Below, in pieces: positions 1-64,000 of a stretch of 64,000 nt of DNA. The position numbers were made by a program, and so were the translations under genes. The stretch lies in the NCBI GenBank assembly GCA_949299565.1, contig OX437086.1, positions 600,919 to 664,918 on the forward strand, given 5' to 3'. The notes under the pieces are model-generated. The model did not search any database. It was given only the letters and a program-made list of their open reading frames with translations, and was not told the DNA's origin. Position 1 is the first letter of the stretch. Each line of letters opens with the position of its first letter. The stretch is from an uncultured Bacillota bacterium. GTDB lineage: Bacteria; Bacillota_I; Bacilli_A; RFN20; CAG-826.

Positions 1-853
1 CTTCTTTTATTCTTTGACGGATTGGAACGGCTATTCTGATAGTTTCACGATGGTCGGTCTTCAAAATTATTGGGATGCGATTACGAATACGATTCTGTAT
101 CCTGATTTTTGGCCTTCCATCGGAACAACTTTCCTCTATGTTCTTTACACGGTTCCTTTTTCGATTATCTTGGCTTTATTAGTGGCGGCGCTTCTAAATA
201 ACAAAATCAAAGGCGAACGTTTCTTTAAAACGTGCTTCTATATTCCTTCGGTCACGGCCGGCGTTGCGGTCTCCGCCATGTGGATTTACATGTTAGATCC
301 GACATATGGGATTGTCGGGGCAATCAATCATGCTTTTGGAACGGATATCAACCTTTTAAATTCTTATAGCAGTGCCTTGATCACCTTGGCTTTGATGTCG
401 GTTTGGGGCGGACTCGGTTATAACGTTTTGATCGTCTTATCAGCGATGAAAAACATCAATCCGCAATTATATGAAGCTTGCGAGATTGATGGCGGAGGTT
501 CAATTCATAAATTCTTCCATGTCACGATTCCCGGTGTCATGCCTACGCTGTTCTTCTTGTTAATCACTTCAACCATCGGGTCTTTGCAGGCTTTTGATCA
601 GATGTATTTGATGACGAATGGAGCCTATGGCACAACGACGGTCATGCTTGAAATATATAGCCTTTATGCTGACCATTCGCAAGTCGGGATGGCCAGCGCC
701 ATGAGCTATATCCTCTTCTTGATCATCATGGTTTTTGTTTTCGTCCAATATTCAGTCTTCCCGCAAGGGGATGCATCTGGCAAAAAGAAAAGGAGGAGAG
801 CGCATGGCGACACGTTACGCCTTATGTTGGAACTTCAAGCGGAGAAAGAGTAG
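1..853 (+). CDS. ABC sugar transporter permease, MalF/UgpA type (5' partial)
   Basis: This is a membrane permease of a carbohydrate ABC importer; its 5' end lies outside the window. The frame is open from the first bases and reads FFYSLTDWNGYS, the usual periplasmic-side segment of these proteins, so the TTG near position 14 is an internal Leu and not a start. Several hydrophobic helices follow. The EAA loop that contacts the ATPase is seen as EACEIDGGGS...IPGVMP, roughly positions 473-546. The C-terminus is basic and overlaps the start of the next permease. The substrate-binding protein and ATPase are not in the window. The glycosidases downstream suggest an oligosaccharide substrate; this is inference. 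Confidence 0.92.
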   Translation, partial: FFYSLTDWNGYSDSFTMVGLQNYWDAITNTILYPDFWPSIGTTFLYVLYTVPFSIILALLVAALLNNKIKGERFFKTCFYIPSVTAGVAVSAMWIYMLDPTYGIVGAINHAFGTDINLLNSYSSALITLALMSVWGGLGYNVLIVLSAMKNINPQLYEACEIDGGGSIHKFFHVTIPGVMPTLFFLLITSTIGSLQAFDQMYLMTNGAYGTTTVMLEIYSLYADHSQVGMASAMSYILFLIIMVFVFVQYSVFPQGDASGKKKRRRAHGDTLRLMLELQAEKE

Positions 854-1706
854 TCCTAAAAAACTTATCGCTCGTTTCTTTGTCTATTTGATTCTGGCGA
901 TTTTGGCTTTTCTCTTCGTTTTCCCTTACATTTGGTTGATTTTTGCTTCTTTTAAAACGCCGGAAGCGATTTTCCGTCCGGGTTTTCAACTTCTTCCGCG
1001 CGATGAAAACGGCAATCTGCAATTCGTTTTTCTCAATTATTTGAATGCTTTGGAATCTTTGAATTTAGCGCGTGTTTTCTTTAACACGATGGTTGTCTGC
1101 ATCGTCAACACTGCCTTAAATCTTCTTTTAAACGCGATGGCAGGTTATGCTTTCGCACGGATTGATTTTGCCGGGAGACGTTGGCTTTTCCCCTTCGTTT
1201 TAGGCGCGATGATGATTCCGGGCGCAATCATGACGATACCTAATTTAGTGATTTGCCAGTGGCTCGGCGTCATTGATAGTCTCTGGGCTTTGATTCTTCC
1301 TTTCACGATGTCGATTTATAACGTCTTTTTGATGCGTCAACAATTTATCGGCCTCTCGAAGGATTTAGAGGAAGCGGCGACGATGGATGGCGCTTCTTCT
1401 TTCCGCGTCTTCTTCACGATTTGCCTTCCTTTAGTGAGTCCGATGTTGGTCGTTTTGGGGATTACGACCTTCATGTGGAATTACAACAATTTCATGTGGA
1501 CGCTTTTAGCCCTTCCGACGAATTCCGATGTTTGGACTTTGGCGCGCTCTCTCGGCGAATTAGTGTCAGCCGGAAGAAGCGACGCGAACCGTTATCCGCA
1601 GATGCTTGCTGGCTCGGTCATCACCTCTTTACCGCTCATCATCATCTTCTTCGTCTTGCAGAAATACATTTTACAAGGCGTTTCTCTTGGAGGAGTCAAG
1701 GAATAA
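804..1706 (+). CDS. ABC sugar transporter permease, MalG type
   Basis: This is the second permease of a CUT1-type carbohydrate importer, about 300 residues with six predicted helices. The EAA loop reads EEAATMDGASSFRVFFTICL. ATG 804 was chosen over an upstream ATG at 735 because AGGAGGAG lies at 791-798 and the protein then begins with a typical basic N-terminus before helix 1. The gene overlaps the preceding permease by about 50 bases, so the two are probably translationally coupled. The next gene starts 3 bases after its stop, so transporter and glycosidases look like one operon. Confidence 0.93.
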   Translation: MATRYALCWNFKRRKSSPKKLIARFFVYLILAILAFLFVFPYIWLIFASFKTPEAIFRPGFQLLPRDENGNLQFVFLNYLNALESLNLARVFFNTMVVCIVNTALNLLLNAMAGYAFARIDFAGRRWLFPFVLGAMMIPGAIMTIPNLVICQWLGVIDSLWALILPFTMSIYNVFLMRQQFIGLSKDLEEAATMDGASSFRVFFTICLPLVSPMLVVLGITTFMWNYNNFMWTLLALPTNSDVWTLARSLGELVSAGRSDANRYPQMLAGSVITSLPLIIIFFVLQKYILQGVSLGGVKE

Positions 1707-1709
1707 ACT

Positions 1710-4235
1710 ATGAAAAAAGCAGCAGTCTTACTGGGATTTATCTCTTCATTTTTAGTCTTAGGATCGTGTGGCGGGACAACTAATAGCAGCCTCACTTCCA
1801 ATGAAAGTTCCAACATTGATTCTTCCTCCGTGAGCGGAGGAGAAATCAACATCGCAGAAGTTTATGAAACGACAGGCAGTCGCAGTAAACTCTTCAGCCG
1901 TGCGGATGATATTGAATTAGTGCCTTATGCCTATCAAGGGCATTCTGAGGTCTATGTCTCTAGTGAATCTTTAGCGCCTTTTTATGGCCATGGCGGCGCT
2001 TTGACGCATTCCAGCGCCTATCTTCTTTCGAATTTAGCAGATGATGATCGTCATGAGATTTTAGAATTATTGTACGGCGAAAGTGGTGCGCATTTATCGA
2101 TTGTTAGAATCCCTTGGGGCACAAGCGACTATACGGTTCCCGATGAGGATTTTTATACGTTTGACGATGTCGAGGGGAGCAAAGACTACACTTTAGAATA
2201 CTTCAGCATCGAAAAAGATGAACGTTATTTGATTCCGGTTTTAAAAGAGATTATCGAAATTAATCCCGACGTCATCGTAATGGCCGCCCCGTGGAGCGCG
2301 CCGGCCTGGATGAAAACTTCCAATAGTCTCATCGGCGGCTCTTTAGTCGGACAAGAAAATACAGAACTTAATAACCCATCTCCAGAAGAAATTGCTTATG
2401 CAAATTACCTGTTTAAAGCCGTTGAAGCATATGAAGCAAGTGGAGTTCCGATCGATTATGTGTCGATTGTCAACGAACCGCTTGTCAGCGTCGTTCAATA
2501 TCCCTATATGCGGATGGAAAGCGCGCAGATGTACCGCGTGGCCGAACGCTTTGCTTCTTTGCTCAATGAATCCAGTTATGACACAAAGATTATGGCTTAT
2601 GACCATAATGTCGGTCAGGGACTTGATTTGACATTCGATGGATACGCATCTCTTCTTTCATCGAATGATGGTTTAGATGGCGCTTTAGGCGCTTTCGCCG
2701 TCCATTGTTATGATGGCAATTGGCCGAATGTTTACGGCGATTTTATCTATAATTACCGCGAAACTCCCGCCTATGGAAATTATCCGGTTTTCATAACGGA
2801 GGTTACTGAATCTGCTACCTCGGTTGACTTTGCGCAGAATCTTTCTTGGGCGGCTGATAACGTTGCAATCGGTCCGGTCGGTCAAGGATATAGCGGGGCT
2901 GTTTATTGGAATTTGGTGCTCGATGAAAACGGGCAGCCAGTCAAGGGCAATAATTCAACTTGCTATGGCCTTGTGACGCTCAATGACGATGGCAGTTATT
3001 CCCTCAGTTCTTCGTATTACGCGATGCTTCATCTATCGCGTTTCTCGCATCTAAAAAACGGCATCGCGCCCGAATGGGTCAGTTCCGAATCGACGAACTT
3101 TGGAACAATCGTGACCGCTGCCTTGAAAAATCAAGATGGTTCAATCGCGGTGGCACTTGTCAATACTTCAGACCGAGTAGAAGAAACGGTCGATGTCGTT
3201 TTTAACGAAATGATGGCAAGCATCACAATTAAACCTCAGTCAGTGACTACGCTTTTGCTTAAAGAGGGGACTGGTGAATACTTTGAATCATTGGAATTAG
3301 AAAGCGTGAATATTCAGCAGATTGCTTATGGTGAATACGATATTGCTTTCACGTTGATGAACGATGAAGAGGACGTCTCTTTCTATCTTTCGGAAGGTGA
3401 AGCGAAAGAAGAAGGACTTCTCTCGCTCACTTATGAAGATGGCGTCTATAAAGGCAGAGTCTCTTTAAAACCCGGCGAATGGGGTCTCCTCATGAAGAAG
3501 GATGCAGTGGAGGGTCAATTGTCTTTGACGATACCGCGCCTCAATCCGCAAATAAGACTTCTTGAGGGCGATGAATATTACGTCGAAGCGCGTTTCGGTC
3601 TCGATACCGGAATGTCCTGGTCTTCTTTCTGCGATCCATATGGAAAGGAAGTTTATCGTTCTTCTTCGCCTGTTTTTGATGAAAGTGCTGAAAAAGCCAA
3701 TGTTTTAGCTGATGGAAGCGATGATCAAATCTATATCACGACTGATGAATACGTTGATCGCGGATCCTCTAGCGAAAAGTCATATTACTATTTCCGCCTC
3801 GTCGGGAAAGACGGCCTAGTCACTTATACGACGAGCGCGGTCACTTTCCGCGAGAGCATCTACGGGGTCAATGACGACACTCTTCGCCTCAGTTTAGAAA
3901 ACGGAACGCCTTCTTTGATTTATGAAGGGACTGCCGTTTCTGATTTAGGGAGAAATTCAATCCTCTATTTGAAAGACATTAACGGCGAAGAACATAGTTC
4001 CCCGATAGCGAGCGTCGATGAAAATAACCATCTTACGATCGCTTTTGATTTGACGCTTCTAGAGAAACGGGGCGTTTGGTATGACCTTTTCATCGTCGAT
4101 GGCGGCGGTGCTTCTTCATTCGAATTCACAGTCGATAATTGCCCTGAATATGAAACGACAGTCGAACACGAAGGCACTCAATATAAGTTCGAAAATTGGG
4201 AAGGCGTCATCAAGATCAATTGCATTGCCCTTTAG
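1710..4235 (+). CDS. Secreted GH30-family glycosidase lipoprotein
   Basis: This is an extracellular glycoside hydrolase of family GH30, which includes glucosylceramidase, beta-1,6-glucanase, xylanase and beta-xylosidase activities. The signal peptide ends in lipobox L17-G18-S19-C20, followed by a Ser/Asn-rich linker, so the enzyme should be lipid-anchored. The catalytic fold starts near residue 50. The acid/base is probably Glu256 in the NEP motif and the nucleophile Glu364 in the ITE motif. A beta-sandwich typical of GH30 follows, then about 300 extra residues of beta-rich sequence of unknown role. At 841 residues it is much longer than a minimal GH30. Exact substrate cannot be read from sequence. 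Confidence 0.88.
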   Translation: MKKAAVLLGFISSFLVLGSCGGTTNSSLTSNESSNIDSSSVSGGEINIAEVYETTGSRSKLFSRADDIELVPYAYQGHSEVYVSSESLAPFYGHGGALTHSSAYLLSNLADDDRHEILELLYGESGAHLSIVRIPWGTSDYTVPDEDFYTFDDVEGSKDYTLEYFSIEKDERYLIPVLKEIIEINPDVIVMAAPWSAPAWMKTSNSLIGGSLVGQENTELNNPSPEEIAYANYLFKAVEAYEASGVPIDYVSIVNEPLVSVVQYPYMRMESAQMYRVAERFASLLNESSYDTKIMAYDHNVGQGLDLTFDGYASLLSSNDGLDGALGAFAVHCYDGNWPNVYGDFIYNYRETPAYGNYPVFITEVTESATSVDFAQNLSWAADNVAIGPVGQGYSGAVYWNLVLDENGQPVKGNNSTCYGLVTLNDDGSYSLSSSYYAMLHLSRFSHLKNGIAPEWVSSESTNFGTIVTAALKNQDGSIAVALVNTSDRVEETVDVVFNEMMASITIKPQSVTTLLLKEGTGEYFESLELESVNIQQIAYGEYDIAFTLMNDEEDVSFYLSEGEAKEEGLLSLTYEDGVYKGRVSLKPGEWGLLMKKDAVEGQLSLTIPRLNPQIRLLEGDEYYVEARFGLDTGMSWSSFCDPYGKEVYRSSSPVFDESAEKANVLADGSDDQIYITTDEYVDRGSSSEKSYYYFRLVGKDGLVTYTTSAVTFRESIYGVNDDTLRLSLENGTPSLIYEGTAVSDLGRNSILYLKDINGEEHSSPIASVDENNHLTIAFDLTLLEKRGVWYDLFIVDGGGASSFEFTVDNCPEYETTVEHEGTQYKFENWEGVIKINCIAL

Positions 4236-4247
4236 GAAAGGATTTCT

Positions 4248-5600
4248 ATGATTAGAAGATATCGGACAACAAGACGTAGCAAAGAACGAATTCAAGAGCT
4301 CGCTCCTTTGAAATTCGAGGAAGGAATTTCTCTTGATAGTCGCGTGATTTATCTTGATCCAAAAAGGAAAGGTCAGAGTTTTCTCGGCTTTGGCGGAGCT
4401 TTAACGCGAGCGACGATTGAAAACCTTCTCCTTTTAGACAAGAAGAAACGGAAGGAAGTTTTAGATGCTTATTTTTCTACTTCCGGACTTAATTATTCGC
4501 TTTTGCGCTTAACGATTTCCTCCAGCGACTTCGGCTCTCATTGCTACGATTATTTAGAAAAGGAGGGTGATTTATCATCCTTCTCCTTGAAGGAAGAGGA
4601 AGAGTTCCTTTTCCCGATCTTGGAAGAGATTCTTCCATATCGAAATGATTGGCAGTTTTTAGCTTCCTCCTGGTGCCCGCCTGCCTATATGAAAGAAAAC
4701 GGCGACCGCTGCTACGGCGGACATTTAAGAAGAGAATGTTACGCGGATTATGGAGAATATTTGGCTTTGACGTTAGCGACTTTAAAGGAAAGAGGAATCA
4801 ATGTCGATTATCTGACAGTCCAAAACGAGCCTGAAGCCGTTCAACTTTGGGAGAGCATGGAAGTGAGTGCCCAAGAGGAAAGTCTCATCATCAAAGAAGG
4901 GATTGTTCCTGCTCTTAAACGCCATAACTTAAAGGAAACCAAAATCATCATCTGGGATCACAACAAGGATGAAATTGTCCGGCGGGCAAATGTCACCTTA
5001 GAGGACAAGGAAGTCGATGAAACGGTTTATGGCATCGGTTATCACTGGTATGTCTCGGATAATTTTGAAAACCTTGATCTCACGCACGCCCTCCATCCCG
5101 ATAAACATCTTTTCTTCACTGAAGGTTGCGTAGAACTCGCGAACATCGCTTATGGCGATAAGAAAGAAGAGAAGAACGATCTTTGGGAGCATGGTTGGCG
5201 TTACGCCCATAACATCATCCAAGGCTTTAAACGTCATACGGAAGCCTTCTTTGACTGGAACCTCCTTCTTAATGAAAAGGGTGGTCCGACATGGGTCAGC
5301 AATTACTGTGAAGCTCCGATAATGTATGACCGGACGAAAGACGAACTAATCTACAATCCCTCTTATTATTACATTGGTCAATTCTCGCGTTTTCTCAAAC
5401 GAGGAGCGCGGGTCTTATATTCTTCATGCGATTTTGAAAAAGACGTGGAAACATTGGCTTTTGAAAATCCTAATGGAGAACTTCTTCTATTTGTCCTCAA
5501 TCGAGGTTGGAATCAACAAGCCGTCCTCCTTCTTGGGGAAAAACGGGCAAGGATCAGTTTGCCTTCAGACTCTCTTACCACATTCATCATCGATCAGTAA
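4248..5600 (+). CDS. Cytosolic GH30-family glycosidase
   Basis: This is a 450-residue GH30 enzyme without signal peptide, so it probably acts inside the cell on oligosaccharides brought in by the ABC importer. The motif GFGGALTRAT near residue 48 matches the equivalent GHGGALTHSS of the lipoprotein upstream. Predicted acid/base is Glu194 (QNEPE) and nucleophile Glu292 (FFTEG). It begins 12 bases after the lipoprotein gene, with AGGAAAGGA as ribosome site. The pairing of one secreted and one cytosolic GH30 suggests two-step degradation of the same polymer; this is inference. Confidence 0.9.
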   Translation: MIRRYRTTRRSKERIQELAPLKFEEGISLDSRVIYLDPKRKGQSFLGFGGALTRATIENLLLLDKKKRKEVLDAYFSTSGLNYSLLRLTISSSDFGSHCYDYLEKEGDLSSFSLKEEEEFLFPILEEILPYRNDWQFLASSWCPPAYMKENGDRCYGGHLRRECYADYGEYLALTLATLKERGINVDYLTVQNEPEAVQLWESMEVSAQEESLIIKEGIVPALKRHNLKETKIIIWDHNKDEIVRRANVTLEDKEVDETVYGIGYHWYVSDNFENLDLTHALHPDKHLFFTEGCVELANIAYGDKKEEKNDLWEHGWRYAHNIIQGFKRHTEAFFDWNLLLNEKGGPTWVSNYCEAPIMYDRTKDELIYNPSYYYIGQFSRFLKRGARVLYSSCDFEKDVETLAFENPNGELLLFVLNRGWNQQAVLLLGEKRARISLPSDSLTTFIIDQ

Positions 5601-5612
5601 AGGAGGTTATTA

Positions 5613-8540
5613 ATGATGAAAAAAGTTTTATTCCTCGCCTTAGGCACTTTGATTGCGTTACCGGGTGCCTTTGCAAATTTCGCCACCCCCCCCTCTTTAA
5701 TCGTTGGGGCTGAAGCACCAAGTGGGCATCAAGAATATTCATTGGCCCACGATGCGCAGAATGTCCACGCTAAGTACATTACAGATTTAGGTATTGATGA
5801 TAAAACCGGATTAAATATCCAAGAAGCATTGGAGAAAGTTTCCCCCTATGCTGAAACAGTCGCTACCAATTATCAGCAAAATAATGTCTTCGACCTTTAT
5901 CACGAGAACTCATCTTATTCGCGGATTGTCGTTGAGGCTCCTGCAGCTGGTAGTTATCAAATTTCATTAAGCACCTTCGATGCAACATGGCAAATGCCGG
6001 TTATCGTTTATACGAATTCCTACGAGAATGTTTTGAATACGACGCTTTCTCAGACAACTTGGTGGAACAAAACGGAACTCCAATATTCAACGATTCCAGT
6101 CACTCTCAACGAAGGAAGGAATGTCATCGTCATTCAATATAATAGTTGGGGAAATCTTGTAACTTTTACGTTGCCGGAAGAATTGACGCTTGTCGACTTT
6201 GGCTCCAATGAAGAGGGAGTTTATAATCAAGCTGACTTCGCGTGGAATTGCACATGGGTTGAAAATCCGCAGGAATCGCTTTGGAACCCCGATATTTATC
6301 CGGAATTCACTTACATAAAAAATGACGGAAGTACGGAATATGAAGGAGCGGCTGAAATCAATTTTACGTCGCAAAGCACGACTGAAAGTTTGGATTTTAC
6401 GATTCAGGCCGATGTCCTTTCGGGTTTAGAAGCCACTCTCCGTTTTACCGTTAACGGTGCAGCGAGCGACTATACCTTCAATGTATCTGATCTCGGAAGT
6501 CGGGTAGACGTCCACCTTCCTTCTTATTTCCTTGACGAAATTGGTTTTGCAGGAGGAACTGAAACTAATCTTCGAATTTCAAATCCCAATGGCGGGCAAG
6601 AAATTCGTATTATTGAGATGCGTGAAAGTTCGGTGATTGATGAGGAACCAGTGGTGGTTGAAGGCGTTAAATACGAAGGCGAGAGCCTTAAAAATGCAGT
6701 TTTGGTCCATGGTCGTTCTTTGCCTCTCGAAGATGGAATTGCTTTAGACTGGTCGGGCGCTGGCATTGAATTCGATGTGACGGGCGGCGGCAGTGTCCGC
6801 GGTGCTTTTACGCTAGACGGCAACTCCAGCAACACTCGTTTTGTGGTGGAAATTAACGGCGAGTTCTCCCATTATTTCGTGCCTGGAAGCGATGTGTTGA
6901 TGCTCAGCGATTTACCGAGCGAAAGCACGCATGTCCGTCTATACAAGACGAGCGAAGCTAACGGCAATCTCGTCTCTTTGAATTCTTTGACCCATTTCTT
7001 GCCAGAAGGCGCGGAAGGAAGCATCACTAAAGCGACAGATACTTCGACTTCGAAGATGCTCTTCCTCGGTGCTTCAATCATCTCTGGCAATCAAATGAAC
7101 GCGGACGGCGATGAGGATCAATATCAAGCCTTCCCGACTTTATTAGCGAAAGCATGGAATGCGGATTCGGAGTTTGTTTCCGCCTCAGGACGCGGCGTTA
7201 TTCAAGGCACGCTCGGCGAGAGTGGATGGGCTTCTGACAACACTCATCAAATCTCGCATATTTGGACGAAGACTTCCTATTTCCGGGATCCAAACGCTGA
7301 ATATGACATTTCTTCTTATGTTCCTGATTTAATCGTGACGAACCTTGGAAATAACGACTTAGGACAATGCGATAACTTTGGGAATACGGAAGAAGATATT
7401 GCGAATGCTTCTAGAGATTTCTTAGCCTCGCTCCGCGAAATTTATCCATCCACCAAAATCATTTTCACATGGGGATTGGGCACCGTTCATAGCGCGACCG
7501 CCGCTGAGACTTTCAAAACAGCGATTGAAGGTTTAAACGATGAAAATGTCGCTTTCTTAAATTTTGCTCCGCAACTTCAAGGGCAAGGAGGTCATCCTTC
7601 TTATTACCAACACGATTACATCGCTTCTGAAATTTCGCGCTTATATGCCTCAATGTTAGAAACTGAGGATCCATATACCCGTAAATACACGTGGAGCAGT
7701 TATGAGGCTGAAGATGGCGAGATTTCCGGCGCTTCAATCACCAACGAAAATCCTGGCGTTGCCCAAAACTGGTCGGGAATGGCTTATGTTGGCGATTTCA
7801 ACACGAATTATTTAGAACTAGACGAAATTGCTTCCGATGCGAATAACGTCTCGCATATTAAACTCGATGTCTCCGTTCCGACGGACGGCGTCTATCAGCT
7901 GCAGATTGGTTATGCGACAAACGCCACGACGAGCATTGCTTATAACGTCGATGGCGGCGACTACACGCTCGTCGAGAATCTTAATTCTGGCGATTGGTGC
8001 GGTGGACACGGCGTCTATGCCACATCTAATGTTTCTTTAACGGCAGGCAATCATGCTTTGATCCTAACTGGACCCTTGAATAGCGGCTGGTTAAATTACG
8101 ATTACGTCAATCTTTTATACCTTTCAACTTCCGAGGCGGTTTTAGCCGCTGATACGTGGAGCGAGAATTTCTTAGGAGTCAGCGGAACAACATGCGATCC
8201 GACGGGCGTCAATATTTTCCCGACGGAAACTTGGAATCAATTCGCGGATTCTTTCGCTGAACTTTCTTCTGAAGCTAAAAGCCTTCTCGTCTCCTCTCCA
8301 AAATATGAGGCGATGCGTGAACGTTACACTTATATTCAAAGCAAATATCAATACGAGGACTTCCTTATTTCAAGCCAGGGCCGCGTTTTGAAGAACTCCT
8401 TGAATATCAATGCTCCGAGCGTGAATGACCCATTTGATTCTGATAATCTCGCTCTCTTCATTCTCGGCGGTTTATTGGGACTTGGTCTTTTAAGCGGCGC
8501 TTATTTCACGATCAAGAAGAGAAAAGACGCTCATAAATAA
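5613..8540 (+). CDS. Surface CE2-like SGNH esterase with carbohydrate-binding modules
   Basis: This is a large cell-surface protein. In order it has a signal peptide, a beta-sandwich region (about 60-330), a CE2-type N-terminal jelly roll starting near 350 (VHGRSL...LDWSGAGIEF), an SGNH hydrolase domain from about 480, a CBM35/6-like module from about 690 (YEAEDGEISG), and a C-terminal helix near 945-966 with a basic tail. The family removes acetyl groups from polysaccharides. Ser488 sits in GASI rather than the usual GDSI, and His661 lies in GGHPS without the usual Asp three residues before it, so a Ser-His dyad or weak activity is possible. AGGAGG at 5601-5606 fits ATG 5613 or 5616. A run of eight C lies in codons 25-27. 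Confidence 0.85.
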   Translation: MMKKVLFLALGTLIALPGAFANFATPPSLIVGAEAPSGHQEYSLAHDAQNVHAKYITDLGIDDKTGLNIQEALEKVSPYAETVATNYQQNNVFDLYHENSSYSRIVVEAPAAGSYQISLSTFDATWQMPVIVYTNSYENVLNTTLSQTTWWNKTELQYSTIPVTLNEGRNVIVIQYNSWGNLVTFTLPEELTLVDFGSNEEGVYNQADFAWNCTWVENPQESLWNPDIYPEFTYIKNDGSTEYEGAAEINFTSQSTTESLDFTIQADVLSGLEATLRFTVNGAASDYTFNVSDLGSRVDVHLPSYFLDEIGFAGGTETNLRISNPNGGQEIRIIEMRESSVIDEEPVVVEGVKYEGESLKNAVLVHGRSLPLEDGIALDWSGAGIEFDVTGGGSVRGAFTLDGNSSNTRFVVEINGEFSHYFVPGSDVLMLSDLPSESTHVRLYKTSEANGNLVSLNSLTHFLPEGAEGSITKATDTSTSKMLFLGASIISGNQMNADGDEDQYQAFPTLLAKAWNADSEFVSASGRGVIQGTLGESGWASDNTHQISHIWTKTSYFRDPNAEYDISSYVPDLIVTNLGNNDLGQCDNFGNTEEDIANASRDFLASLREIYPSTKIIFTWGLGTVHSATAAETFKTAIEGLNDENVAFLNFAPQLQGQGGHPSYYQHDYIASEISRLYASMLETEDPYTRKYTWSSYEAEDGEISGASITNENPGVAQNWSGMAYVGDFNTNYLELDEIASDANNVSHIKLDVSVPTDGVYQLQIGYATNATTSIAYNVDGGDYTLVENLNSGDWCGGHGVYATSNVSLTAGNHALILTGPLNSGWLNYDYVNLLYLSTSEAVLAADTWSENFLGVSGTTCDPTGVNIFPTETWNQFADSFAELSSEAKSLLVSSPKYEAMRERYTYIQSKYQYEDFLISSQGRVLKNSLNINAPSVNDPFDSDNLALFILGGLLGLGLLSGAYFTIKKRKDAHK
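5686..5693 (+). repeat. C8 homopolymer in signal-peptide region
   Basis: Eight consecutive C bases lie within codons 25-27 of the surface esterase gene. As written the frame is open. Reading by hand, gain of one C brings TGA within about ten codons and loss of one C brings TAA within five, so slippage would switch the protein off. Confidence 0.95.
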
Positions 8541-8551
8541 GAGGTCAATTT

Positions 8552-11500
8552 ATGCATCTAGGTTTAATCTTACTAAGCAGTTTGCTAACTACTTCTTTAG
8601 CAGGAGGCCTTGCGCCTCTTGCTGAGGAAACAACAACCAACTACGCTTTCATTGGCAATTCCTTGCTTGTCCACGCCCGTTATCCAAGCATCGACAACGA
8701 TAACTGGGGACAGGAAAAGGCTGGTTGGGGCACGAACTGGCAAGAAAATAGCATGCCAACACTCCTCGATCAAAAATCAACTTATGCGCGTCTCGTGATT
8801 GAAGCTCCGAGCGCTGATGAATATTTGACTGCGATCCATTACGCAGCCAATGCTTATCCTTTGAACGTTTACACCAATAGCCTTGAAAACATGACCTCTT
8901 ACACCCTCACGGATAACGCTTGGGCGGGTGGCAGTTATGAAATCCCCTTAAATCTCAACGCGGGGAAGAATGTCGTCATTTTTCAAGTCAATAACTGGGG
9001 ACGTATCGAATCACTTGACCTTCCGAATGAACTGAGCATCGTTCGTCCTGAAGTCGAGAGCGGCATTTATGGCACCTATGATTTACTGTACCAAGCTGCC
9101 TATTTAGAAGATACGACGAATCTTTTCGATCCGGAGGCTGAACTCAGTTATCGAGGATTAAGTTTCGACACTAACAGCGGTTTTGAAGGAGCGGCGATTC
9201 TCTATTTAACGCCTCTTGAAACAACGCGTTCTTTAGATGTTGACGTTTCGATTGATTCCGGAGTCGGGGCAACGCTCCGTGTTGAACTTGGAAATCCGAA
9301 TAACGGCTTCAATATCGATCTTTCTTCGCTTCCGCTCAATCAAAGAACGACAGTGCACGTCCCTTCTTATCTTTTGGAGAATCTTGGTTTTACAAACGGC
9401 GTCGAGAATTATCTCCGTTTCAGCGGGGATACGTCCGGTGCTTATTTAAGAATTCATGAAGTCAGAGAATCTAGCGTTATCGATGAGGATCCAGCGGCAG
9501 GTATGCGTTTCATTAATGCCGATGATCTAAAAGGAATGGTCGAAATTCATGGTCGGAGTTTGGAAAGCACGGGAGAAATCCCTCTTGATTGGTCAGGTTC
9601 TGGCCTCAGCTTCATCCATGAAGGAAGCGGCGACATTGTTCTCAACATGAACATCAATAGCAACACGCAAAATACGCGCTTCGCGGTTGAAGTTGATGGG
9701 GAGTTTCAAAAATATGTTTCAGCTTCTTCAAGCGTGACGCTTTTTGAAGGTCTTGAAGAAGGGCGACGCGAAATCTCTTTATATAAAACGAGCGAAGCAG
9801 CCGGGAATTTAACTTCCATTACCGGTTGCTATATCGATGAGAATGCGACGCTTACGAAACCGACGCACGATTCAGAACGCTTGAAATTTGAATTTTTAGG
9901 CGATTCGATCACGTGCGCCAATCAAGTGGCGCAAGGAGTGGAGGATGCCTATCAAGGTTATGCTTTCCGCTTGGCTAAGGCCTACGATGCTGATTTCGAT
10001 GCGATTTCAGTTTCTGGCCGGGGACTTATGGAAGGTTTCAATTCTGAAAATGGTTGGATAGCCTCGCAAGACAACCAGATGAAGGATATTTGGCGTTATC
10101 AATCGTGGTTCCGCGATCAAACGACGCTTCGGAGCAACGAAGAACCCGACGTGATGGTCGTCAGCCTTGGTTCGAATGACCTTGGCGTCGACATCATGAA
10201 TATTTTTGGAACGACGATCGATGAATTTACCGCGGAAGCTGTTTCATTTGCTTCAACTTTGCGTTCCGCGTATCCGAGCGCCAAAATTATCTTCGCTTAC
10301 GGCTCTTTCTATAACCGCGATTACATCGATGAATATCGGACAGCGATCGAAAACATCAATGATCCGAATATCGCTTTTGTCGAATTCCCGCAATTGATGC
10401 ATGGTGATTCCGGTCACCCGAATGAATTAAATCATGACCAAATGGCGAGCATTCTTTCAACGAAAGTGGCGGAAATGCTCGGAGTCAATGATCCATACGT
10501 TCGCGCTTATCAATATCAAACATATGAAGCAGAGGATGCTTATCGTAGCGGCGGCAACGTGACGGAAGGCGAAGTTGGACAATATTGGTCGAACAATGCT
10601 TATGTTGGAGGAATGGGTTTTGACACCCAAAATCCTCAATATCCGACGAGTGTCGATGAAATCAACGACGATCTCTCGAATATCAGTTATCTCCGTTTTA
10701 CGGTGAATGCGCCTGTTTCCGCTAATTACACGATCCGCGTTGGTTTTTCCACTAACGTCAATACGAACATTGGCTTCCGCCTTGATCAAGAAGCATGGCA
10801 AGAATATCAAGGCTGGAATAGCGGCGATTGGTGTGGCGGACATGGGTATTACGAAACAATCGAAGTACGCTTAGCCCAAGGGCAACACACTTTAACCTTC
10901 ACCAGTGCCTTAAATAACGGCGGTTGGCTCAATTACGATTTCATCAATCTCGTGCAAGGTGAATCCTTAGTTGAATATCAAGTCAACGCTTCAACGGGCA
11001 CCGGATATCGCGTCGTTGCTCCTGAAGTTTTAATCGAGGGAGCAGATTTAATATTTAGTGTCGAACTCGAGGATAATTATTCGCAAAGTTCGATTGTTGT
11101 CAGCGTCAACGATCAAACTTTGAGTCCCCAAAGCGACGGTTCCTATTTAGTGAGCGATGTCCATGAAGATATAAACATCGAAGTCAGCGGCGTTGAACTC
11201 AACGTTTGGAAAGTGCGTTATTTCGCTTTGACGGGCGACACTGAACCGTTTGCCGTTGAAACTATCAGAGTCGGAGACCCAATCAACATCCCGGATGCAA
11301 CCCCGACGCGCGCTGGTTATCGTTTCGTCGGTTGGGATATTCCGTTTGAAGAAATGCCAAACGGCAACATCAATGTCTACGCCCAATGGGAAGAAATTAC
11401 TTCAGAAGGACCGATAGATTCAGAGGGCTCCAGTTCCGGCGGTTCTAGTTCTAATGGTTCTAGTAGCAGTGAGCCGCAAGAACCGACTGATCCAGTCGAT

Positions 11501-11617
11501 CCCGAAGACGGAGATCCAATCAACGTTCCGGCAATTGTCGGCGGCGTCGTCGGTGGCGTTTGCGCTCTTGCGCTTATCGGTAGACTTATCGCCTACTTTG
11601 TGAAGAAGAGAAAATAG
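8552..11617 (+). CDS. Surface CE2-like SGNH esterase with CBM and InlB-type repeat (paralogue)
   Basis: This 1021-residue protein is a tandem paralogue of the preceding gene with the same domain order. After the signal peptide come the beta-sandwich region, the CE2 jelly roll (IHGRSL...LDWSGSGLSF) and the SGNH domain. That domain keeps canonical residues: Ser452 in GDSI, Asn542 in GSND, and Asp619/His622 in DSGH. Next is a CBM35/6-like module (YEAEDAYRSG), then a Listeria-Bacteroides type beta-grasp repeat (about 890-945, ending INVYAQWEE), a Ser/Gly linker, and a helix with a KKRK tail. The N-terminus MHLGLILL lacks the usual Lys/Arg, and the ribosome site is weak (AGAGGT). It closes the glycan operon. 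Confidence 0.86.
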   Translation: MHLGLILLSSLLTTSLAGGLAPLAEETTTNYAFIGNSLLVHARYPSIDNDNWGQEKAGWGTNWQENSMPTLLDQKSTYARLVIEAPSADEYLTAIHYAANAYPLNVYTNSLENMTSYTLTDNAWAGGSYEIPLNLNAGKNVVIFQVNNWGRIESLDLPNELSIVRPEVESGIYGTYDLLYQAAYLEDTTNLFDPEAELSYRGLSFDTNSGFEGAAILYLTPLETTRSLDVDVSIDSGVGATLRVELGNPNNGFNIDLSSLPLNQRTTVHVPSYLLENLGFTNGVENYLRFSGDTSGAYLRIHEVRESSVIDEDPAAGMRFINADDLKGMVEIHGRSLESTGEIPLDWSGSGLSFIHEGSGDIVLNMNINSNTQNTRFAVEVDGEFQKYVSASSSVTLFEGLEEGRREISLYKTSEAAGNLTSITGCYIDENATLTKPTHDSERLKFEFLGDSITCANQVAQGVEDAYQGYAFRLAKAYDADFDAISVSGRGLMEGFNSENGWIASQDNQMKDIWRYQSWFRDQTTLRSNEEPDVMVVSLGSNDLGVDIMNIFGTTIDEFTAEAVSFASTLRSAYPSAKIIFAYGSFYNRDYIDEYRTAIENINDPNIAFVEFPQLMHGDSGHPNELNHDQMASILSTKVAEMLGVNDPYVRAYQYQTYEAEDAYRSGGNVTEGEVGQYWSNNAYVGGMGFDTQNPQYPTSVDEINDDLSNISYLRFTVNAPVSANYTIRVGFSTNVNTNIGFRLDQEAWQEYQGWNSGDWCGGHGYYETIEVRLAQGQHTLTFTSALNNGGWLNYDFINLVQGESLVEYQVNASTGTGYRVVAPEVLIEGADLIFSVELEDNYSQSSIVVSVNDQTLSPQSDGSYLVSDVHEDINIEVSGVELNVWKVRYFALTGDTEPFAVETIRVGDPINIPDATPTRAGYRFVGWDIPFEEMPNGNINVYAQWEEITSEGPIDSEGSSSGGSSSNGSSSSEPQEPTDPVDPEDGDPINVPAIVGGVVGGVCALALIGRLIAYFVKKRK

Positions 11618-11638
11618 CCTCCTTTCCTATTTTCCATG

Positions 11639-11667
11639 AGCATGGCTTTATGGCCATGCTTTTTATT
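11639..11667 (+). terminator. Rho-independent terminator of glycan operon
   Basis: A perfect 8-bp stem AGCATGGC/GCCATGCT with loop TTTATG is followed by TTTTATT, 21 bases after the stop of the second surface esterase gene. Confidence 0.9.
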
Positions 11668-12196
11668 AGGACGATTTAACATCTTTACGTATCTGCTTGC
11701 ATTTCAGAGGAATCCTATAATCAAATCAAAAGGCAAAAGAGCATCTAGAAATGAAAGAACGAGTTTTTGTTGAATGTGACCTAAAGCGTGGATTTTTCCG
11801 CTGCCTTATCGGCGTTATTTATGTTGCATGATTTTTTTATTCCTCTTAGGCCCACGCTTTTAAGATATAAAGGGCATTTAACAATAACTAATAGGCAAAT
11901 TTATATAGAGCATATTTGTTTCGATGGCGCATTCTTTGCGAGACAGCAACCCCATTATCGTATTTATCCTATGTTTCCATTGTGAAATGTAAGAGGCATG
12001 GTGTTGTTGTTTTTAGTTGCTCTGGTGGAGAGCTGAATTGTGGAACAATTGAAAATATTAATGAAGTTTACGATGCATTAGTTAAAGCTATCGATTCATT
12101 AAACGATAGATGTTAAGCATCTAAAGAAGAGCGTTTTTTGTAAAAGTAAAGACAAAAGGAACTGAAATACATTACAATTTGGTCAAAGGAAACTGT
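11668..12196 (+). other. AT-rich intergenic region with possible gene remnant
   Basis: No convincing gene is present in these 529 bases. A TATAAT lies at 11716-11721 without a good -35. It is followed by a short open frame (ATG 11750, 26 codons) and by an open frame ending at 12116 whose last 40 residues (GVVVFSCSGGELNCG...IDSLNDRC) look protein-like but match nothing I recognise. Codon use here (GCA, GTT, AAA rich) differs from the GC-richer flanks. It may be a decayed gene or a leader; I cannot decide. Confidence 0.4.
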
Positions 12197-12478
12197 ATGA
12201 AAGACCAAGCTATCAAGACACTAAAAATTCTAAAATATCTTTTCTTGGTTCTCTTTCTTATTTGTTTGTCTTTATTTTTGTACGCGGTTTTCAGTTCCGA
12301 ATTAAGGAGAGTGGAGATGGCCTTTCCTACCGAACTTGCCTATTTTGATTTGCAGCTTTCTCCCGCTAAGAAGGAAATTTTCTACTATTCTCTTTATATT
12401 GGATTAGCTTTTCTTGTTTTAATCTTTCTTTTAGATTTTTCGCTTTTATTTTTAAGCCGAAAGAAAAATAGAAAATAA
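12197..12478 (+). CDS. Small two-helix membrane protein, unknown function
   Basis: This encodes about 93 residues. Helix 1 (ILKYLFLVLFLICLSLFLYA) follows a short basic N-terminus, then comes an extracytoplasmic loop of about 30 residues, helix 2 (GLAFLVLIFLLDFSLLFL) and a basic tail RKKNRK. ATG 12197 is preceded by AAAGGA. I recognise no family. It lies alone between the AT-rich gap and degV. Confidence 0.6.
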   Translation: MKDQAIKTLKILKYLFLVLFLICLSLFLYAVFSSELRRVEMAFPTELAYFDLQLSPAKKEIFYYSLYIGLAFLVLIFLLDFSLLFLSRKKNRK

Positions 12479-12503
12479 ACTTCTTCTAAAAGTTTAAAAA
12501 GCC

Positions 12504-12535
12504 TTGAGACATAAAAGCCCTTTATGCTTTATAAT
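12504..12535 (+). promoter_or_regulatory. Candidate degV promoter
   Basis: TTGAGA at 12504-12509 and a perfect TATAAT at 12530-12535, spaced 20 bp, lie 32 bases before ATG 12568. The long spacer makes the -35 uncertain; the -10 is convincing. Confidence 0.45.
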
Positions 12536-12567
12536 CCCTTCGTTAGATAAGAATATTTAAGGAGCCA

Positions 12568-13440
12568 ATGATGAAAATTATTCTCTCTGCCGAATCGACT
12601 ATCGATTTAAGTCCGGAGTTACTCACTGATTATCAAATCAAAACAATTCCTTTCACTTTATTGCTTGGCGATGAAGCGAAGAAAGACGGAGAAGTTTTAG
12701 GTGAGGATCTTTTCGCCTATACAGAAAAAACGGGCAAATTGCCTAAGACATCCGCGATCAACGTCCAGGAATATCGTGACTATTTCCATAAGCTTTTAGA
12801 AGAAGGAGATTCGATCTTACATTTCTCGCTTTCAAGCGGCATCACCAGTGCGACTGAACACGCCCTCCAAGCTGCGGAAGAAATCAATAAAGAAGGAATG
12901 AAGAAAGTCATCGTCATTGACTCTCTTTCGCTTTCAACGGGAATCGCTCTTCAAGCAATCTATGCGCGGAAGTTGATTGATAAAGGCTATCCGATTGAGG
13001 AGATTGCTGAGAAAGTCAAAGCCCGGATTCCTTTCGATCAAACGAGTTTTGCTTTAGAAAGCGTTGAGACGCTTTATAAAGGAGGACGTTGCAGCGCGGT
13101 AGCCAAAATCGCTGCAAATATCCTGGGACTCCGTCCACAAATCATCATGAAAGAAGGGAAAATGATTTCGGGGAAGAAATTCCGCGGCAAGATGAATAAA
13201 TGGACGGTGGATTACACGAATGCAACCTTGGAGGAATTCAACAATCCAGATTTAGAGGAAGTCTTTATCACTTATTCTTCCGCGGATGAAACTGTTTTAG
13301 AGGCCGTTAAAAAGATTTTAGAGGAGCGAGGATTTAAGCACATTATGATTACGCAAGCCGGCGGGACGATTTGTTGTCACTGCGGTCCGCATACGCTCGG
13401 CGTTTTATATTTCAACGACGGACCTCATCCTCTCGACTAG
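12568..13440 (+). CDS. DegV family fatty-acid-binding protein
   Basis: A 290-residue DegV protein. Members bind a fatty acid, and FakB-type members present it to the FakA kinase for phosphorylation and entry into phospholipid synthesis. The N-terminal SAESTIDLS motif is the family hallmark, and the ligand-binding Ser/Thr segments (SLSSGITSATEHA, DSLSLSTG) are present. AAGGAG at 12559-12564 fits ATG 12568. It is monocistronic by context, as a structured region separates it from rimP. No FakA is in the window. Confidence 0.9.
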   Translation: MMKIILSAESTIDLSPELLTDYQIKTIPFTLLLGDEAKKDGEVLGEDLFAYTEKTGKLPKTSAINVQEYRDYFHKLLEEGDSILHFSLSSGITSATEHALQAAEEINKEGMKKVIVIDSLSLSTGIALQAIYARKLIDKGYPIEEIAEKVKARIPFDQTSFALESVETLYKGGRCSAVAKIAANILGLRPQIIMKEGKMISGKKFRGKMNKWTVDYTNATLEEFNNPDLEEVFITYSSADETVLEAVKKILEERGFKHIMITQAGGTICCHCGPHTLGVLYFNDGPHPLD

Positions 13441-13478
13441 TTTTTGCTTGAAAAAGCATCAGCAATCATGGATGATTA

Positions 13479-13564
13479 GGGGTGCGGGATTCTTTAAGGG
13501 TCTCGTACCCCGTTTTTTGACGGGTACATAACGGGGGAGTGGTAGATACCACTCTTTATTTTTT
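13479..13564 (+). promoter_or_regulatory. Structured two-hairpin leader of the rimP-nusA-infB operon
   Basis: The first hairpin pairs GGGGTGCGGGA (13479-13489) with TCTCGTACCCC (13501-13511), 11 pairs including G-U, and is followed by GTTTTTT. Its 3' arm can alternatively pair with ACGGGTA (13520-13526). A second hairpin at 13537-13554 is followed by a T-rich run just before the rimP ribosome site. Two terminator-like hairpins and a possible competing pairing suggest attenuation; the regulator is unknown. Confidence 0.55.
13537..13564 (+). terminator. Terminator-like hairpin immediately upstream of rimP
   Basis: GAGTGGTA/TACCACTC with a 2-base loop is followed by TTTATTTTTT. The rimP Shine-Dalgarno GGAGGG begins at the next base, so this can end degV readthrough or act as a conditional attenuator. 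Confidence 0.65.
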
Positions 13565-13575
13565 GGAGGGCTTTT

Positions 13576-14049
13576 GTGGACGAGATCAAAGTCGTTAATG
13601 AACTGAAAGAACTTTTATTGCCGCCTTTAAAAGAGAAAGGCTATGAACTCTATGATCTTCGCTTAAGTCGCAAGAAAGGTTCGCTCCGCTTAGAGGTCAT
13701 CGTCGATAAGGAAACACCGATTTCTTTAGACGACATCGTGATGGTCTCTAATTTAGTGGATCCTTTGCTCGATGCTTATCAAAAGCTCGATGAGCCGTAT
13801 GTGCTTGATGTTTCTTCATTGGGAATTGAAAAGCCCTTGAAGTTAGAAAAATTAGAGAATTATCTCAATAAAAAAGTCGCGCTTCATCTCATTGATCCAT
13901 TCGAAGGAATGAATGAATTAGAGGGCATCTTGTCCGAAATAAAAGAGGAAGAAATCGAACTTAAATACATAGTGAAAGGACGAAGCAAAAAAGCGAGAAT
14001 CGCTCGCAAAAACATCGATCGCGGTCATTTGGCGGTCGACTTCAATTAA
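13576..14049 (+). CDS. rimP: Ribosome maturation factor RimP
   Basis: A 157-residue RimP homologue needed for 30S subunit maturation. It has the expected N-terminal alpha/beta domain (KGYELYDLRL...LRLEVIVDKE), the YVLDVSSLGIEKPL motif and a C-terminal SH3-like barrel. The start is GTG 13576, with GGAGGG at 13565-13570. It is the first gene of the conserved nusA-infB operon, which in other bacteria is coordinately controlled. Confidence 0.93.
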   Translation: MDEIKVVNELKELLLPPLKEKGYELYDLRLSRKKGSLRLEVIVDKETPISLDDIVMVSNLVDPLLDAYQKLDEPYVLDVSSLGIEKPLKLEKLENYLNKKVALHLIDPFEGMNELEGILSEIKEEEIELKYIVKGRSKKARIARKNIDRGHLAVDFN

Positions 14050-14076
14050 GTGAAAGGGAAATGAAGGAGAAAGAAA

Positions 14077-15879
14077 ATGAACGCAGCATTATTCAATGAA
14101 GCTATCGAAAGCATTGCCGAGAAGAAAGGCGTTTCTTCTTTGGCAGTTTTAGAAGCTTTGAAAGAAGCTTTATCGCGGGCTTATGTGAAGTCGGTTTTAC
14201 GTTCGGGCGATGACGCGCGTGTTTACGTCAACATCGACGCGGACGAAGGTTATATCGACATCGCTCAATTAAAGAAGGTCGTGCCGGAAGTCGAGGATGA
14301 TTATTTAGAGATTTCCTTAGAAGACGCGAAAGCCGATGCCGAGAACGCTTTAGCGCGGCTCAATGAAGATTTAAAGAGTCTTAAAGGCGAGAAGGCGGCA
14401 GTGAGAGCTGAGAAAGAACGAGAAATCCTTCACCAGATCGAGCTTGTCAAAAAAGCCCAAAAGGAGATTCGTTACAATGCGGATTATCCGCTTTATTGTT
14501 CGTTAGAGGACTTATCGAAGGCTTTCGCGAAGGCTGTCGATAACATTTTCCATGCTCGCTTAGTTGACGCTGAACGGGTCGCCCTTTATGACATCTATAA
14601 AGATCATATCGGCGAAATGGTGACGGGAACAGTTGAAAAGGCTGATGAGCGTTCATTGATTGTCGATATCGGACGGACGAAAGTCGAATTGACGAGGAGA
14701 GAAATGATCGGCGACGAGATGTTTAAAATCGGTGATCCGATCAAGGTTTATATTCAAGAAGTCAAACAAGCAAATAATGAGAATCGAACCCGGACGAGAG
14801 GACCGCAAATTGAGGTTACTCGTTCCAGCGAAGGCTTTTTAAAGCGCCTCTTCGAAGAAGAAATCCACGAAATATATGATGGCACCGTCATCATTAAATC
14901 CATTGCCCGTGAGGCGGGCGTTCGAAGCAAGGTTGCAGTCTATTCGACGAATGACGATGTCGATCCGACGGGGGCCTGCATCGGCCCGGCCGGTAGCCGC
15001 ATTCAAAAAGTAGTCGCGCAGCTTGGAAATGGCTCAAAAGAAAAAGAAAAAATCGATATCGTGGCTTATAGCGACTATACGCCTTTATATCTTGCTGAGT
15101 CTTTGCGTCCCGCGACGTGCTTAGGCGTCGATATTGAGGATGAAGAAAATAAAGAAGCCGTCATTGTCGTCAAAGACGATGTTTTATCAGTCGCGATTGG
15201 TCGAAAAGGAGCAAACGCGCGTTTAGCAAGCAAATTGACGGGTTGGAATTTGGAGGTCATCTCGGAAAGCGAGGCTCAAGAAAAAGCCATCGATTACGTG
15301 CCGTTAGAGGAACTTAAGAAAGAAGCGGTTGTCTTAAAAGCCAAGCAAGAGATGGCGATTTACGCTGAAAAGAACCGTCAAGAATTCGAACGCAAGAAAC
15401 AGGAAAGTGAAGAGAAGCTCGAAATGGTTCAACCTCTTGTTCACGAAGAGAAAACGGAAGAAAAAGAAGAGACGATTGTTCAAGAAGTTCCTTCAATCAA
15501 TGAACCGACCGCTCCTGTGGTTCCAGAAATAAATGTCGAAATAAAAGCGCAAGAAGCAGTAACGCCGTCTAGCGACGAGAAACCGCTTGAAGTGAAGACG
15601 ACGACCACGCTTGAGGACTTAGAAAAAGAGTTGGCGAAGTCGAAAGGGAAGGACAGTCATCGCAACAAAAAGGATTCCAAGAAACGCCCGCACCATATTT
15701 CTGACGAAGAGGTGGCGCGCGTGAAACCGAGCGAAATTCCGCTTCAAAACGCGATGCCGATCTATTCTGAAGAGGAATTGGCCGAGATCGAAAAAGAAGA
15801 GAGCGAACTTGAAGAAGAGGAAGGCTTCGACGATTTGGATTTCGACGACTACGATCGTTATTACGACGAAGGGAATTAA
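14077..15879 (+). CDS. nusA: Transcription elongation/antitermination factor NusA with long acidic tail
   Basis: NusA binds RNA polymerase and nascent RNA and modulates pausing and termination. Visible domains are the N-terminal polymerase-binding domain (1-165), S1 (about 175-245, TGTVEKADERSLIVDIGRT), KH1 (about 250-340) and KH2 (about 365-395, AIGRKGANARLASKL). Residues 400-600 form a Glu/Lys/Pro-rich extension ending in an Asp/Glu-rich acidic tail. At 600 residues it is far longer than the roughly 370 of Bacillus NusA. The start ATG follows AAGGAGAAAG. Confidence 0.95.
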   Translation: MNAALFNEAIESIAEKKGVSSLAVLEALKEALSRAYVKSVLRSGDDARVYVNIDADEGYIDIAQLKKVVPEVEDDYLEISLEDAKADAENALARLNEDLKSLKGEKAAVRAEKEREILHQIELVKKAQKEIRYNADYPLYCSLEDLSKAFAKAVDNIFHARLVDAERVALYDIYKDHIGEMVTGTVEKADERSLIVDIGRTKVELTRREMIGDEMFKIGDPIKVYIQEVKQANNENRTRTRGPQIEVTRSSEGFLKRLFEEEIHEIYDGTVIIKSIAREAGVRSKVAVYSTNDDVDPTGACIGPAGSRIQKVVAQLGNGSKEKEKIDIVAYSDYTPLYLAESLRPATCLGVDIEDEENKEAVIVVKDDVLSVAIGRKGANARLASKLTGWNLEVISESEAQEKAIDYVPLEELKKEAVVLKAKQEMAIYAEKNRQEFERKKQESEEKLEMVQPLVHEEKTEEKEETIVQEVPSINEPTAPVVPEINVEIKAQEAVTPSSDEKPLEVKTTTTLEDLEKELAKSKGKDSHRNKKDSKKRPHHISDEEVARVKPSEIPLQNAMPIYSEEELAEIEKEESELEEEEGFDDLDFDDYDRYYDEGN

Positions 15880-15882
15880 GGA

Positions 15883-16125
15883 ATGAACAACTGCCGGACT
15901 GATTTATTGACGCGGAAAATTTATCCGAAAGATCAATTGATTCGTTTCGTCATCAGTCATGGCGGAATTGTGGTTGGCGAAAATTATAAGACGAAGGGAC
16001 GCGGCTATTACGTTCATCCTCAAAGCCTTCAAGAAGAGAAACTTTTGCTTCGCTTCCGAAAATATTTAAAACGCGAAATTCGAAAAGAGGAGTTAGAATG
16101 CCTGAAAAGCGCGATAATATCTTAG
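15883..16125 (+). CDS. ylxR: YlxR family RNA-binding protein
   Basis: An 80-residue YlxR protein (in Bacillus also called RnpM, reported to modulate RNase P). It has the family pattern CR...TRKIYPKDQLIRFV and the basic glycine loop TKGRGYYVHP. It starts 3 bases after the nusA stop, so translation is probably coupled. The 3' end overlaps ylxQ by 28 bases. Confidence 0.88.
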   Translation: MNNCRTDLLTRKIYPKDQLIRFVISHGGIVVGENYKTKGRGYYVHPQSLQEEKLLLRFRKYLKREIRKEELECLKSAIIS

Positions 16126-16409
16126 GCTATCTCGGATTATTGAAACGAGGTGGCGAGATTGTCCTCGGAACGGATTTGCGGAAGAAGAAAGCAGCACTTC
16201 TAATTGTTGCTACTGACACGAAATCGAAGGAGGCGGAGCGTCTAGTCGCAAGTTATCGTTTATCGAATATTGAGATTTTCTCATATGGCGATAAAGTGAG
16301 TCTCGGGGCTGCTCTCGGAGAAGAGGAAGTGCCTTACTTCGGCATTCGTTCGAGGAAAGCGGCAGAGGCTTTATTAAAGAAAGTGAAAGGAGACACTTAT
16401 GGGCAATAA
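16098..16409 (+). CDS. ylxQ: L7Ae-family ribosomal protein YlxQ
   Basis: A 103-residue L7Ae/L30e-fold RNA-binding protein. These bind kink-turn RNA and are always found between ylxR and infB in Firmicutes. The core GLLKRGGEIVLGTDL and IVATDTKSKEAERL is typical. The start follows GAGGAGTTAGA. It overlaps ylxR upstream and infB by 11 bases downstream, evidence for a tightly coupled operon. Confidence 0.88.
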   Translation: MPEKRDNILGYLGLLKRGGEIVLGTDLRKKKAALLIVATDTKSKEAERLVASYRLSNIEIFSYGDKVSLGAALGEEEVPYFGIRSRKAAEALLKKVKGDTYGQ

Positions 16410-18261
16410 TAAGAAACCGTATTTCAACAAGAAGAAAAGTTCGAATAACAAAGAACGGATTGCAAATTTCGATCGCCCAGGCAAGACGCGCGAACAAGCA
16501 AAAGTCAACGGCGGTGTCTTCGTTTACTCGAAGCCCTTGACGGTTGCCGAATTATCGAAGGCCATCAACATTCCGGTCAATGAAATCATCAAATTCCTTT
16601 TCTTAGAGGGGAAATCAGTCACCATCAATCAACTGCTTGACGATGAGATGATCGGCACGATTTGTCTCCAGTTCAATTACGACTTTAAGAAAGAGGAGAT
16701 CGTCGATGCGATTCACTTCGAAGAATTAAAGATTGACGACGATCCCGCTTCTTTAGTCGAACGGCCGCCGGTTGTGACGGTCATGGGCCATGTTGATCAC
16801 GGCAAAACATCGATTATCGACGCGATTCGCGATAGCGACGTCGCCTCTCATGAGCAGGGCGGGATTTCGCAGGCAATCGGCGCTTATCAAATCACCTTTA
16901 AGGGCAAAAAAATTACGATTATCGATACTCCGGGGCACGCGGCTTTTACCGCCATGCGCGCTCGCGGGGCTCAGGTTACCGATATCGTCGTTTTGGTGGT
17001 CGCGGCTGATGACGGGGTGATGCCTCAGACTCTTGAGGCTTTAGATCACGCGAAAGCAGCCGGAAGCGAAATCATCGTGGCCGTCAACAAAATGGATAAA
17101 CCGGGCGTCAACGAACGCCAAGTCAAAGAGCAATTATTGGCTCATGAGTTAGTTGCGGAAGATTATGGCGGCGACGTCATTTTCGTTCCGGTTTCCGCTA
17201 AAACGCGAAAAGGAATTCCCGAACTTTTAGAAGCAATTCTTTTGAAAGCCGAGATGATGGAATTAAAAGCCAACCCCTCGCGTTATGCGAGCGGCACCGT
17301 TTTGGAGGCCAACCTTGATAAAGGCGAAGGACCGAAAGCCACTCTTCTTGTGCAGAACGGAACTTTAAAAGTCGGCGACTATGTGGTCGTTGGCGAGATT
17401 TACGGTAAAATCCGACGGATGAAGGATGAATACGGCACGCTTTTTAGTAGCGCTGCTCCGAGCACGCCGGTTTCCGTGATCGGTCTTACGGAAGTTCCGA
17501 TGGCCGGCGATCGTTTCATGGCCTTCCCGACCGAAAAAGAGGCAAAAGACGTCGCTTATAGACGGGCTTTGGAAAAGAAAGAGAAGGAATTGTCCGGGAC
17601 GAGCGCTCTCTCGCTTGCCGATCTCAACAACATGGTCAGCGAAGGAGCGATTCAAAACCTCAACCTTCTTTTAAAGGCTGATACCGAAGGAGGAGCTGAA
17701 GCTCTTAAGGCTTCTTTAGAGAAATTATCGACTCCCGAAGTGAAAGTTAAGGTCATTGCCGCCCACGCCGGCGCGATTTCTGATAGCGACATTCTTTTGG
17801 CCAGCGCTTCGCACGCGCTCATTTATGGCTATAACGTCCGTCCGGAAGCTCGGATTAAAAATAAAGCTCATGAAGCGGGCGTTGAAATTAGAAGTCATGC
17901 GATCATCTATGAATTGATCGATGAATTGCGTTCCTTGATCAAGGGCTTATATAAGGCTGAGATGAGCGAAGAAGTGACGGGGCAAGCAGAGGTTCGTCAT
18001 CTTTATAAGATTTCGCATGTCGGAACTGTCGGAGGTTCGCACGTCACTTCCGGTTATTTAAGAAGCGGCGATAAGTGCCGTTTGATTCGCGACGGCGTTG
18101 TTATCTATACCGGGACAATCAATTCCTTGCAGCGTTTCAAGGATCAAGTAAAAGAAGTCAAAGAAGGCTTTGATTGCGGAATTCTCATCGCGAATTACAA
18201 CGATGTGAAGGAAGGCGACATTATCGAAGGCTTCCATCTCGTGGAGAAGGACAATGGCTGA
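16399..18261 (+). CDS. infB: Translation initiation factor IF-2
   Basis: IF-2 is the GTPase that positions fMet-tRNA on the 30S subunit and promotes subunit joining. The N-terminal IF2_N domain (VAELSKAINIPVNEIIKFLF) is followed by the G domain with GHVDHGKT at 130-137, DTPGHAAF and NKMD, then domains II-IV. At 620 residues it has the short N-terminus common in compact Firmicutes. AAAGGAG precedes ATG 16399. It overlaps rbfA by 8 bases. Confidence 0.97.
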   Translation: MGNNKKPYFNKKKSSNNKERIANFDRPGKTREQAKVNGGVFVYSKPLTVAELSKAINIPVNEIIKFLFLEGKSVTINQLLDDEMIGTICLQFNYDFKKEEIVDAIHFEELKIDDDPASLVERPPVVTVMGHVDHGKTSIIDAIRDSDVASHEQGGISQAIGAYQITFKGKKITIIDTPGHAAFTAMRARGAQVTDIVVLVVAADDGVMPQTLEALDHAKAAGSEIIVAVNKMDKPGVNERQVKEQLLAHELVAEDYGGDVIFVPVSAKTRKGIPELLEAILLKAEMMELKANPSRYASGTVLEANLDKGEGPKATLLVQNGTLKVGDYVVVGEIYGKIRRMKDEYGTLFSSAAPSTPVSVIGLTEVPMAGDRFMAFPTEKEAKDVAYRRALEKKEKELSGTSALSLADLNNMVSEGAIQNLNLLLKADTEGGAEALKASLEKLSTPEVKVKVIAAHAGAISDSDILLASASHALIYGYNVRPEARIKNKAHEAGVEIRSHAIIYELIDELRSLIKGLYKAEMSEEVTGQAEVRHLYKISHVGTVGGSHVTSGYLRSGDKCRLIRDGVVIYTGTINSLQRFKDQVKEVKEGFDCGILIANYNDVKEGDIIEGFHLVEKDNG

Positions 18262-18619
18262 TCGCGCGAAAAGAATCGACGCCCTCATTGAAAAAAACAT
18301 TGCCGAGATTTTGATGAAGGAATTAAAAAATCCGCGTCTCGGTTTTGTGACCGTCAATGAAGTGCAAGTGAACGCTGACCATTCGCTGGCGAAAGTCTAT
18401 GTCTCTTTTTTAGGGAGCGAGCATCCGCTATTTAATTTGAAGGAATTAAAAAACGCCAAGGGCGTTGTCCGCTCTTCCTTGGCGAAAAAAATGGACTTAT
18501 ACAAAGTTCCTGATCTTCTCTTTTTGTTAGATGAAAAACCTCAGGAATTATCATCTTTGGATGAGGCCTTAGCCAAAGAAGAAAAGAGTTTGAAAGAACT
18601 TAAAAACCTTAATGATTGA
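18254..18619 (+). CDS. rbfA: Ribosome-binding factor A
   Basis: A 121-residue RbfA, a KH-like factor for late 30S maturation and 16S processing. The signature LMKELKNPRLGFVTVNEVQVN and AKVYVSFLG is clear. GGAGAAGG lies before ATG 18254 within the end of infB. Its stop overlaps the 3' end of the convergent ttcA-like gene by about 11 bases. Confidence 0.92.
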   Translation: MADRAKRIDALIEKNIAEILMKELKNPRLGFVTVNEVQVNADHSLAKVYVSFLGSEHPLFNLKELKNAKGVVRSSLAKKMDLYKVPDLLFLLDEKPQELSSLDEALAKEEKSLKELKNLND

Positions 18620-19712
18620 TGGTTTTTGCGTAGATTTTTTGACCATTACGCCCTGTGGTAAGCGTAAAACCCAGGGCTTTTTTGATACTGAGAGGGCCTT
18701 TTAGTTCCAAATAGAGAGGGACGAGGGTTTTGCTGAGCTTTTCGCTTAAAATTGCGATTCCTTCTTTTAGGGCCTCTTTTTCTCCGCGGAGACGATATAA
18801 AAGGATCCGGTGATAACCCTTCATTTGATAAGAGAAGGAGGCGACGACTTTTTCTTTTTTGAGGACGAGAAAGCTTTTCTCATCTTTTTTGACTTCTTCG
18901 CGGAGATAAGTTCGCGCTTCAAACGCGGACAATAAGGGTTTCAAAGTATAGGTGTAAGTTTTTTCGCCGCTTATCTCATAACGCAAAAAGGGGAGCGAGA
19001 AGTGCTCATAATCGAGGAAGGCTTTCGTGAGATTTCCATAAAATGAAGGAAACTCATTTTTAAAGCTCTTGATTAAATCCTTCATTTTTTGACGTTCAGT
19101 TTTGCCGTCCGCCGGACAAATCTTTGGAATTTTCGGGAAATTTTCTTCCTCCGCCAAACGCGTGATGTCTTCTTCTTTGACGAGATAGAAAGGACGGATG
19201 AAGGTGACGCCTCCGCGTTTTAATTCCATTTTCGGTTCAAAAGTTGAAAAACGCCCGCCATGGAAAAGGTTCAAGAAGAATGTTTCAAAGGCATCATCTA
19301 AATGATGCGCGAAGGCGATTTTATTGAGTTTCAAACGTTTGGCTTCGCTGACCATCGCCGCCTTTTTCATGCGGCTACAAATTGAACAAGGAAGATGTTT
19401 GCCTTCTTTTTGATGAGCGATTAGGACGTCTTTTGTGAAAGTAGCGTCATTGATTACAAGTTTTAAATTCAAACTTTCACAGAAAGATTCGAGCGGCTCG
19501 ATTTGGACTTTTGAAAAACCTAAATCGAGGTGAATCGGAACGATTTGAAAGTTTTTGTGGGCATAATGACGATAAAGAGTCAAAGCCTTTAAAAGAGCGA
19601 AAGAATCTTTCCCGCCCGAGAGACCGACGCCGACTTTATCGCCCTCCTCTAATAAATTGAAGAGGAGATCGCCTTCACGAAGGGCGGCTAAGACTTTCCG
19701 GATACTTTTCAT
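18609..19712 (-). CDS. TtcA-type tRNA 2-thiocytidine synthetase with extra C-terminal domain
   Basis: This is an ATP-pyrophosphatase of the TtcA/TilS superfamily. TtcA thiolates C32 of tRNAs using ATP and an iron-sulfur cluster. The PP-loop SGGKDS is at 32-37; Cys109 and Cys112 (PCSIC) plus a third Cys in KICPADGKTER match the cluster ligands of TtcA. The catalytic part covers about 1-240. The last 120 residues have no place in standard TtcA and resemble a small acetyltransferase-like fold (LLYRLRGEKEALKEG...ALGFTL). ATG 19712 is preferred; a TTG at 19718 is in frame. It is inserted, inverted, between rbfA and truB, which usually adjoin. Confidence 0.82.
   Translation of the reverse strand: MKSIRKVLAALREGDLLFNLLEEGDKVGVGLSGGKDSFALLKALTLYRHYAHKNFQIVPIHLDLGFSKVQIEPLESFCESLNLKLVINDATFTKDVLIAHQKEGKHLPCSICSRMKKAAMVSEAKRLKLNKIAFAHHLDDAFETFFLNLFHGGRFSTFEPKMELKRGGVTFIRPFYLVKEEDITRLAEEENFPKIPKICPADGKTERQKMKDLIKSFKNEFPSFYGNLTKAFLDYEHFSLPFLRYEISGEKTYTYTLKPLLSAFEARTYLREEVKKDEKSFLVLKKEKVVASFSYQMKGYHRILLYRLRGEKEALKEGIAILSEKLSKTLVPLYLELKGPLSIKKALGFTLTTGRNGQKIYAKTINH
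18650..18683 (+). terminator. Candidate terminator of rbfA operon inside the antisense gene
   Basis: GCCCTG(T)GG pairs with CCCAGGGC across an 11-base loop and is followed by TTTTTT in the + direction. It lies 30 bases after the rbfA stop, within the 3' coding part of the convergent ttcA-like gene. Confidence 0.55.
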
Positions 19713-19723
19713 ACGCAACTTGG

Positions 19724-19731
19724 ATTATAAT
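19724..19731. promoter_or_regulatory. Symmetric -10 element shared by divergent ttcA-like gene and truB
   Basis: The palindrome ATTATAAT contains TATAAT on both strands. On + it ends 8 bases before truB ATG 19740; on - it ends 11 bases before ATG 19712. No Shine-Dalgarno precedes either start. No good -35 was found on either side. Confidence 0.6.
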
Positions 19732-19739
19732 CGCCTTCG

Positions 19740-20582
19740 ATGGAAGAAGGTATCATTCTTGTTAATAAAGAAAGCGGGAGAACTTCTCGTTTCGTCGACA
19801 ATTATTTGAGCAAGAAGTTTCGTTTTTTAAAGTGCGGGCACTTGGGGACTCTCGATCCTTTCGCCGAGGGGCTTTTAGTCATCGCCTTCAACAAAGCGAC
19901 AAAAGTTTTGCCGTTTCTTCAAAATGAACCGAAAGAATATTTGGCGACGCTTACTTTAGGGAGCAAAACTTCATCTGGCGATTTGGACGGAGAAATCATT
20001 GAAAGAAGAGAGATTAAAGAATTTAAAAAGGAAAACATCCTTGCGGTTTTTTCTTCTTTCGCCCCGTCTTATTTTCAAATTCCTCCGATGGCGAGCGCTT
20101 TAAAAAAAGACGGAGTTCCGCTTTATCGTTATTACCGAAAATCAATGACGATTGAACGCAAACCTCGAGAAGCGAAAATCTATAAATTGGAACTATGTTC
20201 ATTCTCAAAAAGCGAGATTGTTTTTAAGTCTAGCGTCGGGAGCGGGACTTATATCAGAACTTTAGCTGAGGATATTGCGGAGCGACTAGGGAACCTCGGC
20301 TATCTCAAATCCTTGAAACGCTTGAAGATCGGCGCTTTTGATGTCAGCAAGAGCAAAAGGATGGAAGACATCAAAGAAGAAGACGTTTTAAAAATCGAGG
20401 AACTTCCTTTTGCGCTTCCTAAGTTTGAGATTGATGAGACGATGACTGAGAAAGCAAAAAACGGCTGCAAAATGAAATTAGACAGCGAAGCACCCGAACT
20501 TCTTTTAACCCATAAAGGTAAAATCATTGCCGTTTATGAACGAAGAGAAGATTTATATTGTTCGAAGAGAGGGCTTTTTTAA
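19740..20582 (+). CDS. truB: tRNA pseudouridine-55 synthase TruB
   Basis: TruB makes pseudouridine 55 in the T-loop of tRNAs. The catalytic motif is seen as GHLGTLDPFAEGLL near residue 33, with the catalytic Asp in LDP. GSGTYIRTLAEDIAE is the second conserved motif, and a PUA-like C-terminal part follows. Length 280 is normal. The ATG lies 8 bases after a perfect TATAAT with no Shine-Dalgarno, so the mRNA is probably leaderless. The ribF start overlaps its stop (TAATG). Confidence 0.94.
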   Translation: MEEGIILVNKESGRTSRFVDNYLSKKFRFLKCGHLGTLDPFAEGLLVIAFNKATKVLPFLQNEPKEYLATLTLGSKTSSGDLDGEIIERREIKEFKKENILAVFSSFAPSYFQIPPMASALKKDGVPLYRYYRKSMTIERKPREAKIYKLELCSFSKSEIVFKSSVGSGTYIRTLAEDIAERLGNLGYLKSLKRLKIGAFDVSKSKRMEDIKEEDVLKIEELPFALPKFEIDETMTEKAKNGCKMKLDSEAPELLLTHKGKIIAVYERREDLYCSKRGLF

Positions 20583-21499
20583 TGCGTTATCGAGAATTGG
20601 CGGGATTCCCGCTTTATTATTTAAAGCCCGGCGAGAATTTGACGCTTGAAGAGTTAACACTTCTGCTTGGAAATTTTGACGGCGTTCATCGCGGGCATCA
20701 GCGCCTCCTTTTGGAAGCAAAGGATAAAGGGACAAAAAACGTGATGCCGCTTCTATTTTCTTTAGACCCCGGACTCGTTTTTCATAAACATCAGGGTTTT
20801 TTGACTTCGCTTGAGGATCGTTTGCGACTTTTCCGTTCTTATGGGGCGGACGGGGCAATCATTTTAGAGGTTGATGCTTCTTTTTATGATTTGAACGCTT
20901 CTACCTTTGCTGAAGACGTTTTAAAAGCCTTGAATCCGAAACTTCTCGTAGTGGGATCTGATTATTCGTTCGGGAAGGGGAAGAAAGGCAATCCTCAAAC
21001 TCTACGTGAAGATTTCAACGTTTTAGAAGTGCCACTTCTTGAAAATCATCAACAGAAAATTTCAACAAGCAGCATCATTGCTGCCCTCAAGAAACGCGAT
21101 TTCCAAGAAGTCAAAGAAGAATTGGGGCGTCTCTATGAAATTAAAGGAACAGTTGTCAAAGGATTTCAAAACGGACGGAAAATCGGGTTTCCGACCGCGA
21201 ATCTTTCTTTAGATTTTCCTTATGTTTTGCCGCCTACGGGCGTCTATAACGGGCTTGTTTATGTAAAAGGTCGGCCTTATAAAAGCATCATCAATATCGG
21301 AAACAATCCGACAATCGGTTTATTGAAAGAGAACCGCCTGGAAGCTTATTTAGAAAATTTTTCGGGGGATATCTACGGAAGTTTGTTGTATTTAGATTTT
21401 GTAACATTTCTTCGCGAAGAAAAAAAGTTTGCTTCGCTTGCAGAATTAAGAGAAACTTTAGAAAATGATGTGAAGTCACTACGGGAGTTAAAGCTATGA
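20582..21499 (+). CDS. ribF: Bifunctional riboflavin kinase/FAD synthetase
   Basis: RibF converts riboflavin to FMN and then to FAD. The N-terminal nucleotidyltransferase has GNFDGVHRGHQ near 37-48. The C-terminal flavokinase has the GFPTANL motif near 207 and NIGNNPTIG. Length is 305 residues. ATG 20582 overlaps the truB stop and has GAGAGGG 13 bases upstream; a TTG at 20558 is in frame but inside truB. It ends in ATGA overlap with the next gene. Confidence 0.94.
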   Translation: MRYRELAGFPLYYLKPGENLTLEELTLLLGNFDGVHRGHQRLLLEAKDKGTKNVMPLLFSLDPGLVFHKHQGFLTSLEDRLRLFRSYGADGAIILEVDASFYDLNASTFAEDVLKALNPKLLVVGSDYSFGKGKKGNPQTLREDFNVLEVPLLENHQQKISTSSIIAALKKRDFQEVKEELGRLYEIKGTVVKGFQNGRKIGFPTANLSLDFPYVLPPTGVYNGLVYVKGRPYKSIINIGNNPTIGLLKENRLEAYLENFSGDIYGSLLYLDFVTFLREEKKFASLAELRETLENDVKSLRELKL

Positions 21500-22773
21500 A
21501 AACCCTCTTTAAAAACGCTTATATCCTTGAAAAGCCAGGTCTCAGCGAGCCGTTCTTCGGATCACTTGCCATCGACGAAGATAAGATAAGTTATGTTGGA
21601 CCTTCTTCCCAAAATGAGAGTTTTTATCAGCACGTCATCGATTGCAACGGCGATTTATTGATGCCGGGTTTTAAAAACGCCCATACGCATTCGGCGATGA
21701 TCGCTTTCCGTTCGATGGCGGATGATTTGCCGCTTAAAACGTGGCTTGAAGAAAGGATTTTTCCTTTAGAGGAGAGGCTTAAAAAAGGCGATGTTTATCG
21801 TCTTTCAAAAGTTGCAATCCTCGAATATTTGATGGGTGGAACGACCGCTTGTTTCGATATGTATTACAGTCCTCTAGAGATGGCAGAAGCGAGCCGCGAG
21901 ATGGGCTTCCGGACGGTTTTGTTGGGCACGATTACGAGCAATAAGCAATCGATTGAGGAACTAGCCAGTTATTATCATGAAATAAATGCTCATCAAGATG
22001 ATTTAGTGACTTATCAACTCGGTTATCACGCAGAATATACCGCTGATGAAGAACTGTTGCGGGAATTGTCACGTCTGGCACACCGCCTTAAAGCTCCGGT
22101 CTATTGCCATTGTTCTGAGACGAAAAGCGAGACTGAAGGTTCGCTTCTCCGTCATCAATTGCCGCCTCTTGCCTATATGGAATCGTTGGGACTTTTGGAT
22201 TATGGCGGTGGTATTTTCCATGGCGTTTATCTTGAAAAAGAGGAACTCAAGCTTTTAAAGAAACATCGGGCGAGCGTTGCGACTTGTCCGGGTTCAAATG
22301 CCAAATTAGCGAGCGGCATCGCTCCCTTGCTTGAAATTTTAGAAGAGGAAATTCCGTTGGCTATCGGCACTGACGGAGCAGCTTCAAACAATGGTTTGGA
22401 TATGTTTTATGAGATGCGCTTAGCAGCTGTTCTTCAGAAATTATTGAGGCATGATCCATCCGCTTTAAAAGCTTGCGAAGTATTGAAAGCGGCGACATTA
22501 GGAGGCTCTTACATGATGAATTTGCCTTTTGTCTCAACACTTGAAAAAGGACAGAAGGCCGATCTTATTCGAATCGACCTCCATAAACCGGACATGCAGC
22601 CGCTTCACAATATCAGTGACAATCTCGTTTACGCTGGTTCGAAAGCTGATGTAAAAATGACAATGATCAACGGGCGAATTCTATATGAAGACGGAAATTT
22701 CTACGTCGGCGAGGATATCAACAAAATTTATCGCGAAGCTCAAGAAGTTGCTGATAGATTGTTGAAGAAATAA
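21496..22773 (+). CDS. Amidohydrolase, MTA/SAH deaminase (MtaD) type
   Basis: A 425-residue metal-dependent hydrolase of the MtaD/SsnA group, which deaminates 5'-methylthioadenosine or S-adenosylhomocysteine. Metal-binding residues are in NAHTHSAM, YHAEYT, HCSETKSE and GTDGAASNN. The segment MIAFRSMADDLPLKTWLEE is typical of the family. ATGA overlap with ribF indicates translational coupling. A guanine or other deaminase activity cannot be excluded. Confidence 0.85.
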   Translation: MKTLFKNAYILEKPGLSEPFFGSLAIDEDKISYVGPSSQNESFYQHVIDCNGDLLMPGFKNAHTHSAMIAFRSMADDLPLKTWLEERIFPLEERLKKGDVYRLSKVAILEYLMGGTTACFDMYYSPLEMAEASREMGFRTVLLGTITSNKQSIEELASYYHEINAHQDDLVTYQLGYHAEYTADEELLRELSRLAHRLKAPVYCHCSETKSETEGSLLRHQLPPLAYMESLGLLDYGGGIFHGVYLEKEELKLLKKHRASVATCPGSNAKLASGIAPLLEILEEEIPLAIGTDGAASNNGLDMFYEMRLAAVLQKLLRHDPSALKACEVLKAATLGGSYMMNLPFVSTLEKGQKADLIRIDLHKPDMQPLHNISDNLVYAGSKADVKMTMINGRILYEDGNFYVGEDINKIYREAQEVADRLLKK

Positions 22774-22876
22774 AAAATATTAAGAAAAAGTGGCTTGAAC
22801 TTCTTTACATGTAAGGGGTTTCATGATATCTTCTTCCCTAAAGAAGAGGTCTTTCTTATTTTTTAAGGGGGTATAT

Positions 22877-24214
22877 ATGAAATTAAGAAATGCAATCTTA
22901 AGCCTCGCTCTCGGCCTCGGAACGCTGGGGGGGGCAATCATTGGCACGACCGCGGCAACTGGACTCGTCGCTGAGCCAGTTGAGGTTGGTGCAACTGTTG
23001 AAATTTCTTATTATCGTCTCTACGGATCCTTTATAGATCCGGCTACGGGCAATAATTTGAACTGGGGAGCTCCTGGAACATCGTTCACTGAAACATACGA
23101 AGGCACAAACGGAAACACGTATTATGCTGTGACAGTCGATTTTGAAGAAGGAGATGAATTCAAAGTTGCTGCCGCAAGTGCTGAAGGCAGTCCAAACTGG
23201 AGCGATCAGCTTCCGTCTGTATCGTATAGCGAATATATTTCCACCGTCAGTGACTATGAGCCAAATTTCCACATCAACGTTTCCGGACGTTACAAGTTCG
23301 CCATCGACAGCACGATTGATAGTTATGGCGACAAGACGTATGGTTACGAAATCGAGTATATAGGCGAGGTTTCAACAGTCGAAGTTACTATTATGCTTCC
23401 TAACGGAGAAACACAGATTGTTGAGGTCAATCAAGGTTCAGTTTACAACCCAGGTTTCATCTTCCAAGACGGATATATCAACAACGGCTGGTTCTCTGAT
23501 GAAAGTCTTGAAACGCCGTATGTTCCCCAAGCCATCGATTCCCCAATAACGATTTATGGCGACTGGGAAGTAGCTCCTGAAGATTACACGATTTATTATG
23601 AAGGAACATACGACCACGCTCATTATTGGAATGAGGGTGGCCAAGGCGGCGGTACCGAGTGGAATGGTGTTGAAATGACACCGGTTGCTCGCGGTTATCA
23701 AAGTGATGTTCAATTATGGGAAGTTAAGATTCAAACTGAATATCAAGCGAATTACATCCTCTTCAATGACGGAACTAATCAAACAGAAAATTTGCCATTA
23801 GGTTCCACGACCGGTGTCTATGGCGATACAGGGCTTCTTGATGATAGCGCTGATAAGCTTGCAGCCTTAGCTTTCATCGATTATTTCGATGGTTTACGTC
23901 GTGATGGCGACATTTGCTATGTTTTAGATGATGTTGATACCTTCAACACTTTAAAGGGCTTATATGAAGCAGTCACCGATAAGACGCTTGTCCACGGAAT
24001 TGCCGATCTTGATGGCGGCGAAGGCGTTACAATCGGACAGACGATGAGCATGCTCCTTGCAAGAGAAGCGTCTGAAAACGGAAATGCACTCGGCATTGTG
24101 AATGACAATAACGGCGATCAAACAATGTGGATTGTTGTTGGAACAATATTGTTTGCGACCCTTGTTGCCGGCGTTGCCCTTTATGTTTCTAAACGTCGCA
24201 AAACAAATGCTTAA
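22877..24214 (+). CDS. Surface protein with CBM26-like and InlB-type modules
   Basis: This is a secreted, membrane-anchored protein of about 445 residues. The signal peptide covers 1-31; ATG 22877 is chosen because AAGGGGG lies just upstream. A beta-rich N-terminal domain is followed by a Listeria-Bacteroides type repeat (YINNGWFSDESLETPY...YGDWEV). Next is a module with the CBM26 starch-binding pattern (WNGVEMTPV...ILFNDGTNQTENLPL), and last a helix TILFATLVAGVALYV with tail SKRRKTNA. It may capture starch-like glycans for use by the intracellular pullulanase encoded at 43.5 kb; this is inference. A G8 tract lies in codons 17-20. Confidence 0.75.
   Translation: MKLRNAILSLALGLGTLGGAIIGTTAATGLVAEPVEVGATVEISYYRLYGSFIDPATGNNLNWGAPGTSFTETYEGTNGNTYYAVTVDFEEGDEFKVAAASAEGSPNWSDQLPSVSYSEYISTVSDYEPNFHINVSGRYKFAIDSTIDSYGDKTYGYEIEYIGEVSTVEVTIMLPNGETQIVEVNQGSVYNPGFIFQDGYINNGWFSDESLETPYVPQAIDSPITIYGDWEVAPEDYTIYYEGTYDHAHYWNEGGQGGGTEWNGVEMTPVARGYQSDVQLWEVKIQTEYQANYILFNDGTNQTENLPLGSTTGVYGDTGLLDDSADKLAALAFIDYFDGLRRDGDICYVLDDVDTFNTLKGLYEAVTDKTLVHGIADLDGGEGVTIGQTMSMLLAREASENGNALGIVNDNNGDQTMWIVVGTILFATLVAGVALYVSKRRKTNA
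22927..22934 (+). repeat. G8 homopolymer in signal-peptide region
   Basis: Eight G bases span codons 17-20 of the CBM26-like surface protein gene. The written frame is open. By hand, one extra G leads to TGA within about 17 codons and one fewer G leads to TAG within about 35 codons. Confidence 0.95.
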
Positions 24215-24241
24215 TTGAGAAACCTTCTCTTTCTTATCTAG

Positions 24242-24269
24242 AAAGCCTCGTCTCAACGGGGCTTTTTTT
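24242..24269 (+). terminator. Rho-independent terminator
   Basis: AAAGCCTCGT pairs with ACGGGGCTTT (one G-U) around loop CTCA and runs into TTTT, 28 bases after the stop of the CBM26-like gene. Confidence 0.9.
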
Positions 24270-24284
24270 CTATGCTCCTTCGTA

Positions 24285-24290
24285 TATAAT
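24285..24290 (+). promoter_or_regulatory. -10 element of ABC exporter operon, leaderless arrangement
   Basis: A perfect TATAAT ends 6 bases before ATG 24297, so the predicted first transcribed base is the A of ATG. No Shine-Dalgarno is present. Confidence 0.65.
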
Positions 24291-24296
24291 TTCTTT

Positions 24297-25016
24297 ATGA
24301 TTACCATTCAAAATGTTTCCAAGTCGTATGGCACATTGAAGGCCGTCGATGACTTGTCTTTTTCCGTCAATGACGGAGAAATTCTCGGCTTTTTAGGACC
24401 AAACGGAGCCGGAAAATCGACAACTTTAAAAATGCTGACAGGAATTTTGCCGATTGATCAAGGCGATATTCTTGTCGATGGTCGCTCTATCAAAAGCGAG
24501 CCATTAGAAGCCAAGAAACATTTTGCTTTCGTGCCTGACGATCCGAATGTTTTTCCGCGCCTCCGCGGACGCGAATATCTCGACTTCCTCATCAATGTTT
24601 ACGAACTCCCGAATAACGAAGAATTAAAGAAGAAACGTTTGGATCTTTTAAATGAGTTTTCGCTTTTTAGCGCGATGAATGACTATATAGGCAATTATTC
24701 ACACGGGATGAAGCAGAAGCTTCTAGTTGTCGGAGTTCTTTTGCTTGATCCGCAAAACTGGATTCTCGATGAGCCGATGACCGGTTTAGATCCTCAATCT
24801 TCCTTCCTTTTAAAGGGCAAGATGCGGGAACAAGCAAGTCATGGCAAATCCGTCCTTTTCTCAACGCATGTTCTTGAAGTGGCAGAAAAGCTTTGCGATC
24901 GCATTGGAATTATTGACCATGGCAAACTCCTTTATTTAGGGACGTTGGAAGAATTAAAGAAGAAAGAAGGGGAAAACCTTTCATTGGAGAGTCTCTTTTT
25001 GGAGCTTACGAAATGA
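24297..25016 (+). CDS. ABC transporter ATP-binding protein
   Basis: A 239-residue ATPase of the BcrA/NatA exporter type. Walker A is GPNGAGKSTT near 34-43, the signature is YSHGMKQKL, and Walker B is NWILDEPMTGLDP. The H-loop is in FSTHVLEVAE. It overlaps the permease gene by 4 bases (ATGA), so they form one exporter. The substrate is unknown. Confidence 0.93.
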   Translation: MITIQNVSKSYGTLKAVDDLSFSVNDGEILGFLGPNGAGKSTTLKMLTGILPIDQGDILVDGRSIKSEPLEAKKHFAFVPDDPNVFPRLRGREYLDFLINVYELPNNEELKKKRLDLLNEFSLFSAMNDYIGNYSHGMKQKLLVVGVLLLDPQNWILDEPMTGLDPQSSFLLKGKMREQASHGKSVLFSTHVLEVAEKLCDRIGIIDHGKLLYLGTLEELKKKEGENLSLESLFLELTK

Positions 25017-26638
25017 AGAAATTCTTTTCTTTATGTCACGTCATTTTTAAAAGCGGGAATTTTTTCGGTTCCTCGACGAAAAAGAAGAAAAATCGTTACA
25101 CATCTTCTTCTTGGATTTTTGTCCTTCTTCTTTTGGTCGTGATTGCCGGGGCCATCGCTTTTTCTAATTATGTACAGTTTCGATCGTATTTGGAGATCGG
25201 TCTAATTTATGAAGGAGAGAAGATGATTTATGTTTCTTCTCTTACGATTTCCTTAGTTATCTCCTTTATTCTTTCTTTTGCCACTTTCTTCATGAGCGGC
25301 GATGATTCGCGCTTTTTGTCTTTGCCGTTGAAACCTCTGTCTTTGTTTTGGGCTCGTTTCTTTGTTACTTCCCTTATGAGTCTTATGATGGCGGTTGCCT
25401 TCATTATCCCCTCATACATCGTCATCAACATTTTCATTCCTTTTAACGCTTGGACTTTAATAAGCCTTCTTATCTCTCTTCTTTATGTTTTGATAATCGG
25501 TGAGGGATTGGCCTTCATTATCGGGAATTTAGTAGGGCTTTTTATCAATATCGGGCGTCATAAAAATATTTTCCTTCTTTTGGTCATTGTTTTTTCAATC
25601 GGTTTATACGCTTTATGCTTTTTAAGCGGCTTCTTTGTGGGAGATCTTTTCTCCTCAATCGGAGATATCCAAGAGATGCCCGATCCCGCTTTTTCGATCT
25701 TTGAAGTTTTAACGCCTTGGGATTTCTTGCTATACCTCCCGCTTGTTTCTTTAACTTCTAGTTCCTTAAATGCTTTGATTTATGCGCTTTATACGCTTTT
25801 AACAATTTTGGGATTGTTTCTCCTTTTATGTTTGGTCGCGCACACCTTATATCTTGGAAACCTTTTAAAAGGCTTAAACGGCACGTCAAAACGCAAAATC
25901 AATCGTGAAAAAGAGGAAGCGCGCATAAAGAAAAGCCGCAATGGCACACCCTTTTTAGCGCACCTTTCTTATGAAATTAAAACTTCCTTCCGCAGCATGC
26001 TTCTCATCTTTAACTCCTATTTCCCGAATTTATTGATGCTTGTTATCAGCGCGGTTATTTATGGTCTCTTTCTTTTCAGCGGACTAGAAGGAGGGGCAAA
26101 AGAAATTTTAACGATCGTTCTTTCTTTTGCCTTATATCCGATCGCTTTTGTTACGCCTTCCATCAGCGCCTTTAATTTCTCAAAAGACGGAAACTCACAT
26201 TATCTTTTAATGAGCCTCCCTCTTAAAAAACGCAATACCTTGCTTGCGAAAAGTCTCTCAGGATTCCTTTCGAATTTCTTAATTTTCTTTGTTTTTTCGC
26301 TTTTGCTTTTAATCAGCAACGTTCTCCCGCCTCTTGAAAGCGTTCTCATGCTTTTGAGTTTTTTCTTTATCGCTTTTTATCTTAATGGTTTCGATTTCTT
26401 GCTTGATGGATTGCATCCTTCATTTGATTGGAGCAGCGAAACCCAATACGTAAAAAGACCCTCGGTGTTTTTGCCGCACATGGGTCTTGTGTTCGGGCGG
26501 ATGGCCCTCAGTTTCGTTTTCTATTTCTCGTTCTTGTTGAACGGCATCAATCCGTTATATGCCTTGATAGCGCTTCTAGCAATTGACGTCGTGCTTTTTG
26601 TGCTTCCGTTATTGTTTATCAAGAAAATCAAAGCCTAA
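25013..26638 (+). CDS. ABC-2 type transporter permease
   Basis: A 541-residue polytopic membrane protein with about 12 hydrophobic segments in two halves, separated by a charged cytosolic loop near residues 295-320 (KRKINREKEEARIKKSR). It pairs with the ATPase just upstream. Motifs such as FFMSGDDSRFLSLPLKP resemble large ABC-2 exporter permeases of Bacilli. The 3' end overlaps the convergent typA gene by 4 bases. Confidence 0.82.
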   Translation: MKKFFSLCHVIFKSGNFFGSSTKKKKNRYTSSSWIFVLLLLVVIAGAIAFSNYVQFRSYLEIGLIYEGEKMIYVSSLTISLVISFILSFATFFMSGDDSRFLSLPLKPLSLFWARFFVTSLMSLMMAVAFIIPSYIVINIFIPFNAWTLISLLISLLYVLIIGEGLAFIIGNLVGLFINIGRHKNIFLLLVIVFSIGLYALCFLSGFFVGDLFSSIGDIQEMPDPAFSIFEVLTPWDFLLYLPLVSLTSSSLNALIYALYTLLTILGLFLLLCLVAHTLYLGNLLKGLNGTSKRKINREKEEARIKKSRNGTPFLAHLSYEIKTSFRSMLLIFNSYFPNLLMLVISAVIYGLFLFSGLEGGAKEILTIVLSFALYPIAFVTPSISAFNFSKDGNSHYLLMSLPLKKRNTLLAKSLSGFLSNFLIFFVFSLLLLISNVLPPLESVLMLLSFFFIAFYLNGFDFLLDGLHPSFDWSSETQYVKRPSVFLPHMGLVFGRMALSFVFYFSFLLNGINPLYALIALLAIDVVLFVLPLLFIKKIKA

Positions 26639-28467
26639 TTTTCTAAAAGCGCGCGTTTTTTAGCATCGGCTTTCTTTCGTTCCGCGGTTTCAAGAATTCG
26701 TTTGCGGAGGCGGAGCGCGTGCGGAGTGACTTCCAATAATTCATCGGGGTTTAAATAGTCGAGAGCGGCCTCGAGAGACATTTTGCGGGGCGCTTTCAAA
26801 ACGACGGTATTTTCTTTCGTAGAACTTCTGATATTGTTCATCGGTTTTTGCTGCGTGCAGTTGACGGCTAAATCGCTTGGATAACGGTGTTCGCCGACAA
26901 TCATTCCTTCGTAACATTCTTCGCCGGGCGAAATGAACATCGTTCCGTGCTCTTCGACTTTTTCAAGAGCAAAGGCGGTGGACAATCCTTGGTTGACGCT
27001 TACAAGAACGCCGAGAGAACGCGTTCCGACTTCTTTTAAGAAACGCGGACGATATTCTTTAAAGGTATGGTTGATGATTCCGTATCCTTTCGTCATCGTT
27101 AAAAAGTTAGAGACAAACCCGATTAAACCGCGTGACGGGATCACATAATCTAAACGCGTATTGAGTCCGTCGTCATCCATGTTGACGAGGGCCGCTCCAC
27201 GTTCGCCGAGCGAGGTCATGACATCGCCGACAAAAGCGTTAGGAACATCGATTCGAAGGTCTTCATATGGTTCCATTCTTTCTCCGTCGATTTCTTTTTC
27301 AATCGCTTGCGGTTTTGAAACTTCTAATTCATAACCTTCGCGGCGCATCGTTTCGATGAGAACTCCTAAATGCAATTCTCCCCGGCCAGAAACAATCCAA
27401 CCTTCTTTGTTGGGGATTCTTTGATAGCGGAGCGAAACGTCTTTTTGCGTTTCGTGATGGAGACGTTCTTCTAAAAGTCGCGCGGTGACGAATTTTCCGT
27501 CTCTTCCCCGGAAAGGCGAAGAATTTGTAGCAAATTCCATTTCGAGAGTCGGCTCATCGACACGGAGCGGCGGAAGCGTCTCTAAATGCAACGGACTGCA
27601 TAAAGAGTCAGAGACTCCGATATCCGGCAAACCGGCAATTCCGATGATGTCGCCGGCACTGGCCTCGTTTGTTTCTTCTTTGCTCATAAGCGAGAATTTA
27701 TATAACTTCAAAACCTTAAAGTCCTTTTTCTCGCCATTGTGGCGGATGTCGACTAAGGAATCGCCGACTTTAATCGAACCGCGCTTGATGGTGCCGATGC
27801 CGATTCTTCCGACAAAATCGTTATAGTCGAGGAGAGCTGTTTGCATGAGGAAAGGAGCGTCGGGATCGTTATTTTCAGGCGCTGGCGTATAGCGGACAAT
27901 CAAATTGAGAAGAGCATCCATGCCGGGCTTTTGACTTTGCGGATCAGGATCAAGAGATGAAGTGTTAGCAAGGGCGGAAACGTAGCAAACGGGGAAGTCT
28001 AATTGACTGTCATCAGCTCCGAGTTCAATGAAAAGATCGAGCACTTCATCGAGCGCCTTGCTGGGATTTGCGTTTTCACGATCGACTTTATTGATGACGA
28101 CGATCGGTTTTAAATGATTCTCGAGGGCGTTTTTTAAAACAAAACGTGTTTGCGGCATCGTTCCTTCATAGGCGTCGACGAGAAGCAGACACCCATCAAC
28201 CATATGCATGATGCGTTCAACTTCTCCTCCGAAGTCAGCATGCCCTGGAGTATCAACGATATTTATCTTTGTTCCTTCATAATTGATGGATGTTGGTTTA
28301 GCTAAAATCGTAATGCCGCGTTCATGCTCAAGAGGGTTACTGTCCATCGCCCGATCATTGAGTTTACTAGGATCACGCAAAGCGCCATAATCAGCAAAAA
28401 GCGCATTCACTAGCGTAGTTTTGCCGTGGTCGACGTGGGCGATGATTGCAATGTTTCGAATATCCAT
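26635..28467 (-). CDS. typA: Ribosome-associated GTPase TypA/BipA
   Basis: TypA/BipA is a translational GTPase that acts in 50S assembly and stress adaptation. At 610 residues it has the full family length. The G domain has AHVDHGKTT at 10-18, the switch sequence [25 protein letters not shown] and NKVDRE. TypA-specific blocks [14 protein letters not shown] and [13 protein letters not shown] are present. The ATG is 17 bases after a -10 and lacks a Shine-Dalgarno. It is transcribed against the surrounding genes. Confidence 0.96.
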
Positions 28468-28484
28468 ATTTTTTACCGTCAGTG

Positions 28485-28490
28485 ATTATA
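28485..28490 (-). promoter_or_regulatory. -10 element of typA
   Basis: TATAAT on the - strand, 17 bases before the typA ATG, would give a leader of about 10 bases with no Shine-Dalgarno. Confidence 0.5.
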
Positions 28491-28534
28491 AACTTCTTAG
28501 ACGCTTTTGGGGTAGAAAGCGTTTACGGAATAGA

Positions 28535-28540
28535 TATAAT
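28535..28540 (+). promoter_or_regulatory. -10 element of glycosyltransferase gene
   Basis: TATAAT lies 51 bases before ATG 28592, giving a leader of about 45 bases that carries AGGAAAAAG near 28579 as ribosome site. It points away from the typA promoter. Confidence 0.5.
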
Positions 28541-28591
28541 AAGGTGACGCTTATGGAAATAAGTAGTGTTTTATTTTAGGAAAAAGTTGTT

Positions 28592-29944
28592 ATGAGTGGT
28601 GGTGAAATAGCGTATCGCGTCTTTGAGATTATCAACTATGTCGTCATTATTCTCACAACAATCGGTTTCGGCTTCCAACTCGTGATGATTCTTTTCTTTT
28701 GGCTCAAAGAAAAGAAATTTAAAGAAGCGAAAACGCTTCATAAAATAGCGGTCCTGTTCCCGGCTCATAACGAAGAAAGCGTTATTTATGGTTCAGTCCG
28801 CGACATTTTTGAAAACCAGGATTATCCGAAAGAACTTTTCGAAGTCTTTGTTGTCGCCCATAACTGCGAAGATAAGACGGCTGAATTAGCTGAAAAAGCC
28901 GGTGCGCACGTCATTGTTTATAACGATCCGGATCCGAAAACGCATACGCTCGGCAACGCGCAAAGACGGGGGATCCAGGAAATTTTAAAAGACGAGAGTT
29001 TTGAAATCGTAATTAAGTTGGACGCTGATAACCGCCTTTCCAGCAATTATTTAAGAGCGATGAATAACGCTTATGAAAGCGGCGTTTTGATCGCTCGCGG
29101 ATTTGAAGCTCCGCTCAATGGAACGCAGAATACCTGGACAGCCGTCAGCGCCGCCTATTATATTCGCGATTCGCGAATCGCTTGCAACTTCCGCGAAAGA
29201 GCCCATTTAGATTCAATGCTTTGCGGTCCAGGAATGACGATTGCCACTAGCGTTTTAAGAAAAATACCCGGAGGTTTTGACGCTTTATCAATCTCGGAGG
29301 ACGTTGAATTTACAATCAATCGTCTCTCTGAGAATTATCGAATTCATTATGTCGGAGAGGCGATCGTCTATGAGGATCAACCTTCGACGATGAAAGATAC
29401 TTATGCGCGTCTTTCGCGAATGGGGCACGGACTTCATAATTTGTTTTGGAAGAAGGGCTTTAAACTTTTTGGTCATTTCTTCAAATCCGGGCGTTGGAGC
29501 AACATCGATCTCTTCGTTCAGTTGATGTTTATCCCGATCGATGTTTTGTGCATCACCTGGTTCCCTCTTTATTACATCGCTTATGCAATCATTCACATCA
29601 TGAACGCTTTCGGGGCTACAGCTGGCTTCCTCGGCTTTATGACGGCGTTAGAATCTTATAGCGCGATTTGGTCGCTTCTTTTAATGGCGGTCGGAGTCAT
29701 TCTCAGTTTCTTGATTATCTATTCCTTGCAAACTTATGCCGCGGTCGCTTTATCGCGGAAAAAGATCGGAATGGATACTTTCAAGGGGATGAAGCGGGGG
29801 ATTTTCCTCTCTGCTCCTTTTATGCTCTTCTATGGCGTTTCCGTTCTTTTCGGGATTTTATTCCGCGCCAAGTGGAAAAACGTCCACCGAAACGCAGTGC
29901 CCGAATCCTTTAGCGGAAAAGCAAACGACGAAAAAAAAGAATAA
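28592..29944 (+). CDS. Membrane glycosyltransferase, family GT2
   Basis: A 450-residue inverting glycosyltransferase. There is one N-terminal helix (IINYVVIILTTIGFGFQLVM). The GT2 catalytic domain has FPAHNEESVIYGS near 55, the DxD-type KLDADNR, the acceptor-site SEDVEF and a QxxRW-like segment LSRMGHGLHNLFW. At least three helices follow. The layout is that of processive or polyprenyl-linked enzymes building cell-surface glycans. The product is not predictable. Confidence 0.86.
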   Translation: MSGGEIAYRVFEIINYVVIILTTIGFGFQLVMILFFWLKEKKFKEAKTLHKIAVLFPAHNEESVIYGSVRDIFENQDYPKELFEVFVVAHNCEDKTAELAEKAGAHVIVYNDPDPKTHTLGNAQRRGIQEILKDESFEIVIKLDADNRLSSNYLRAMNNAYESGVLIARGFEAPLNGTQNTWTAVSAAYYIRDSRIACNFRERAHLDSMLCGPGMTIATSVLRKIPGGFDALSISEDVEFTINRLSENYRIHYVGEAIVYEDQPSTMKDTYARLSRMGHGLHNLFWKKGFKLFGHFFKSGRWSNIDLFVQLMFIPIDVLCITWFPLYYIAYAIIHIMNAFGATAGFLGFMTALESYSAIWSLLLMAVGVILSFLIIYSLQTYAAVALSRKKIGMDTFKGMKRGIFLSAPFMLFYGVSVLFGILFRAKWKNVHRNAVPESFSGKANDEKKE

Positions 29945-29964
29945 ACGGTTTCTCTTGAGATTTT

Positions 29965-30546
29965 ATGGATTGGATAAATGTTTTTTTGACGGCTCTTTCG
30001 ATGTCAGTGGACGCGATGACGGTCGGGGCCTTAGACGGAGTTCAAGAAAAAGGTTTATCTTTCAAGAAAAGCGCGCTCATCGCCTTAACTTTCGGTCTTT
30101 TTCAGTTTTTGATGCCTTTGATCGGTTATGCGATCGGTTTTTCTTTTCAAGAAATTTTAGAGGCTTGGATTCCATGGATTGCTTTTGCGCTTTTGACGCT
30201 TCTGTCTCTTAAATCCTTCTTCGAATGGTTTAAGAATTATCGGGCTTATAAACGCGGTGAAGGCGAAGCGATTTCGCCTCATAAACTCAAAATTCAAGAA
30301 ATTTTAGTTCAGGGAGTCGCGACCTCAATCGATGCCCTTTGCATCGGTTTTGTTTATCTGAGTTATCCTTTAAACAACGCATTGATTGTTTTTGCAATCA
30401 TCGGGATCACAACTTTTGTTTTGACGTTATTGACTTCTTATTTCGGCAGCAAAATTGCCGGAAAATTGGAGAGATGGTCGTCGCTTGTGGCCGCGCTTGT
30501 TTTCCTTGCCATCGGATTAAAAATTCTCTTAGAAGGAATTCTTTAA
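29965..30546 (+). CDS. mntP: MntP-family manganese efflux pump
   Basis: A 193-residue protein with six predicted helices in two similar halves. Each half carries the family's acidic helix motif, SMSVDAMTVGALDG and QGVATSIDALCIGF, where the Asp residues line the cation path. MntP exports Mn(II). Only 20 bases separate it from the preceding gene, so the manganese riboswitch often found upstream in other species is absent here. Confidence 0.82.
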   Translation: MDWINVFLTALSMSVDAMTVGALDGVQEKGLSFKKSALIALTFGLFQFLMPLIGYAIGFSFQEILEAWIPWIAFALLTLLSLKSFFEWFKNYRAYKRGEGEAISPHKLKIQEILVQGVATSIDALCIGFVYLSYPLNNALIVFAIIGITTFVLTLLTSYFGSKIAGKLERWSSLVAALVFLAIGLKILLEGIL

Positions 30547-30575
30547 TTTTTCCTCGCAATCCTTGTTTTTTCGTG

Positions 30576-30664
30576 TATAGTCTTACCTGCAGCCTTGCGT
30601 TGGAATGATTTCTTCTCCGAATCTTGCTTCGCATGCGCCATGTCAAAAGAAAGGAGAAAAAAGT
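30576..30664 (+). promoter_or_regulatory. rpsO promoter -10 and leader
   Basis: TATAGT at 30576-30581 is the best -10. The transcribed leader to ATG 30665 is about 75 bases with AAGGAG near 30653. Short pairings (GCG/CGC, TTGGA/TCCGA, TGC/GCA) could form a multi-branch fold like the S15 autoregulatory sites of other Bacilli, but the helices are short. Confidence 0.35.
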
Positions 30665-30934
30665 ATGGCTCTCAATAAAGAAGAGAAAAAAGTCCAAATC
30701 AAGAAATTTGGAAAAGACGAAAAGGACACCGGTTCCAGCCAAGTCCAAGTCGCTTTATTGACCAAGCGGATTGAGCAATTGACGCTTCATTTGAAGACGA
30801 ACGCCGGCGATAAAAACGCCCGCCGTTCATTGTTAGTTCTCGTCGGAAAACGGCATAGCCTCCTCGCTTATTTAGCGAAGCACGACTATGAAGCTTATGA
30901 GAAGCTCATTCAATCCTTAGGTTTAAGGAAGTAA
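30665..30934 (+). CDS. rpsO: 30S ribosomal protein S15
   Basis: S15 is a primary 16S rRNA binder that organises the 30S platform. The 89-residue protein has the normal length and motifs (DTGSSQVQVALLTKRIEQLT, RRSLLVLVGKRHSLLAYL). ATG 30665 with AGAAAGGAGAA upstream is used rather than an in-frame ATG at 30605. rpsO followed by pnp is conserved widely. Confidence 0.97.
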   Translation: MALNKEEKKVQIKKFGKDEKDTGSSQVQVALLTKRIEQLTLHLKTNAGDKNARRSLLVLVGKRHSLLAYLAKHDYEAYEKLIQSLGLRK

Positions 30935-30938
30935 AAAG

Positions 30939-30962
30939 AGATGCCGCGAGGCATCTTTTTTC
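30939..30962 (+). terminator. Rho-independent terminator after rpsO
   Basis: AGATGCC/GGCATCT stem with GCGA tetraloop and a following T run, 5 bases after the rpsO stop. Confidence 0.92.
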
Positions 30963-30990
30963 TTTCCCTCTAGGGCGCTTCTAGAAACTA

Positions 30991-30999
30991 TGCTAAAAT
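30991..30999 (+). promoter_or_regulatory. Extended -10 promoter of pnp
   Basis: TGC followed by TAAAAT forms an extended -10 about 36 bases before the pnp start. The -35 region is not recognisable, as expected for extended -10 promoters. Confidence 0.5.
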
Positions 31000-31034
31000 C
31001 ACTCCCGTTAAGATAATGATGAAAGAAGGAAATG

Positions 31035-33239
31035 ATGAAAAAAGTTTATGAAACAAACTTTGCCGGACGGAGTTTAAAAATTGAAACCGGCGAAATTGCA
31101 AAGCAGGCTGACGGAGCGGTCCTCGTTCGTTTCGGCGATACGGTCGTTTTATCGACAGCGTGCTGCTCCAGCGAACCGCGCGAAGGCGATTTCTTCCCTT
31201 TGACGGTCGACTATATCGAAAAACAATATGCGGTTGGACGGATTCCGCAATCCTTTTTAAGAAGAGAAGGGCGCCCAACAGAATTGGCGACTTTAAACGC
31301 TCGTCTCATCGATCGTCCGATTCGTCCGCTTTTCCCAGAGGGCTTTAGGAACGACGTTCAAGTCGTCAACACCGTGATGTCTGTTGATCTTGACAATAAT
31401 CCGGCGATGACGGCGATGTTAGGAGCTTCTTTAGCTCTTTCAATCAGCGATATTCCTTTCGATGGTCCGGTAGCGGGCGTCTATGTCGGACGCGTTGATG
31501 GAAAATTGATCATCGATCCGACGGAAGAAGAGAGTAAAAAGAGCGACATCAATTTGGCAGTTGCCGGAACTGAAGAAGCGATCATGATGGTCGAGGCTGG
31601 CGCCAATCAAGTCGATGAAGAAGGAATGCTCGATGCGATCATGTTTGGTCATGAAGCGATTAAAGAGCTATGCCGTTTCCAAAAAACAATCATCCAAGAA
31701 ATCGGACACGCGAAACGGGAAGTCTCGCTATATAAGCCCGATCCTTTGATCGCCAAGGATATCGATGATCGGATCAAGGAACGGATGATCAAAGCGATTT
31801 CAATCTTCGATAAGCTTGAACGCCAAGATGCGATCGACGCTTTAAAGAAGGAAATCATCGACGATTACGAAAACCGCGAATATAAAAACGAAAAAGAGCG
31901 GAATCTTATGATGTTAATGGTCAATGATTTGCTCGAAAAGATGGTCGCGAACGAGGTGCGGCGCTTAATCACTGAAGAAAAGATTCGTCCAGACGGCCGA
32001 AAAGTTGATGAGATTCGTCCGCTTGACGCACAAGTTGATATTCTACCGCGCGTGCATGGTTCGGCGATGTTTACCCGTGGACAAACGCAAGTCATCGGTA
32101 CGACGACTCTCGGACCTTTAAGCGATGTCCAAGTTATCGACAATCTCTCGCCCGAAACAGAAAAACGTTTCATGCATCAATACAATTTCCCGCCTTATTC
32201 AGTCGGTGAAATCGGAAGAATGGGAAATCCCGGCCGCCGGGAAATCGGGCACGGAGCTCTCGGCGAAAGAGCCTTGTCTTACGTAATTCCTTCCGTTGAG
32301 GAATTCCCTTACACAATCAGATGCGTCGCTGACGTGACGGAGTCGAACGGCTCTTCCTCTCAAGCTTCAATTTGCGCAAACTGCTTGTCTTTGATGGCAG
32401 CCGGCGTTCCGATCAAAGCGATGGTTTCCGGTATCGCGATGGGGCTTATTTCCTCCGGACCTTTGGACGGAGAGCATCCATATACAATCTTGACCGATAT
32501 TCAAGGACTTGAAGATCACTTCGGCGACATGGATTTCAAGGTGGCGGGAACTGAGAACGGAATTACAGCTTTGCAGATGGATATTAAAATCCATGGCGTG
32601 ACCCGTGAAGTTTTGCATGAAGCCTTGATGCAAGCTCATAAAGCGCGCGCGGAAATTCGCGAAGTGATGAAGAAAGCTTTGAGCGAGCCGCGGAAAGAAG
32701 TTTCTGAATACGCGCCGAAGATGGTTAGTTTCCATATCGACCCCGAGAAGATTCGCGAGGTGATTGGAACGGGCGGCAAGGTCATCAATGACATCATCGC
32801 CAAATGCGATAACGTCAAAATCGATGTAACCGATGAAGGGCAAGTAACGATTTATCACGTGAAGAAAGAAGCGATCGCTAAAGCTCGCCAAATGATTGAA
32901 GATATCGTTCGTGAAGCAAAAATTGGCGAAATTTATGAAGGCAAAATTGTCCGTGTTGAAGAATATGGCGTCTTCGTCAATCTCTTCGGCGAAACAGACG
33001 GTCTCTGCCACGTTTCGCGTCTTGCTTGGGATTATGTGGAGGATGCCAGCAAACTTTATCAAGTCGGCGACATCCTGAAAGTCGTCGTCATCGGACTCGA
33101 TGAAAAAGGAAAGATCAAAGTGTCGCATCGCGAATTCTTGCCGAAACCTGAGGGATATCAGGAAAAGAGCGAGAACAAGCCTGAACGCAAAAACTTCCAT
33201 AACAATTCACACAAAGGCGGGAAAAACTTCCGTCATTAA
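31035..33239 (+). CDS. pnp: Polyribonucleotide nucleotidyltransferase
   Basis: PNPase degrades RNA 3' to 5' using phosphate. Both RNase PH-like domains are present (GDTVVLSTACCS; RGQTQVIGTTTLGPLSD), then KH (KIREVIGTGGKVINDI) and S1 (GKIVRVEEYGVFVNLF) at the C-terminus, ending in a Lys/Asn/His-rich tail. Length is about 734 residues. GAAGGA ends one base before ATG 31032 and four bases before ATG 31035, so the second ATG is favoured. Confidence 0.97.
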   Translation: MKKVYETNFAGRSLKIETGEIAKQADGAVLVRFGDTVVLSTACCSSEPREGDFFPLTVDYIEKQYAVGRIPQSFLRREGRPTELATLNARLIDRPIRPLFPEGFRNDVQVVNTVMSVDLDNNPAMTAMLGASLALSISDIPFDGPVAGVYVGRVDGKLIIDPTEEESKKSDINLAVAGTEEAIMMVEAGANQVDEEGMLDAIMFGHEAIKELCRFQKTIIQEIGHAKREVSLYKPDPLIAKDIDDRIKERMIKAISIFDKLERQDAIDALKKEIIDDYENREYKNEKERNLMMLMVNDLLEKMVANEVRRLITEEKIRPDGRKVDEIRPLDAQVDILPRVHGSAMFTRGQTQVIGTTTLGPLSDVQVIDNLSPETEKRFMHQYNFPPYSVGEIGRMGNPGRREIGHGALGERALSYVIPSVEEFPYTIRCVADVTESNGSSSQASICANCLSLMAAGVPIKAMVSGIAMGLISSGPLDGEHPYTILTDIQGLEDHFGDMDFKVAGTENGITALQMDIKIHGVTREVLHEALMQAHKARAEIREVMKKALSEPRKEVSEYAPKMVSFHIDPEKIREVIGTGGKVINDIIAKCDNVKIDVTDEGQVTIYHVKKEAIAKARQMIEDIVREAKIGEIYEGKIVRVEEYGVFVNLFGETDGLCHVSRLAWDYVEDASKLYQVGDILKVVVIGLDEKGKIKVSHREFLPKPEGYQEKSENKPERKNFHNNSHKGGKNFRH

Positions 33240-33271
33240 GGAGGAGTCCGGTTTCGACCGGACTTTTTTAA
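33238..33271 (+). promoter_or_regulatory. Shine-Dalgarno separated from its ATG by a terminator hairpin
   Basis: AAGGAGG (33238-33244) overlaps the pnp stop. The hairpin 33245-33264 follows at once, then seven bases, then ATG 33272. If the hairpin is folded the Shine-Dalgarno is at normal distance from the ATG; unfolded it is 27 bases away. No other ribosome site precedes this ATG. Confidence 0.5.
33245..33269 (+). terminator. Rho-independent terminator after pnp
   Basis: Perfect 8-bp stem AGTCCGGT/ACCGGACT with UUCG tetraloop and a five-T run, 5 bases after the pnp stop and directly before the next start codon. Confidence 0.92.
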
Positions 33272-34297
33272 ATGATTAAACTTTTAGAAGCAGAATTACA
33301 TGACGTTAAAGGAATCAAGAGAGCCTCCTTCTCTTTTCCTTTTAAAACGCGTCTAGAAGAATTTAAGGAAAATGCGAATCTTTTAGGTTTCTATGGTCCG
33401 AATGGTTACGGCAAAAGTGGACTTATTAAGAGTTTTTCTCTTTTAAAGAGTTGGGCTTTGTCTCAGAAACTTGAAGATTATGTGTCGCTTATCGATGTTG
33501 AGGCTTCAAAATTAGAAGTCGTGCTTGATTATTTAGTTGAAGAAGAGACGACAAAGTTTTTCAAAGTTCTTTTCTCTTTTTCGAAAGAACAAGAAGCGAA
33601 AATCTCATACAAAGAGAGGAATGCTCGGAAATTCATAGAAGTCACTGAGAAAGAAGATTTTCCGTTCTTAAAATATTGGCAAGAATTGGATTTCTTTCCT
33701 TCCTTTATCGATGAGAAAAAGCCTTATGCAGAATTTTTAGAAAACGGAATCTATCAAGGTTCAAAGTCGCTTCTTGAAGAATTTCAAAAAGGAATCGCCG
33801 AACTTAATTATTTATTCCCTCTTTTGAGCGAAGGTTATCGCTTTGACTTGAAGGTAGAAGAAAGAAACGCTCAAGCTCTTTTTAAACTTTTCATCAGCAA
33901 AGATGGACGGATTTTTCCGCTAGAAGGCGAGAGTCACGGCTTAAAGAAACTCCGTCTTTTGTTAGCGAGCTTAACGCGTCTTTTCCGTGATTCTTCCTCA
34001 TTTTTAATGATCGATGAGATGGATGAAGGGCTCTTTGAGTATCTATTCGGCGCTTTGATTCAATTGATTGCTGAACGCGGACGCGGTCAATTAATTTTTA
34101 CAGCCCACAATCTCCGCCCGCTTGAGATTTTGTCAGCGCGTTCGTTTTACTTTTCAACTTCAGACCCGAATAATCGTTTCCGGCATTTTTCACTCGGAAA
34201 AAACAAGAATTTACGCGACGCGTATTTACGTTATCTCCATCTAGAAGATCCTTTGAAGATCAATCTCTTGCCGGCTCGTCTTTATGAAGAAGAATAA
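33272..34297 (+). CDS. AAA/ABC-type ATPase of an ATPase-TOPRIM pair
   Basis: A 341-residue ATPase of the SMC/OLD/AAA_15-like group. Walker A is GPNGYGKS at 42-49, and Walker B is FLMIDEMDEG near 245-252, followed by a His switch in LIFTAHN. The middle is charged and may form a short coiled coil. It overlaps the next gene by 14 bases. ATPases of this type beside a TOPRIM-like partner occur in phage-defence systems (OLD, PARIS AriA/AriB, RloB or AbiL-like). The match here is by architecture only. The gene has no promoter of its own that I can see. Confidence 0.75.
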   Translation: MIKLLEAELHDVKGIKRASFSFPFKTRLEEFKENANLLGFYGPNGYGKSGLIKSFSLLKSWALSQKLEDYVSLIDVEASKLEVVLDYLVEEETTKFFKVLFSFSKEQEAKISYKERNARKFIEVTEKEDFPFLKYWQELDFFPSFIDEKKPYAEFLENGIYQGSKSLLEEFQKGIAELNYLFPLLSEGYRFDLKVEERNAQALFKLFISKDGRIFPLEGESHGLKKLRLLLASLTRLFRDSSSFLMIDEMDEGLFEYLFGALIQLIAERGRGQLIFTAHNLRPLEILSARSFYFSTSDPNNRFRHFSLGKNKNLRDAYLRYLHLEDPLKINLLPARLYEEE

Positions 34298-35015
34298 TTT
34301 TTTGGTTCTTGTCGAGGGACCGACCGATCGACTTGTCCTCGAAAATCCCTTGAATGCCTATATTGAAGAAACAAGATTACCGTATCGCCTCTTTTTTCAA
34401 GTCGTCAACGGCGATTTGACGAGCAAAGGCGCTTTAGCCAAAGCCGGAAGCGGACATACGCTTGAATATATCCATCGGGAGATCAAACGTTTTTTAAGCA
34501 TCAGCAAATTAAAAATAACTGATCTTGCCGGCATTTTAGAAATCAACGATTTAGATGCTTGTTTTGCCCCGATAACTTCTTATAAATACGCGGATTTCGT
34601 CGATGAGCAGCATTATGAAGCTAAAGACGAAATCATTTGGTTGGAGGATCCTTCCGGTTTAGCCGCTTTGAGGGCAGCCAAAGCTAAAAATCTCCTCTTT
34701 TTAAAAGAACAAAAGAGAATCTCCTACGGCAAGAAAAAGCTAGGGTATGCAATCTTTTATTTTTCGATTAACCTCGAAGGGGCTTTTTACGACGAATTGA
34801 ATTTAAAATCAGGTCTCAAACGCACGAAAGCGCGTCATTTTGAGGCTTATTACGGGGAAAAAGGATCTGAATTCCTCTCTTTTTTAAGGACAATCAACGG
34901 CAATTCGACTTATGAAGAAAGCTGGGATGAAGAAAAAAGGCGACGCGAAGCTTTTAAAAGAGACAGCAACCTCTCTTTCTTCTTTACGAAGATAGAAGAA
35001 GTCATCAAGAAATAG
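34284..35015 (+). CDS. TOPRIM-like putative nuclease partner
   Basis: A 243-residue soluble protein. The N-terminus FLVLVEGPTDRLVLE has the TOPRIM first motif with Glu11, and ILEINDLDACF carries Asp89 and Asp91 as the DxD motif. Such residues bind metal in OLD nucleases and RloB/AbiLii-like proteins. The C-terminal half is Lys/Glu-rich with no recognised motif. Overlap with the ATPase gene and same-strand coupling suggest a two-protein complex. A toxin or effector role is inferred, not shown. Confidence 0.65.
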   Translation: MKKNNFLVLVEGPTDRLVLENPLNAYIEETRLPYRLFFQVVNGDLTSKGALAKAGSGHTLEYIHREIKRFLSISKLKITDLAGILEINDLDACFAPITSYKYADFVDEQHYEAKDEIIWLEDPSGLAALRAAKAKNLLFLKEQKRISYGKKKLGYAIFYFSINLEGAFYDELNLKSGLKRTKARHFEAYYGEKGSEFLSFLRTINGNSTYEESWDEEKRRREAFKRDSNLSFFFTKIEEVIKK

Positions 35016-35016
35016 C

Positions 35017-35022
35017 TATAAT
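35017..35022 (+). promoter_or_regulatory. -10 element of GlpO-like operon, leaderless arrangement
   Basis: TATAAT begins just after the TOPRIM-like gene's stop codon and ends 9 bases before ATG 35032. There is no Shine-Dalgarno between them. Confidence 0.6.
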
Positions 35023-35031
35023 AAGTGCAAG

Positions 35032-36471
35032 ATGGAAAAATATGATGTGATTGTGATTGGGGCCGGCGTTGTCGGTGCTTTCGTAGCCAGGAACCTCGCC
35101 CGTTATTCTCTCAAAACCTTAGTGATTGAAAAGGATTCTGATGTCGGGAATGAAACGAGCATGGCTAATTCAGCGATCGCTCATAGCGGCTATGATCCTC
35201 TCCCCGGTTCTAAAAAAGCTTATTTCAACCGGCGCGGAAATTTTTTGCTTCGCGAAATCGTCAATGATTTAGAAGTGCCGTACGAAGAAAACGGGAGTTT
35301 GACGGTTGCTTTTGACGATGAAGAGGTGAGACTTCTTTTAAAATTATTGGAGAGAGGCAAAGAAAACAAAGTCGATGTTCGCCTTGTTGAAGGAATAGAA
35401 CTTTTTAAAATGGAACCGCATCTCAATCATGAGGCTAAAGCCGCTTTGTACGCTCCGACAGCCGGAATTATAAATCCCTTTTTACTAACGAGTCGCGCTT
35501 TCGAGAATGCTTTAAATAATGGCGTCGAGCTTCATCTCGATGAAGAAGTGCTTTCGCTAGATTATAAGAAGGAAAAATATTTAATAGAAACGAATAAAGC
35601 TCATTACGAAACTTCTTATGTTTTCGATTGCGCTGGCTTAAATAGTGCGAAAATTGTTTCTTTCCTTCAAGAGCCTTCATTCATGATCAAACCGCGTAAG
35701 GGCGAATATTATGTGTTTGATCATTTTTCCCCCGATTACATTCACCATACTTTATTCCCGTTGCCGTCTAAGAAAGGAAAAGGAATTCTTGTGGCCCGGA
35801 CTACTTCGAATAATTATTTGATGGGTCCGAGCAGCGAAGAGACCTCTTTTTCCGATAAAAGCACCGATAAATGGACGTTAGAAGAAGTCAAAAAAGCCGG
35901 TTTGCGCTTAGTGTCTTCTTTTCCTTTTCAAGAGATGATCAGAGTTTTTTCTGGTTTGCGGGCCACGCCTTCAACGCACGATTTCATCGTTGAAGAACTT
36001 GAACGCTTCCCTGGCTTTTTTGTTTTAGGCGGCATTGAATCGCCGGGCTTGGTAAGCGCGCCTGCGCTTGGAGAATATGCGGTGGAAACGCTTCTTAAAA
36101 GGCGGAAAACGCTCACTGAAAATCCAAATTATTCTCCGAAAGTCAGACATTATTTAGATCTTAACAAGATGAGCGCTTCTGAACGGGAAGAGTTATTGCT
36201 TCAACATCCAGAATATGGCGAAATCGTCTGTGTGTGCGAAGGGATTTCGAAAGGAGAAATCCTCGACATTTTTAAAAGATCGCTTCCTTGCAAAACTTTA
36301 AAAGCTCTCAAAAAACGAACGCGCGTGGGCTTTGGGAAATGCCAAGGCGGCTTCTGCCGCAGCAAAACGCTTCCGCTTCTTGCTTCGCTTTTGCAACAAG
36401 AACTAAATGAAGTGGCTTACGATGAGAGCAAAGAAGCATATCTACCATATTCTAAAGGGCAAGAAAAATGA
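35032..36471 (+). CDS. FAD-dependent glycerol-3-phosphate dehydrogenase/oxidase-like protein with BFD-type cluster domain
   Basis: A 479-residue flavoprotein. The Rossmann motif VIGAGVVGAFVARNLARY is at the N-terminus, followed by a DAO/GlpA-like fold (SMANSAIAHSGYD). The C-terminal 80 residues have CVC and KCQGGFC, a BFD-type [2Fe-2S] domain as in anaerobic GlpA. It is the first of three overlapping genes conserved as a set in anaerobic Firmicutes and Thermotoga. Likely reaction is oxidation of glycerol-3-phosphate with electron transfer to the next gene's product; this is inferred from the set. Confidence 0.82.
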   Translation: MEKYDVIVIGAGVVGAFVARNLARYSLKTLVIEKDSDVGNETSMANSAIAHSGYDPLPGSKKAYFNRRGNFLLREIVNDLEVPYEENGSLTVAFDDEEVRLLLKLLERGKENKVDVRLVEGIELFKMEPHLNHEAKAALYAPTAGIINPFLLTSRAFENALNNGVELHLDEEVLSLDYKKEKYLIETNKAHYETSYVFDCAGLNSAKIVSFLQEPSFMIKPRKGEYYVFDHFSPDYIHHTLFPLPSKKGKGILVARTTSNNYLMGPSSEETSFSDKSTDKWTLEEVKKAGLRLVSSFPFQEMIRVFSGLRATPSTHDFIVEELERFPGFFVLGGIESPGLVSAPALGEYAVETLLKRRKTLTENPNYSPKVRHYLDLNKMSASEREELLLQHPEYGEIVCVCEGISKGEILDIFKRSLPCKTLKALKKRTRVGFGKCQGGFCRSKTLPLLASLLQQELNEVAYDESKEAYLPYSKGQEK

Positions 36472-37724
36472 AAGAAGTTCAATATCAAGTCGTCGTCATC
36501 GGCGGCGGGGCGGCTGGTTTAGGAACGATGATCAGCCTTTTGAAAAATAAAGTCAAAGCTCTTCTACTTGAGAAGAACGAAGAGTTGGGCGGCATTCTCA
36601 ATCAATGCATTCATCCGGGTTTCGGTTTAAAACTTTATGAAGAAGAATTGACCGGTCCTGAATTTGCCGCGCGTCTGATCAACGATTTTTTAGCGTTCAA
36701 GCCGACATATCGCCTAGGCTCGACGGTTTTAAACATCGATAAAAATAAACATCAACTTCTCTATCGAAATGCTTATGAAGGTGAAGTTCTCGTCAAATTT
36801 CAAGCTGTTGTTCTAGCAACGGGCGCTTTAGAGCGGAGCCCGGGCGCGATCGCTTTAGACGGCGTGCGATTGCCGGGAATTATGACGGCAGGCGAGGCTC
36901 AGCTCTTTTTGAATCGTTATGGTTTATTGCCTGGGAAGCGAGTTTTTATTTTAGGAAGCGGGGATATTGGTCTCATTATGGCTCGCCGCTTAAGTCTTGA
37001 AGGCGCGAAGGTTCTCGGCGTTGCTGAACTTAAGCCTTATTGCAACGGTTTGAGGCGGAATGTTCAGCAGTGCCTCATCGATTATGAAATTCCTCTTTAT
37101 CTTAAAACGACAGTGGTGAAAACTTACGGAGAGAAGCGCTTAGAAGCGTTAGAAATCGCAGAAGTCGATGAAAAAGGACGAGAAATCGGTGAAAGAAAAA
37201 GAATCGAATGCGATTGTTTGATTCTCTCGATCGGTTTATTGCCGAACATTAAACTTTATAAAGGCTTAGGAATCTCGCTTTCAAACGCGAAAGGCAACGA
37301 AGTCGATGAGCATTTGTCGACGGAAATTCCTGGTTTTTTCGCCTGTGGGAACGCGCTACAAGTTCATGACTTGGTTGATAACGTTGTCCTTGAAGGCTTT
37401 AAATGCGGAGAGGAAGTCGTTTCGTTTTTAAATTACGATTCCTCTTTAAAAGATGAACCTCTCAAAGTCACGATAGGAAAAGGACTCGCGTATGTTCTTC
37501 CTTCTTTTTTGAGCCTCCCTTTGCCGACAGAAATAAATTTTTCTTTCCGCGTGATGCGTCCCTTTCAAAAAGCCAGCCTTCTTCTATACGATGAGATGGA
37601 TAATCTTATTTTTAAGCGTCATTATCCTTATCTTCTCCCGAGCGAAATGCTGAATGTTCGCCTGAAATCAGCGCTTATAGAGGGTAAGCGCGCCCTTCGT
37701 TATGAGGTCAAAGAAGATGAATAA
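36468..37724 (+). CDS. FAD/NAD(P)-dependent oxidoreductase, partner of GlpO-like protein
   Basis: A 418-residue pyridine-nucleotide oxidoreductase. It has two dinucleotide motifs: VVIGGGAAGLGTMISL at the start and FILGSGDIGLIMARRL near 160. The conserved NQCIHPGFG segment and the late FFACGNALQVHDLVD motif match the GlpB/HcnB-like group. It overlaps the preceding gene by 4 bases. The last 80 residues form an added beta-rich domain. Confidence 0.82.
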   Translation: MKEVQYQVVVIGGGAAGLGTMISLLKNKVKALLLEKNEELGGILNQCIHPGFGLKLYEEELTGPEFAARLINDFLAFKPTYRLGSTVLNIDKNKHQLLYRNAYEGEVLVKFQAVVLATGALERSPGAIALDGVRLPGIMTAGEAQLFLNRYGLLPGKRVFILGSGDIGLIMARRLSLEGAKVLGVAELKPYCNGLRRNVQQCLIDYEIPLYLKTTVVKTYGEKRLEALEIAEVDEKGREIGERKRIECDCLILSIGLLPNIKLYKGLGISLSNAKGNEVDEHLSTEIPGFFACGNALQVHDLVDNVVLEGFKCGEEVVSFLNYDSSLKDEPLKVTIGKGLAYVLPSFLSLPLPTEINFSFRVMRPFQKASLLLYDEMDNLIFKRHYPYLLPSEMLNVRLKSALIEGKRALRYEVKEDE

Positions 37725-38073
37725 AAGTTTTATATGCATAATTTGCCCGCGTGGTTGTCAGCTTGAAGTTGATGAAAAATATAACGTTTCGGGAAATTTT
37801 TGTCCGCGCGGCGCAAAATACGGACAAGAGGAAGCCAAAGAGCAGCGGAGAATTTTGACGACGACCATCAGGATTAAACACGCTAATTATCCTTATCTCG
37901 CCGTCAGGACGCGAGAAAGTGTGCCTTTTCATCTATTTCCAACTCTTTTAAAACACATTAAGGAAATTGAAGTTAGTGCTCCAATTGTAAGCGGGGCGCT
38001 CATTGAAGCGAATATTTTAGAGACGGGCGTTGATTTGATCGCGTCAGCGACGATGGAGGAAAAGAAATGTTGA
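37717..38073 (+). CDS. DUF1667 protein
   Basis: A 118-residue protein with CIICPRGCQLEVDE and GNFCPRGAKYG, the four-Cys pattern of DUF1667, likely to bind metal or an Fe-S cluster. It is the third member of the GlpO-like/FAD-oxidoreductase/DUF1667 module. ATG 37717 overlaps the upstream stop; ATG 37702 is an in-frame alternative. Its 3' end overlaps the next gene by 7 bases. Confidence 0.82.
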   Translation: MNKSFICIICPRGCQLEVDEKYNVSGNFCPRGAKYGQEEAKEQRRILTTTIRIKHANYPYLAVRTRESVPFHLFPTLLKHIKEIEVSAPIVSGALIEANILETGVDLIASATMEEKKC

Positions 38074-38615
38074 CTTTAGACGGCAAGATTCTCATTGTTT
38101 CTGATTTGCATGGCCGCGCTTCATCTTTGAAACTTTTAAAGAAACTTTTAAATGACGAAAAACCTGATGCTTTATTAATCCTTGGCGACTTTTTTGCCTA
38201 CGGGCCGCGAAATGGAAGGCCATTAGATTATGACCCGTGGTCGTTACAGAAATTTTTGTCTTCGCTTTCTCTTCCATCGTATGGAGTTAAAGGGAATTGT
38301 GACGATGAAGATGAAGCGGTGATGATTGACTATGCGCCATATCGCTCTTTTTATTATCAGAACAAGCGCTTTTTGATGTTCCACGGCGATCCCTTATCCT
38401 TAGAAAGAATTAAAGATTTTCGGGCGGATGTTTATTTATTTGGGCATACGCATTTTGCGACATTAAAAAGAATGAACGGGTTTTATTATTTAAATCCCGG
38501 GTCTCTTGGCTATCCAAAAGGCGGACTTCCCCCTTCTTATGGCCTATTGGACAAAGAGACCATTTATTTAAAAAACGCGGAGAATAATGAGGTCTGGACG
38601 ACTTTTTCTTTTTAA
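38067..38615 (+). CDS. YfcE-type metallophosphoesterase
   Basis: A 182-residue calcineurin-like phosphodiesterase. All metal-binding motifs are visible: SDLHG, GDFFAYGP, GNCDDE, FHGDP and GHTHFA. Length and motifs fit the YfcE/MJ0936 group, which cleaves phosphodiester substrates with Mn. It overlaps the DUF1667 gene, so it is probably the last gene of that operon. Cellular substrate unknown. Confidence 0.85.
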   Translation: MLTLDGKILIVSDLHGRASSLKLLKKLLNDEKPDALLILGDFFAYGPRNGRPLDYDPWSLQKFLSSLSLPSYGVKGNCDDEDEAVMIDYAPYRSFYYQNKRFLMFHGDPLSLERIKDFRADVYLFGHTHFATLKRMNGFYYLNPGSLGYPKGGLPPSYGLLDKETIYLKNAENNEVWTTFSF

Positions 38616-38677
38616 TGAACAAATGATGATTTAAGATAACTACGAAAGTTTCCATTTAGAATGTTAGAGGAAGATCG

Positions 38678-40351
38678 ATGAATGATGTAGTGAAAGTCTT
38701 TACGTTGGGCGGATTAGACGAAAACGGCAAAAATTGTACAGTTGTTGAGATTGGTGGCGATTTATTCGTCGTTTCATGCGGGCTTAAATATCCCGATAAA
38801 ACGATGCCAGGCATCGATTACATCATTCCCGATGCAAAATATTTAGTAGAGCACAAAAAACAAGTTAAAGCTTATTTATTGCCGCACGGACATGAGGACG
38901 AGATGGGGGGACTCGCCTATATTTATCGTGAAGTTCCGGCCCCGATTTACGGTTCATCGGTTTCGTTAGCCCTCTTTGGTCTTTTTCTTAAATCGCAAGG
39001 CTTCAATCCGCATGATTATGAAATGCATAAAGTGGAAGCGACTTCCGATTTTGTGATTGATGGTCATCGCATTCATTTTTTCCAAACTTCACATAGCGTT
39101 CCCGCTTCTAGCGGCGTTGCCCTTGAAACAAGCTTTGGAAATGTGGTGATTACTTCTGATTTCGTGGTTGAGAATAACGCTGACCCATCTTATTTGTTTG
39201 ACATGAACGCGATTGCTTCTTTAGGCGAAAAGCCGACTTTAGTTTTGCTCAGCGAATCAATATATGCCGATCACGGCGGTTATACCGCGCCTCGTTATAA
39301 ATTGCGGCCCTTAATCGAACAAGAAATCAAGGATGCTAAAGGGCGGGTTTTCATTTCGCTTTTCCTCAACAATTGCTACAACATCGATGAAGTCATTCAT
39401 CTGGCGATTGAAACGCGAAAGAAGATTGTTCCTTACGATCAAGAAAGCGAAGAAATGATCAAAACGCTTCAAGCGGCCGGAGAATTCAAGATTCCACGCG
39501 ACCATTATGCTTCTTCCGAGGATCTCAATCGTCTCCGCGACGTCGACATGATTGTTTTAGTTCTCGGGAGCGGAGTCAAACTTTATAACAAGGTCGCTCT
39601 TTTGGCGGCCGGACAAAACGAAACCCGCAAATGTTATTTGAAAGCGACGGACACCTTTATCGTGGCCTCTCCTTCCAACGACAATACAGAATTAGAAGCG
39701 ACAGATGCTTTGGACGAACTTTATCGAAGCGGCGTCAAGGTCTTGAATTTCACCCGTAAAACGCTTTTTGGAATGCATGCCTCGGAAGAGGATTTAAAGA
39801 TGATGATCGCCCTTTTGAAGCCGCGTTATTATTTGCCGATCAAAGGATTCTATAAGGACTTATTGGCTAACGCTGAAGTAGCTCTTGAAACGCATACGGG
39901 ACTCAATCATCAAAATGTTTTCCTCTTGGAAAACGGATTGAGCGCCATCTTTGATCAAAACGGCGGCCGCTTGTTCGATGAGAAGATTCCGCACGGTGAT
40001 ATCATGATTGACGGAAGCGGTGTCGGCGATGTCGGGAAGGAAGTTTTAGCCGATCGTTCAAAACTTGCAAACGGTGTCGTGATTTTGGCGGCGACGATTT
40101 CGCGCAGCAAACAGAAAGTGATCGCCGGTCCCGATGTTCAAATGTGGGGGCTCGTCTATTTGAAGGAGAGCGATCTTTTGCTCAAAGAAATCAATAGACT
40201 CTTCAATTCATGTCTCAACGAAGCTTTAAAAGAAAAACCCTATGATCTCAGCAAACTGAAAGACGAGGTTTATGAGAAGACGTTGCGTCTCATCAAACGC
40301 CAGACTGGCAAAGAGCCGATGGTTTTGCCGCTTCTTTTAGAAATTGCTTAA
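38678..40351 (+). CDS. rnjB: RNase J2-like protein with degenerate active site
   Basis: A 557-residue MBL/beta-CASP protein of the RNase J family, which degrades and processes mRNA. The first metal motif reads H70-G-H72-E-D74-E75 where active enzymes have His at the last place. The late beta-CASP His motif (PxHGE) reads PIKGF with Lys389. HSVP and the TSDF Asp remain. Losing two ligands suggests weak or no nuclease activity, as known for Bacillus RNase J2. Adjacency to ftsK/spoIIIE also matches rnjB. GAGGAAG precedes the ATG. Confidence 0.85.
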   Translation: MNDVVKVFTLGGLDENGKNCTVVEIGGDLFVVSCGLKYPDKTMPGIDYIIPDAKYLVEHKKQVKAYLLPHGHEDEMGGLAYIYREVPAPIYGSSVSLALFGLFLKSQGFNPHDYEMHKVEATSDFVIDGHRIHFFQTSHSVPASSGVALETSFGNVVITSDFVVENNADPSYLFDMNAIASLGEKPTLVLLSESIYADHGGYTAPRYKLRPLIEQEIKDAKGRVFISLFLNNCYNIDEVIHLAIETRKKIVPYDQESEEMIKTLQAAGEFKIPRDHYASSEDLNRLRDVDMIVLVLGSGVKLYNKVALLAAGQNETRKCYLKATDTFIVASPSNDNTELEATDALDELYRSGVKVLNFTRKTLFGMHASEEDLKMMIALLKPRYYLPIKGFYKDLLANAEVALETHTGLNHQNVFLLENGLSAIFDQNGGRLFDEKIPHGDIMIDGSGVGDVGKEVLADRSKLANGVVILAATISRSKQKVIAGPDVQMWGLVYLKESDLLLKEINRLFNSCLNEALKEKPYDLSKLKDEVYEKTLRLIKRQTGKEPMVLPLLLEIA

Positions 40352-40390
40352 AAATCTTTCTTTCTTAGTGAGGTTATGACGCTTCTTAGT

Positions 40391-40396
40391 TATAAT
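40391..40396 (+). promoter_or_regulatory. -10 element of ftsK, leaderless arrangement
   Basis: TATAAT ends 8 bases before ATG 40405 and no Shine-Dalgarno intervenes. No clear -35. Confidence 0.6.
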
Positions 40397-40404
40397 CATA
40401 AGCG

Positions 40405-43164
40405 ATGAAGGAAAAGACGAATATTGAAAAATATCAACGTGAAATCAAACGAGCCACTGGGGTTTTGCTGGCTCTTTTGTCACTTTTGGCATTTATTTCG
40501 CCTAATACTTTTCTTTGGGGTTTCGGCTACGTCTTCTTCTATCTTTTTGGTCTTGCCGGCCTCTATTTCCTTTTGCCTTTCTTTCTTGTTTTAGGCCTAT
40601 TTTTAGCTTATCGAGGCAATTGTCATCCGCTTTTCAAGCGTCCGAGTTTTTGTTTTGGTCTTTTGTGTCTTTTTTTAGGGCTTTTGTTGTCTTTTGCTCA
40701 TGCCGGAAGCGGCGGAAGTGAAAATTTCAATCTTTTGTCTTCTTATAACGAGGAACTTCTAAGTTTCGCTCAAGATGCATCCTTGCGTCCGCTTCTTTAT
40801 GTGACGCTTTCGGGAGGAATCCTCGGATATCTATTGGCTGTTTTATTCAATCTTGCCGGTTTTGCGGTCCCGATTATCGTTGCAGCACTTTTCTTTTTGT
40901 TAGCGGTAGTCCTTTTGCCGTTACCTCTTTATAAAAAGCTTTTCTTTTCTCTCCATTTGAAACACCAGCATCAGGAAGTGAAAGTTTCTTCAAACAAGCA
41001 TCTCCAGGAGATTGAAGAAAAAAAGGAAAAACTTCTATATGAGCGTCCTTCTCTTTTGTCTTCCGAGGAAAAGATTGAAAAAACGCTTTTAAGAACTGAA
41101 CTATATCATGAGGAAGTGGTGTCGCCGCTTCCAAAGCAAATTACGCCAGAAGAACCGCTTCCGCGCTTCGTTTCGCCGCGCAATATGCATGAGTCCGGCC
41201 TCCGGGAAGCTGTTTTTCCGACCGACTTAGCCCTCAGAGAAGAACGGCGGCGGATTGAAGAAACGAGTAAAGAAGAAAAGGCGCCCGAGCCGATTAAGGA
41301 AGAAGTTAAAGAAGAAGTGCCGCATCTTTTCAACGAGATCTCTCTTGAATCTAAAGTAGAAACGATGAATTTAAAACCTCATCCGTCTTTTGAAGACATA
41401 AATCGTCAAGAAGAAAATAGTTCTATGTCTGTCGTTGAATCGATAATTCCTGAGGCAAAAGAAGAGAAGCCGACATTAGAGACTTTAGAAGAAAGAAACG
41501 TTGTTGAAACTCCTTCTTCGTCTTTAAAAGAAGCAAATGAAATAAGTTTAGAAAACCTAAATTCTAAAACGCCCGAAGTTTTAAAGATCGAGGAGACGCC
41601 AGAGATGGTGTTGCCAGCGGAAATGACGATAAAAGAAGAAACAAAAGAGGAGGAATCTCCCGCCTTCTTGCAGCCGAAGGCACAGATGAGGCCGCCTTAT
41701 GAACTTCCGCCTCTTTCGCTCCTCAAGGATTATCCGCTCAACGATCAAGAAGCCAGCATGCGTGAGGAGTGTGAAAAAAGAGCTGAGATTATCAATCAAG
41801 CCTTTACTGATCTCCATGTCGGTGCTCAAGTCGTAGGCTTTACGATCGGACCATCGGTTACTCGTTACGATATTCAGACAGATCGCGATGTTTCAGTTTC
41901 CTCGATTGGCAAATATATTCAAGATATTTCAGTCCGTTTAGGCGGCGTGGCCACTCGTTATGAGCAGATTGTGCGCGGACGTTCAACATCGGGACTTGAA
42001 ATCGCCAATACCTCAACTTCGATTGTTTCGTTGAAAGATATGTTGAGCGCTTTGCCAAATAATCCAAAAGACAATTTATATGTTCCTTTCGGGAAATCGA
42101 TATCGGGAGAGACAATCGCGGCGGATTTGTCTGATTTCCCGCATTTATTGGTTTCCGGTTCAACGGGAAGCGGCAAATCGATCTTTATGCATGCTTTGAT
42201 TATGACGCTTATCATGCGTAACCGCCCCGAGGATTTAAAGATTATTCTCATTGATCCAAAGCGGGTTGAATTCGGTAAATATCGCGATCTCCCGCATTTA
42301 CTATGTCCAATCATTAAAGAGCCGAGCGAAGCCAAGATGTGTTTCAAAAAACTGGTCGATGAAATGGAACGGCGTTACACGCTTTTTGAATTTGCCGGCG
42401 TTTCTAATATCCGGCAATATAACAGCGAATACGCTCCGGAAGCCGGAACTGAAAAACTGCCGTTTATCGTTGTCTTCGTCGATGAATATGCTGATTTAGT
42501 CGATACCGCGAAAGATATCGGGGAACTAGTTGTCCGAATTGCTCAAAAGGCGCGGGCGGCTGGCATCCATTTGGTGATTGCAACCCAGCGTCCTTCCGTC
42601 AACGTTATTACCGGAACGATCAAAGCCAATTTGCCAGTGAGAGTCGCGCTTTCCGTCTCTTCGCAAGTTGATTCCATTACGATTTTAGGACAAGCCGGGG
42701 CTGAAGAATTGGCGGGCCACGGCGACATGCTTGTCGATTGTTCGTTAATTGCGAGAAACGGCTTTACGCGTTGCCAAGGATGCATGGTCGATAATCATGA
42801 GATTCGCGTTGTCGCCGACTTCATTCGAAAAGAAGCCAGCGTCCATTATGATCCGAATTTCTGCGATTTAGTGGACCATGAACAAGAAGAGAAAGCCTTT
42901 TTAGAAGCCCACCCAGCTCCGACAAACGCTGAATTGAAGGCCCAAAACAATCAGAATTTTTATGAGCAAGTTCGCGACATCGTAATGAGTCAGGAATTCA
43001 CTTCCATCTCGAGGATTCAACGCGAATTCGCGGTCGGCTTTCCGCGCGCTGGGAAAATCTTCGCGCAACTTCAAAATGAGGGAATCGTCGCGCGTGAATC
43101 ATCCTCTAAAGGATCAAAGGTCTTGATTCATTCCTTGGATGAATTAAAAAATGAGGATGCGTGA
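40405..43164 (+). CDS. ftsK: DNA translocase FtsK/SpoIIIE
   Basis: A 919-residue DNA pump that clears chromosome ends from the division septum. Four N-terminal helices (1-170) are followed by a long acidic linker (about 200-430) and the motor domain. Walker A GSTGSGKS is at 585-592, with VVFVDEYADLVD as Walker B. The C-terminal gamma winged helix (ISRIQREFAVGFPRAGKI) recognises KOPS-type sequences. The acpS start overlaps its stop. Confidence 0.96.
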   Translation: MKEKTNIEKYQREIKRATGVLLALLSLLAFISPNTFLWGFGYVFFYLFGLAGLYFLLPFFLVLGLFLAYRGNCHPLFKRPSFCFGLLCLFLGLLLSFAHAGSGGSENFNLLSSYNEELLSFAQDASLRPLLYVTLSGGILGYLLAVLFNLAGFAVPIIVAALFFLLAVVLLPLPLYKKLFFSLHLKHQHQEVKVSSNKHLQEIEEKKEKLLYERPSLLSSEEKIEKTLLRTELYHEEVVSPLPKQITPEEPLPRFVSPRNMHESGLREAVFPTDLALREERRRIEETSKEEKAPEPIKEEVKEEVPHLFNEISLESKVETMNLKPHPSFEDINRQEENSSMSVVESIIPEAKEEKPTLETLEERNVVETPSSSLKEANEISLENLNSKTPEVLKIEETPEMVLPAEMTIKEETKEEESPAFLQPKAQMRPPYELPPLSLLKDYPLNDQEASMREECEKRAEIINQAFTDLHVGAQVVGFTIGPSVTRYDIQTDRDVSVSSIGKYIQDISVRLGGVATRYEQIVRGRSTSGLEIANTSTSIVSLKDMLSALPNNPKDNLYVPFGKSISGETIAADLSDFPHLLVSGSTGSGKSIFMHALIMTLIMRNRPEDLKIILIDPKRVEFGKYRDLPHLLCPIIKEPSEAKMCFKKLVDEMERRYTLFEFAGVSNIRQYNSEYAPEAGTEKLPFIVVFVDEYADLVDTAKDIGELVVRIAQKARAAGIHLVIATQRPSVNVITGTIKANLPVRVALSVSSQVDSITILGQAGAEELAGHGDMLVDCSLIARNGFTRCQGCMVDNHEIRVVADFIRKEASVHYDPNFCDLVDHEQEEKAFLEAHPAPTNAELKAQNNQNFYEQVRDIVMSQEFTSISRIQREFAVGFPRAGKIFAQLQNEGIVARESSSKGSKVLIHSLDELKNEDA

Positions 43165-43484
43165 TGAGAGTTGGGTGTGATTTGGTTGATTTAAGTCGCT
43201 TGCCGCTAGAAAACCAAGCGTTTTTAAAGGGAGTTCTTGCGCCGGAGGAATTGGAAATTTTTCAAAAAAGAAATGATAAGCGCGAATTTTTAGGCGGTCG
43301 TTTCGCCGCCAAAGAAGCATATTTAAAAGCTTTAGGAACCGGAATCCGCGGACGGAAACTTAATAGCATCAAAGTGCTTTATGATGATAATGGCGCGCCT
43401 TATATTCTCGATGATGGGCAAACGCACGCCGTTTCGATAAGCCATGACGGAGGTTACGCATATAGCGTAGTAATAATTGCATGA
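43164..43484 (+). CDS. acpS: Holo-[acyl-carrier-protein] synthase
   Basis: AcpS transfers 4'-phosphopantetheine from CoA to acyl carrier protein. GCDLVDLSRL carries the metal-binding Asp and GGRFAAKEAYLKALGTGI the catalytic Glu/Lys block; SISHDGGYAYSVV closes the fold. About 106 residues, normal length. ATG 43164 overlaps the ftsK stop (TGATG). It overlaps the pullulanase gene by 4 bases. Confidence 0.94.
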   Translation: MRVGCDLVDLSRLPLENQAFLKGVLAPEELEIFQKRNDKREFLGGRFAAKEAYLKALGTGIRGRKLNSIKVLYDDNGAPYILDDGQTHAVSISHDGGYAYSVVIIA

Positions 43485-45601
43485 GAAACACATTTCAAAC
43501 CGCTCGTTTAGTCGAGCCCGATGTTATTCGCCTTATTATTTTTACAGACCTTTTATATGAGAGAGTGCAGGCGACTCTTGTCGTTGATCATCAACACAAT
43601 GTTCCGCTTCCAGTCCCCAAGGTGATTTCAACTTCCAACCTCTTGATCGCTGATTATAAACTTCCAGCGCCTCTTGAACTCGGGCATTCTTATGCGCTTG
43701 CGATTCCTTCTTTCCCAATCATTCCTTTAGACGTCTCAGAGGCTACGACCTTCCCGAATTTTGATTTGCAATATAGTTACGACGGGAACGATTTAGGAGC
43801 TACTTATAAAGAAGAGGCAACTGAATGGGTTGTTTGGGCTCCGTTAGCCTCTTCCGTCACTTTGAAAGTGAAACGCGAGAAGAAGGGGCGCTGGCATTAT
43901 CGTGAGATGCTAAGAGAAGAACGAGGAATTTATCGTTTACGGCTCAAAGGCGATTACGATGGAGCTTATTACACATATCTTGTCATCAATTCAGAATTGA
44001 CGACAGAAGCTATCGATCCCTACGCTAAAGCGAGTGGTCCAAACGGCGAATATTCGGTTGTTTTAAATCCAAAAACTTTTCCGGCTTTAAAAAGGAATCC
44101 GGCTCTTCCGCGCCTCCAAAATCCGACAGAAGCCATTATTTATGAAGCCAGCGTGCGCGACATGACAAGCGATTCGCATACCGATATCGAACATAAGGGC
44201 AAATATCTCGGACTCATCGAAAAAAACCGAAAAACAACCAACGGATTGCCGGCAGGTTTTGATTATTTATGTTCCTTGGGTTTTACGCATCTTCAATTGA
44301 TGCCTTTTTATGATTTTTCAACGATTGATGAACGTCACCCCGAATCCTCGTATAACTGGGGTTATGACCCGAAACAATATTTTGTTCCCGAAGGCAGTTA
44401 CGCGATTGATGTTGAAGACCCGCTTGCTCGTTTAAAAGAATGTCAGACGATGATCGCTTCTTTTCACGAAGCTGGAATCCGCGTAACGATGGACGCCGTT
44501 TATAACCACGTTTATGAATATCAATCCTCTTCCTTTGAACGGATTGTTCCTAATTATTATTTCCGGCGTCGGAAAGACGGAAAAATTGCCTCCACTTCCG
44601 GATGCGGTGACGATTTGGCGAGCGAACGTCCGATGGTTCGCAAATTGATCGTCGATTCCGCTAAATGGTGGATTGATCAATATGATGTCGATGGGTTCCG
44701 CTTTGACCTCATGGGCATCATTGATGTTGAGACTCTAAAGATTATTGAAAAATACGGCAAGGAGAAGGATCCTTCCTTCCTTGTTTATGGCGAAGGCTGG
44801 AATATGGGCGGCGAAGTGCCGCTTCCTTTAGGCACGATGGATAACGCGCGCTTATTGCCGGGTTTCGCTTATTTCAATGACATTTACCGCGAAGCTGGCA
44901 AGGACTTTTTAGCCGCCAACTTCTCTTCTTTCGAGCGTTTGAAATTCGCTTATTTAGGTTCATCGCTCGAATATAGCGGCATCCATCCGCGCTTTTTAGA
45001 TGCCAGGCAATCTTTGAATTATTTGGAATGCCACGATGACAAAGTGCTTTATGACGTTTTAAGCGATCGACGTCCTGATTTAGGGGTGGAAAGCAAATGC
45101 GATCTCATCAAAATGGGGAACGCTTTGATCGCTTTATCTTTCGGAATTCCTTTCTTCCACATGGGGCAAGAGATCGGAGCCTCAAAATTTGGCGAAAATA
45201 ATACCCATAATAAGGGCGATAAATATAATCGTTTTTCTTATCGCCTCCTCGAGGAACGGAAAGATATGTACGATTATTTCAAATCCCTCCTCAGCTTCCG
45301 CAAGAAGTGCCGCGCGTTCCATTTCTATGATCAGCGCGTGATTGCTCCGCTTGTTGAATATGAGAATTTAAACGGGGGATTGAGGATTCATCTTTCTGAT
45401 CCGCAAGAGCTAAGACCTTATCGAGAGCTTGATTTCTTCTTCAACGTCAGCGAGAACGATTTAAGTTACCAATTATGTTATGATCACGAATTGGTCATCA
45501 ACCGAACGGGCGATGTCAGCGGCGCTCACGTCAAAGTTGAGAATCTCTTGATTCCTAAACATAGTTTCATAGCAGTGGCCTTACCATTAGACGAAAACTG
45601 A
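43481..45601 (+). CDS. pulA: Type I pullulanase (GH13), intracellular
   Basis: A 706-residue alpha-1,6-debranching enzyme. Domains are an N-terminal beta region, a CBM48-like module (EWVVWAPLASSVTLKVK) and a GH13 barrel with the type I pullulanase signature YNWGYDP near residue 290. Catalytic blocks DAVYNHV, GFRFDLMG and GEGWNMG are present, then a C-terminal beta domain. No signal peptide, so it works on imported alpha-glucans or glycogen. ATGA overlap with acpS. Confidence 0.94.
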   Translation: MRNTFQTARLVEPDVIRLIIFTDLLYERVQATLVVDHQHNVPLPVPKVISTSNLLIADYKLPAPLELGHSYALAIPSFPIIPLDVSEATTFPNFDLQYSYDGNDLGATYKEEATEWVVWAPLASSVTLKVKREKKGRWHYREMLREERGIYRLRLKGDYDGAYYTYLVINSELTTEAIDPYAKASGPNGEYSVVLNPKTFPALKRNPALPRLQNPTEAIIYEASVRDMTSDSHTDIEHKGKYLGLIEKNRKTTNGLPAGFDYLCSLGFTHLQLMPFYDFSTIDERHPESSYNWGYDPKQYFVPEGSYAIDVEDPLARLKECQTMIASFHEAGIRVTMDAVYNHVYEYQSSSFERIVPNYYFRRRKDGKIASTSGCGDDLASERPMVRKLIVDSAKWWIDQYDVDGFRFDLMGIIDVETLKIIEKYGKEKDPSFLVYGEGWNMGGEVPLPLGTMDNARLLPGFAYFNDIYREAGKDFLAANFSSFERLKFAYLGSSLEYSGIHPRFLDARQSLNYLECHDDKVLYDVLSDRRPDLGVESKCDLIKMGNALIALSFGIPFFHMGQEIGASKFGENNTHNKGDKYNRFSYRLLEERKDMYDYFKSLLSFRKKCRAFHFYDQRVIAPLVEYENLNGGLRIHLSDPQELRPYRELDFFFNVSENDLSYQLCYDHELVINRTGDVSGAHVKVENLLIPKHSFIAVALPLDEN

Positions 45602-45635
45602 AGGCGAATCCTCAAAAGCACTAGGAAGGAGAAAT

Positions 45636-45911
45636 ATGTTATCTAGCGTTTTTGCTTCAGGTCGTCTCGGTGAGTTTTTGGATACTCGCACTCGTTATTT
45701 AGAGATTGAGAAATTGGTGCCGGGTCCCAGCGGTCGTTTCAATGTTGACCATGTTCCTTTTCGAGTCGCTTCAGGCTTTGAGCGACTTTTGAAAGCGCCT
45801 CGCGGAACTTATGTAATATTTAAGGCGCGTTTGGCGATGGCGGAGGACATTGGTCTTCACCTCGTGATAGAGGTTGAAGAAATGTATCGCGAGAAAACTC
45901 TTATCAATTAA
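45636..45911 (+). CDS. Small protein, possible OB-fold
   Basis: A 91-residue protein. Its pattern (SGRLGEFLDTRTRYLEIE...FNVDHVPFRV...RGTYVIFKARLAMAEDIGLHLVIEVEE) resembles the strand order of SSB-like OB-folds, but without diagnostic residues. AGGAAGGAG precedes the ATG. It sits between pullulanase and plsC and may be co-transcribed with the former. Function unknown. Confidence 0.6.
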   Translation: MLSSVFASGRLGEFLDTRTRYLEIEKLVPGPSGRFNVDHVPFRVASGFERLLKAPRGTYVIFKARLAMAEDIGLHLVIEVEEMYREKTLIN

Positions 45912-45935
45912 GAATGCAAAATTGCTTTGAAAAGC

Positions 45936-45941
45936 TATAAT
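45936..45941 (+). promoter_or_regulatory. -10 element of plsC, leaderless arrangement
   Basis: TATAAT ends 7 bases before ATG 45949. No Shine-Dalgarno. Confidence 0.6.
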
Positions 45942-45948
45942 ACATCAC

Positions 45949-46725
45949 ATGTGCAAGTGGATACGCGTAATCTTCTTGATGGTTCCTTCTCTTATTAGGG
46001 CTTATTTTCCTTTGAGACGTTACGCAAAGCATCCTGAACGTTATTCGATCGAAGAACGATATTTTTTCCTTCAACGCCTCATTCAAAAAGTTCTTAAGGC
46101 CTTCCGCGTTGATTTAAAGGTTTATGAGGCTGAACGATTAGAAAATTTATGGAAAGAAGACGTTCCGTTTCTTTGGATTTGCAATCATTTAAGCGATCTT
46201 GACCCCTTGATTCTCATCGCGATTTCTAAAAAACCGATTTCTGTTGTCGCTAAAAAGGAGACGCGCCGCTATCCGTTCATCGGTTTAGCCGTTCAGGCTC
46301 TTGATGGCTATTTCTTGGATCGCGAAGATTTAAGAAGTTCTCTCCGAGTTATTCGCTCTCTTGAAAAGCGTCTTGAAACAGGGAAAGTGCCTTATGTGAT
46401 TTTCCCTGAGGGCACAAGGCAAAAAAATGCTGAAGAAGCACCTTTAGATTTTCATCCGGGTTCTTTTAAAGCAGCGACTCTTTCAAAACGCCCGCTTCTG
46501 ATTTCCTCAATTTATGGAACTTTCCGTGTTTTTCCAAAAGACACGAGTTGGAAACATTACCCAGTGCAGGTGAAAATTATTGATGTCATTAAAGATGATG
46601 TTTATGGCGGCATGGAGACGCCGGAGTTAGCCAAAATCGTGAAAGAAAAAGTTGAAACGGGCGTCAACTTTTTGAAAGAAAAAGACGTGAATTATTTGCA
46701 GAATAAAAAACATCTGCGAAGATAA
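45949..46725 (+). CDS. plsC: 1-acyl-sn-glycerol-3-phosphate acyltransferase
   Basis: A 258-residue lysophosphatidic acid acyltransferase making phosphatidic acid at the membrane. The catalytic NHLSDLD (NHxxxxD) lies near residue 77 and FPEGTR near 146. The N-terminal segment WIRVIFLMVPSLIRAYF is a likely membrane anchor. A terminator follows 17 bases after the stop. Confidence 0.9.
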   Translation: MCKWIRVIFLMVPSLIRAYFPLRRYAKHPERYSIEERYFFLQRLIQKVLKAFRVDLKVYEAERLENLWKEDVPFLWICNHLSDLDPLILIAISKKPISVVAKKETRRYPFIGLAVQALDGYFLDREDLRSSLRVIRSLEKRLETGKVPYVIFPEGTRQKNAEEAPLDFHPGSFKAATLSKRPLLISSIYGTFRVFPKDTSWKHYPVQVKIIDVIKDDVYGGMETPELAKIVKEKVETGVNFLKEKDVNYLQNKKHLRR

Positions 46726-46742
46726 TATGAGATTTTGCAGTT

Positions 46743-46768
46743 GAGCAAAAAACTTTGCTCTTCTTTTT
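46743..46768 (+). terminator. Rho-independent terminator after plsC
   Basis: Perfect 7-bp stem GAGCAAA/TTTGCTC with loop AAAC, followed by TTCTTTTT. Confidence 0.88.
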
Positions 46769-46783
46769 GATTGCGCGAAAACC

Positions 46784-46813
46784 TTGACAAAATTGCGCGG
46801 GGGGGGGTAAACT
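46784..46813 (+). promoter_or_regulatory. SipW-operon promoter with poly-G spacer
   Basis: Consensus TTGACA at 46784-46789 and TAAACT at 46808-46813 are spaced 18 bp; the spacer ends in nine G. Change of the G run by one alters the spacing to 17 or 19, a known mode of promoter phase variation. Two direct repeats ATTGCGCG at 46770-46777 and 46792-46799, 22 bp apart, flank the -35. The predicted leader to GTG 46876 is about 56 bases. Confidence 0.7.
46799..46807 (+). repeat. G9 homopolymer in promoter spacer
   Basis: Nine consecutive G bases lie between the -35 and -10 elements; this is the longest G/C run I noticed in the window. Confidence 0.95.
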
Positions 46814-46875
46814 CCTTACCATTCTCTTCGAAATGTAAAGATTTTGAAGGAGAATTTGCAAAAAAGAGGGCACAC

Positions 46876-47427
46876 GTGGTGAAAAAGTTCGGAGGTCTCT
46901 TCATTCTTCCGTTTTTCGCGGCTGCCTCGCTTGTCGGCAGCGGTTTTTGTCTTTGGATTTTTTCGCCGGATGTCATTCATACTTCGATTGACGGACGTTT
47001 TAACTTGTTAGTTGAAGAGAAAGTTGAAGAAAGCGTAGGAAATTTAAACATCGATGACCGCGCTTTTTCTTTAGAAGTAAATCAAAACGGAATTTCGACG
47101 ATCGGTGGTCTTTCTCTTGAATTTATTCCTTCAAGTTTAGATCTAACTTTAGAATTTTCTTATGAGATTCAAATTGATTCTCTGCTCCATCATTATTTAT
47201 ACCCTCTTGACGCTTCATATGATGAGGCGATTGCCGATAATTATATCTATCATTTTTCTTGGGGAAGCGAATATCAAAACGGCGAATATCATGAGTTGAT
47301 AGTGCCAACGTTTGCATATCAAAATCTAAATGTTATTCCTGATGAGACAAGCGAATATACTGCCATCAACGAGCTTTTAAAAAGTGGCGACCATCTTCTT
47401 TTTCGTTTTGAGGTAGTTGCTAGATGA
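46876..47427 (+). CDS. Small secreted protein with SipW-type signal peptide (substrate 1)
   Basis: About 184 residues. The N-terminus is VVKKFGGLFILPFF followed by GSGFCLWIF, an uncleaved-looking hydrophobic segment like those processed by SipW peptidases (compare GSAFASWHF and GAGFATWVF in its neighbours). The rest is beta-rich and secreted. GTG 46876 (or 46879) is chosen because GAGGG lies 5 bases upstream; the open frame extends further 5' without a better start. First gene of the operon; overlaps the next by 4 bases. Family not recognised. Confidence 0.65.
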   Translation: MVKKFGGLFILPFFAAASLVGSGFCLWIFSPDVIHTSIDGRFNLLVEEKVEESVGNLNIDDRAFSLEVNQNGISTIGGLSLEFIPSSLDLTLEFSYEIQIDSLLHHYLYPLDASYDEAIADNYIYHFSWGSEYQNGEYHELIVPTFAYQNLNVIPDETSEYTAINELLKSGDHLLFRFEVVAR

Positions 47428-49658
47428 AAAGAGGCGCGCGTTTTTCTTTTATATTTTTGCCGTTAGTGGCTTTAGGCGCGGCAGTCGGTTCTGCTTTTGC
47501 GAGTTGGCATTTTTATGGTGAAACATTTATTGAGACGACGCCTGAAGTCAATGTCGATGACATCAAGGAAAATTGGTATTTCGGACGTGATGATCTCACG
47601 CAGTATGAAGAATATACAATCTATTTCTTTCCACAGCCGCGCGTCGCTTATTCTGGCGATCAAAACGCACCTTTAAGCGTTGAAGGGTGGAATCCGTTAG
47701 AACGATATACGACCACTGATGAACCTAACGCTTCGTTTTCGAACGGGACAGGCGATTATCCAGTTAACATCGTCCATTACGGACGTTATGGGCAATTCGA
47801 CGGTTTTTTTGCGGATGAAAGCCAAGAGATTTCACGTTTCGGTTATAAAACTTGGAACGGGATTTATCAAATTACGCCGTCTGAACTAAACGCTATCGGC
47901 TCGCCGTCATGCTTGATGCGCGATGGTGGGGGATATAACGAATCGACGGGAGAGCAAGGCTTTGCCGGTTCTTTTATCGGTTGGTCATATTCACGCGAAG
48001 TAGCCTGTCATCACGGCTATCATTGGCAAGGAGATTACCATTTATTCAATCCGAATATGCCGCTCAGTTATTACGATAACCTTTCGGGCGTCGATAGTGG
48101 ACAAGGGGTCGATGGTTCAAAGCAAGGCGATAACGTGATTTATTTATACGCGATTTATACTTCTGGCAAAGACTACGCGAAATATGATTCAAGCGCTGAT
48201 CCGCGCTTATATAACAATCAAGATCTTTCGGGAAATGGACGTTTTCATTCAATACGATTAGATCGAAGCAATAACAGCGACTCGCTTTATGGATCGGCTG
48301 AAACCTTTACTTATCAAAATAGTCAAGGAATCGAGGAAACAAATTATATTTATTCTTTCCGGAATGTTCAGATAAATTCGCTTGAAGACACATTGAACAT
48401 CAGCGTCGGGGCAGTGACCGATAAAGGTTGGGACGGCGCTTGGTCATTAGAAAACTTAGCTATTGATCGAAACGGCACAGCAAGCGGCTCTGGTTTTTAC
48501 CCAGGGTATTACAATATTTTTGCTTATGTCGTGTCTCAAAGAGAAGAAATTCCCGATTATGTCTCCTCTGACCGCAGTTGGGACTGGACTCATTATGAAT
48601 ATGAGCCGAATAATGAAGACTGGAACGTTCCATACAATCAAGAAATAAGCGAAGCTCAAGACTTTTTAGAAGCTTTTAGTTCTGGTAAATCGGTTGTCTA
48701 CAGCAACAATTATCAAGCGTTATCCTCGTGGACTTTCAATGGTGAAAGCGATGCTTACGATTATGAGAACGGAAGACAATATCCAGGAACCTATGGCGGT
48801 CTTTTTGATGGTTATCATCGTGTTTATAACGCTTCTATTTATTTTGTTGTCGAGCAGATGTTTGATTTCCGCTTTATCGGAGGTCCTCTTGAGAGCTTTG
48901 ATTACAACAATTCAGACTATTCGTTCTTATTGGAAACTGAGCAAGACCTCACTAATTTCGAACGGGACATTCATTTTGAAGCGACGACGCACAATCGTTA
49001 TTTTGCTTATGATTGGACTGATCCAACGAGTGGAACCTCTTACACCAATTATTTTTGTTATGATGTCTTCTCGATTGCACCTTCCTTAGAACCGCCTACT
49101 TATGAAATCAATATCGACTCTTCTTCTACTGAATATATAGGTAAGCTCAGTGATTTAAGTGAAGAAGAGGTCAATCAACACGTAAGGATTGATGAGAATT
49201 TAAGTAGTGAACGCGATGAAATTCTTTCGACGCTCATTTATTTGAAGGGCGCTCCCGGTTATTATCGTTTCAACTTAAAGGTTGAATATGATCCTGATTA
49301 TAGTCTTGGAGGCGCTTCATCCTCACCGATTAAGAGCGTGACCATTGGAGCGACACCTTTATTGCATAATTGTTTTATCAAGATTTATCGGCCAAACAAT
49401 CAAAATTTTTCCTATGATGAGGATGGTTTTATTGTCCACGAAGGGACGAATCCGGACTTCGTGAGTGAATGCGCAATCGGCACTAATTTTGATGAAATAA
49501 ACTTTTCCAATCAAAGCTTCCGCACTCTTTTGACTCAGTGGAATCAAGAAGGATTACATCTTGTCGATCATTTGACAAATGAAGTTGTTACTCCTGAGTA
49601 TTTGTCAACGAGAACTGTAGATAAAAACTACATTTTCTATCTGAAGGAGGCACAGTGA
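47424..49658 (+). CDS. Large secreted protein with SipW-type signal peptide (substrate 2)
   Basis: A 744-residue protein rich in Tyr, Asn, Asp and Ser, beta-rich, with few Lys. The signal region is MKRGARFSFIFLPLVALGAA then GSAFASWHF. No C-terminal helix or anchor is seen. No known domain was recognised. Repeated aromatic/acidic segments suggest an extracellular structural or adhesive role, but this is a guess. It overlaps upstream and downstream genes in ATGA/TGATG arrangements, so expression is coupled to the signal peptidase. Confidence 0.8.
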   Translation: MKRGARFSFIFLPLVALGAAVGSAFASWHFYGETFIETTPEVNVDDIKENWYFGRDDLTQYEEYTIYFFPQPRVAYSGDQNAPLSVEGWNPLERYTTTDEPNASFSNGTGDYPVNIVHYGRYGQFDGFFADESQEISRFGYKTWNGIYQITPSELNAIGSPSCLMRDGGGYNESTGEQGFAGSFIGWSYSREVACHHGYHWQGDYHLFNPNMPLSYYDNLSGVDSGQGVDGSKQGDNVIYLYAIYTSGKDYAKYDSSADPRLYNNQDLSGNGRFHSIRLDRSNNSDSLYGSAETFTYQNSQGIEETNYIYSFRNVQINSLEDTLNISVGAVTDKGWDGAWSLENLAIDRNGTASGSGFYPGYYNIFAYVVSQREEIPDYVSSDRSWDWTHYEYEPNNEDWNVPYNQEISEAQDFLEAFSSGKSVVYSNNYQALSSWTFNGESDAYDYENGRQYPGTYGGLFDGYHRVYNASIYFVVEQMFDFRFIGGPLESFDYNNSDYSFLLETEQDLTNFERDIHFEATTHNRYFAYDWTDPTSGTSYTNYFCYDVFSIAPSLEPPTYEINIDSSSTEYIGKLSDLSEEEVNQHVRIDENLSSERDEILSTLIYLKGAPGYYRFNLKVEYDPDYSLGGASSSPIKSVTIGATPLLHNCFIKIYRPNNQNFSYDEDGFIVHEGTNPDFVSECAIGTNFDEINFSNQSFRTLLTQWNQEGLHLVDHLTNEVVTPEYLSTRTVDKNYIFYLKEAQ

Positions 49659-50575
49659 TGGGAAGCGCTTCATGGATTGCTTTCGTGGTAGCACTTATAG
49701 CTTTGATTCTTTTTGCTGTCGTCTACATCGTGCTCTTCGTTCAACTGCGCAAGGTACGTTCACGCTTGATTTTGGGCGGACTTGAAGATCAAGAAATCAA
49801 GGACGAGCTTTTTCGTGATTATGGTGAAGCTCTTAAGAAAAATAGCGAGCAAAAATTTTCTGATTTTTATAAGAAAAAGAAAAACCATGAACGACATCTC
49901 GACTATTTAGCCAACGCTTTGGCGATTCTTATTGCCGTTATTTCCTTAGCGGGTCTAACGTTTTCTTTAGTCTCCCGCGGACTCAATAACCAAGTGAATC
50001 TCAATGGAACGACTCTTCTTATCGTTCCGACGGATTCGATGGAAGAAAAAGCAGTCACCAACGACTATTTAGTTAAATATGATTTAGACAACCAAATTCA
50101 ATCCGGTTCTTTGATTGCGGTGGAAGAAAAAGAAACATACGAAGTTTTCGATGTTTTAGCCTTCAATGTCGACGGAGTGACTTATGTTCATCGCTTGATT
50201 CTCATCGAAGAAGAAAACGGAGAAACGCTTTACACGTTTAGAGGCGACGCCAACCCAACCTCTCTTCTAAAAGAAACGCGCGTCAGAAGCGAACAAATCA
50301 TTGGTAAGTGGAATGGTTTTCAGAATGAAACGTTGGGACTATGGATTATGTATCTTCAGTCGGGTATTGGGATTATTTCCTTGGTTTTAGCCTTTGCGGT
50401 TGTAACGGTCTATTCGTCTTATTACAACAAAATCAGCCGTTTGAAAGCGGAACGTTACGAATTTTATCTTCCGCATGTTGACGAGTTATATCGCGCAGAA
50501 AACGCGCGGCGAATTGCTAATGGAGAGCCGCCTCTTTTCGAGGCTTCTCATAGACGGAATCGAAAGGAGGAATAA
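49658..50575 (+). CDS. SipW-type (S26B) signal peptidase I
   Basis: A 305-residue membrane peptidase. Topology: helix near 5-28, a charged cytosolic segment (30-85), helix near 88-110, the catalytic domain, then a helix near 235-257 and a basic tail. Ser127 (PTDSME), His178 (YVHRLI, in place of Lys) and the GDAN box near 197 fit the Ser-His-Asp S26B enzymes such as Bacillus SipW and archaeal/ER signal peptidases. ATG 49658 follows GAAGGAGG. It probably processes the three co-encoded proteins. It is much longer than SipW (about 190 residues) because of the N-terminal extension. Confidence 0.82.
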   Translation: MGSASWIAFVVALIALILFAVVYIVLFVQLRKVRSRLILGGLEDQEIKDELFRDYGEALKKNSEQKFSDFYKKKKNHERHLDYLANALAILIAVISLAGLTFSLVSRGLNNQVNLNGTTLLIVPTDSMEEKAVTNDYLVKYDLDNQIQSGSLIAVEEKETYEVFDVLAFNVDGVTYVHRLILIEEENGETLYTFRGDANPTSLLKETRVRSEQIIGKWNGFQNETLGLWIMYLQSGIGIISLVLAFAVVTVYSSYYNKISRLKAERYEFYLPHVDELYRAENARRIANGEPPLFEASHRRNRKEE

Positions 50576-50580
50576 TTTTT

Positions 50581-51147
50581 ATGAAAACAAAGCGATTCCT
50601 ATTAGGTTTCCTGCTTCCAAGTCTTGCCTTGGTGAGTGTTGTGGGAGCAGGTTTTGCGACTTGGGTCTTCGATGGAGAGTATACGCCAATCAATCAAACG
50701 ATCGGTGTAACGATCGAAGATAAAGTCAATGGAGGAGAGTTAACTATTAATCAGGAAAGTTTAACTCTCAATCTCGATCAACCAGCCACGGAATTAAACG
50801 AGGCCGGAACTGGCATTACCTTGCGCAATGACGGAAGCACGATCAGTGAATTAAGCGGCAGTTATAGCGGTGAAATCCCAGCCGGTTATGAATTTACGCT
50901 CACTTACACTTTAGAACTCGGCGATGTCGCGACTTACGTCAGCGCCGTAACCGCGGGGGAAGTTGGAGTTTTCACTGGTAGCGGCCCGCATTCTTGGACA
51001 TTAGATGTCACAACGTTGAATTTTGCTTATGTGACTCCAGACATTGCCACGAATGAAGGAGCATACGACACGATGTATGCCGCTTTGAGTGAAGACGTGC
51101 ACAACATCACTTTGACGATTGAAGGCAATTTCAGCGTCATTGAATAA
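50581..51147 (+). CDS. Small secreted protein with SipW-type signal peptide (substrate 3)
   Basis: A 188-residue protein starting MKTKRFLLGFLLPSLAL and then GAGFATWVFDGEYTP, the atypical signal seen in the two other operon proteins. The mature part is acidic, Thr/Ser/Gly-rich and beta-predicted, reminiscent of CalY/TasA-type fibre subunits in composition and context, not in clear sequence. A strong AAAGGAGGAA precedes the ATG. Last gene before the terminator. Confidence 0.7.
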   Translation: MKTKRFLLGFLLPSLALVSVVGAGFATWVFDGEYTPINQTIGVTIEDKVNGGELTINQESLTLNLDQPATELNEAGTGITLRNDGSTISELSGSYSGEIPAGYEFTLTYTLELGDVATYVSAVTAGEVGVFTGSGPHSWTLDVTTLNFAYVTPDIATNEGAYDTMYAALSEDVHNITLTIEGNFSVIE

Positions 51148-51209
51148 AAGATAGTAGGAGGAAGCCCCTTCTTATCCTTTTGCTTATTTCTGGCTTTTGC
51201 CAGAGAGGA

Positions 51210-51234
51210 AGTCACCCATGCGGGTGACTTTTAT
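51210..51234 (+). terminator. Rho-independent terminator of SipW operon
   Basis: AGTCACCC/GGGTGACT perfect 8-bp stem, loop ATGC, followed by TTTATT. A smaller TGGC/GCCA hairpin lies just upstream. Confidence 0.9.
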
Positions 51235-51240
51235 TGTCAT

Positions 51241-51261
51241 ATAAAAAGTCAGCCTCCTGAC
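51241..51261 (-). terminator. Terminator of ferritin gene
   Basis: On the - strand GTCAG/CTGAC with loop GAGG is followed by TTTTTAT, 34 bases after the ferritin stop. Confidence 0.7.
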
Positions 51262-51294
51262 GAGACTGGCGTTTTCATAATCGAGATTAGTGGT

Positions 51295-51780
51295 TTAACG
51301 AGCCGCTAAATCTTTATCCATCAAATAGAGACCGGTTTTGCATTCGCCGATCGCGGCATATTTTTCAAGAAGCGCTGTGGCAGTCGTCTCTTCTTCAGCT
51401 TGTTCATTGATGAACCAGTGGAGGAATAAGGCTGTCCGGTGATCATTGATTTTAAGCGCGGTCTCATAAATGTTGTCAATTAGAGATGTTACCAATTTTT
51501 CATGGGCTAATTGTTCGACTAAGGGTTCGCGGAAATCCTTGAAAGCGAGAGTCGAGGCTTTAATATCGTGGAGTTCGATATGAGCGCCTTCTTGCGCGAG
51601 ATAAGCGCTGAATTTTTCAGCGTGCTCTCTTTCTTCGCTCGCTTGCTTTTTAAACCAATGCGCGAAGCCATGAAGTCCCTTCTCTTCGTAATAATTAGCG
51701 ATGTAGAGATAAAGATAAGCGCTTTCGTACTCTTTTTCGATTTGTGTATTGATGAGGTCAATAATTTCTTTCTTTAACAT
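51295..51780 (-). CDS. Non-haem ferritin
   Basis: A 161-residue ferritin that oxidises and stores iron in a 24-mer shell. The ferroxidase ligands are visible in EYESAYLYLYIANYYEE, SEEREHAEKF and INEQAEEETTA. Length and motifs fit FtnA-type bacterial ferritins. AAAGGAAG precedes the start. It lies 63 bases after the methyltransferase gene on the same strand and may also be read from there. Confidence 0.92.
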   Translation of the reverse strand: MLKKEIIDLINTQIEKEYESAYLYLYIANYYEEKGLHGFAHWFKKQASEEREHAEKFSAYLAQEGAHIELHDIKASTLAFKDFREPLVEQLAHEKLVTSLIDNIYETALKINDHRTALFLHWFINEQAEEETTATALLEKYAAIGECKTGLYLMDKDLAAR

Positions 51781-51843
51781 GTTTATTCAACTTCCTTTCG
51801 TCATTAGTCTAATACGCTTTTTAAATGATGGTTAGCGAAATGC

Positions 51844-53148
51844 TTAGCGATCAAAGTCGGGATCCCATTTTCTTCTTAGACCCTTTGGGTAATGATTTTT
51901 AGCAATGCCATTGACAGCTTTGATGAAGCCGAGATTTTGATGGTCATAAGAAATGAGGTGGAAACCATCCGGCTGATTGGTTTCAAAAGTCTCGCCGGCG
52001 ATATATGCTTGAGCGTCATGAAAACTGACCGGCAAAGAATAATTCGGAGTCAAGAAATGGGCTAAATGGTGGTCGGGAATAAAAATGTCGCGCATTTCAA
52101 AGAGTTTGACGCCGTAACGCAAAATATTTAAATGCGAGACATCGAAACTTTGATAGAGAGAATAGAATTTGCCGCGCATGATTTCGTTGGAACGCTCTTC
52201 TAAGCCATAATCAGAGAGGAAACGTTCATATTTGAGATTTTGAACAACTTTTTTCGGTGTTTTTTCCAGTGTGCCCGGCTTTCTAAGAAGAGCGATAAAT
52301 TGACCTTCGCCGACAAAACGATCGGGCCAAAGGAAAACAGCTTCCGGAAGGTCGGGGTGATGATAGAAAGAAGGATCATCTTCTAATTTCACGGGGATTG
52401 CTTCTGGGCTTTTTAGAAGGAAAGTTTTAATCGTTCCAATGTCTTCTTCATATGAGAAAGAACAAGTGGAATAGGCAAGCGTTCCGCCCGGCTTTAGCAT
52501 CTTATAGGCTAATCCTAAAAGTTCAATTTGCTTGCGCGCGTTGCTTTTGACCTTTTTGTAATCCCAATCAGCACGCGCTTTTTCGTCTTTCCTAAACATC
52601 ATTGAGCCAGAGCAAGGGGCGTCAACGATGATCTTATCGAACGTATCTTGGAAGTGAACGTAACTGAAAATAAAGTCATTGGAAGCGCAGATAATGTTGC
52701 CGCGGCCCATCCGTTCGATGTTCTGCGACATATTTTTAGCGCGCGGATAGGAGATGTCGTTGGCAATTACAACGCCTTTGTCGTTCATGTGGAGCGAGGC
52801 GCCGATCGCCTTGCCGCCGGGAGCGGCGCACATATCTAAAACGACGTCATCTTCTTCTGGATTTAGAAAATAGGTGACCATCATCGCCGCCGCATCTTGA
52901 ATTGAAAAAACGCCGTTATCGTAAAGAATGTTTTTCCCAAAATCATGAATAGACGGGTCATAAAGATAAGCGTGAGGAACATATGGATGCTTTTGAACGT
53001 CCGGGTAACGACGGAGAAATTCTTCATCGCTCATCTTTTTGGTATTGAGAAGCAAAGCGTGGCTTCTTGTGCCGTGATCGATGCTTGCTAGAAGCGAATC
53101 AATGTCCTTTTCTGGAAAATAAGGAACTAACGAGGTGCGAAAATCCAT
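51844..53148 (-). CDS. RsmB/NOP family RNA (cytosine-5) methyltransferase
   Basis: A 434-residue SAM-dependent m5C methyltransferase, RsmF/YebU-like. The SAM site is LDMCAAPGGKA near residue 103. The two catalytic Cys are in DAPCSGS and YSTCSF. The C-terminal 130 residues form a PUA-like RNA-binding part. Substrate is probably 16S or tRNA cytosine. The ATG lies 6 bases after a - strand TATAAT with no Shine-Dalgarno, a leaderless arrangement. Confidence 0.88.
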   Translation of the reverse strand: MDFRTSLVPYFPEKDIDSLLASIDHGTRSHALLLNTKKMSDEEFLRRYPDVQKHPYVPHAYLYDPSIHDFGKNILYDNGVFSIQDAAAMMVTYFLNPEEDDVVLDMCAAPGGKAIGASLHMNDKGVVIANDISYPRAKNMSQNIERMGRGNIICASNDFIFSYVHFQDTFDKIIVDAPCSGSMMFRKDEKARADWDYKKVKSNARKQIELLGLAYKMLKPGGTLAYSTCSFSYEEDIGTIKTFLLKSPEAIPVKLEDDPSFYHHPDLPEAVFLWPDRFVGEGQFIALLRKPGTLEKTPKKVVQNLKYERFLSDYGLEERSNEIMRGKFYSLYQSFDVSHLNILRYGVKLFEMRDIFIPDHHLAHFLTPNYSLPVSFHDAQAYIAGETFETNQPDGFHLISYDHQNLGFIKAVNGIAKNHYPKGLRRKWDPDFDR

Positions 53149-53154
53149 GAGTAA

Positions 53155-53162
53155 ATTATAAT
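53155..53162. promoter_or_regulatory. Symmetric -10 element shared by methyltransferase gene and pdp
   Basis: ATTATAAT gives TATAAT on both strands: 6 bases before the - strand ATG at 53148 and 37 bases before + strand ATG 53200. It is the only -10-like element seen in this 51-base divergent gap. Confidence 0.6.
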
Positions 53163-53199
53163 AAAAAAGATTGAAAAACTAAAGACGGAGGGTCTAAAA

Positions 53200-54501
53200 A
53201 TGCGGATGGTCGATCTTATCGAGAAAAAAAGAGATGGTTATAGCCTTTTAGACGAGGAAATTGCCTACTTTGTTAAGGGCGTCACCGATGGCAGTTTGCC
53301 TGATTATCAAATTTCTGCTTTCTTGATGGCAGTTCTTTTTCGCGGGATGAACGAAGAAGAAACGGCGAGCCTTACTCTTCACATGGCCCAATCGGGAGAT
53401 CTTGTTGATTTAGATGCCATCAAAGGAATTAAACTCGATAAGCATTCAACGGGAGGCGTCGGAGATAAAACCTCACTCGTTCTTTTGCCCTTAGTCAGCG
53501 CTTGCGGCGGAGTAGTTGCCAAGATGAGCGGACGCGGACTTGGACATACTGGCGGTACGCTCGACAAGATGGAAAGCGTGCCCGGGACGCAAGTTATTCA
53601 AAGCGAAGAGCATTTTATAAAACAAGTAAATGATATTGGATTAGCAATCATCGGTCAGAGCAAAGATGTTGATCCTGCTGATAAAAAGCTTTATGCCCTC
53701 CGCGACGTGACGGCGACTGTCGAATCTTTGCCGCTTATCGCTTCAAGCATTATGTCAAAAAAAATTGCCAGCGGGGCTGATGCGATTCTTTTGGATGTGA
53801 AGTTTGGAAGTGGCGCTTTTATGAAAACGTTAGATGACGCGAAATCTTTAGCGCATGCGATGGTTTCGATCGGGAAGCATCTTGGACGCGACACAAGAGC
53901 AATCATCACTGATATGGACGAACCTCTCGGACAAGCGATTGGCAATAGTTTAGAGGTGAAAGAGGCCATTAAAACCTTGAAAGGTCAAGGGCCTAAAGAC
54001 CTTGAAGAATTAGTCATAAAAGCCGGCGGTCTCATGTTGACTCAAGGACGTGTCGCCAAAAACGTAGAAGAAGGCGAAAAAATGATCGAACAAGCCATTC
54101 TTGATGGAAGCGGTTATCGGAAATTGCTTGAACTTTTCTCGCATCAAGGAGGCGACATTTCTTATCTTCTAAATCCCGAGAAATTTAGCGAGGCCAAATA
54201 TGCGATTCCTGTTAAAGCAACGCATAGAGGTTATGTTTCGAAGATTGATTGCTTAGCCCTTGGTCTCGATGCGATGAGATTAGGCGCTGGGCGGGCGGTT
54301 TTGGAAGATAAAATCGATATGAGCGCCGGACTTTATCTTCATAAGAAGGTTGGAGACTATGTTGAAGATGGCGAAACTCTATTAACCATTTATACAAACA
54401 AAGAGGAAGTGAGCGATATTGTGCAAAACATTGCTTCTAGTTATCAAATCAGCGATCAAAAAGTTGAGCGCGCGCCTCTTATTCATGAGGTTATTTCTTG
54501 A
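53200..54501 (+). CDS. pdp: Pyrimidine-nucleoside phosphorylase
   Basis: A 433-residue enzyme releasing ribose/deoxyribose-1-phosphate from uridine or thymidine. The family signature KMSGRGLGHTGGTLDK lies near 110-125, with KHSTGGVGDKTS for phosphate and nucleoside binding. GGAGGG at 53187-53192 is 7 bases before the ATG. The dtd start overlaps its stop. Thymidine phosphorylase (DeoA) is close; the Bacilli origin favours Pdp. Confidence 0.92.
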   Translation: MRMVDLIEKKRDGYSLLDEEIAYFVKGVTDGSLPDYQISAFLMAVLFRGMNEEETASLTLHMAQSGDLVDLDAIKGIKLDKHSTGGVGDKTSLVLLPLVSACGGVVAKMSGRGLGHTGGTLDKMESVPGTQVIQSEEHFIKQVNDIGLAIIGQSKDVDPADKKLYALRDVTATVESLPLIASSIMSKKIASGADAILLDVKFGSGAFMKTLDDAKSLAHAMVSIGKHLGRDTRAIITDMDEPLGQAIGNSLEVKEAIKTLKGQGPKDLEELVIKAGGLMLTQGRVAKNVEEGEKMIEQAILDGSGYRKLLELFSHQGGDISYLLNPEKFSEAKYAIPVKATHRGYVSKIDCLALGLDAMRLGAGRAVLEDKIDMSAGLYLHKKVGDYVEDGETLLTIYTNKEEVSDIVQNIASSYQISDQKVERAPLIHEVIS

Positions 54502-54950
54502 TGAGAATTTTGGTGCAGCGGGTAAAAGAAGCGAAAGTAGTCGTCGCTGAAAAGGAAATATCTGCAATTAGAGAAGGTTTTTTGGCTTTCGTTGCTTTTA
54601 AGGCAGGCGAAGAAGAAAAAATATTAGAAAAAATGGCAGATAAGCTTTTGAAGTTGCGGATTTTTCCCGATGAAGAAGGAAAAACGAATCGTTCGTTGAA
54701 CGATGTCGATGGCGAACTTTTATGCGTCTCGCAATTTACGTTGTATGCTGAGACAAGCAAGGGACACCGGCCATCATTCATTTCTTCTTTAAGGGGAGAA
54801 GAAGCAAAACCGCTTTACGATAAGTTCTTGAAAATTTTAGCGGAGAAGAGCGGAAAAGAAATTCCGAGCGGCATTTTTGGAGCGGATATGGAAGTTCATT
54901 TGATAAACGATGGTCCTTTCACGGTTCTCCTCGATAGCGATAATTGGTGA
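54501..54950 (+). CDS. dtd: D-aminoacyl-tRNA deacylase
   Basis: A 149-residue Dtd, which removes D-amino acids or glycine from mischarged tRNA. The SQFTLYAETSKGHRPSF block and the NDGPFTVLLDS motif (NxGPxT with the cis-Pro) are clear. ATG 54501 overlaps the pdp stop; no separate promoter is seen. Confidence 0.94.
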   Translation: MRILVQRVKEAKVVVAEKEISAIREGFLAFVAFKAGEEEKILEKMADKLLKLRIFPDEEGKTNRSLNDVDGELLCVSQFTLYAETSKGHRPSFISSLRGEEAKPLYDKFLKILAEKSGKEIPSGIFGADMEVHLINDGPFTVLLDSDNW

Positions 54951-54964
54951 AAAGAGGATAGATA

Positions 54965-56110
54965 ATGAAAGTTTTAATGGGTTTAAGTGGCGGAGTTGAT
55001 TCGGCAATCGGCGCCTATCTTTTAAAGAAAGCGGGCTACGAAGTGACGGGCTGCTTTATGCGAAATTGGGATAGCCTTTTAAACAACGATATCAAAGGCA
55101 ACCCGACTGGACAAAGCGGTATTTGTCCTCAGGAAGAGGATTATTTAGACGCAAAAGAAGTTGCGAGAATTTTAGAAATTCCGCTTTTAAGAGTCGATTT
55201 TGTCGATGAATATTGGAATGATGTTTTCAAGGTTTTCCTTGAAGAATATAAAAACGGAAGGACGCCGAATCCGGATATTCTCTGCAATCGTTATATTAAA
55301 TTTTCTTCTTTTCATCAGTTCGCTGTAGAACACGGCTTTGAAAAGATTGCGATGGGTCACTATGCAACGACAGGAAGAAAGTATGATCACCTTTTGTTAA
55401 AGAAACCATTGGATAAAATGAAGGACCAAACCTATTTTCTTTCCTCATTGACGGAAGAGCAGATTTCTCATTGCCTTTTCCCGATGGGCAATATCACAAA
55501 AGCGGAAGCGCGACTTTTGGCGAAAGAATTAGGTCTTACGAAAGTGGCTGCAAAACATGGCTCAACGGGAATTTGCTTTATTGGCGAAAGGCGGTTTAAA
55601 GAATTCCTTTCTAATTATTTCCCGGCACAGGAAGGCGATATCGTTGAAATTGAGAGCGGCAAAGTTATCGGTCGTCATCAAGGAGTGCTTTATTACACTT
55701 TAGGACAACGGCATGGACTAGGAATCGGAGGATTAAAAGGAGAAAAAGGAGGAGCATTCTTTGTAGCGAGCAAAGATGTGAAAAACAACATTCTCTTTGT
55801 AGCGCGTCTACCGGATGAAGAACCTCTATATTCTGATGAAGCTCATCTCTCGCATTTGAATTGGCTGATCGAAAAAAGAGAAAAAGAATTTCCGGTCGCC
55901 GTCAAATTTCGTTATCGTCAAGTAGATCATCCTGCTCGTCTAGAATTTATTGACGATAATGAAGCGATTTTGAGATATGCGAATTTTAAAGCGGTGACGC
56001 CCGGACAATATGCGGCTTTTTATGATGAAGAGGGCTTCCTTTTAGGGAGCGCGCTCATTGAAAGAACCTATCGCAAAGGACAGCGCGTCGACATTATGGA
56101 GAAAAAATAG
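54965..56110 (+). CDS. mnmA: tRNA-specific 2-thiouridylase MnmA
   Basis: MnmA makes s2U34 in Lys, Glu and Gln tRNAs. PP-loop SGGVDS is at residues 8-13. The catalytic Cys pair is in NPDILCN (near 102) and GSTGICFIGE (near 200). The YTLGQRHGLGIGG block and a C-terminal beta barrel follow. Length 381 is normal. Starts 14 bases after dtd, so likely the same operon. Confidence 0.96.
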   Translation: MKVLMGLSGGVDSAIGAYLLKKAGYEVTGCFMRNWDSLLNNDIKGNPTGQSGICPQEEDYLDAKEVARILEIPLLRVDFVDEYWNDVFKVFLEEYKNGRTPNPDILCNRYIKFSSFHQFAVEHGFEKIAMGHYATTGRKYDHLLLKKPLDKMKDQTYFLSSLTEEQISHCLFPMGNITKAEARLLAKELGLTKVAAKHGSTGICFIGERRFKEFLSNYFPAQEGDIVEIESGKVIGRHQGVLYYTLGQRHGLGIGGLKGEKGGAFFVASKDVKNNILFVARLPDEEPLYSDEAHLSHLNWLIEKREKEFPVAVKFRYRQVDHPARLEFIDDNEAILRYANFKAVTPGQYAAFYDEEGFLLGSALIERTYRKGQRVDIMEKK

Positions 56111-56157
56111 AGAAATGCGCATCTTTTTGCGTTATCATCAATAAATAGGGTTGAGAG

Positions 56158-57483
56158 ATGAAAAAGAAACGTCGTTCGGTAGGTGGACTTATCCTTGCCT
56201 TAATCTTGATAGCGGTCATTGTCGCGGCCTTGGCAATCGGGATTCCGTATTTTTTGAATTTTCTTTCTTCTAACGAAAATTCGGATAGTTCCAGTAGCGA
56301 TAGTTCTAGCAGTTTTTCAAGTTCGATGTCTTCTGATTCAAGTTCTTCGAGTGTCATCGATGATTCTAGTAGTTCATCTAGTAGTTCATCTAGCAGTTCT
56401 TCTATTAGTTCTTCTATTGATAGTTCTTCTTCGACTTCTTCGAGTGTCGAACAAGGCTTTACGCCTATTTCTTATTATTTCCTTGACTTAAACACTTATT
56501 ACACCGGCGACTGCACTTACATTAAAGCCGGCGATTATGACATTTTAATCGACGGAGGAGCTCGAAAAGCACAAGGGGCGACGATCACAAATTTCCTTAA
56601 CGAACACGTTGAAGACAAGGTTTTGGAATACGTGATCGTGACGCATGCCCATCAAGATCACATTGCTGGATTGGTAGGCTCGCAAAACGCTTCTTATCCG
56701 AGCGGGAGAACGGGCGTCCTTTATAATTTCGCAGTTGAAACTTTGATCGATTTCCCGAAAACCGATGCGACGACCGCTATTTACGGCGAATATTTGGAAG
56801 CTCGCGAACGCCTGATTGAGGATGGAACGACTTATTTGACGGCCTTAGCAGCCTTAGATACTAATAATGGGATTATCGAGTTAGGAACCGGTCTTTCCAT
56901 GCAGATTCTTTATAATTTCTATTACGACCACGAACCGAGCGACAGTTCCTTGCTAGACCCTAGTTTTTCAACTTCGGGTTTCTCTGATGAGAACGATTAT
57001 TCGGTCGCGGTTTTGTTCTCACAGGGCGAAAACCATGCTTTATTCAGCGGCGATTGCGAGGAATATAGCGAGAAGTCGCTGGTTGATTATAATGATTTGC
57101 CGGAGTGCGACTTATTTAAGGCTGGGCATCATGGCAGTTATACCGCCAGTTCTTCTTACCTTCTCGATGTTATTAAGCCGGAAACGATAGTTGTCGAAGC
57201 AACGGTCGGCACTAGCGAATATGCTTCAGATGCTAATCATTCTTTCCCGGCCCAAGAAGCCATCGACCGTTTTGCTAAATACACGGATAGCGTTTACGTG
57301 ACACAAGTCGGGAACTTTGATAACCGCTCTTATGAGCCACTTAACGGAACAATTACCGTGAGTTATGATAGCGAGGGCAATCAAAGCCTCGCTTTCACGT
57401 CATCGTCTTTGAAACTCAAAGACACAGAATGGTTTTTGAACAATCGTACGATGCCGGAAGAATGGAGAGGAGAATCGTTATGA
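56158..57483 (+). CDS. Secreted or membrane-anchored MBL-fold hydrolase (ComEC C-terminal-like)
   Basis: A 441-residue protein. An N-terminal helix (GGLILALILIAVIVAALAIG) acts as anchor or signal, and a Ser-rich linker spans about 38-100. The metallo-beta-lactamase fold has THAHQDH at 162-168, FSGDC and AGHHGSYTASS. These motifs match the MBL domain of ComEC and related extracellular phosphodiesterases, so a DNA substrate is plausible. It overlaps the following endonuclease gene (ATGA), which supports a joint role in breaking down external nucleic acid. Confidence 0.8.
   Translation: MKKKRRSVGGLILALILIAVIVAALAIGIPYFLNFLSSNENSDSSSSDSSSSFSSSMSSDSSSSSVIDDSSSSSSSSSSSSSISSSIDSSSSTSSSVEQGFTPISYYFLDLNTYYTGDCTYIKAGDYDILIDGGARKAQGATITNFLNEHVEDKVLEYVIVTHAHQDHIAGLVGSQNASYPSGRTGVLYNFAVETLIDFPKTDATTAIYGEYLEARERLIEDGTTYLTALAALDTNNGIIELGTGLSMQILYNFYYDHEPSDSSLLDPSFSTSGFSDENDYSVAVLFSQGENHALFSGDCEEYSEKSLVDYNDLPECDLFKAGHHGSYTASSSYLLDVIKPETIVVEATVGTSEYASDANHSFPAQEAIDRFAKYTDSVYVTQVGNFDNRSYEPLNGTITVSYDSEGNQSLAFTSSSLKLKDTEWFLNNRTMPEEWRGESL
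56365..56418 (+). repeat. Imperfect 12-bp tandem repeat in Ser-linker
   Basis: About 4.5 copies of a four-codon unit (TCTAGTAGTTCA and variants) encode Ser-rich linker; copies diverge from 5' to 3'. Length change would alter linker length without frameshift. Confidence 0.75.
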
Positions 57484-58910
57484 AAATCGAAAAAAAGAAA
57501 GCAGTGGCTTGCGCTGGCGTTCTTGCGGCTAGCGCTCTTCTTATCGGATTAGCTGCTCCGCTTCCTTCGCTTTTGACAGCAACGAACAATCAGCATATTC
57601 TTTGTGCGGATATAACGTTTGGGACGGAAAAATATACAAGGAGCAATGCTGAATTTTCTAGCGTGACGACGACTAATCTCCCTCTTTCTTCGATTTCGGC
57701 TGAAAATGCTTATTGGGAACCCGGCAATAATGCGATGCGTTTAGGAAGCGGCAGTAAGTCTGGTCGCATTGAAATTAATTTTTCAGAGCCGTTGGTGATC
57801 ACGAAAGTCAGGGTTTTAGCCTATCAATATGATTCTAATGCCCAATTTTCTTTGAGCAGTTCTGCCTTTTCTAATCAAACGGTTTATACCGTGGAAGAAG
57901 TTAATCCGCCTTCTGATTTAATAAATCCGCCGAGCGATTATGGCATTACAGTCGAGAATTTAGATAATGGACAAGGTCTAAGTTCTGATCAAATCGTGAT
58001 TTCCAATAGTGGCGAGAAACAACGCGTCAGCATCTGCAAGCTTGTCTTCACAATCCTTGTCGGCGGTTCTGGCGGCGAGAGTTCTTCTGATTCTCAAAGT
58101 TCCTCGAGTTCAAGTTCGTCTAGCTCTTCTAATTCTTCCTCAAGTTCTACGGGCGGAGAGGGGGGCTTGGAACTTCCAGAAAATCTTCCAACATACTATA
58201 GCCCCGTCGATTGGTCATTGGAGTCGTTGGATCTTAAAACAGATCTGCGCGATTTAATTCGTAATCATCAGCAATTAGATTATAAGACTTTATGGGACGC
58301 TTTCGAAGATATTGACCTCCGCGATGACGGTACGATTTGGGACATGTATTCAGAAGCGACGAATTATCGTCCCGGCAGCGGGCAATGCGGCAACTATAGC
58401 GGAGAAGGCGATTGTTATAACCGGGAGCACTCAGTTCCAAAATCATGGTTTGACGATGCGGCTCCGATGTATACAGACTTGGTCCACCTTGTTCCGACGG
58501 ATGGTTATGTGAATGGCCGTCGCAGCAATTATCCCTTCGGCGAAGTCGGAAGCGCGACTTATACTTCCGGAAGCGGTTGTAAATTAGGAAGTTCCTCATA
58601 TTCGGGTTATAGCGGCACTGTCTTTGAACCAACCGATGATTATAAAGGCGATTTCGCGCGTATTTATTTCTATTTCGTCACTTGCTACGAAAACGAACTT
58701 AAAAATTGGAGTTATGGAAGCGGTTGGAATTTCGACCCTCGGAGCGAATATGGTCTTAATAATTGGTCACGCGAAATGCTTTTGGAGTGGTCGCATTTAG
58801 ACCCCATCAGCCAAAAAGAAATAGATCGCAATAACGGGATTTATGATTGGCAAGGAAACCGTAATCCCTTTGTCGATGTTCCTGCTTTAGCTGATTACAT
58901 TTTTGCTTAA
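57480..58910 (+). CDS. Secreted endonuclease I family nuclease
   Basis: About 476 residues. Signal peptide 1-31, then a beta-sandwich domain (about 35-195), a Ser/Gly linker (about 197-225), and a His-Me-finger endonuclease I domain. The catalytic motif NREHSVPKSWF has His317, with DLVHLVPTDGYVNGRRSNYPFGE as the family second block. ATG 57480 follows AGAGGAGA and overlaps the MBL gene stop. Likely digests extracellular DNA for nutrition or uptake. Confidence 0.87.
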   Translation: MKIEKKKAVACAGVLAASALLIGLAAPLPSLLTATNNQHILCADITFGTEKYTRSNAEFSSVTTTNLPLSSISAENAYWEPGNNAMRLGSGSKSGRIEINFSEPLVITKVRVLAYQYDSNAQFSLSSSAFSNQTVYTVEEVNPPSDLINPPSDYGITVENLDNGQGLSSDQIVISNSGEKQRVSICKLVFTILVGGSGGESSSDSQSSSSSSSSSSSNSSSSSTGGEGGLELPENLPTYYSPVDWSLESLDLKTDLRDLIRNHQQLDYKTLWDAFEDIDLRDDGTIWDMYSEATNYRPGSGQCGNYSGEGDCYNREHSVPKSWFDDAAPMYTDLVHLVPTDGYVNGRRSNYPFGEVGSATYTSGSGCKLGSSSYSGYSGTVFEPTDDYKGDFARIYFYFVTCYENELKNWSYGSGWNFDPRSEYGLNNWSREMLLEWSHLDPISQKEIDRNNGIYDWQGNRNPFVDVPALADYIFA

Positions 58911-58933
58911 TTTTTCTACAAAAATAGCGAAGA

Positions 58934-58949
58934 GGGGATTATAATCCCC
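58934..58949. promoter_or_regulatory. Perfect 16-bp palindrome around the alaS -10
   Basis: GGGGATTATAATCCCC is a perfect inverted repeat whose centre is a symmetric TATAAT (58940-58945). It could be a promoter -10 with overlapping operator, or the base of an RNA hairpin. Confidence 0.6.
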
Positions 58950-59105
58950 GGTGCTGGGAAGAAGTGCGAATGCACGAGCCACCCCGGTTTCCTTCGGAGC
59001 AATGTCCCGTAGTTCTGCGTTAAAGACATTCTAATTAAGGGCGTCTCGCATTTGAGATGAAGAAGGATGGTACCGCGCTTTGGCGTTCCTTCAAAGTTTT
59101 TCTTT
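58950..59105 (+). promoter_or_regulatory. T-box leader of alaS
   Basis: The conserved T-box GGATGGTACCGCG is at 59065-59077; its UGGU matches the ACCA end of tRNA-Ala. The antiterminator AAGGA-bulge-CGC/GCG-TTCCTT spans about 59063-59091. The competing terminator CTTTG/CAAAG followed by TTTTTCTTT is at 59078-59105. A stem III CGTCTC/GAGATG precedes. Stem I appears very short, with apical GTGC-GAAT-GCAC at 58964-58975 and a GCC (Ala) triplet at 58978-58980 as possible specifier. Uncharged tRNA-Ala should permit readthrough into alaS. Confidence 0.87.
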
Positions 59106-59116
59106 GGAGGTAGTTG

Positions 59117-61720
59117 ATGAAACCATTATCGGGGGCTGAAATAAGGAAACGTTGGATTCGTTTCTTTGAGAGCAAAGGTCATTTATATGTGCCGGGTGTA
59201 TCTTTGATTCCCGAAGGCGACAAATCGCTTCTCTGGGTCAATGCCGGCGTCACCGGATTGAAAAAATATTTCGACGGCAGCGAAATCCCGCCTTGTCGCC
59301 GGATTGTGAATGTTCAAAAGTCGATTAGAACTAACGATATCGAACACGTAGGTCATACTGCTCGTCATCATACATTTTTTGAGATGCTCGGCAACTTTTC
59401 AATCGGCGATTATTTCCGAAAGGAAGCCATTGCTTTCGCGATGGAAATTTTGACGAGCGAAGAGGGCTTTGCTCTTCCGAAAGATAAACTTTACGTTACA
59501 TATAATCCGGATGATCTTGAGGCTTATAAATATTGGCAAGAAAACGGCTTGGCAGCCGATCATTTAGTACCTCTTGAAAGCAATTTCTGGCAGATTGGAG
59601 CCGGACCATGCGGGCCAAATACAGAAGTTTTCTTTGATCGCGGAGAAAAATATGACCCCGAGAAGCGAGGCCTTGAACTTTTAAGAAACGATTTGGAAAA
59701 CGATCGTTATATCGAAATTTGGGGTATTGTCTTCTCACAATATGAAGCAGAAGAAGGGAAACCGCGTTCTTCTTTTAAAGAGCTTCCTTCGAAGAATATC
59801 GATACGGGAGCCGGCTTAGAACGTTTAGCTTGCATTTTGCAAGGCACGGAAACAAATTTCGAAACTGATCTTTTTATGCCGCTCATTGAAGAAATTTCGC
59901 GCTTGAGCGGTCAAAAATATGAAGAGGACAATTATTTGCCGTTCCGCGTTATTGCCGATCACAGCCGTTGTCTTCTTTTCGCTTTATCTGACGGAGCTTC
60001 TTTTTCTAATGAAGGGCGCGGTTATGTCTTGCGACGTTTATTGAGGAGGTCAATGCGTTTCGGACGGAAGCTTGGCTTGAAAGGACCCTTCATCAATAAA
60101 TTATTGCAAGTAGTAGCCGATCAATATGGCGATTTCTATCCGAATTTAAGGACAGAATTAAAAAAGAGCCAAGAACTAGTGAAAAGTGAGGAAGAACGAT
60201 TTCTCGTGACTCTCAGCGAAGGTGAGAAAATTCTCTCTTTGCTTCTCGATAAGACGAAAGCTATAAGCGGCGAGGACGCTTTCAAACTCTATGATACCTA
60301 CGGTTTTCCGCTAGAACTCACAGAAGAGATTGCTTCAGAACGCGGAGTAAGCGTCGATGGTTTAAGTTTTCAAAAGAAATTAGAGGAACAAAAAGAACGC
60401 GCGCGTTCGTCACGCGAGAAAGTTGAATCATTTCATAAACAATCTTCTGATCTTTTAAAATTCGTAACGCCGTCTGAATATGTTCGCGATGTCGCTTCGA
60501 TTTCTAGCGAAATCAGCGGACTCTTTGTTGACGGAAAAGCTTTTGATTCCGTCAAAGCCCCTTCAAGGGTGGCCTTAACTTTTAAAGAGACGCCATTTTA
60601 TGCTGAGATGGGCGGCGAAATTTCTGATAGCGGTTATCTTGAAAAAGATGGAAAAAAATATTTTATCGACAGCGTTGAAACGGCTCCGCAAGGACAGCAT
60701 CTTCATTACATCGATTTAAAAGAGGGGACGTTGAGCGTCGGTGAGCACGTCAATTTATCGCTTGATGTCGAACGCCATAATTTTATCAGGAGAAATCATT
60801 CGGCCACGCATTTATTGCACGCCGCTCTCAAGCAAGTTTTAGGGGCTGATGTCCGACAAATGGGTTCTTTTGTCGGACCTGATTATTTGCGTTTCGATTT
60901 CAACTTTTCGCGGAAACTGACTAGTGAAGAATTAAATAAAATTGAAGAATTAGTCAATCGATGGATAGCGATGGGGCTCACGGAAAAGACTGAAGTCTTG
61001 GCGCTTGAAGATGCGAAAAAAACCGGAGCAGAAGCTCAGTTCCAAGAAAAATACGGCGATTTTGTGCGTGTAGTTTCTTTCGGCGATGTTTCAAAGGAAT
61101 TCTGCGGCGGATGCCATGTCAAAAATAGCGCTGAAATCGGATTATTCAGCATTGAAAGCGAAGCTGGCATTGCAAGCGGAGTTCGGAGAATCATCGCAAT
61201 CACTTCTTTTGCCGCTTATAAACGGGCGCAGCAAGAAAACGAATTGCTCATTAAAAGCGCCGGGTTATTGAAGGCGACGAAGAGTGCTTTCTTTTTAGCG
61301 CTCAAAGAGCGTTTGAAAAACGATGAATCGTTAGCGAAGGAACTCGCGCATCTTAAGGATCAATTGATGAGCAAAGATTCAGCAAATGTTCGCACGAAAA
61401 TTGAAAAAATTAACGATGTCTCTTTCTTGTTTTTGCAAGACGAGAAACTTACCCGCAATGATCTTATGCGTTTAGCGGATCAATTAAAAAGCAACCTTCA
61501 TGATTTTCTTTTTGTTTTGATTGGCGGAGAGAAAGAGGGCTATCCGCTTGTGGTTTTAGCGGATGGAAGTGCTTTAAAAATCGGAGCGAAGAAAGCTTTG
61601 AGCCTTGTGACATCGATGATGGGCGGAAAAGGCGGCGGACGCGAGAACTTCGCCAGCGGACGGGTTGAAAGTCTTGCTTCGTTAAAAGACAGCGAAAAAG
61701 CCTTAAAGGAGATGCTATAG
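59117..61720 (+). CDS. alaS: Alanyl-tRNA synthetase
   Basis: An 867-residue AlaRS. The class II catalytic core has the RRIVNVQKSIRTNDIEHVG and FFEMLGNFSIGDYF blocks. The editing domain has NHSATHLLHAAL and FCGGCHVKN zinc motifs. The C-terminal coiled-coil and C-Ala domain (GGKGGGRENFASG) are complete. ATG 59117 has GGAGG 6 bases upstream; a TTG one codon earlier is in frame. Regulated by the T-box. Confidence 0.97.
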   Translation: MKPLSGAEIRKRWIRFFESKGHLYVPGVSLIPEGDKSLLWVNAGVTGLKKYFDGSEIPPCRRIVNVQKSIRTNDIEHVGHTARHHTFFEMLGNFSIGDYFRKEAIAFAMEILTSEEGFALPKDKLYVTYNPDDLEAYKYWQENGLAADHLVPLESNFWQIGAGPCGPNTEVFFDRGEKYDPEKRGLELLRNDLENDRYIEIWGIVFSQYEAEEGKPRSSFKELPSKNIDTGAGLERLACILQGTETNFETDLFMPLIEEISRLSGQKYEEDNYLPFRVIADHSRCLLFALSDGASFSNEGRGYVLRRLLRRSMRFGRKLGLKGPFINKLLQVVADQYGDFYPNLRTELKKSQELVKSEEERFLVTLSEGEKILSLLLDKTKAISGEDAFKLYDTYGFPLELTEEIASERGVSVDGLSFQKKLEEQKERARSSREKVESFHKQSSDLLKFVTPSEYVRDVASISSEISGLFVDGKAFDSVKAPSRVALTFKETPFYAEMGGEISDSGYLEKDGKKYFIDSVETAPQGQHLHYIDLKEGTLSVGEHVNLSLDVERHNFIRRNHSATHLLHAALKQVLGADVRQMGSFVGPDYLRFDFNFSRKLTSEELNKIEELVNRWIAMGLTEKTEVLALEDAKKTGAEAQFQEKYGDFVRVVSFGDVSKEFCGGCHVKNSAEIGLFSIESEAGIASGVRRIIAITSFAAYKRAQQENELLIKSAGLLKATKSAFFLALKERLKNDESLAKELAHLKDQLMSKDSANVRTKIEKINDVSFLFLQDEKLTRNDLMRLADQLKSNLHDFLFVLIGGEKEGYPLVVLADGSALKIGAKKALSLVTSMMGGKGGGRENFASGRVESLASLKDSEKALKEML

Positions 61721-62157
61721 TGGAACGTTATTTAGGTTTGGATCTCGGCACTAAAAGTCTTGGAATCGCGATTTCTGATTCTTTAGGCTTAGTGCATCCT
61801 CGTGAGAATTTTCGTTTCCCTGAAAAGGCGTATCAACAGGCAATCGACAAGGCTTTGGAATACGTTGAGAAAGAAGGAATCAAAGTCCTCGTCTTAGGAT
61901 ATCCTTTGGCCTTAGACGGAACGATTAACGAGGCAGCTCAGAGATCTTTGCGTTTCAAAGAAGAATTGGAAAAAAGAGATGCCTCTTTGACCATCCATCT
62001 ATTTGATGAACGATTTTCTACAAAGATGGCTTCCTATAATTTGCATCAATTGAATTTAAATACCCGGAAGCAAAAGAAGTTCATTGACGCTTCAAGTGCC
62101 TCGATCATTTTAGAGGGTTATATTGCGCGAAAGGAGTATATGGGTGATGGAAATTAA
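61720..62157 (+). CDS. ruvX: Holliday junction resolvase-like RuvX/YqgF
   Basis: A 145-residue RNase H-fold protein, YqgF, involved in pre-16S rRNA 5' processing and possibly recombination. Core motifs LGLDLGTKSLGIAISD, YPLALDG and DERFSTK carry acidic residues. GTG 61720 overlaps the alaS stop and follows AAAGGAGA. The alaS-ruvX-yrzB order matches Bacillus. Confidence 0.93.
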   Translation: MERYLGLDLGTKSLGIAISDSLGLVHPRENFRFPEKAYQQAIDKALEYVEKEGIKVLVLGYPLALDGTINEAAQRSLRFKEELEKRDASLTIHLFDERFSTKMASYNLHQLNLNTRKQKKFIDASSASIILEGYIARKEYMGDGN

Positions 62158-62410
62158 AGAACGCGAAATTTTAATTGAAAAAGATGACGGCAGTTTCGAC
62201 CATTGGAATATTTATTTTTATTACGAAAATGAAGAACGCGGCAAAACATATTATTTGATTTATAAAGATGATGACCCCGATTCTCTCCTTGTGATGGCGA
62301 CGGATGACGGCACATCGTTAGCGCCCGTAAGTCCGGAAGAAGAAGAAGAAGCACGAGAAATGCTTGATATTTATGAAAACGACCCCACAATAATGGGGGC
62401 AAACTCATAA
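62147..62410 (+). CDS. yrzB: DUF1292 protein YrzB
   Basis: An 88-residue acidic DUF1292 protein of unknown function, conserved after ruvX in Firmicutes. The pattern EILIEKDDGSFDHWNIYFYYENEERGK is typical. ATG 62147 has AAGGAG at 62131-62136. It overlaps ruvX by 11 bases. Confidence 0.87.
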   Translation: MEIKEREILIEKDDGSFDHWNIYFYYENEERGKTYYLIYKDDDPDSLLVMATDDGTSLAPVSPEEEEEAREMLDIYENDPTIMGANS

Positions 62411-62438
62411 TTTCGTTATTGAAGAAAGGAAAAGAAAA

Positions 62439-62912
62439 ATGGCAGAAGAAAAAATGATTATGACCCGTGAGGGCATGGATAAACTCGAAAAAGAATATCG
62501 TCATCTTTTAGATGTTGAACGTCCCGAAGTCATCGAAGCTTTGCAAGCAGCGCGTGCCCAAGGCGACTTGAGCGAAAATGCCGATTATGATGCGGCCAGA
62601 AATCGGCAAGCGGAAATTGAGGCGCGGATCGCTGAAATCGAACACATTAAAGATATCGCGCAAATCGTTGAAGCAGGCGATAAGATTTCGCTGGGCTATT
62701 TGATCACATATCGTGATTTAGATAGCAATGAAGAGCATACTATTAAACTCGTCGGGACGGTCGAAGCCGATCCGATGGCTGAGCCTTATCCTCTCGTCAG
62801 TAACGAAAGCGCCTTAGGAGCTGCCTTGATTGGTCATAGCGCCGGCGATGAGATTCAAATTGAATCAGTTGTTCCCTATCGGATTTTAGTTCTCAAAGCT
62901 GAAATTGCTTAA
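62439..62912 (+). CDS. greA: Transcription elongation factor GreA
   Basis: GreA rescues backtracked RNA polymerase by stimulating cleavage of the transcript. The N-terminal coiled coil includes ARAQGDLSENADYDAARNRQ with the acidic tip residues, and the C-terminal FKBP-like domain ends IESVVPYRILVLKAEIA. At 157 residues, normal. AAGAAAGGAAA precedes the ATG. A terminator follows. Confidence 0.96.
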   Translation: MAEEKMIMTREGMDKLEKEYRHLLDVERPEVIEALQAARAQGDLSENADYDAARNRQAEIEARIAEIEHIKDIAQIVEAGDKISLGYLITYRDLDSNEEHTIKLVGTVEADPMAEPYPLVSNESALGAALIGHSAGDEIQIESVVPYRILVLKAEIA

Positions 62913-62936
62913 ACGCAAATAAAATTAACTAACAAA

Positions 62937-62966
62937 GGACTCTTCAAAAACGAAGAGTTCTTTTTT
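62937..62966 (+). terminator. Rho-independent terminator after greA
   Basis: GGACTCTTC/GAAGAGTTC (one G-U) with loop AAAAAC, followed by TTTTTT. Confidence 0.92.
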
Positions 62967-63018
62967 CTTAGTGGCACTTTTTCTAGTTTCCCCCTAATGA
63001 ATAATGGAGGTAGAGAAA

Positions 63019-63561
63019 ATGCTTAAATGGATAATCGGTATCGTTGTCGCAACAATCGCTTTTATCATCGTGATGGCAGGAGTGGATAATCTTACGAATA
63101 ACATTGATGTTTTCGACGATGAAAGCACGTCTTTAAGAGAAGATGAAGCCGTGCAAGTCACGGTTACAGGAGAGGTCAATCGAACAGGCACGTATCTTTT
63201 AGAAAACGGAAGTACGCTTGCTGATCTATTAGAGGCAGCGGGAAAGGTCACGGGGAATGCGGACGCACGGGCCTATGACACTTCAATCGTTCTTGAAGAC
63301 AATCAGTCTTATTACATCGCTCCGCTCTATGATCAAAGCGATATTTGCGCGATTGAACCGATTACAAAGGTTTCAATAAATGACGGCAATAAAGAGGAAC
63401 TTTTGACAATTGATGTTTTTTCCGACGCCGTAGCAACTTCGATTGTCGAATATCGGCTGGCTAACGGCAATTATGAGCGGCTTGAAGACTTATACAACGT
63501 GCCAGGGATTGGACCTGCCACTTTTGAAAAGTGCAAAAACTTCGTCATTCTTCACTCTTGA
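63019..63561 (+). CDS. comEA: Competence protein ComEA
   Basis: A 180-residue DNA receptor for uptake across the envelope. N-terminal helix LKWIIGIVVATIAFIIVMAG, SLBB domain (about 45-110, VTVTGEVNRTGTYLLENG) and a C-terminal helix-hairpin-helix pair (NDGNKEELLTI..., YNVPGIGPATFEKC) that binds DNA. ATG 63019 is chosen because GGAGG lies 9 bases upstream, inside an earlier in-frame ATG (63004). Followed by comEC. Confidence 0.92.
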   Translation: MLKWIIGIVVATIAFIIVMAGVDNLTNNIDVFDDESTSLREDEAVQVTVTGEVNRTGTYLLENGSTLADLLEAAGKVTGNADARAYDTSIVLEDNQSYYIAPLYDQSDICAIEPITKVSINDGNKEELLTIDVFSDAVATSIVEYRLANGNYERLEDLYNVPGIGPATFEKCKNFVILHS

Positions 63562-64000
63562 TAAAGAAGGGGAAATTGCCGTTTTTTCTTCTCGGCAGTT
63601 TCCTCTTATCTTCTTATATCGGCAAATCTATTTTTGAAAAAGAATATCCGCTTCTTGTTATTCTAATTATTTCGCTTCTTTTCTTGATCGTTTTATCCTT
63701 TAAAAAAGGAGGCAAAATTTTTGCCATTTTATCTTTAACTTTTGCATCGTGTGGTTTAACTTTACCAAAAATTATTGTCAATGAACCATTGAAGCAAATT
63801 AACGGAAACGGAATTGTTTATAAGATAGGAGACGACTATTTTTTATGGCGGAACGCCTCCGGACGTTATTATGTTGAAGAAAATGATCATGAGCAGGAAA
63901 TTGGGAATATTTTATATATTCTCGGCGAGACGACTGATCTAAAGATGACGCATTACGAAAATCGCTTCGACTTTGGTAAATATTTAGAAGAAATCGGCGT
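63558..64000 (+). CDS. comEC: ComEC/Rec2 DNA channel protein, N-terminal part (3' partial)
   Basis: This gene runs off the window. It reads from TTG 63558 (overlapping the comEA stop) or TTG 63576, which has AAGAAGGGG upstream. The 147 visible residues show helices KLPFFLLGSFLLSSYIG, YPLLVILIISLLFLIVLSF and ILSLTFASCGLTL, then the soluble N-terminal ComEC domain ending ENRFDFGKYLEEIGV, a family hallmark. Order after comEA supports the call. ComEC is the membrane channel for single-stranded DNA uptake. Confidence 0.85.
   Translation, partial: MIKKGKLPFFLLGSFLLSSYIGKSIFEKEYPLLVILIISLLFLIVLSFKKGGKIFAILSLTFASCGLTLPKIIVNEPLKQINGNGIVYKIGDDYFLWRNASGRYYVEENDHEQEIGNILYILGETTDLKMTHYENRFDFGKYLEEIG

Follow-up and report, generated by a model that had tools for sequence, protein, structure and literature searches.

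In porA of Neisseria meningitidis, a poly-G tract lies between the -35 and -10 elements, and a change in its length shifts their spacing off the 17-bp optimum (PMC7864442). The same holds for tp0126 of Treponema pallidum, an OmpW homologue, in which the two elements are separated by a poly-G tract and transcription is best at 17 bp (PMC7864442). The length of a promoter homopolymer also alters the transcript level of Neisseria fetA/frpB, whose poly-C tract, like the poly-G tracts of porA and tp0126, varies the -35/-10 distance around 17 bp (PMC5320596), and of Bordetella fim, whose promoter contains a C-stretch (PMC1891110).

The promoter described here was originally predicted to use a mechanism known in other bacteria, and its arrangement does match that published for porA and tp0126 (PMC7864442, PMC5320596). 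As in both, a G tract occupies the spacer, and the homopolymer of at least ~8 bp between -35 and -10 that marks the porA type is present (G9). However, porA encodes one porin in a Gram-negative pathogen, whereas the target here is a SipW/TasA-like operon in a lineage of uncultured Bacilli and switching is inferred; tp0126, from another phylum and with another target, has been tested experimentally. The fetA/frpB and fim promoters also carry a homopolymer, but of C, and the fim tract is thought to work through activator distance.

With regard to its genes, the locus resembles the tapA-sipW-tasA operon of Bacillus subtilis, in that a dedicated SipW-type peptidase is encoded beside its secreted substrates, although gene content and order differ. 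To our knowledge, no homopolymer switch is known at the B. subtilis promoter. In the open-access literature that we searched, the coverage of which is incomplete, phase variation is not reported for SipW or RF39, and no homopolymer switch is described for gut Bacilli or for uncultured ones. We consider it likely that the G9 tract serves as a switch for slipped-strand phase variation, in which slippage within the population and the effect on transcription are inferred. It resembles the porA-type homopolymer switches in promoter spacers, here in a new lineage and on a new target, a SipW/TasA-like operon; two further marks of that type, mixed tract lengths in one population and expression that depends on length, are inferred.

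A nine-G tract in the promoter spacer of a SipW operon

The window, i.e., the whole stretch of 64,000 nucleotides that was analysed, contains the following elements of the promoter region.

46743..46768, plus strand: intrinsic terminator of the upstream acyltransferase gene, with a 7-bp stem and a T-rich tail (MFE -9.5 kcal/mol, z -2.2)
46784..46789, plus strand: -35 element TTGACA, consensus (sequence reading and promoter scan)
46799..46807, plus strand: G9 homopolymer tract in the promoter spacer, adjoining the -10 (sequence and G-run searches)
46808..46813, plus strand: -10 element TAAACT, at an 18-bp spacer (17 bp would take 8 G)

Direct reading of positions 46784-46813 gives TTGACA, AAATTGCGC (46790-46798), the nine Gs and TAAACT, which bears out the predicted consensus -35, 18-bp spacing and nine-G run touching the -10. 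The -10 element is only moderate. In a scan of 46000-50000, this promoter ranks among the top two sigma-70-type matches (10/12) and is, among the matches listed, the sole plus-strand candidate between the upstream gene and the operon; as a class, such matches are close to chance in this region (11 found, 8.0 expected). Downstream of the acyltransferase gene, whose end is at 46725, comes the stem-loop with its T-rich tail. Since the stem-loop terminates the preceding unit, the promoter candidate starts a new transcription unit.

Directly downstream lie three secreted TasA-like proteins and a SipW-type peptidase, which agrees with the secreted-protein operon expected behind the promoter.

46876..47427, plus strand: operon gene 1, secreted, SipW-type signal VKKFGGLFILPFFAAASLVGSGFCLWIF (GTG start inferred; GTG 46873 equally possible)
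47424..49658, plus strand: secreted protein of 744 aa, SipW-type signal LVALGAAVGSAFASW (ORF translation)
49655..50575, plus strand: SipW-type signal peptidase I (SM and HR motifs, weak NCBIfam match, homologues in relatives)
50581..51147, plus strand: TasA-like secreted protein of 188 aa, signal VVGAGFATWVFDG (ORF translation)

The operon ends at 51147, and the next gene is on the opposite strand. The peptidase is nearest to SipW and the archaeal/ER-type signal peptidase I, with visible SM and HR catalytic motifs; its best NCBIfam matches, SipW (1.6e-10) and sigpep_I_arch (2.6e-9), both fall under the curated cut-offs. A profile search found no match in Pfam/NCBIfam for gene 1, and none to curated families for the 744-aa protein. 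The three genes adjoining the peptidase carry SipW-type signals (G-x-G-F-A-x-W), a pattern that is repeated in relatives.

An open frame of 218 codons leads from TTG 46771 through the tract into gene 1, and slippage might thus alter an N-terminal extension of the protein and not transcription. We regard such a translational switch as very unlikely: the TTG is placed between the terminator and the -35 element and has no evident ribosome-binding site, a start near 46873-46876 suits the signal peptide, and the orthologous first gene is intact in two relatives whose promoters carry G9 (G060) and G8 (G093).

Proposed effect of slippage at the G9 tract

In the transcriptional switch that we favour, replication slippage would add single Gs to the G9 tract or drop them, and so change the -35/-10 spacing at the only recognisable promoter of the operon. 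Eight Gs would give 17 bp, predicted to be strong; nine, the assembled state, give 18 bp and a predicted weaker promoter; ten would give 19 bp and a weak one, an order of promoter strength that is inferred. Cells of one population would flip randomly between making and not making the secreted surface proteins together with their dedicated signal peptidase. An 18-bp spacer is not wholly inactive in known promoters, so the effect of the switch could be graded. That slippage takes place within a population, that it affects transcription, that the proteins act at the surface and that switching is of advantage are all inferences.

The mismatch-recognition domain MutS_I was not found in this complete genome or in 24 congeners (G000-G024 altogether), with positive controls detected; of 16 genomes that represent the order's other families, 14 have it. 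Mismatch repair has been lost at the level of the genus, and such a loss should increase slippage at a G9 tract.

Poly-G tracts at the SipW loci of relatives

We looked for the peptidase in 60 relatives and read 40 loci, including as much as ~6.5 kb of upstream sequence (378,524 bp). In these loci, tracts of seven or more Gs number 17 on the operon strand versus 3 on the other, and for 12 of the 17 sense tracts the operon's first secreted-protein gene begins within ~350 nt downstream (G060, G004, G053, G048, G059, G040, G019 twice, G030, G035, G011 and G029). Three further tracts (G032, G018 and G026) are very probably also at the start of a SipW operon, where the first gene was masked by an overlapping antisense ORF in ORF picking, and one additional case (G093) was found via its promoter. 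The tracts at SipW operon starts range from G7 to G11 and occur in four families of the order; several have a TTGACA at a plausible distance, with a spacer of 18 bp in G060, G004 and G048, 17 bp in G093, and 15 bp in G053 and G040. Over half of the SipW loci examined have no poly-G tract.

A DNA search of the 60 relatives gave no alignable orthologue of the promoter region in the window, which leaves its tract without a direct counterpart for comparison. Among the relatives, the orthologous SipW-operon promoters of G060 (G9) and G093 (G8) are identical at 114 of 120 flanking positions (57/60 on either side), with no indel outside the tract. Likewise, G030 has G11 and G035 has G10, and G032 has G8 and G018 G7, with one flank indel; the latter comparison also includes G011 (G7) and G022 (G5). 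A lipoprotein promoter differs by three Gs (G7 in G224, G10 in G065). Variation of tract length among related genomes with conserved flanks, another mark of the porA type, is thus seen in the relatives' orthologous SipW promoters. The proposed check of run length across relatives, carried out on assemblies, finds it not invariant, with G7-G11 and orthologues one G apart. Length mixtures within a species remain unproven, as only assemblies were available, without read- or strain-level data for the locus. The predicted phase-variable switch is supported by the layout, its recurrence and these differences in tract length; the switching itself is an inference.

Long G runs in the genome

The genome is complete, as a single contig of 1,061,998 bp (1.06 Mb). 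Pattern searches, in which overlapping 8-mer matches were read, give 13 runs of at least eight Gs on either strand; the longest are G9, of which there are four. Their number is near that expected from composition (about 9 for both strands in a zero-order model); it is their placement that is non-random. Six of the 13, including the tract of the SipW operon, are intergenic and all promoter-like, with a TTG-containing -35-like sequence before the run, a TA---T hexamer 0-3 nt after it, and spacers that read by eye as 15 bp in four and 18 bp in two. Behind these runs lie a polysaccharide operon (flippase and glycosyltransferase), small membrane proteins, the SipW operon and, at a distance of ~230 nt, a flavin-reductase-like gene. 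Another five fall where the signal peptide or lipoprotein N-terminus of a secreted protein is encoded, and slippage there would shift the reading frame.

Two G8 runs in the window, at 22927-22934 and 5686-5693 (C8 on the coding strand for the latter), fall in the N-terminal signal regions of two secreted proteins, and their genes are candidates for translational phase variation, as a slip of one base would put them out of frame. The promoter-like G9 ahead of the polysaccharide operon, with its flippase-type protein and glycosyltransferase (L037/L064, G000:C1:279973), is a candidate second switch, acting on surface sugars. One G8 run (L049, G000:C1:963872) is situated where a glmM-like gene ends and a glmS-like gene starts. 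We note two paralogous promoter-leader regions (L050 and L053; G000:C1:41228 and 612615), one with a poly-G tract, TTGCATTTCA-G9-CTTATAAT, and the other G-free, TTGCATTTCAGAGGAATCCTATAAT; the gene behind L050 has ACG at the site of the ATG in the L053 paralogue.

Poly-G promoters in other genomes

In many genomes of the order, G8 followed by TANNNT within five bases is above the reversed control. Across 279 genomes of the order there are 22 copies of the pattern TTGACN-N-G7-TATAAT, and across 395 genomes of the class 46 copies of TTGACA-N-G8-TATAAT, versus none for either reversed pattern. These reversed controls (46:0 and 22:0) bear strongly against the reading that a G run expected from composition happens to adjoin promoter-like sequence. 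The near-zero-order number of long runs in the genome and the near-chance level of promoter-like matches around the operon are in keeping with chance, but the promoter position of six of the 13 runs, the location of five at the N-termini of secreted proteins and the recurrence of the arrangement at SipW operons of other species are not, and we find chance scarcely credible.

In GTDB r220, with one genome per species, there are at least 119 poly-G promoter stretches; among the matches listed, most are from metagenome-assembled genomes (MAGs) of gut Bacilli and Clostridia, and Saccharibacteria, Spirochaetia, Streptobacillus and a few others are also present. A sense ORF follows within 300 nt in 134 of 144 poly-G promoters, and 101 of these 134 genes (75%) begin with an N-terminal hydrophobic (signal/TM) segment, versus 119 of 513 neighbouring ORFs (23%; odds ratio 10). 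The sense ORFs and this enrichment together make them seem working promoters, mainly of secreted or surface proteins, and TasA-like proteins (signal ...GATFAYF) are among the genes behind them.

Ordinary TTGACA/TATAAT promoters without G runs in the same DNA have a spacer peak at 17 bp (15 of 29), whereas poly-G promoters, with tracts of G7-G14, are spread broadly over 13-21 bp, a breadth as predicted for a drifting tract. In the discovery set of 138 perfect-hexamer poly-G promoters, only seven have 17 bp, in a trough between 15-16 and 18-19 bp; these two modes may reflect different lineages. A second, independent set, made up of 41 promoters of Bacilli that do not belong to the order (three at 15 bp, seven at 17, 13 at 18, 15 at 19 and three at 20) is broad and shifted towards longer spacers, with 17 bp still below the baseline (p 0.004) but no trough. 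Avoidance of 17 bp, by which promoters would be mostly sampled in the OFF state, was dropped because the trough is absent from the independent set, and only the breadth is claimed.

A poly-G tract might instead be a fixed structural or operator element, e.g., a regulator site or a spacer geometry preferred by RNA polymerase, and not a mutable switch. The TTGACA-N-Gn-TATAAT layout is indeed strongly recurrent, and three promoters of the genome under study share TTG(C/A)ATTTCA before the tract and keep an equal -35/-10 distance despite G8 or G9; this motif with G8/9 was not found in 96 relatives and is confined to the one genome. A fixed element is nevertheless unlikely, given the wide variation of both tract length and total spacing, the different tract lengths of orthologous promoters with conserved flanks, the lack of conservation in the non-G part of the spacer (130 different contexts in the 138 promoters), and the paralogous promoter L053, which has no G run at all.

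Read as a mutable switch, the tract in the window is probably one of many in gut Bacillota. We lean, with limited assurance, towards the view that promoters with a poly-G spacer form a general phase-variation system in gut Bacillota, so far overlooked, which acts at random on secreted and surface proteins and repeatedly has the SipW/TasA-like operon as its target; seemingly, the system also exists in some Saccharibacteria and others. Discussion of random switching in gut Bacillota has mostly concerned invertible promoters. If the tracts switch, they would add a second layer of stochastic surface variation in many uncultured gut lineages, which a consensus genome assembly hides and which counts of G-tract length in existing metagenome reads would show. 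In host-associated relatives of Bacillus, random on/off control would then extend to TasA-like proteins of the matrix or surface, which in Bacillus itself are a biofilm theme.

Two observations concern the spread of these promoters within and between genomes. On the minus strand of one contig (G601 C6, 8343-27066), seven near-identical TTGACAAAT(T/C)GAATAC-G8/9-TATAAT promoters are found in 19 kb, six of them ~2 kb apart, with an eighth copy on C41; this is probably a tandem gene family with its own switch for each copy. In addition, three genomes from three families (G087, G065 and G465) have the promoter start TTGACAAAAATATGC in common, after which the tract is G10, G11 or interrupted; this suggests mobile genes that transport their switch along.
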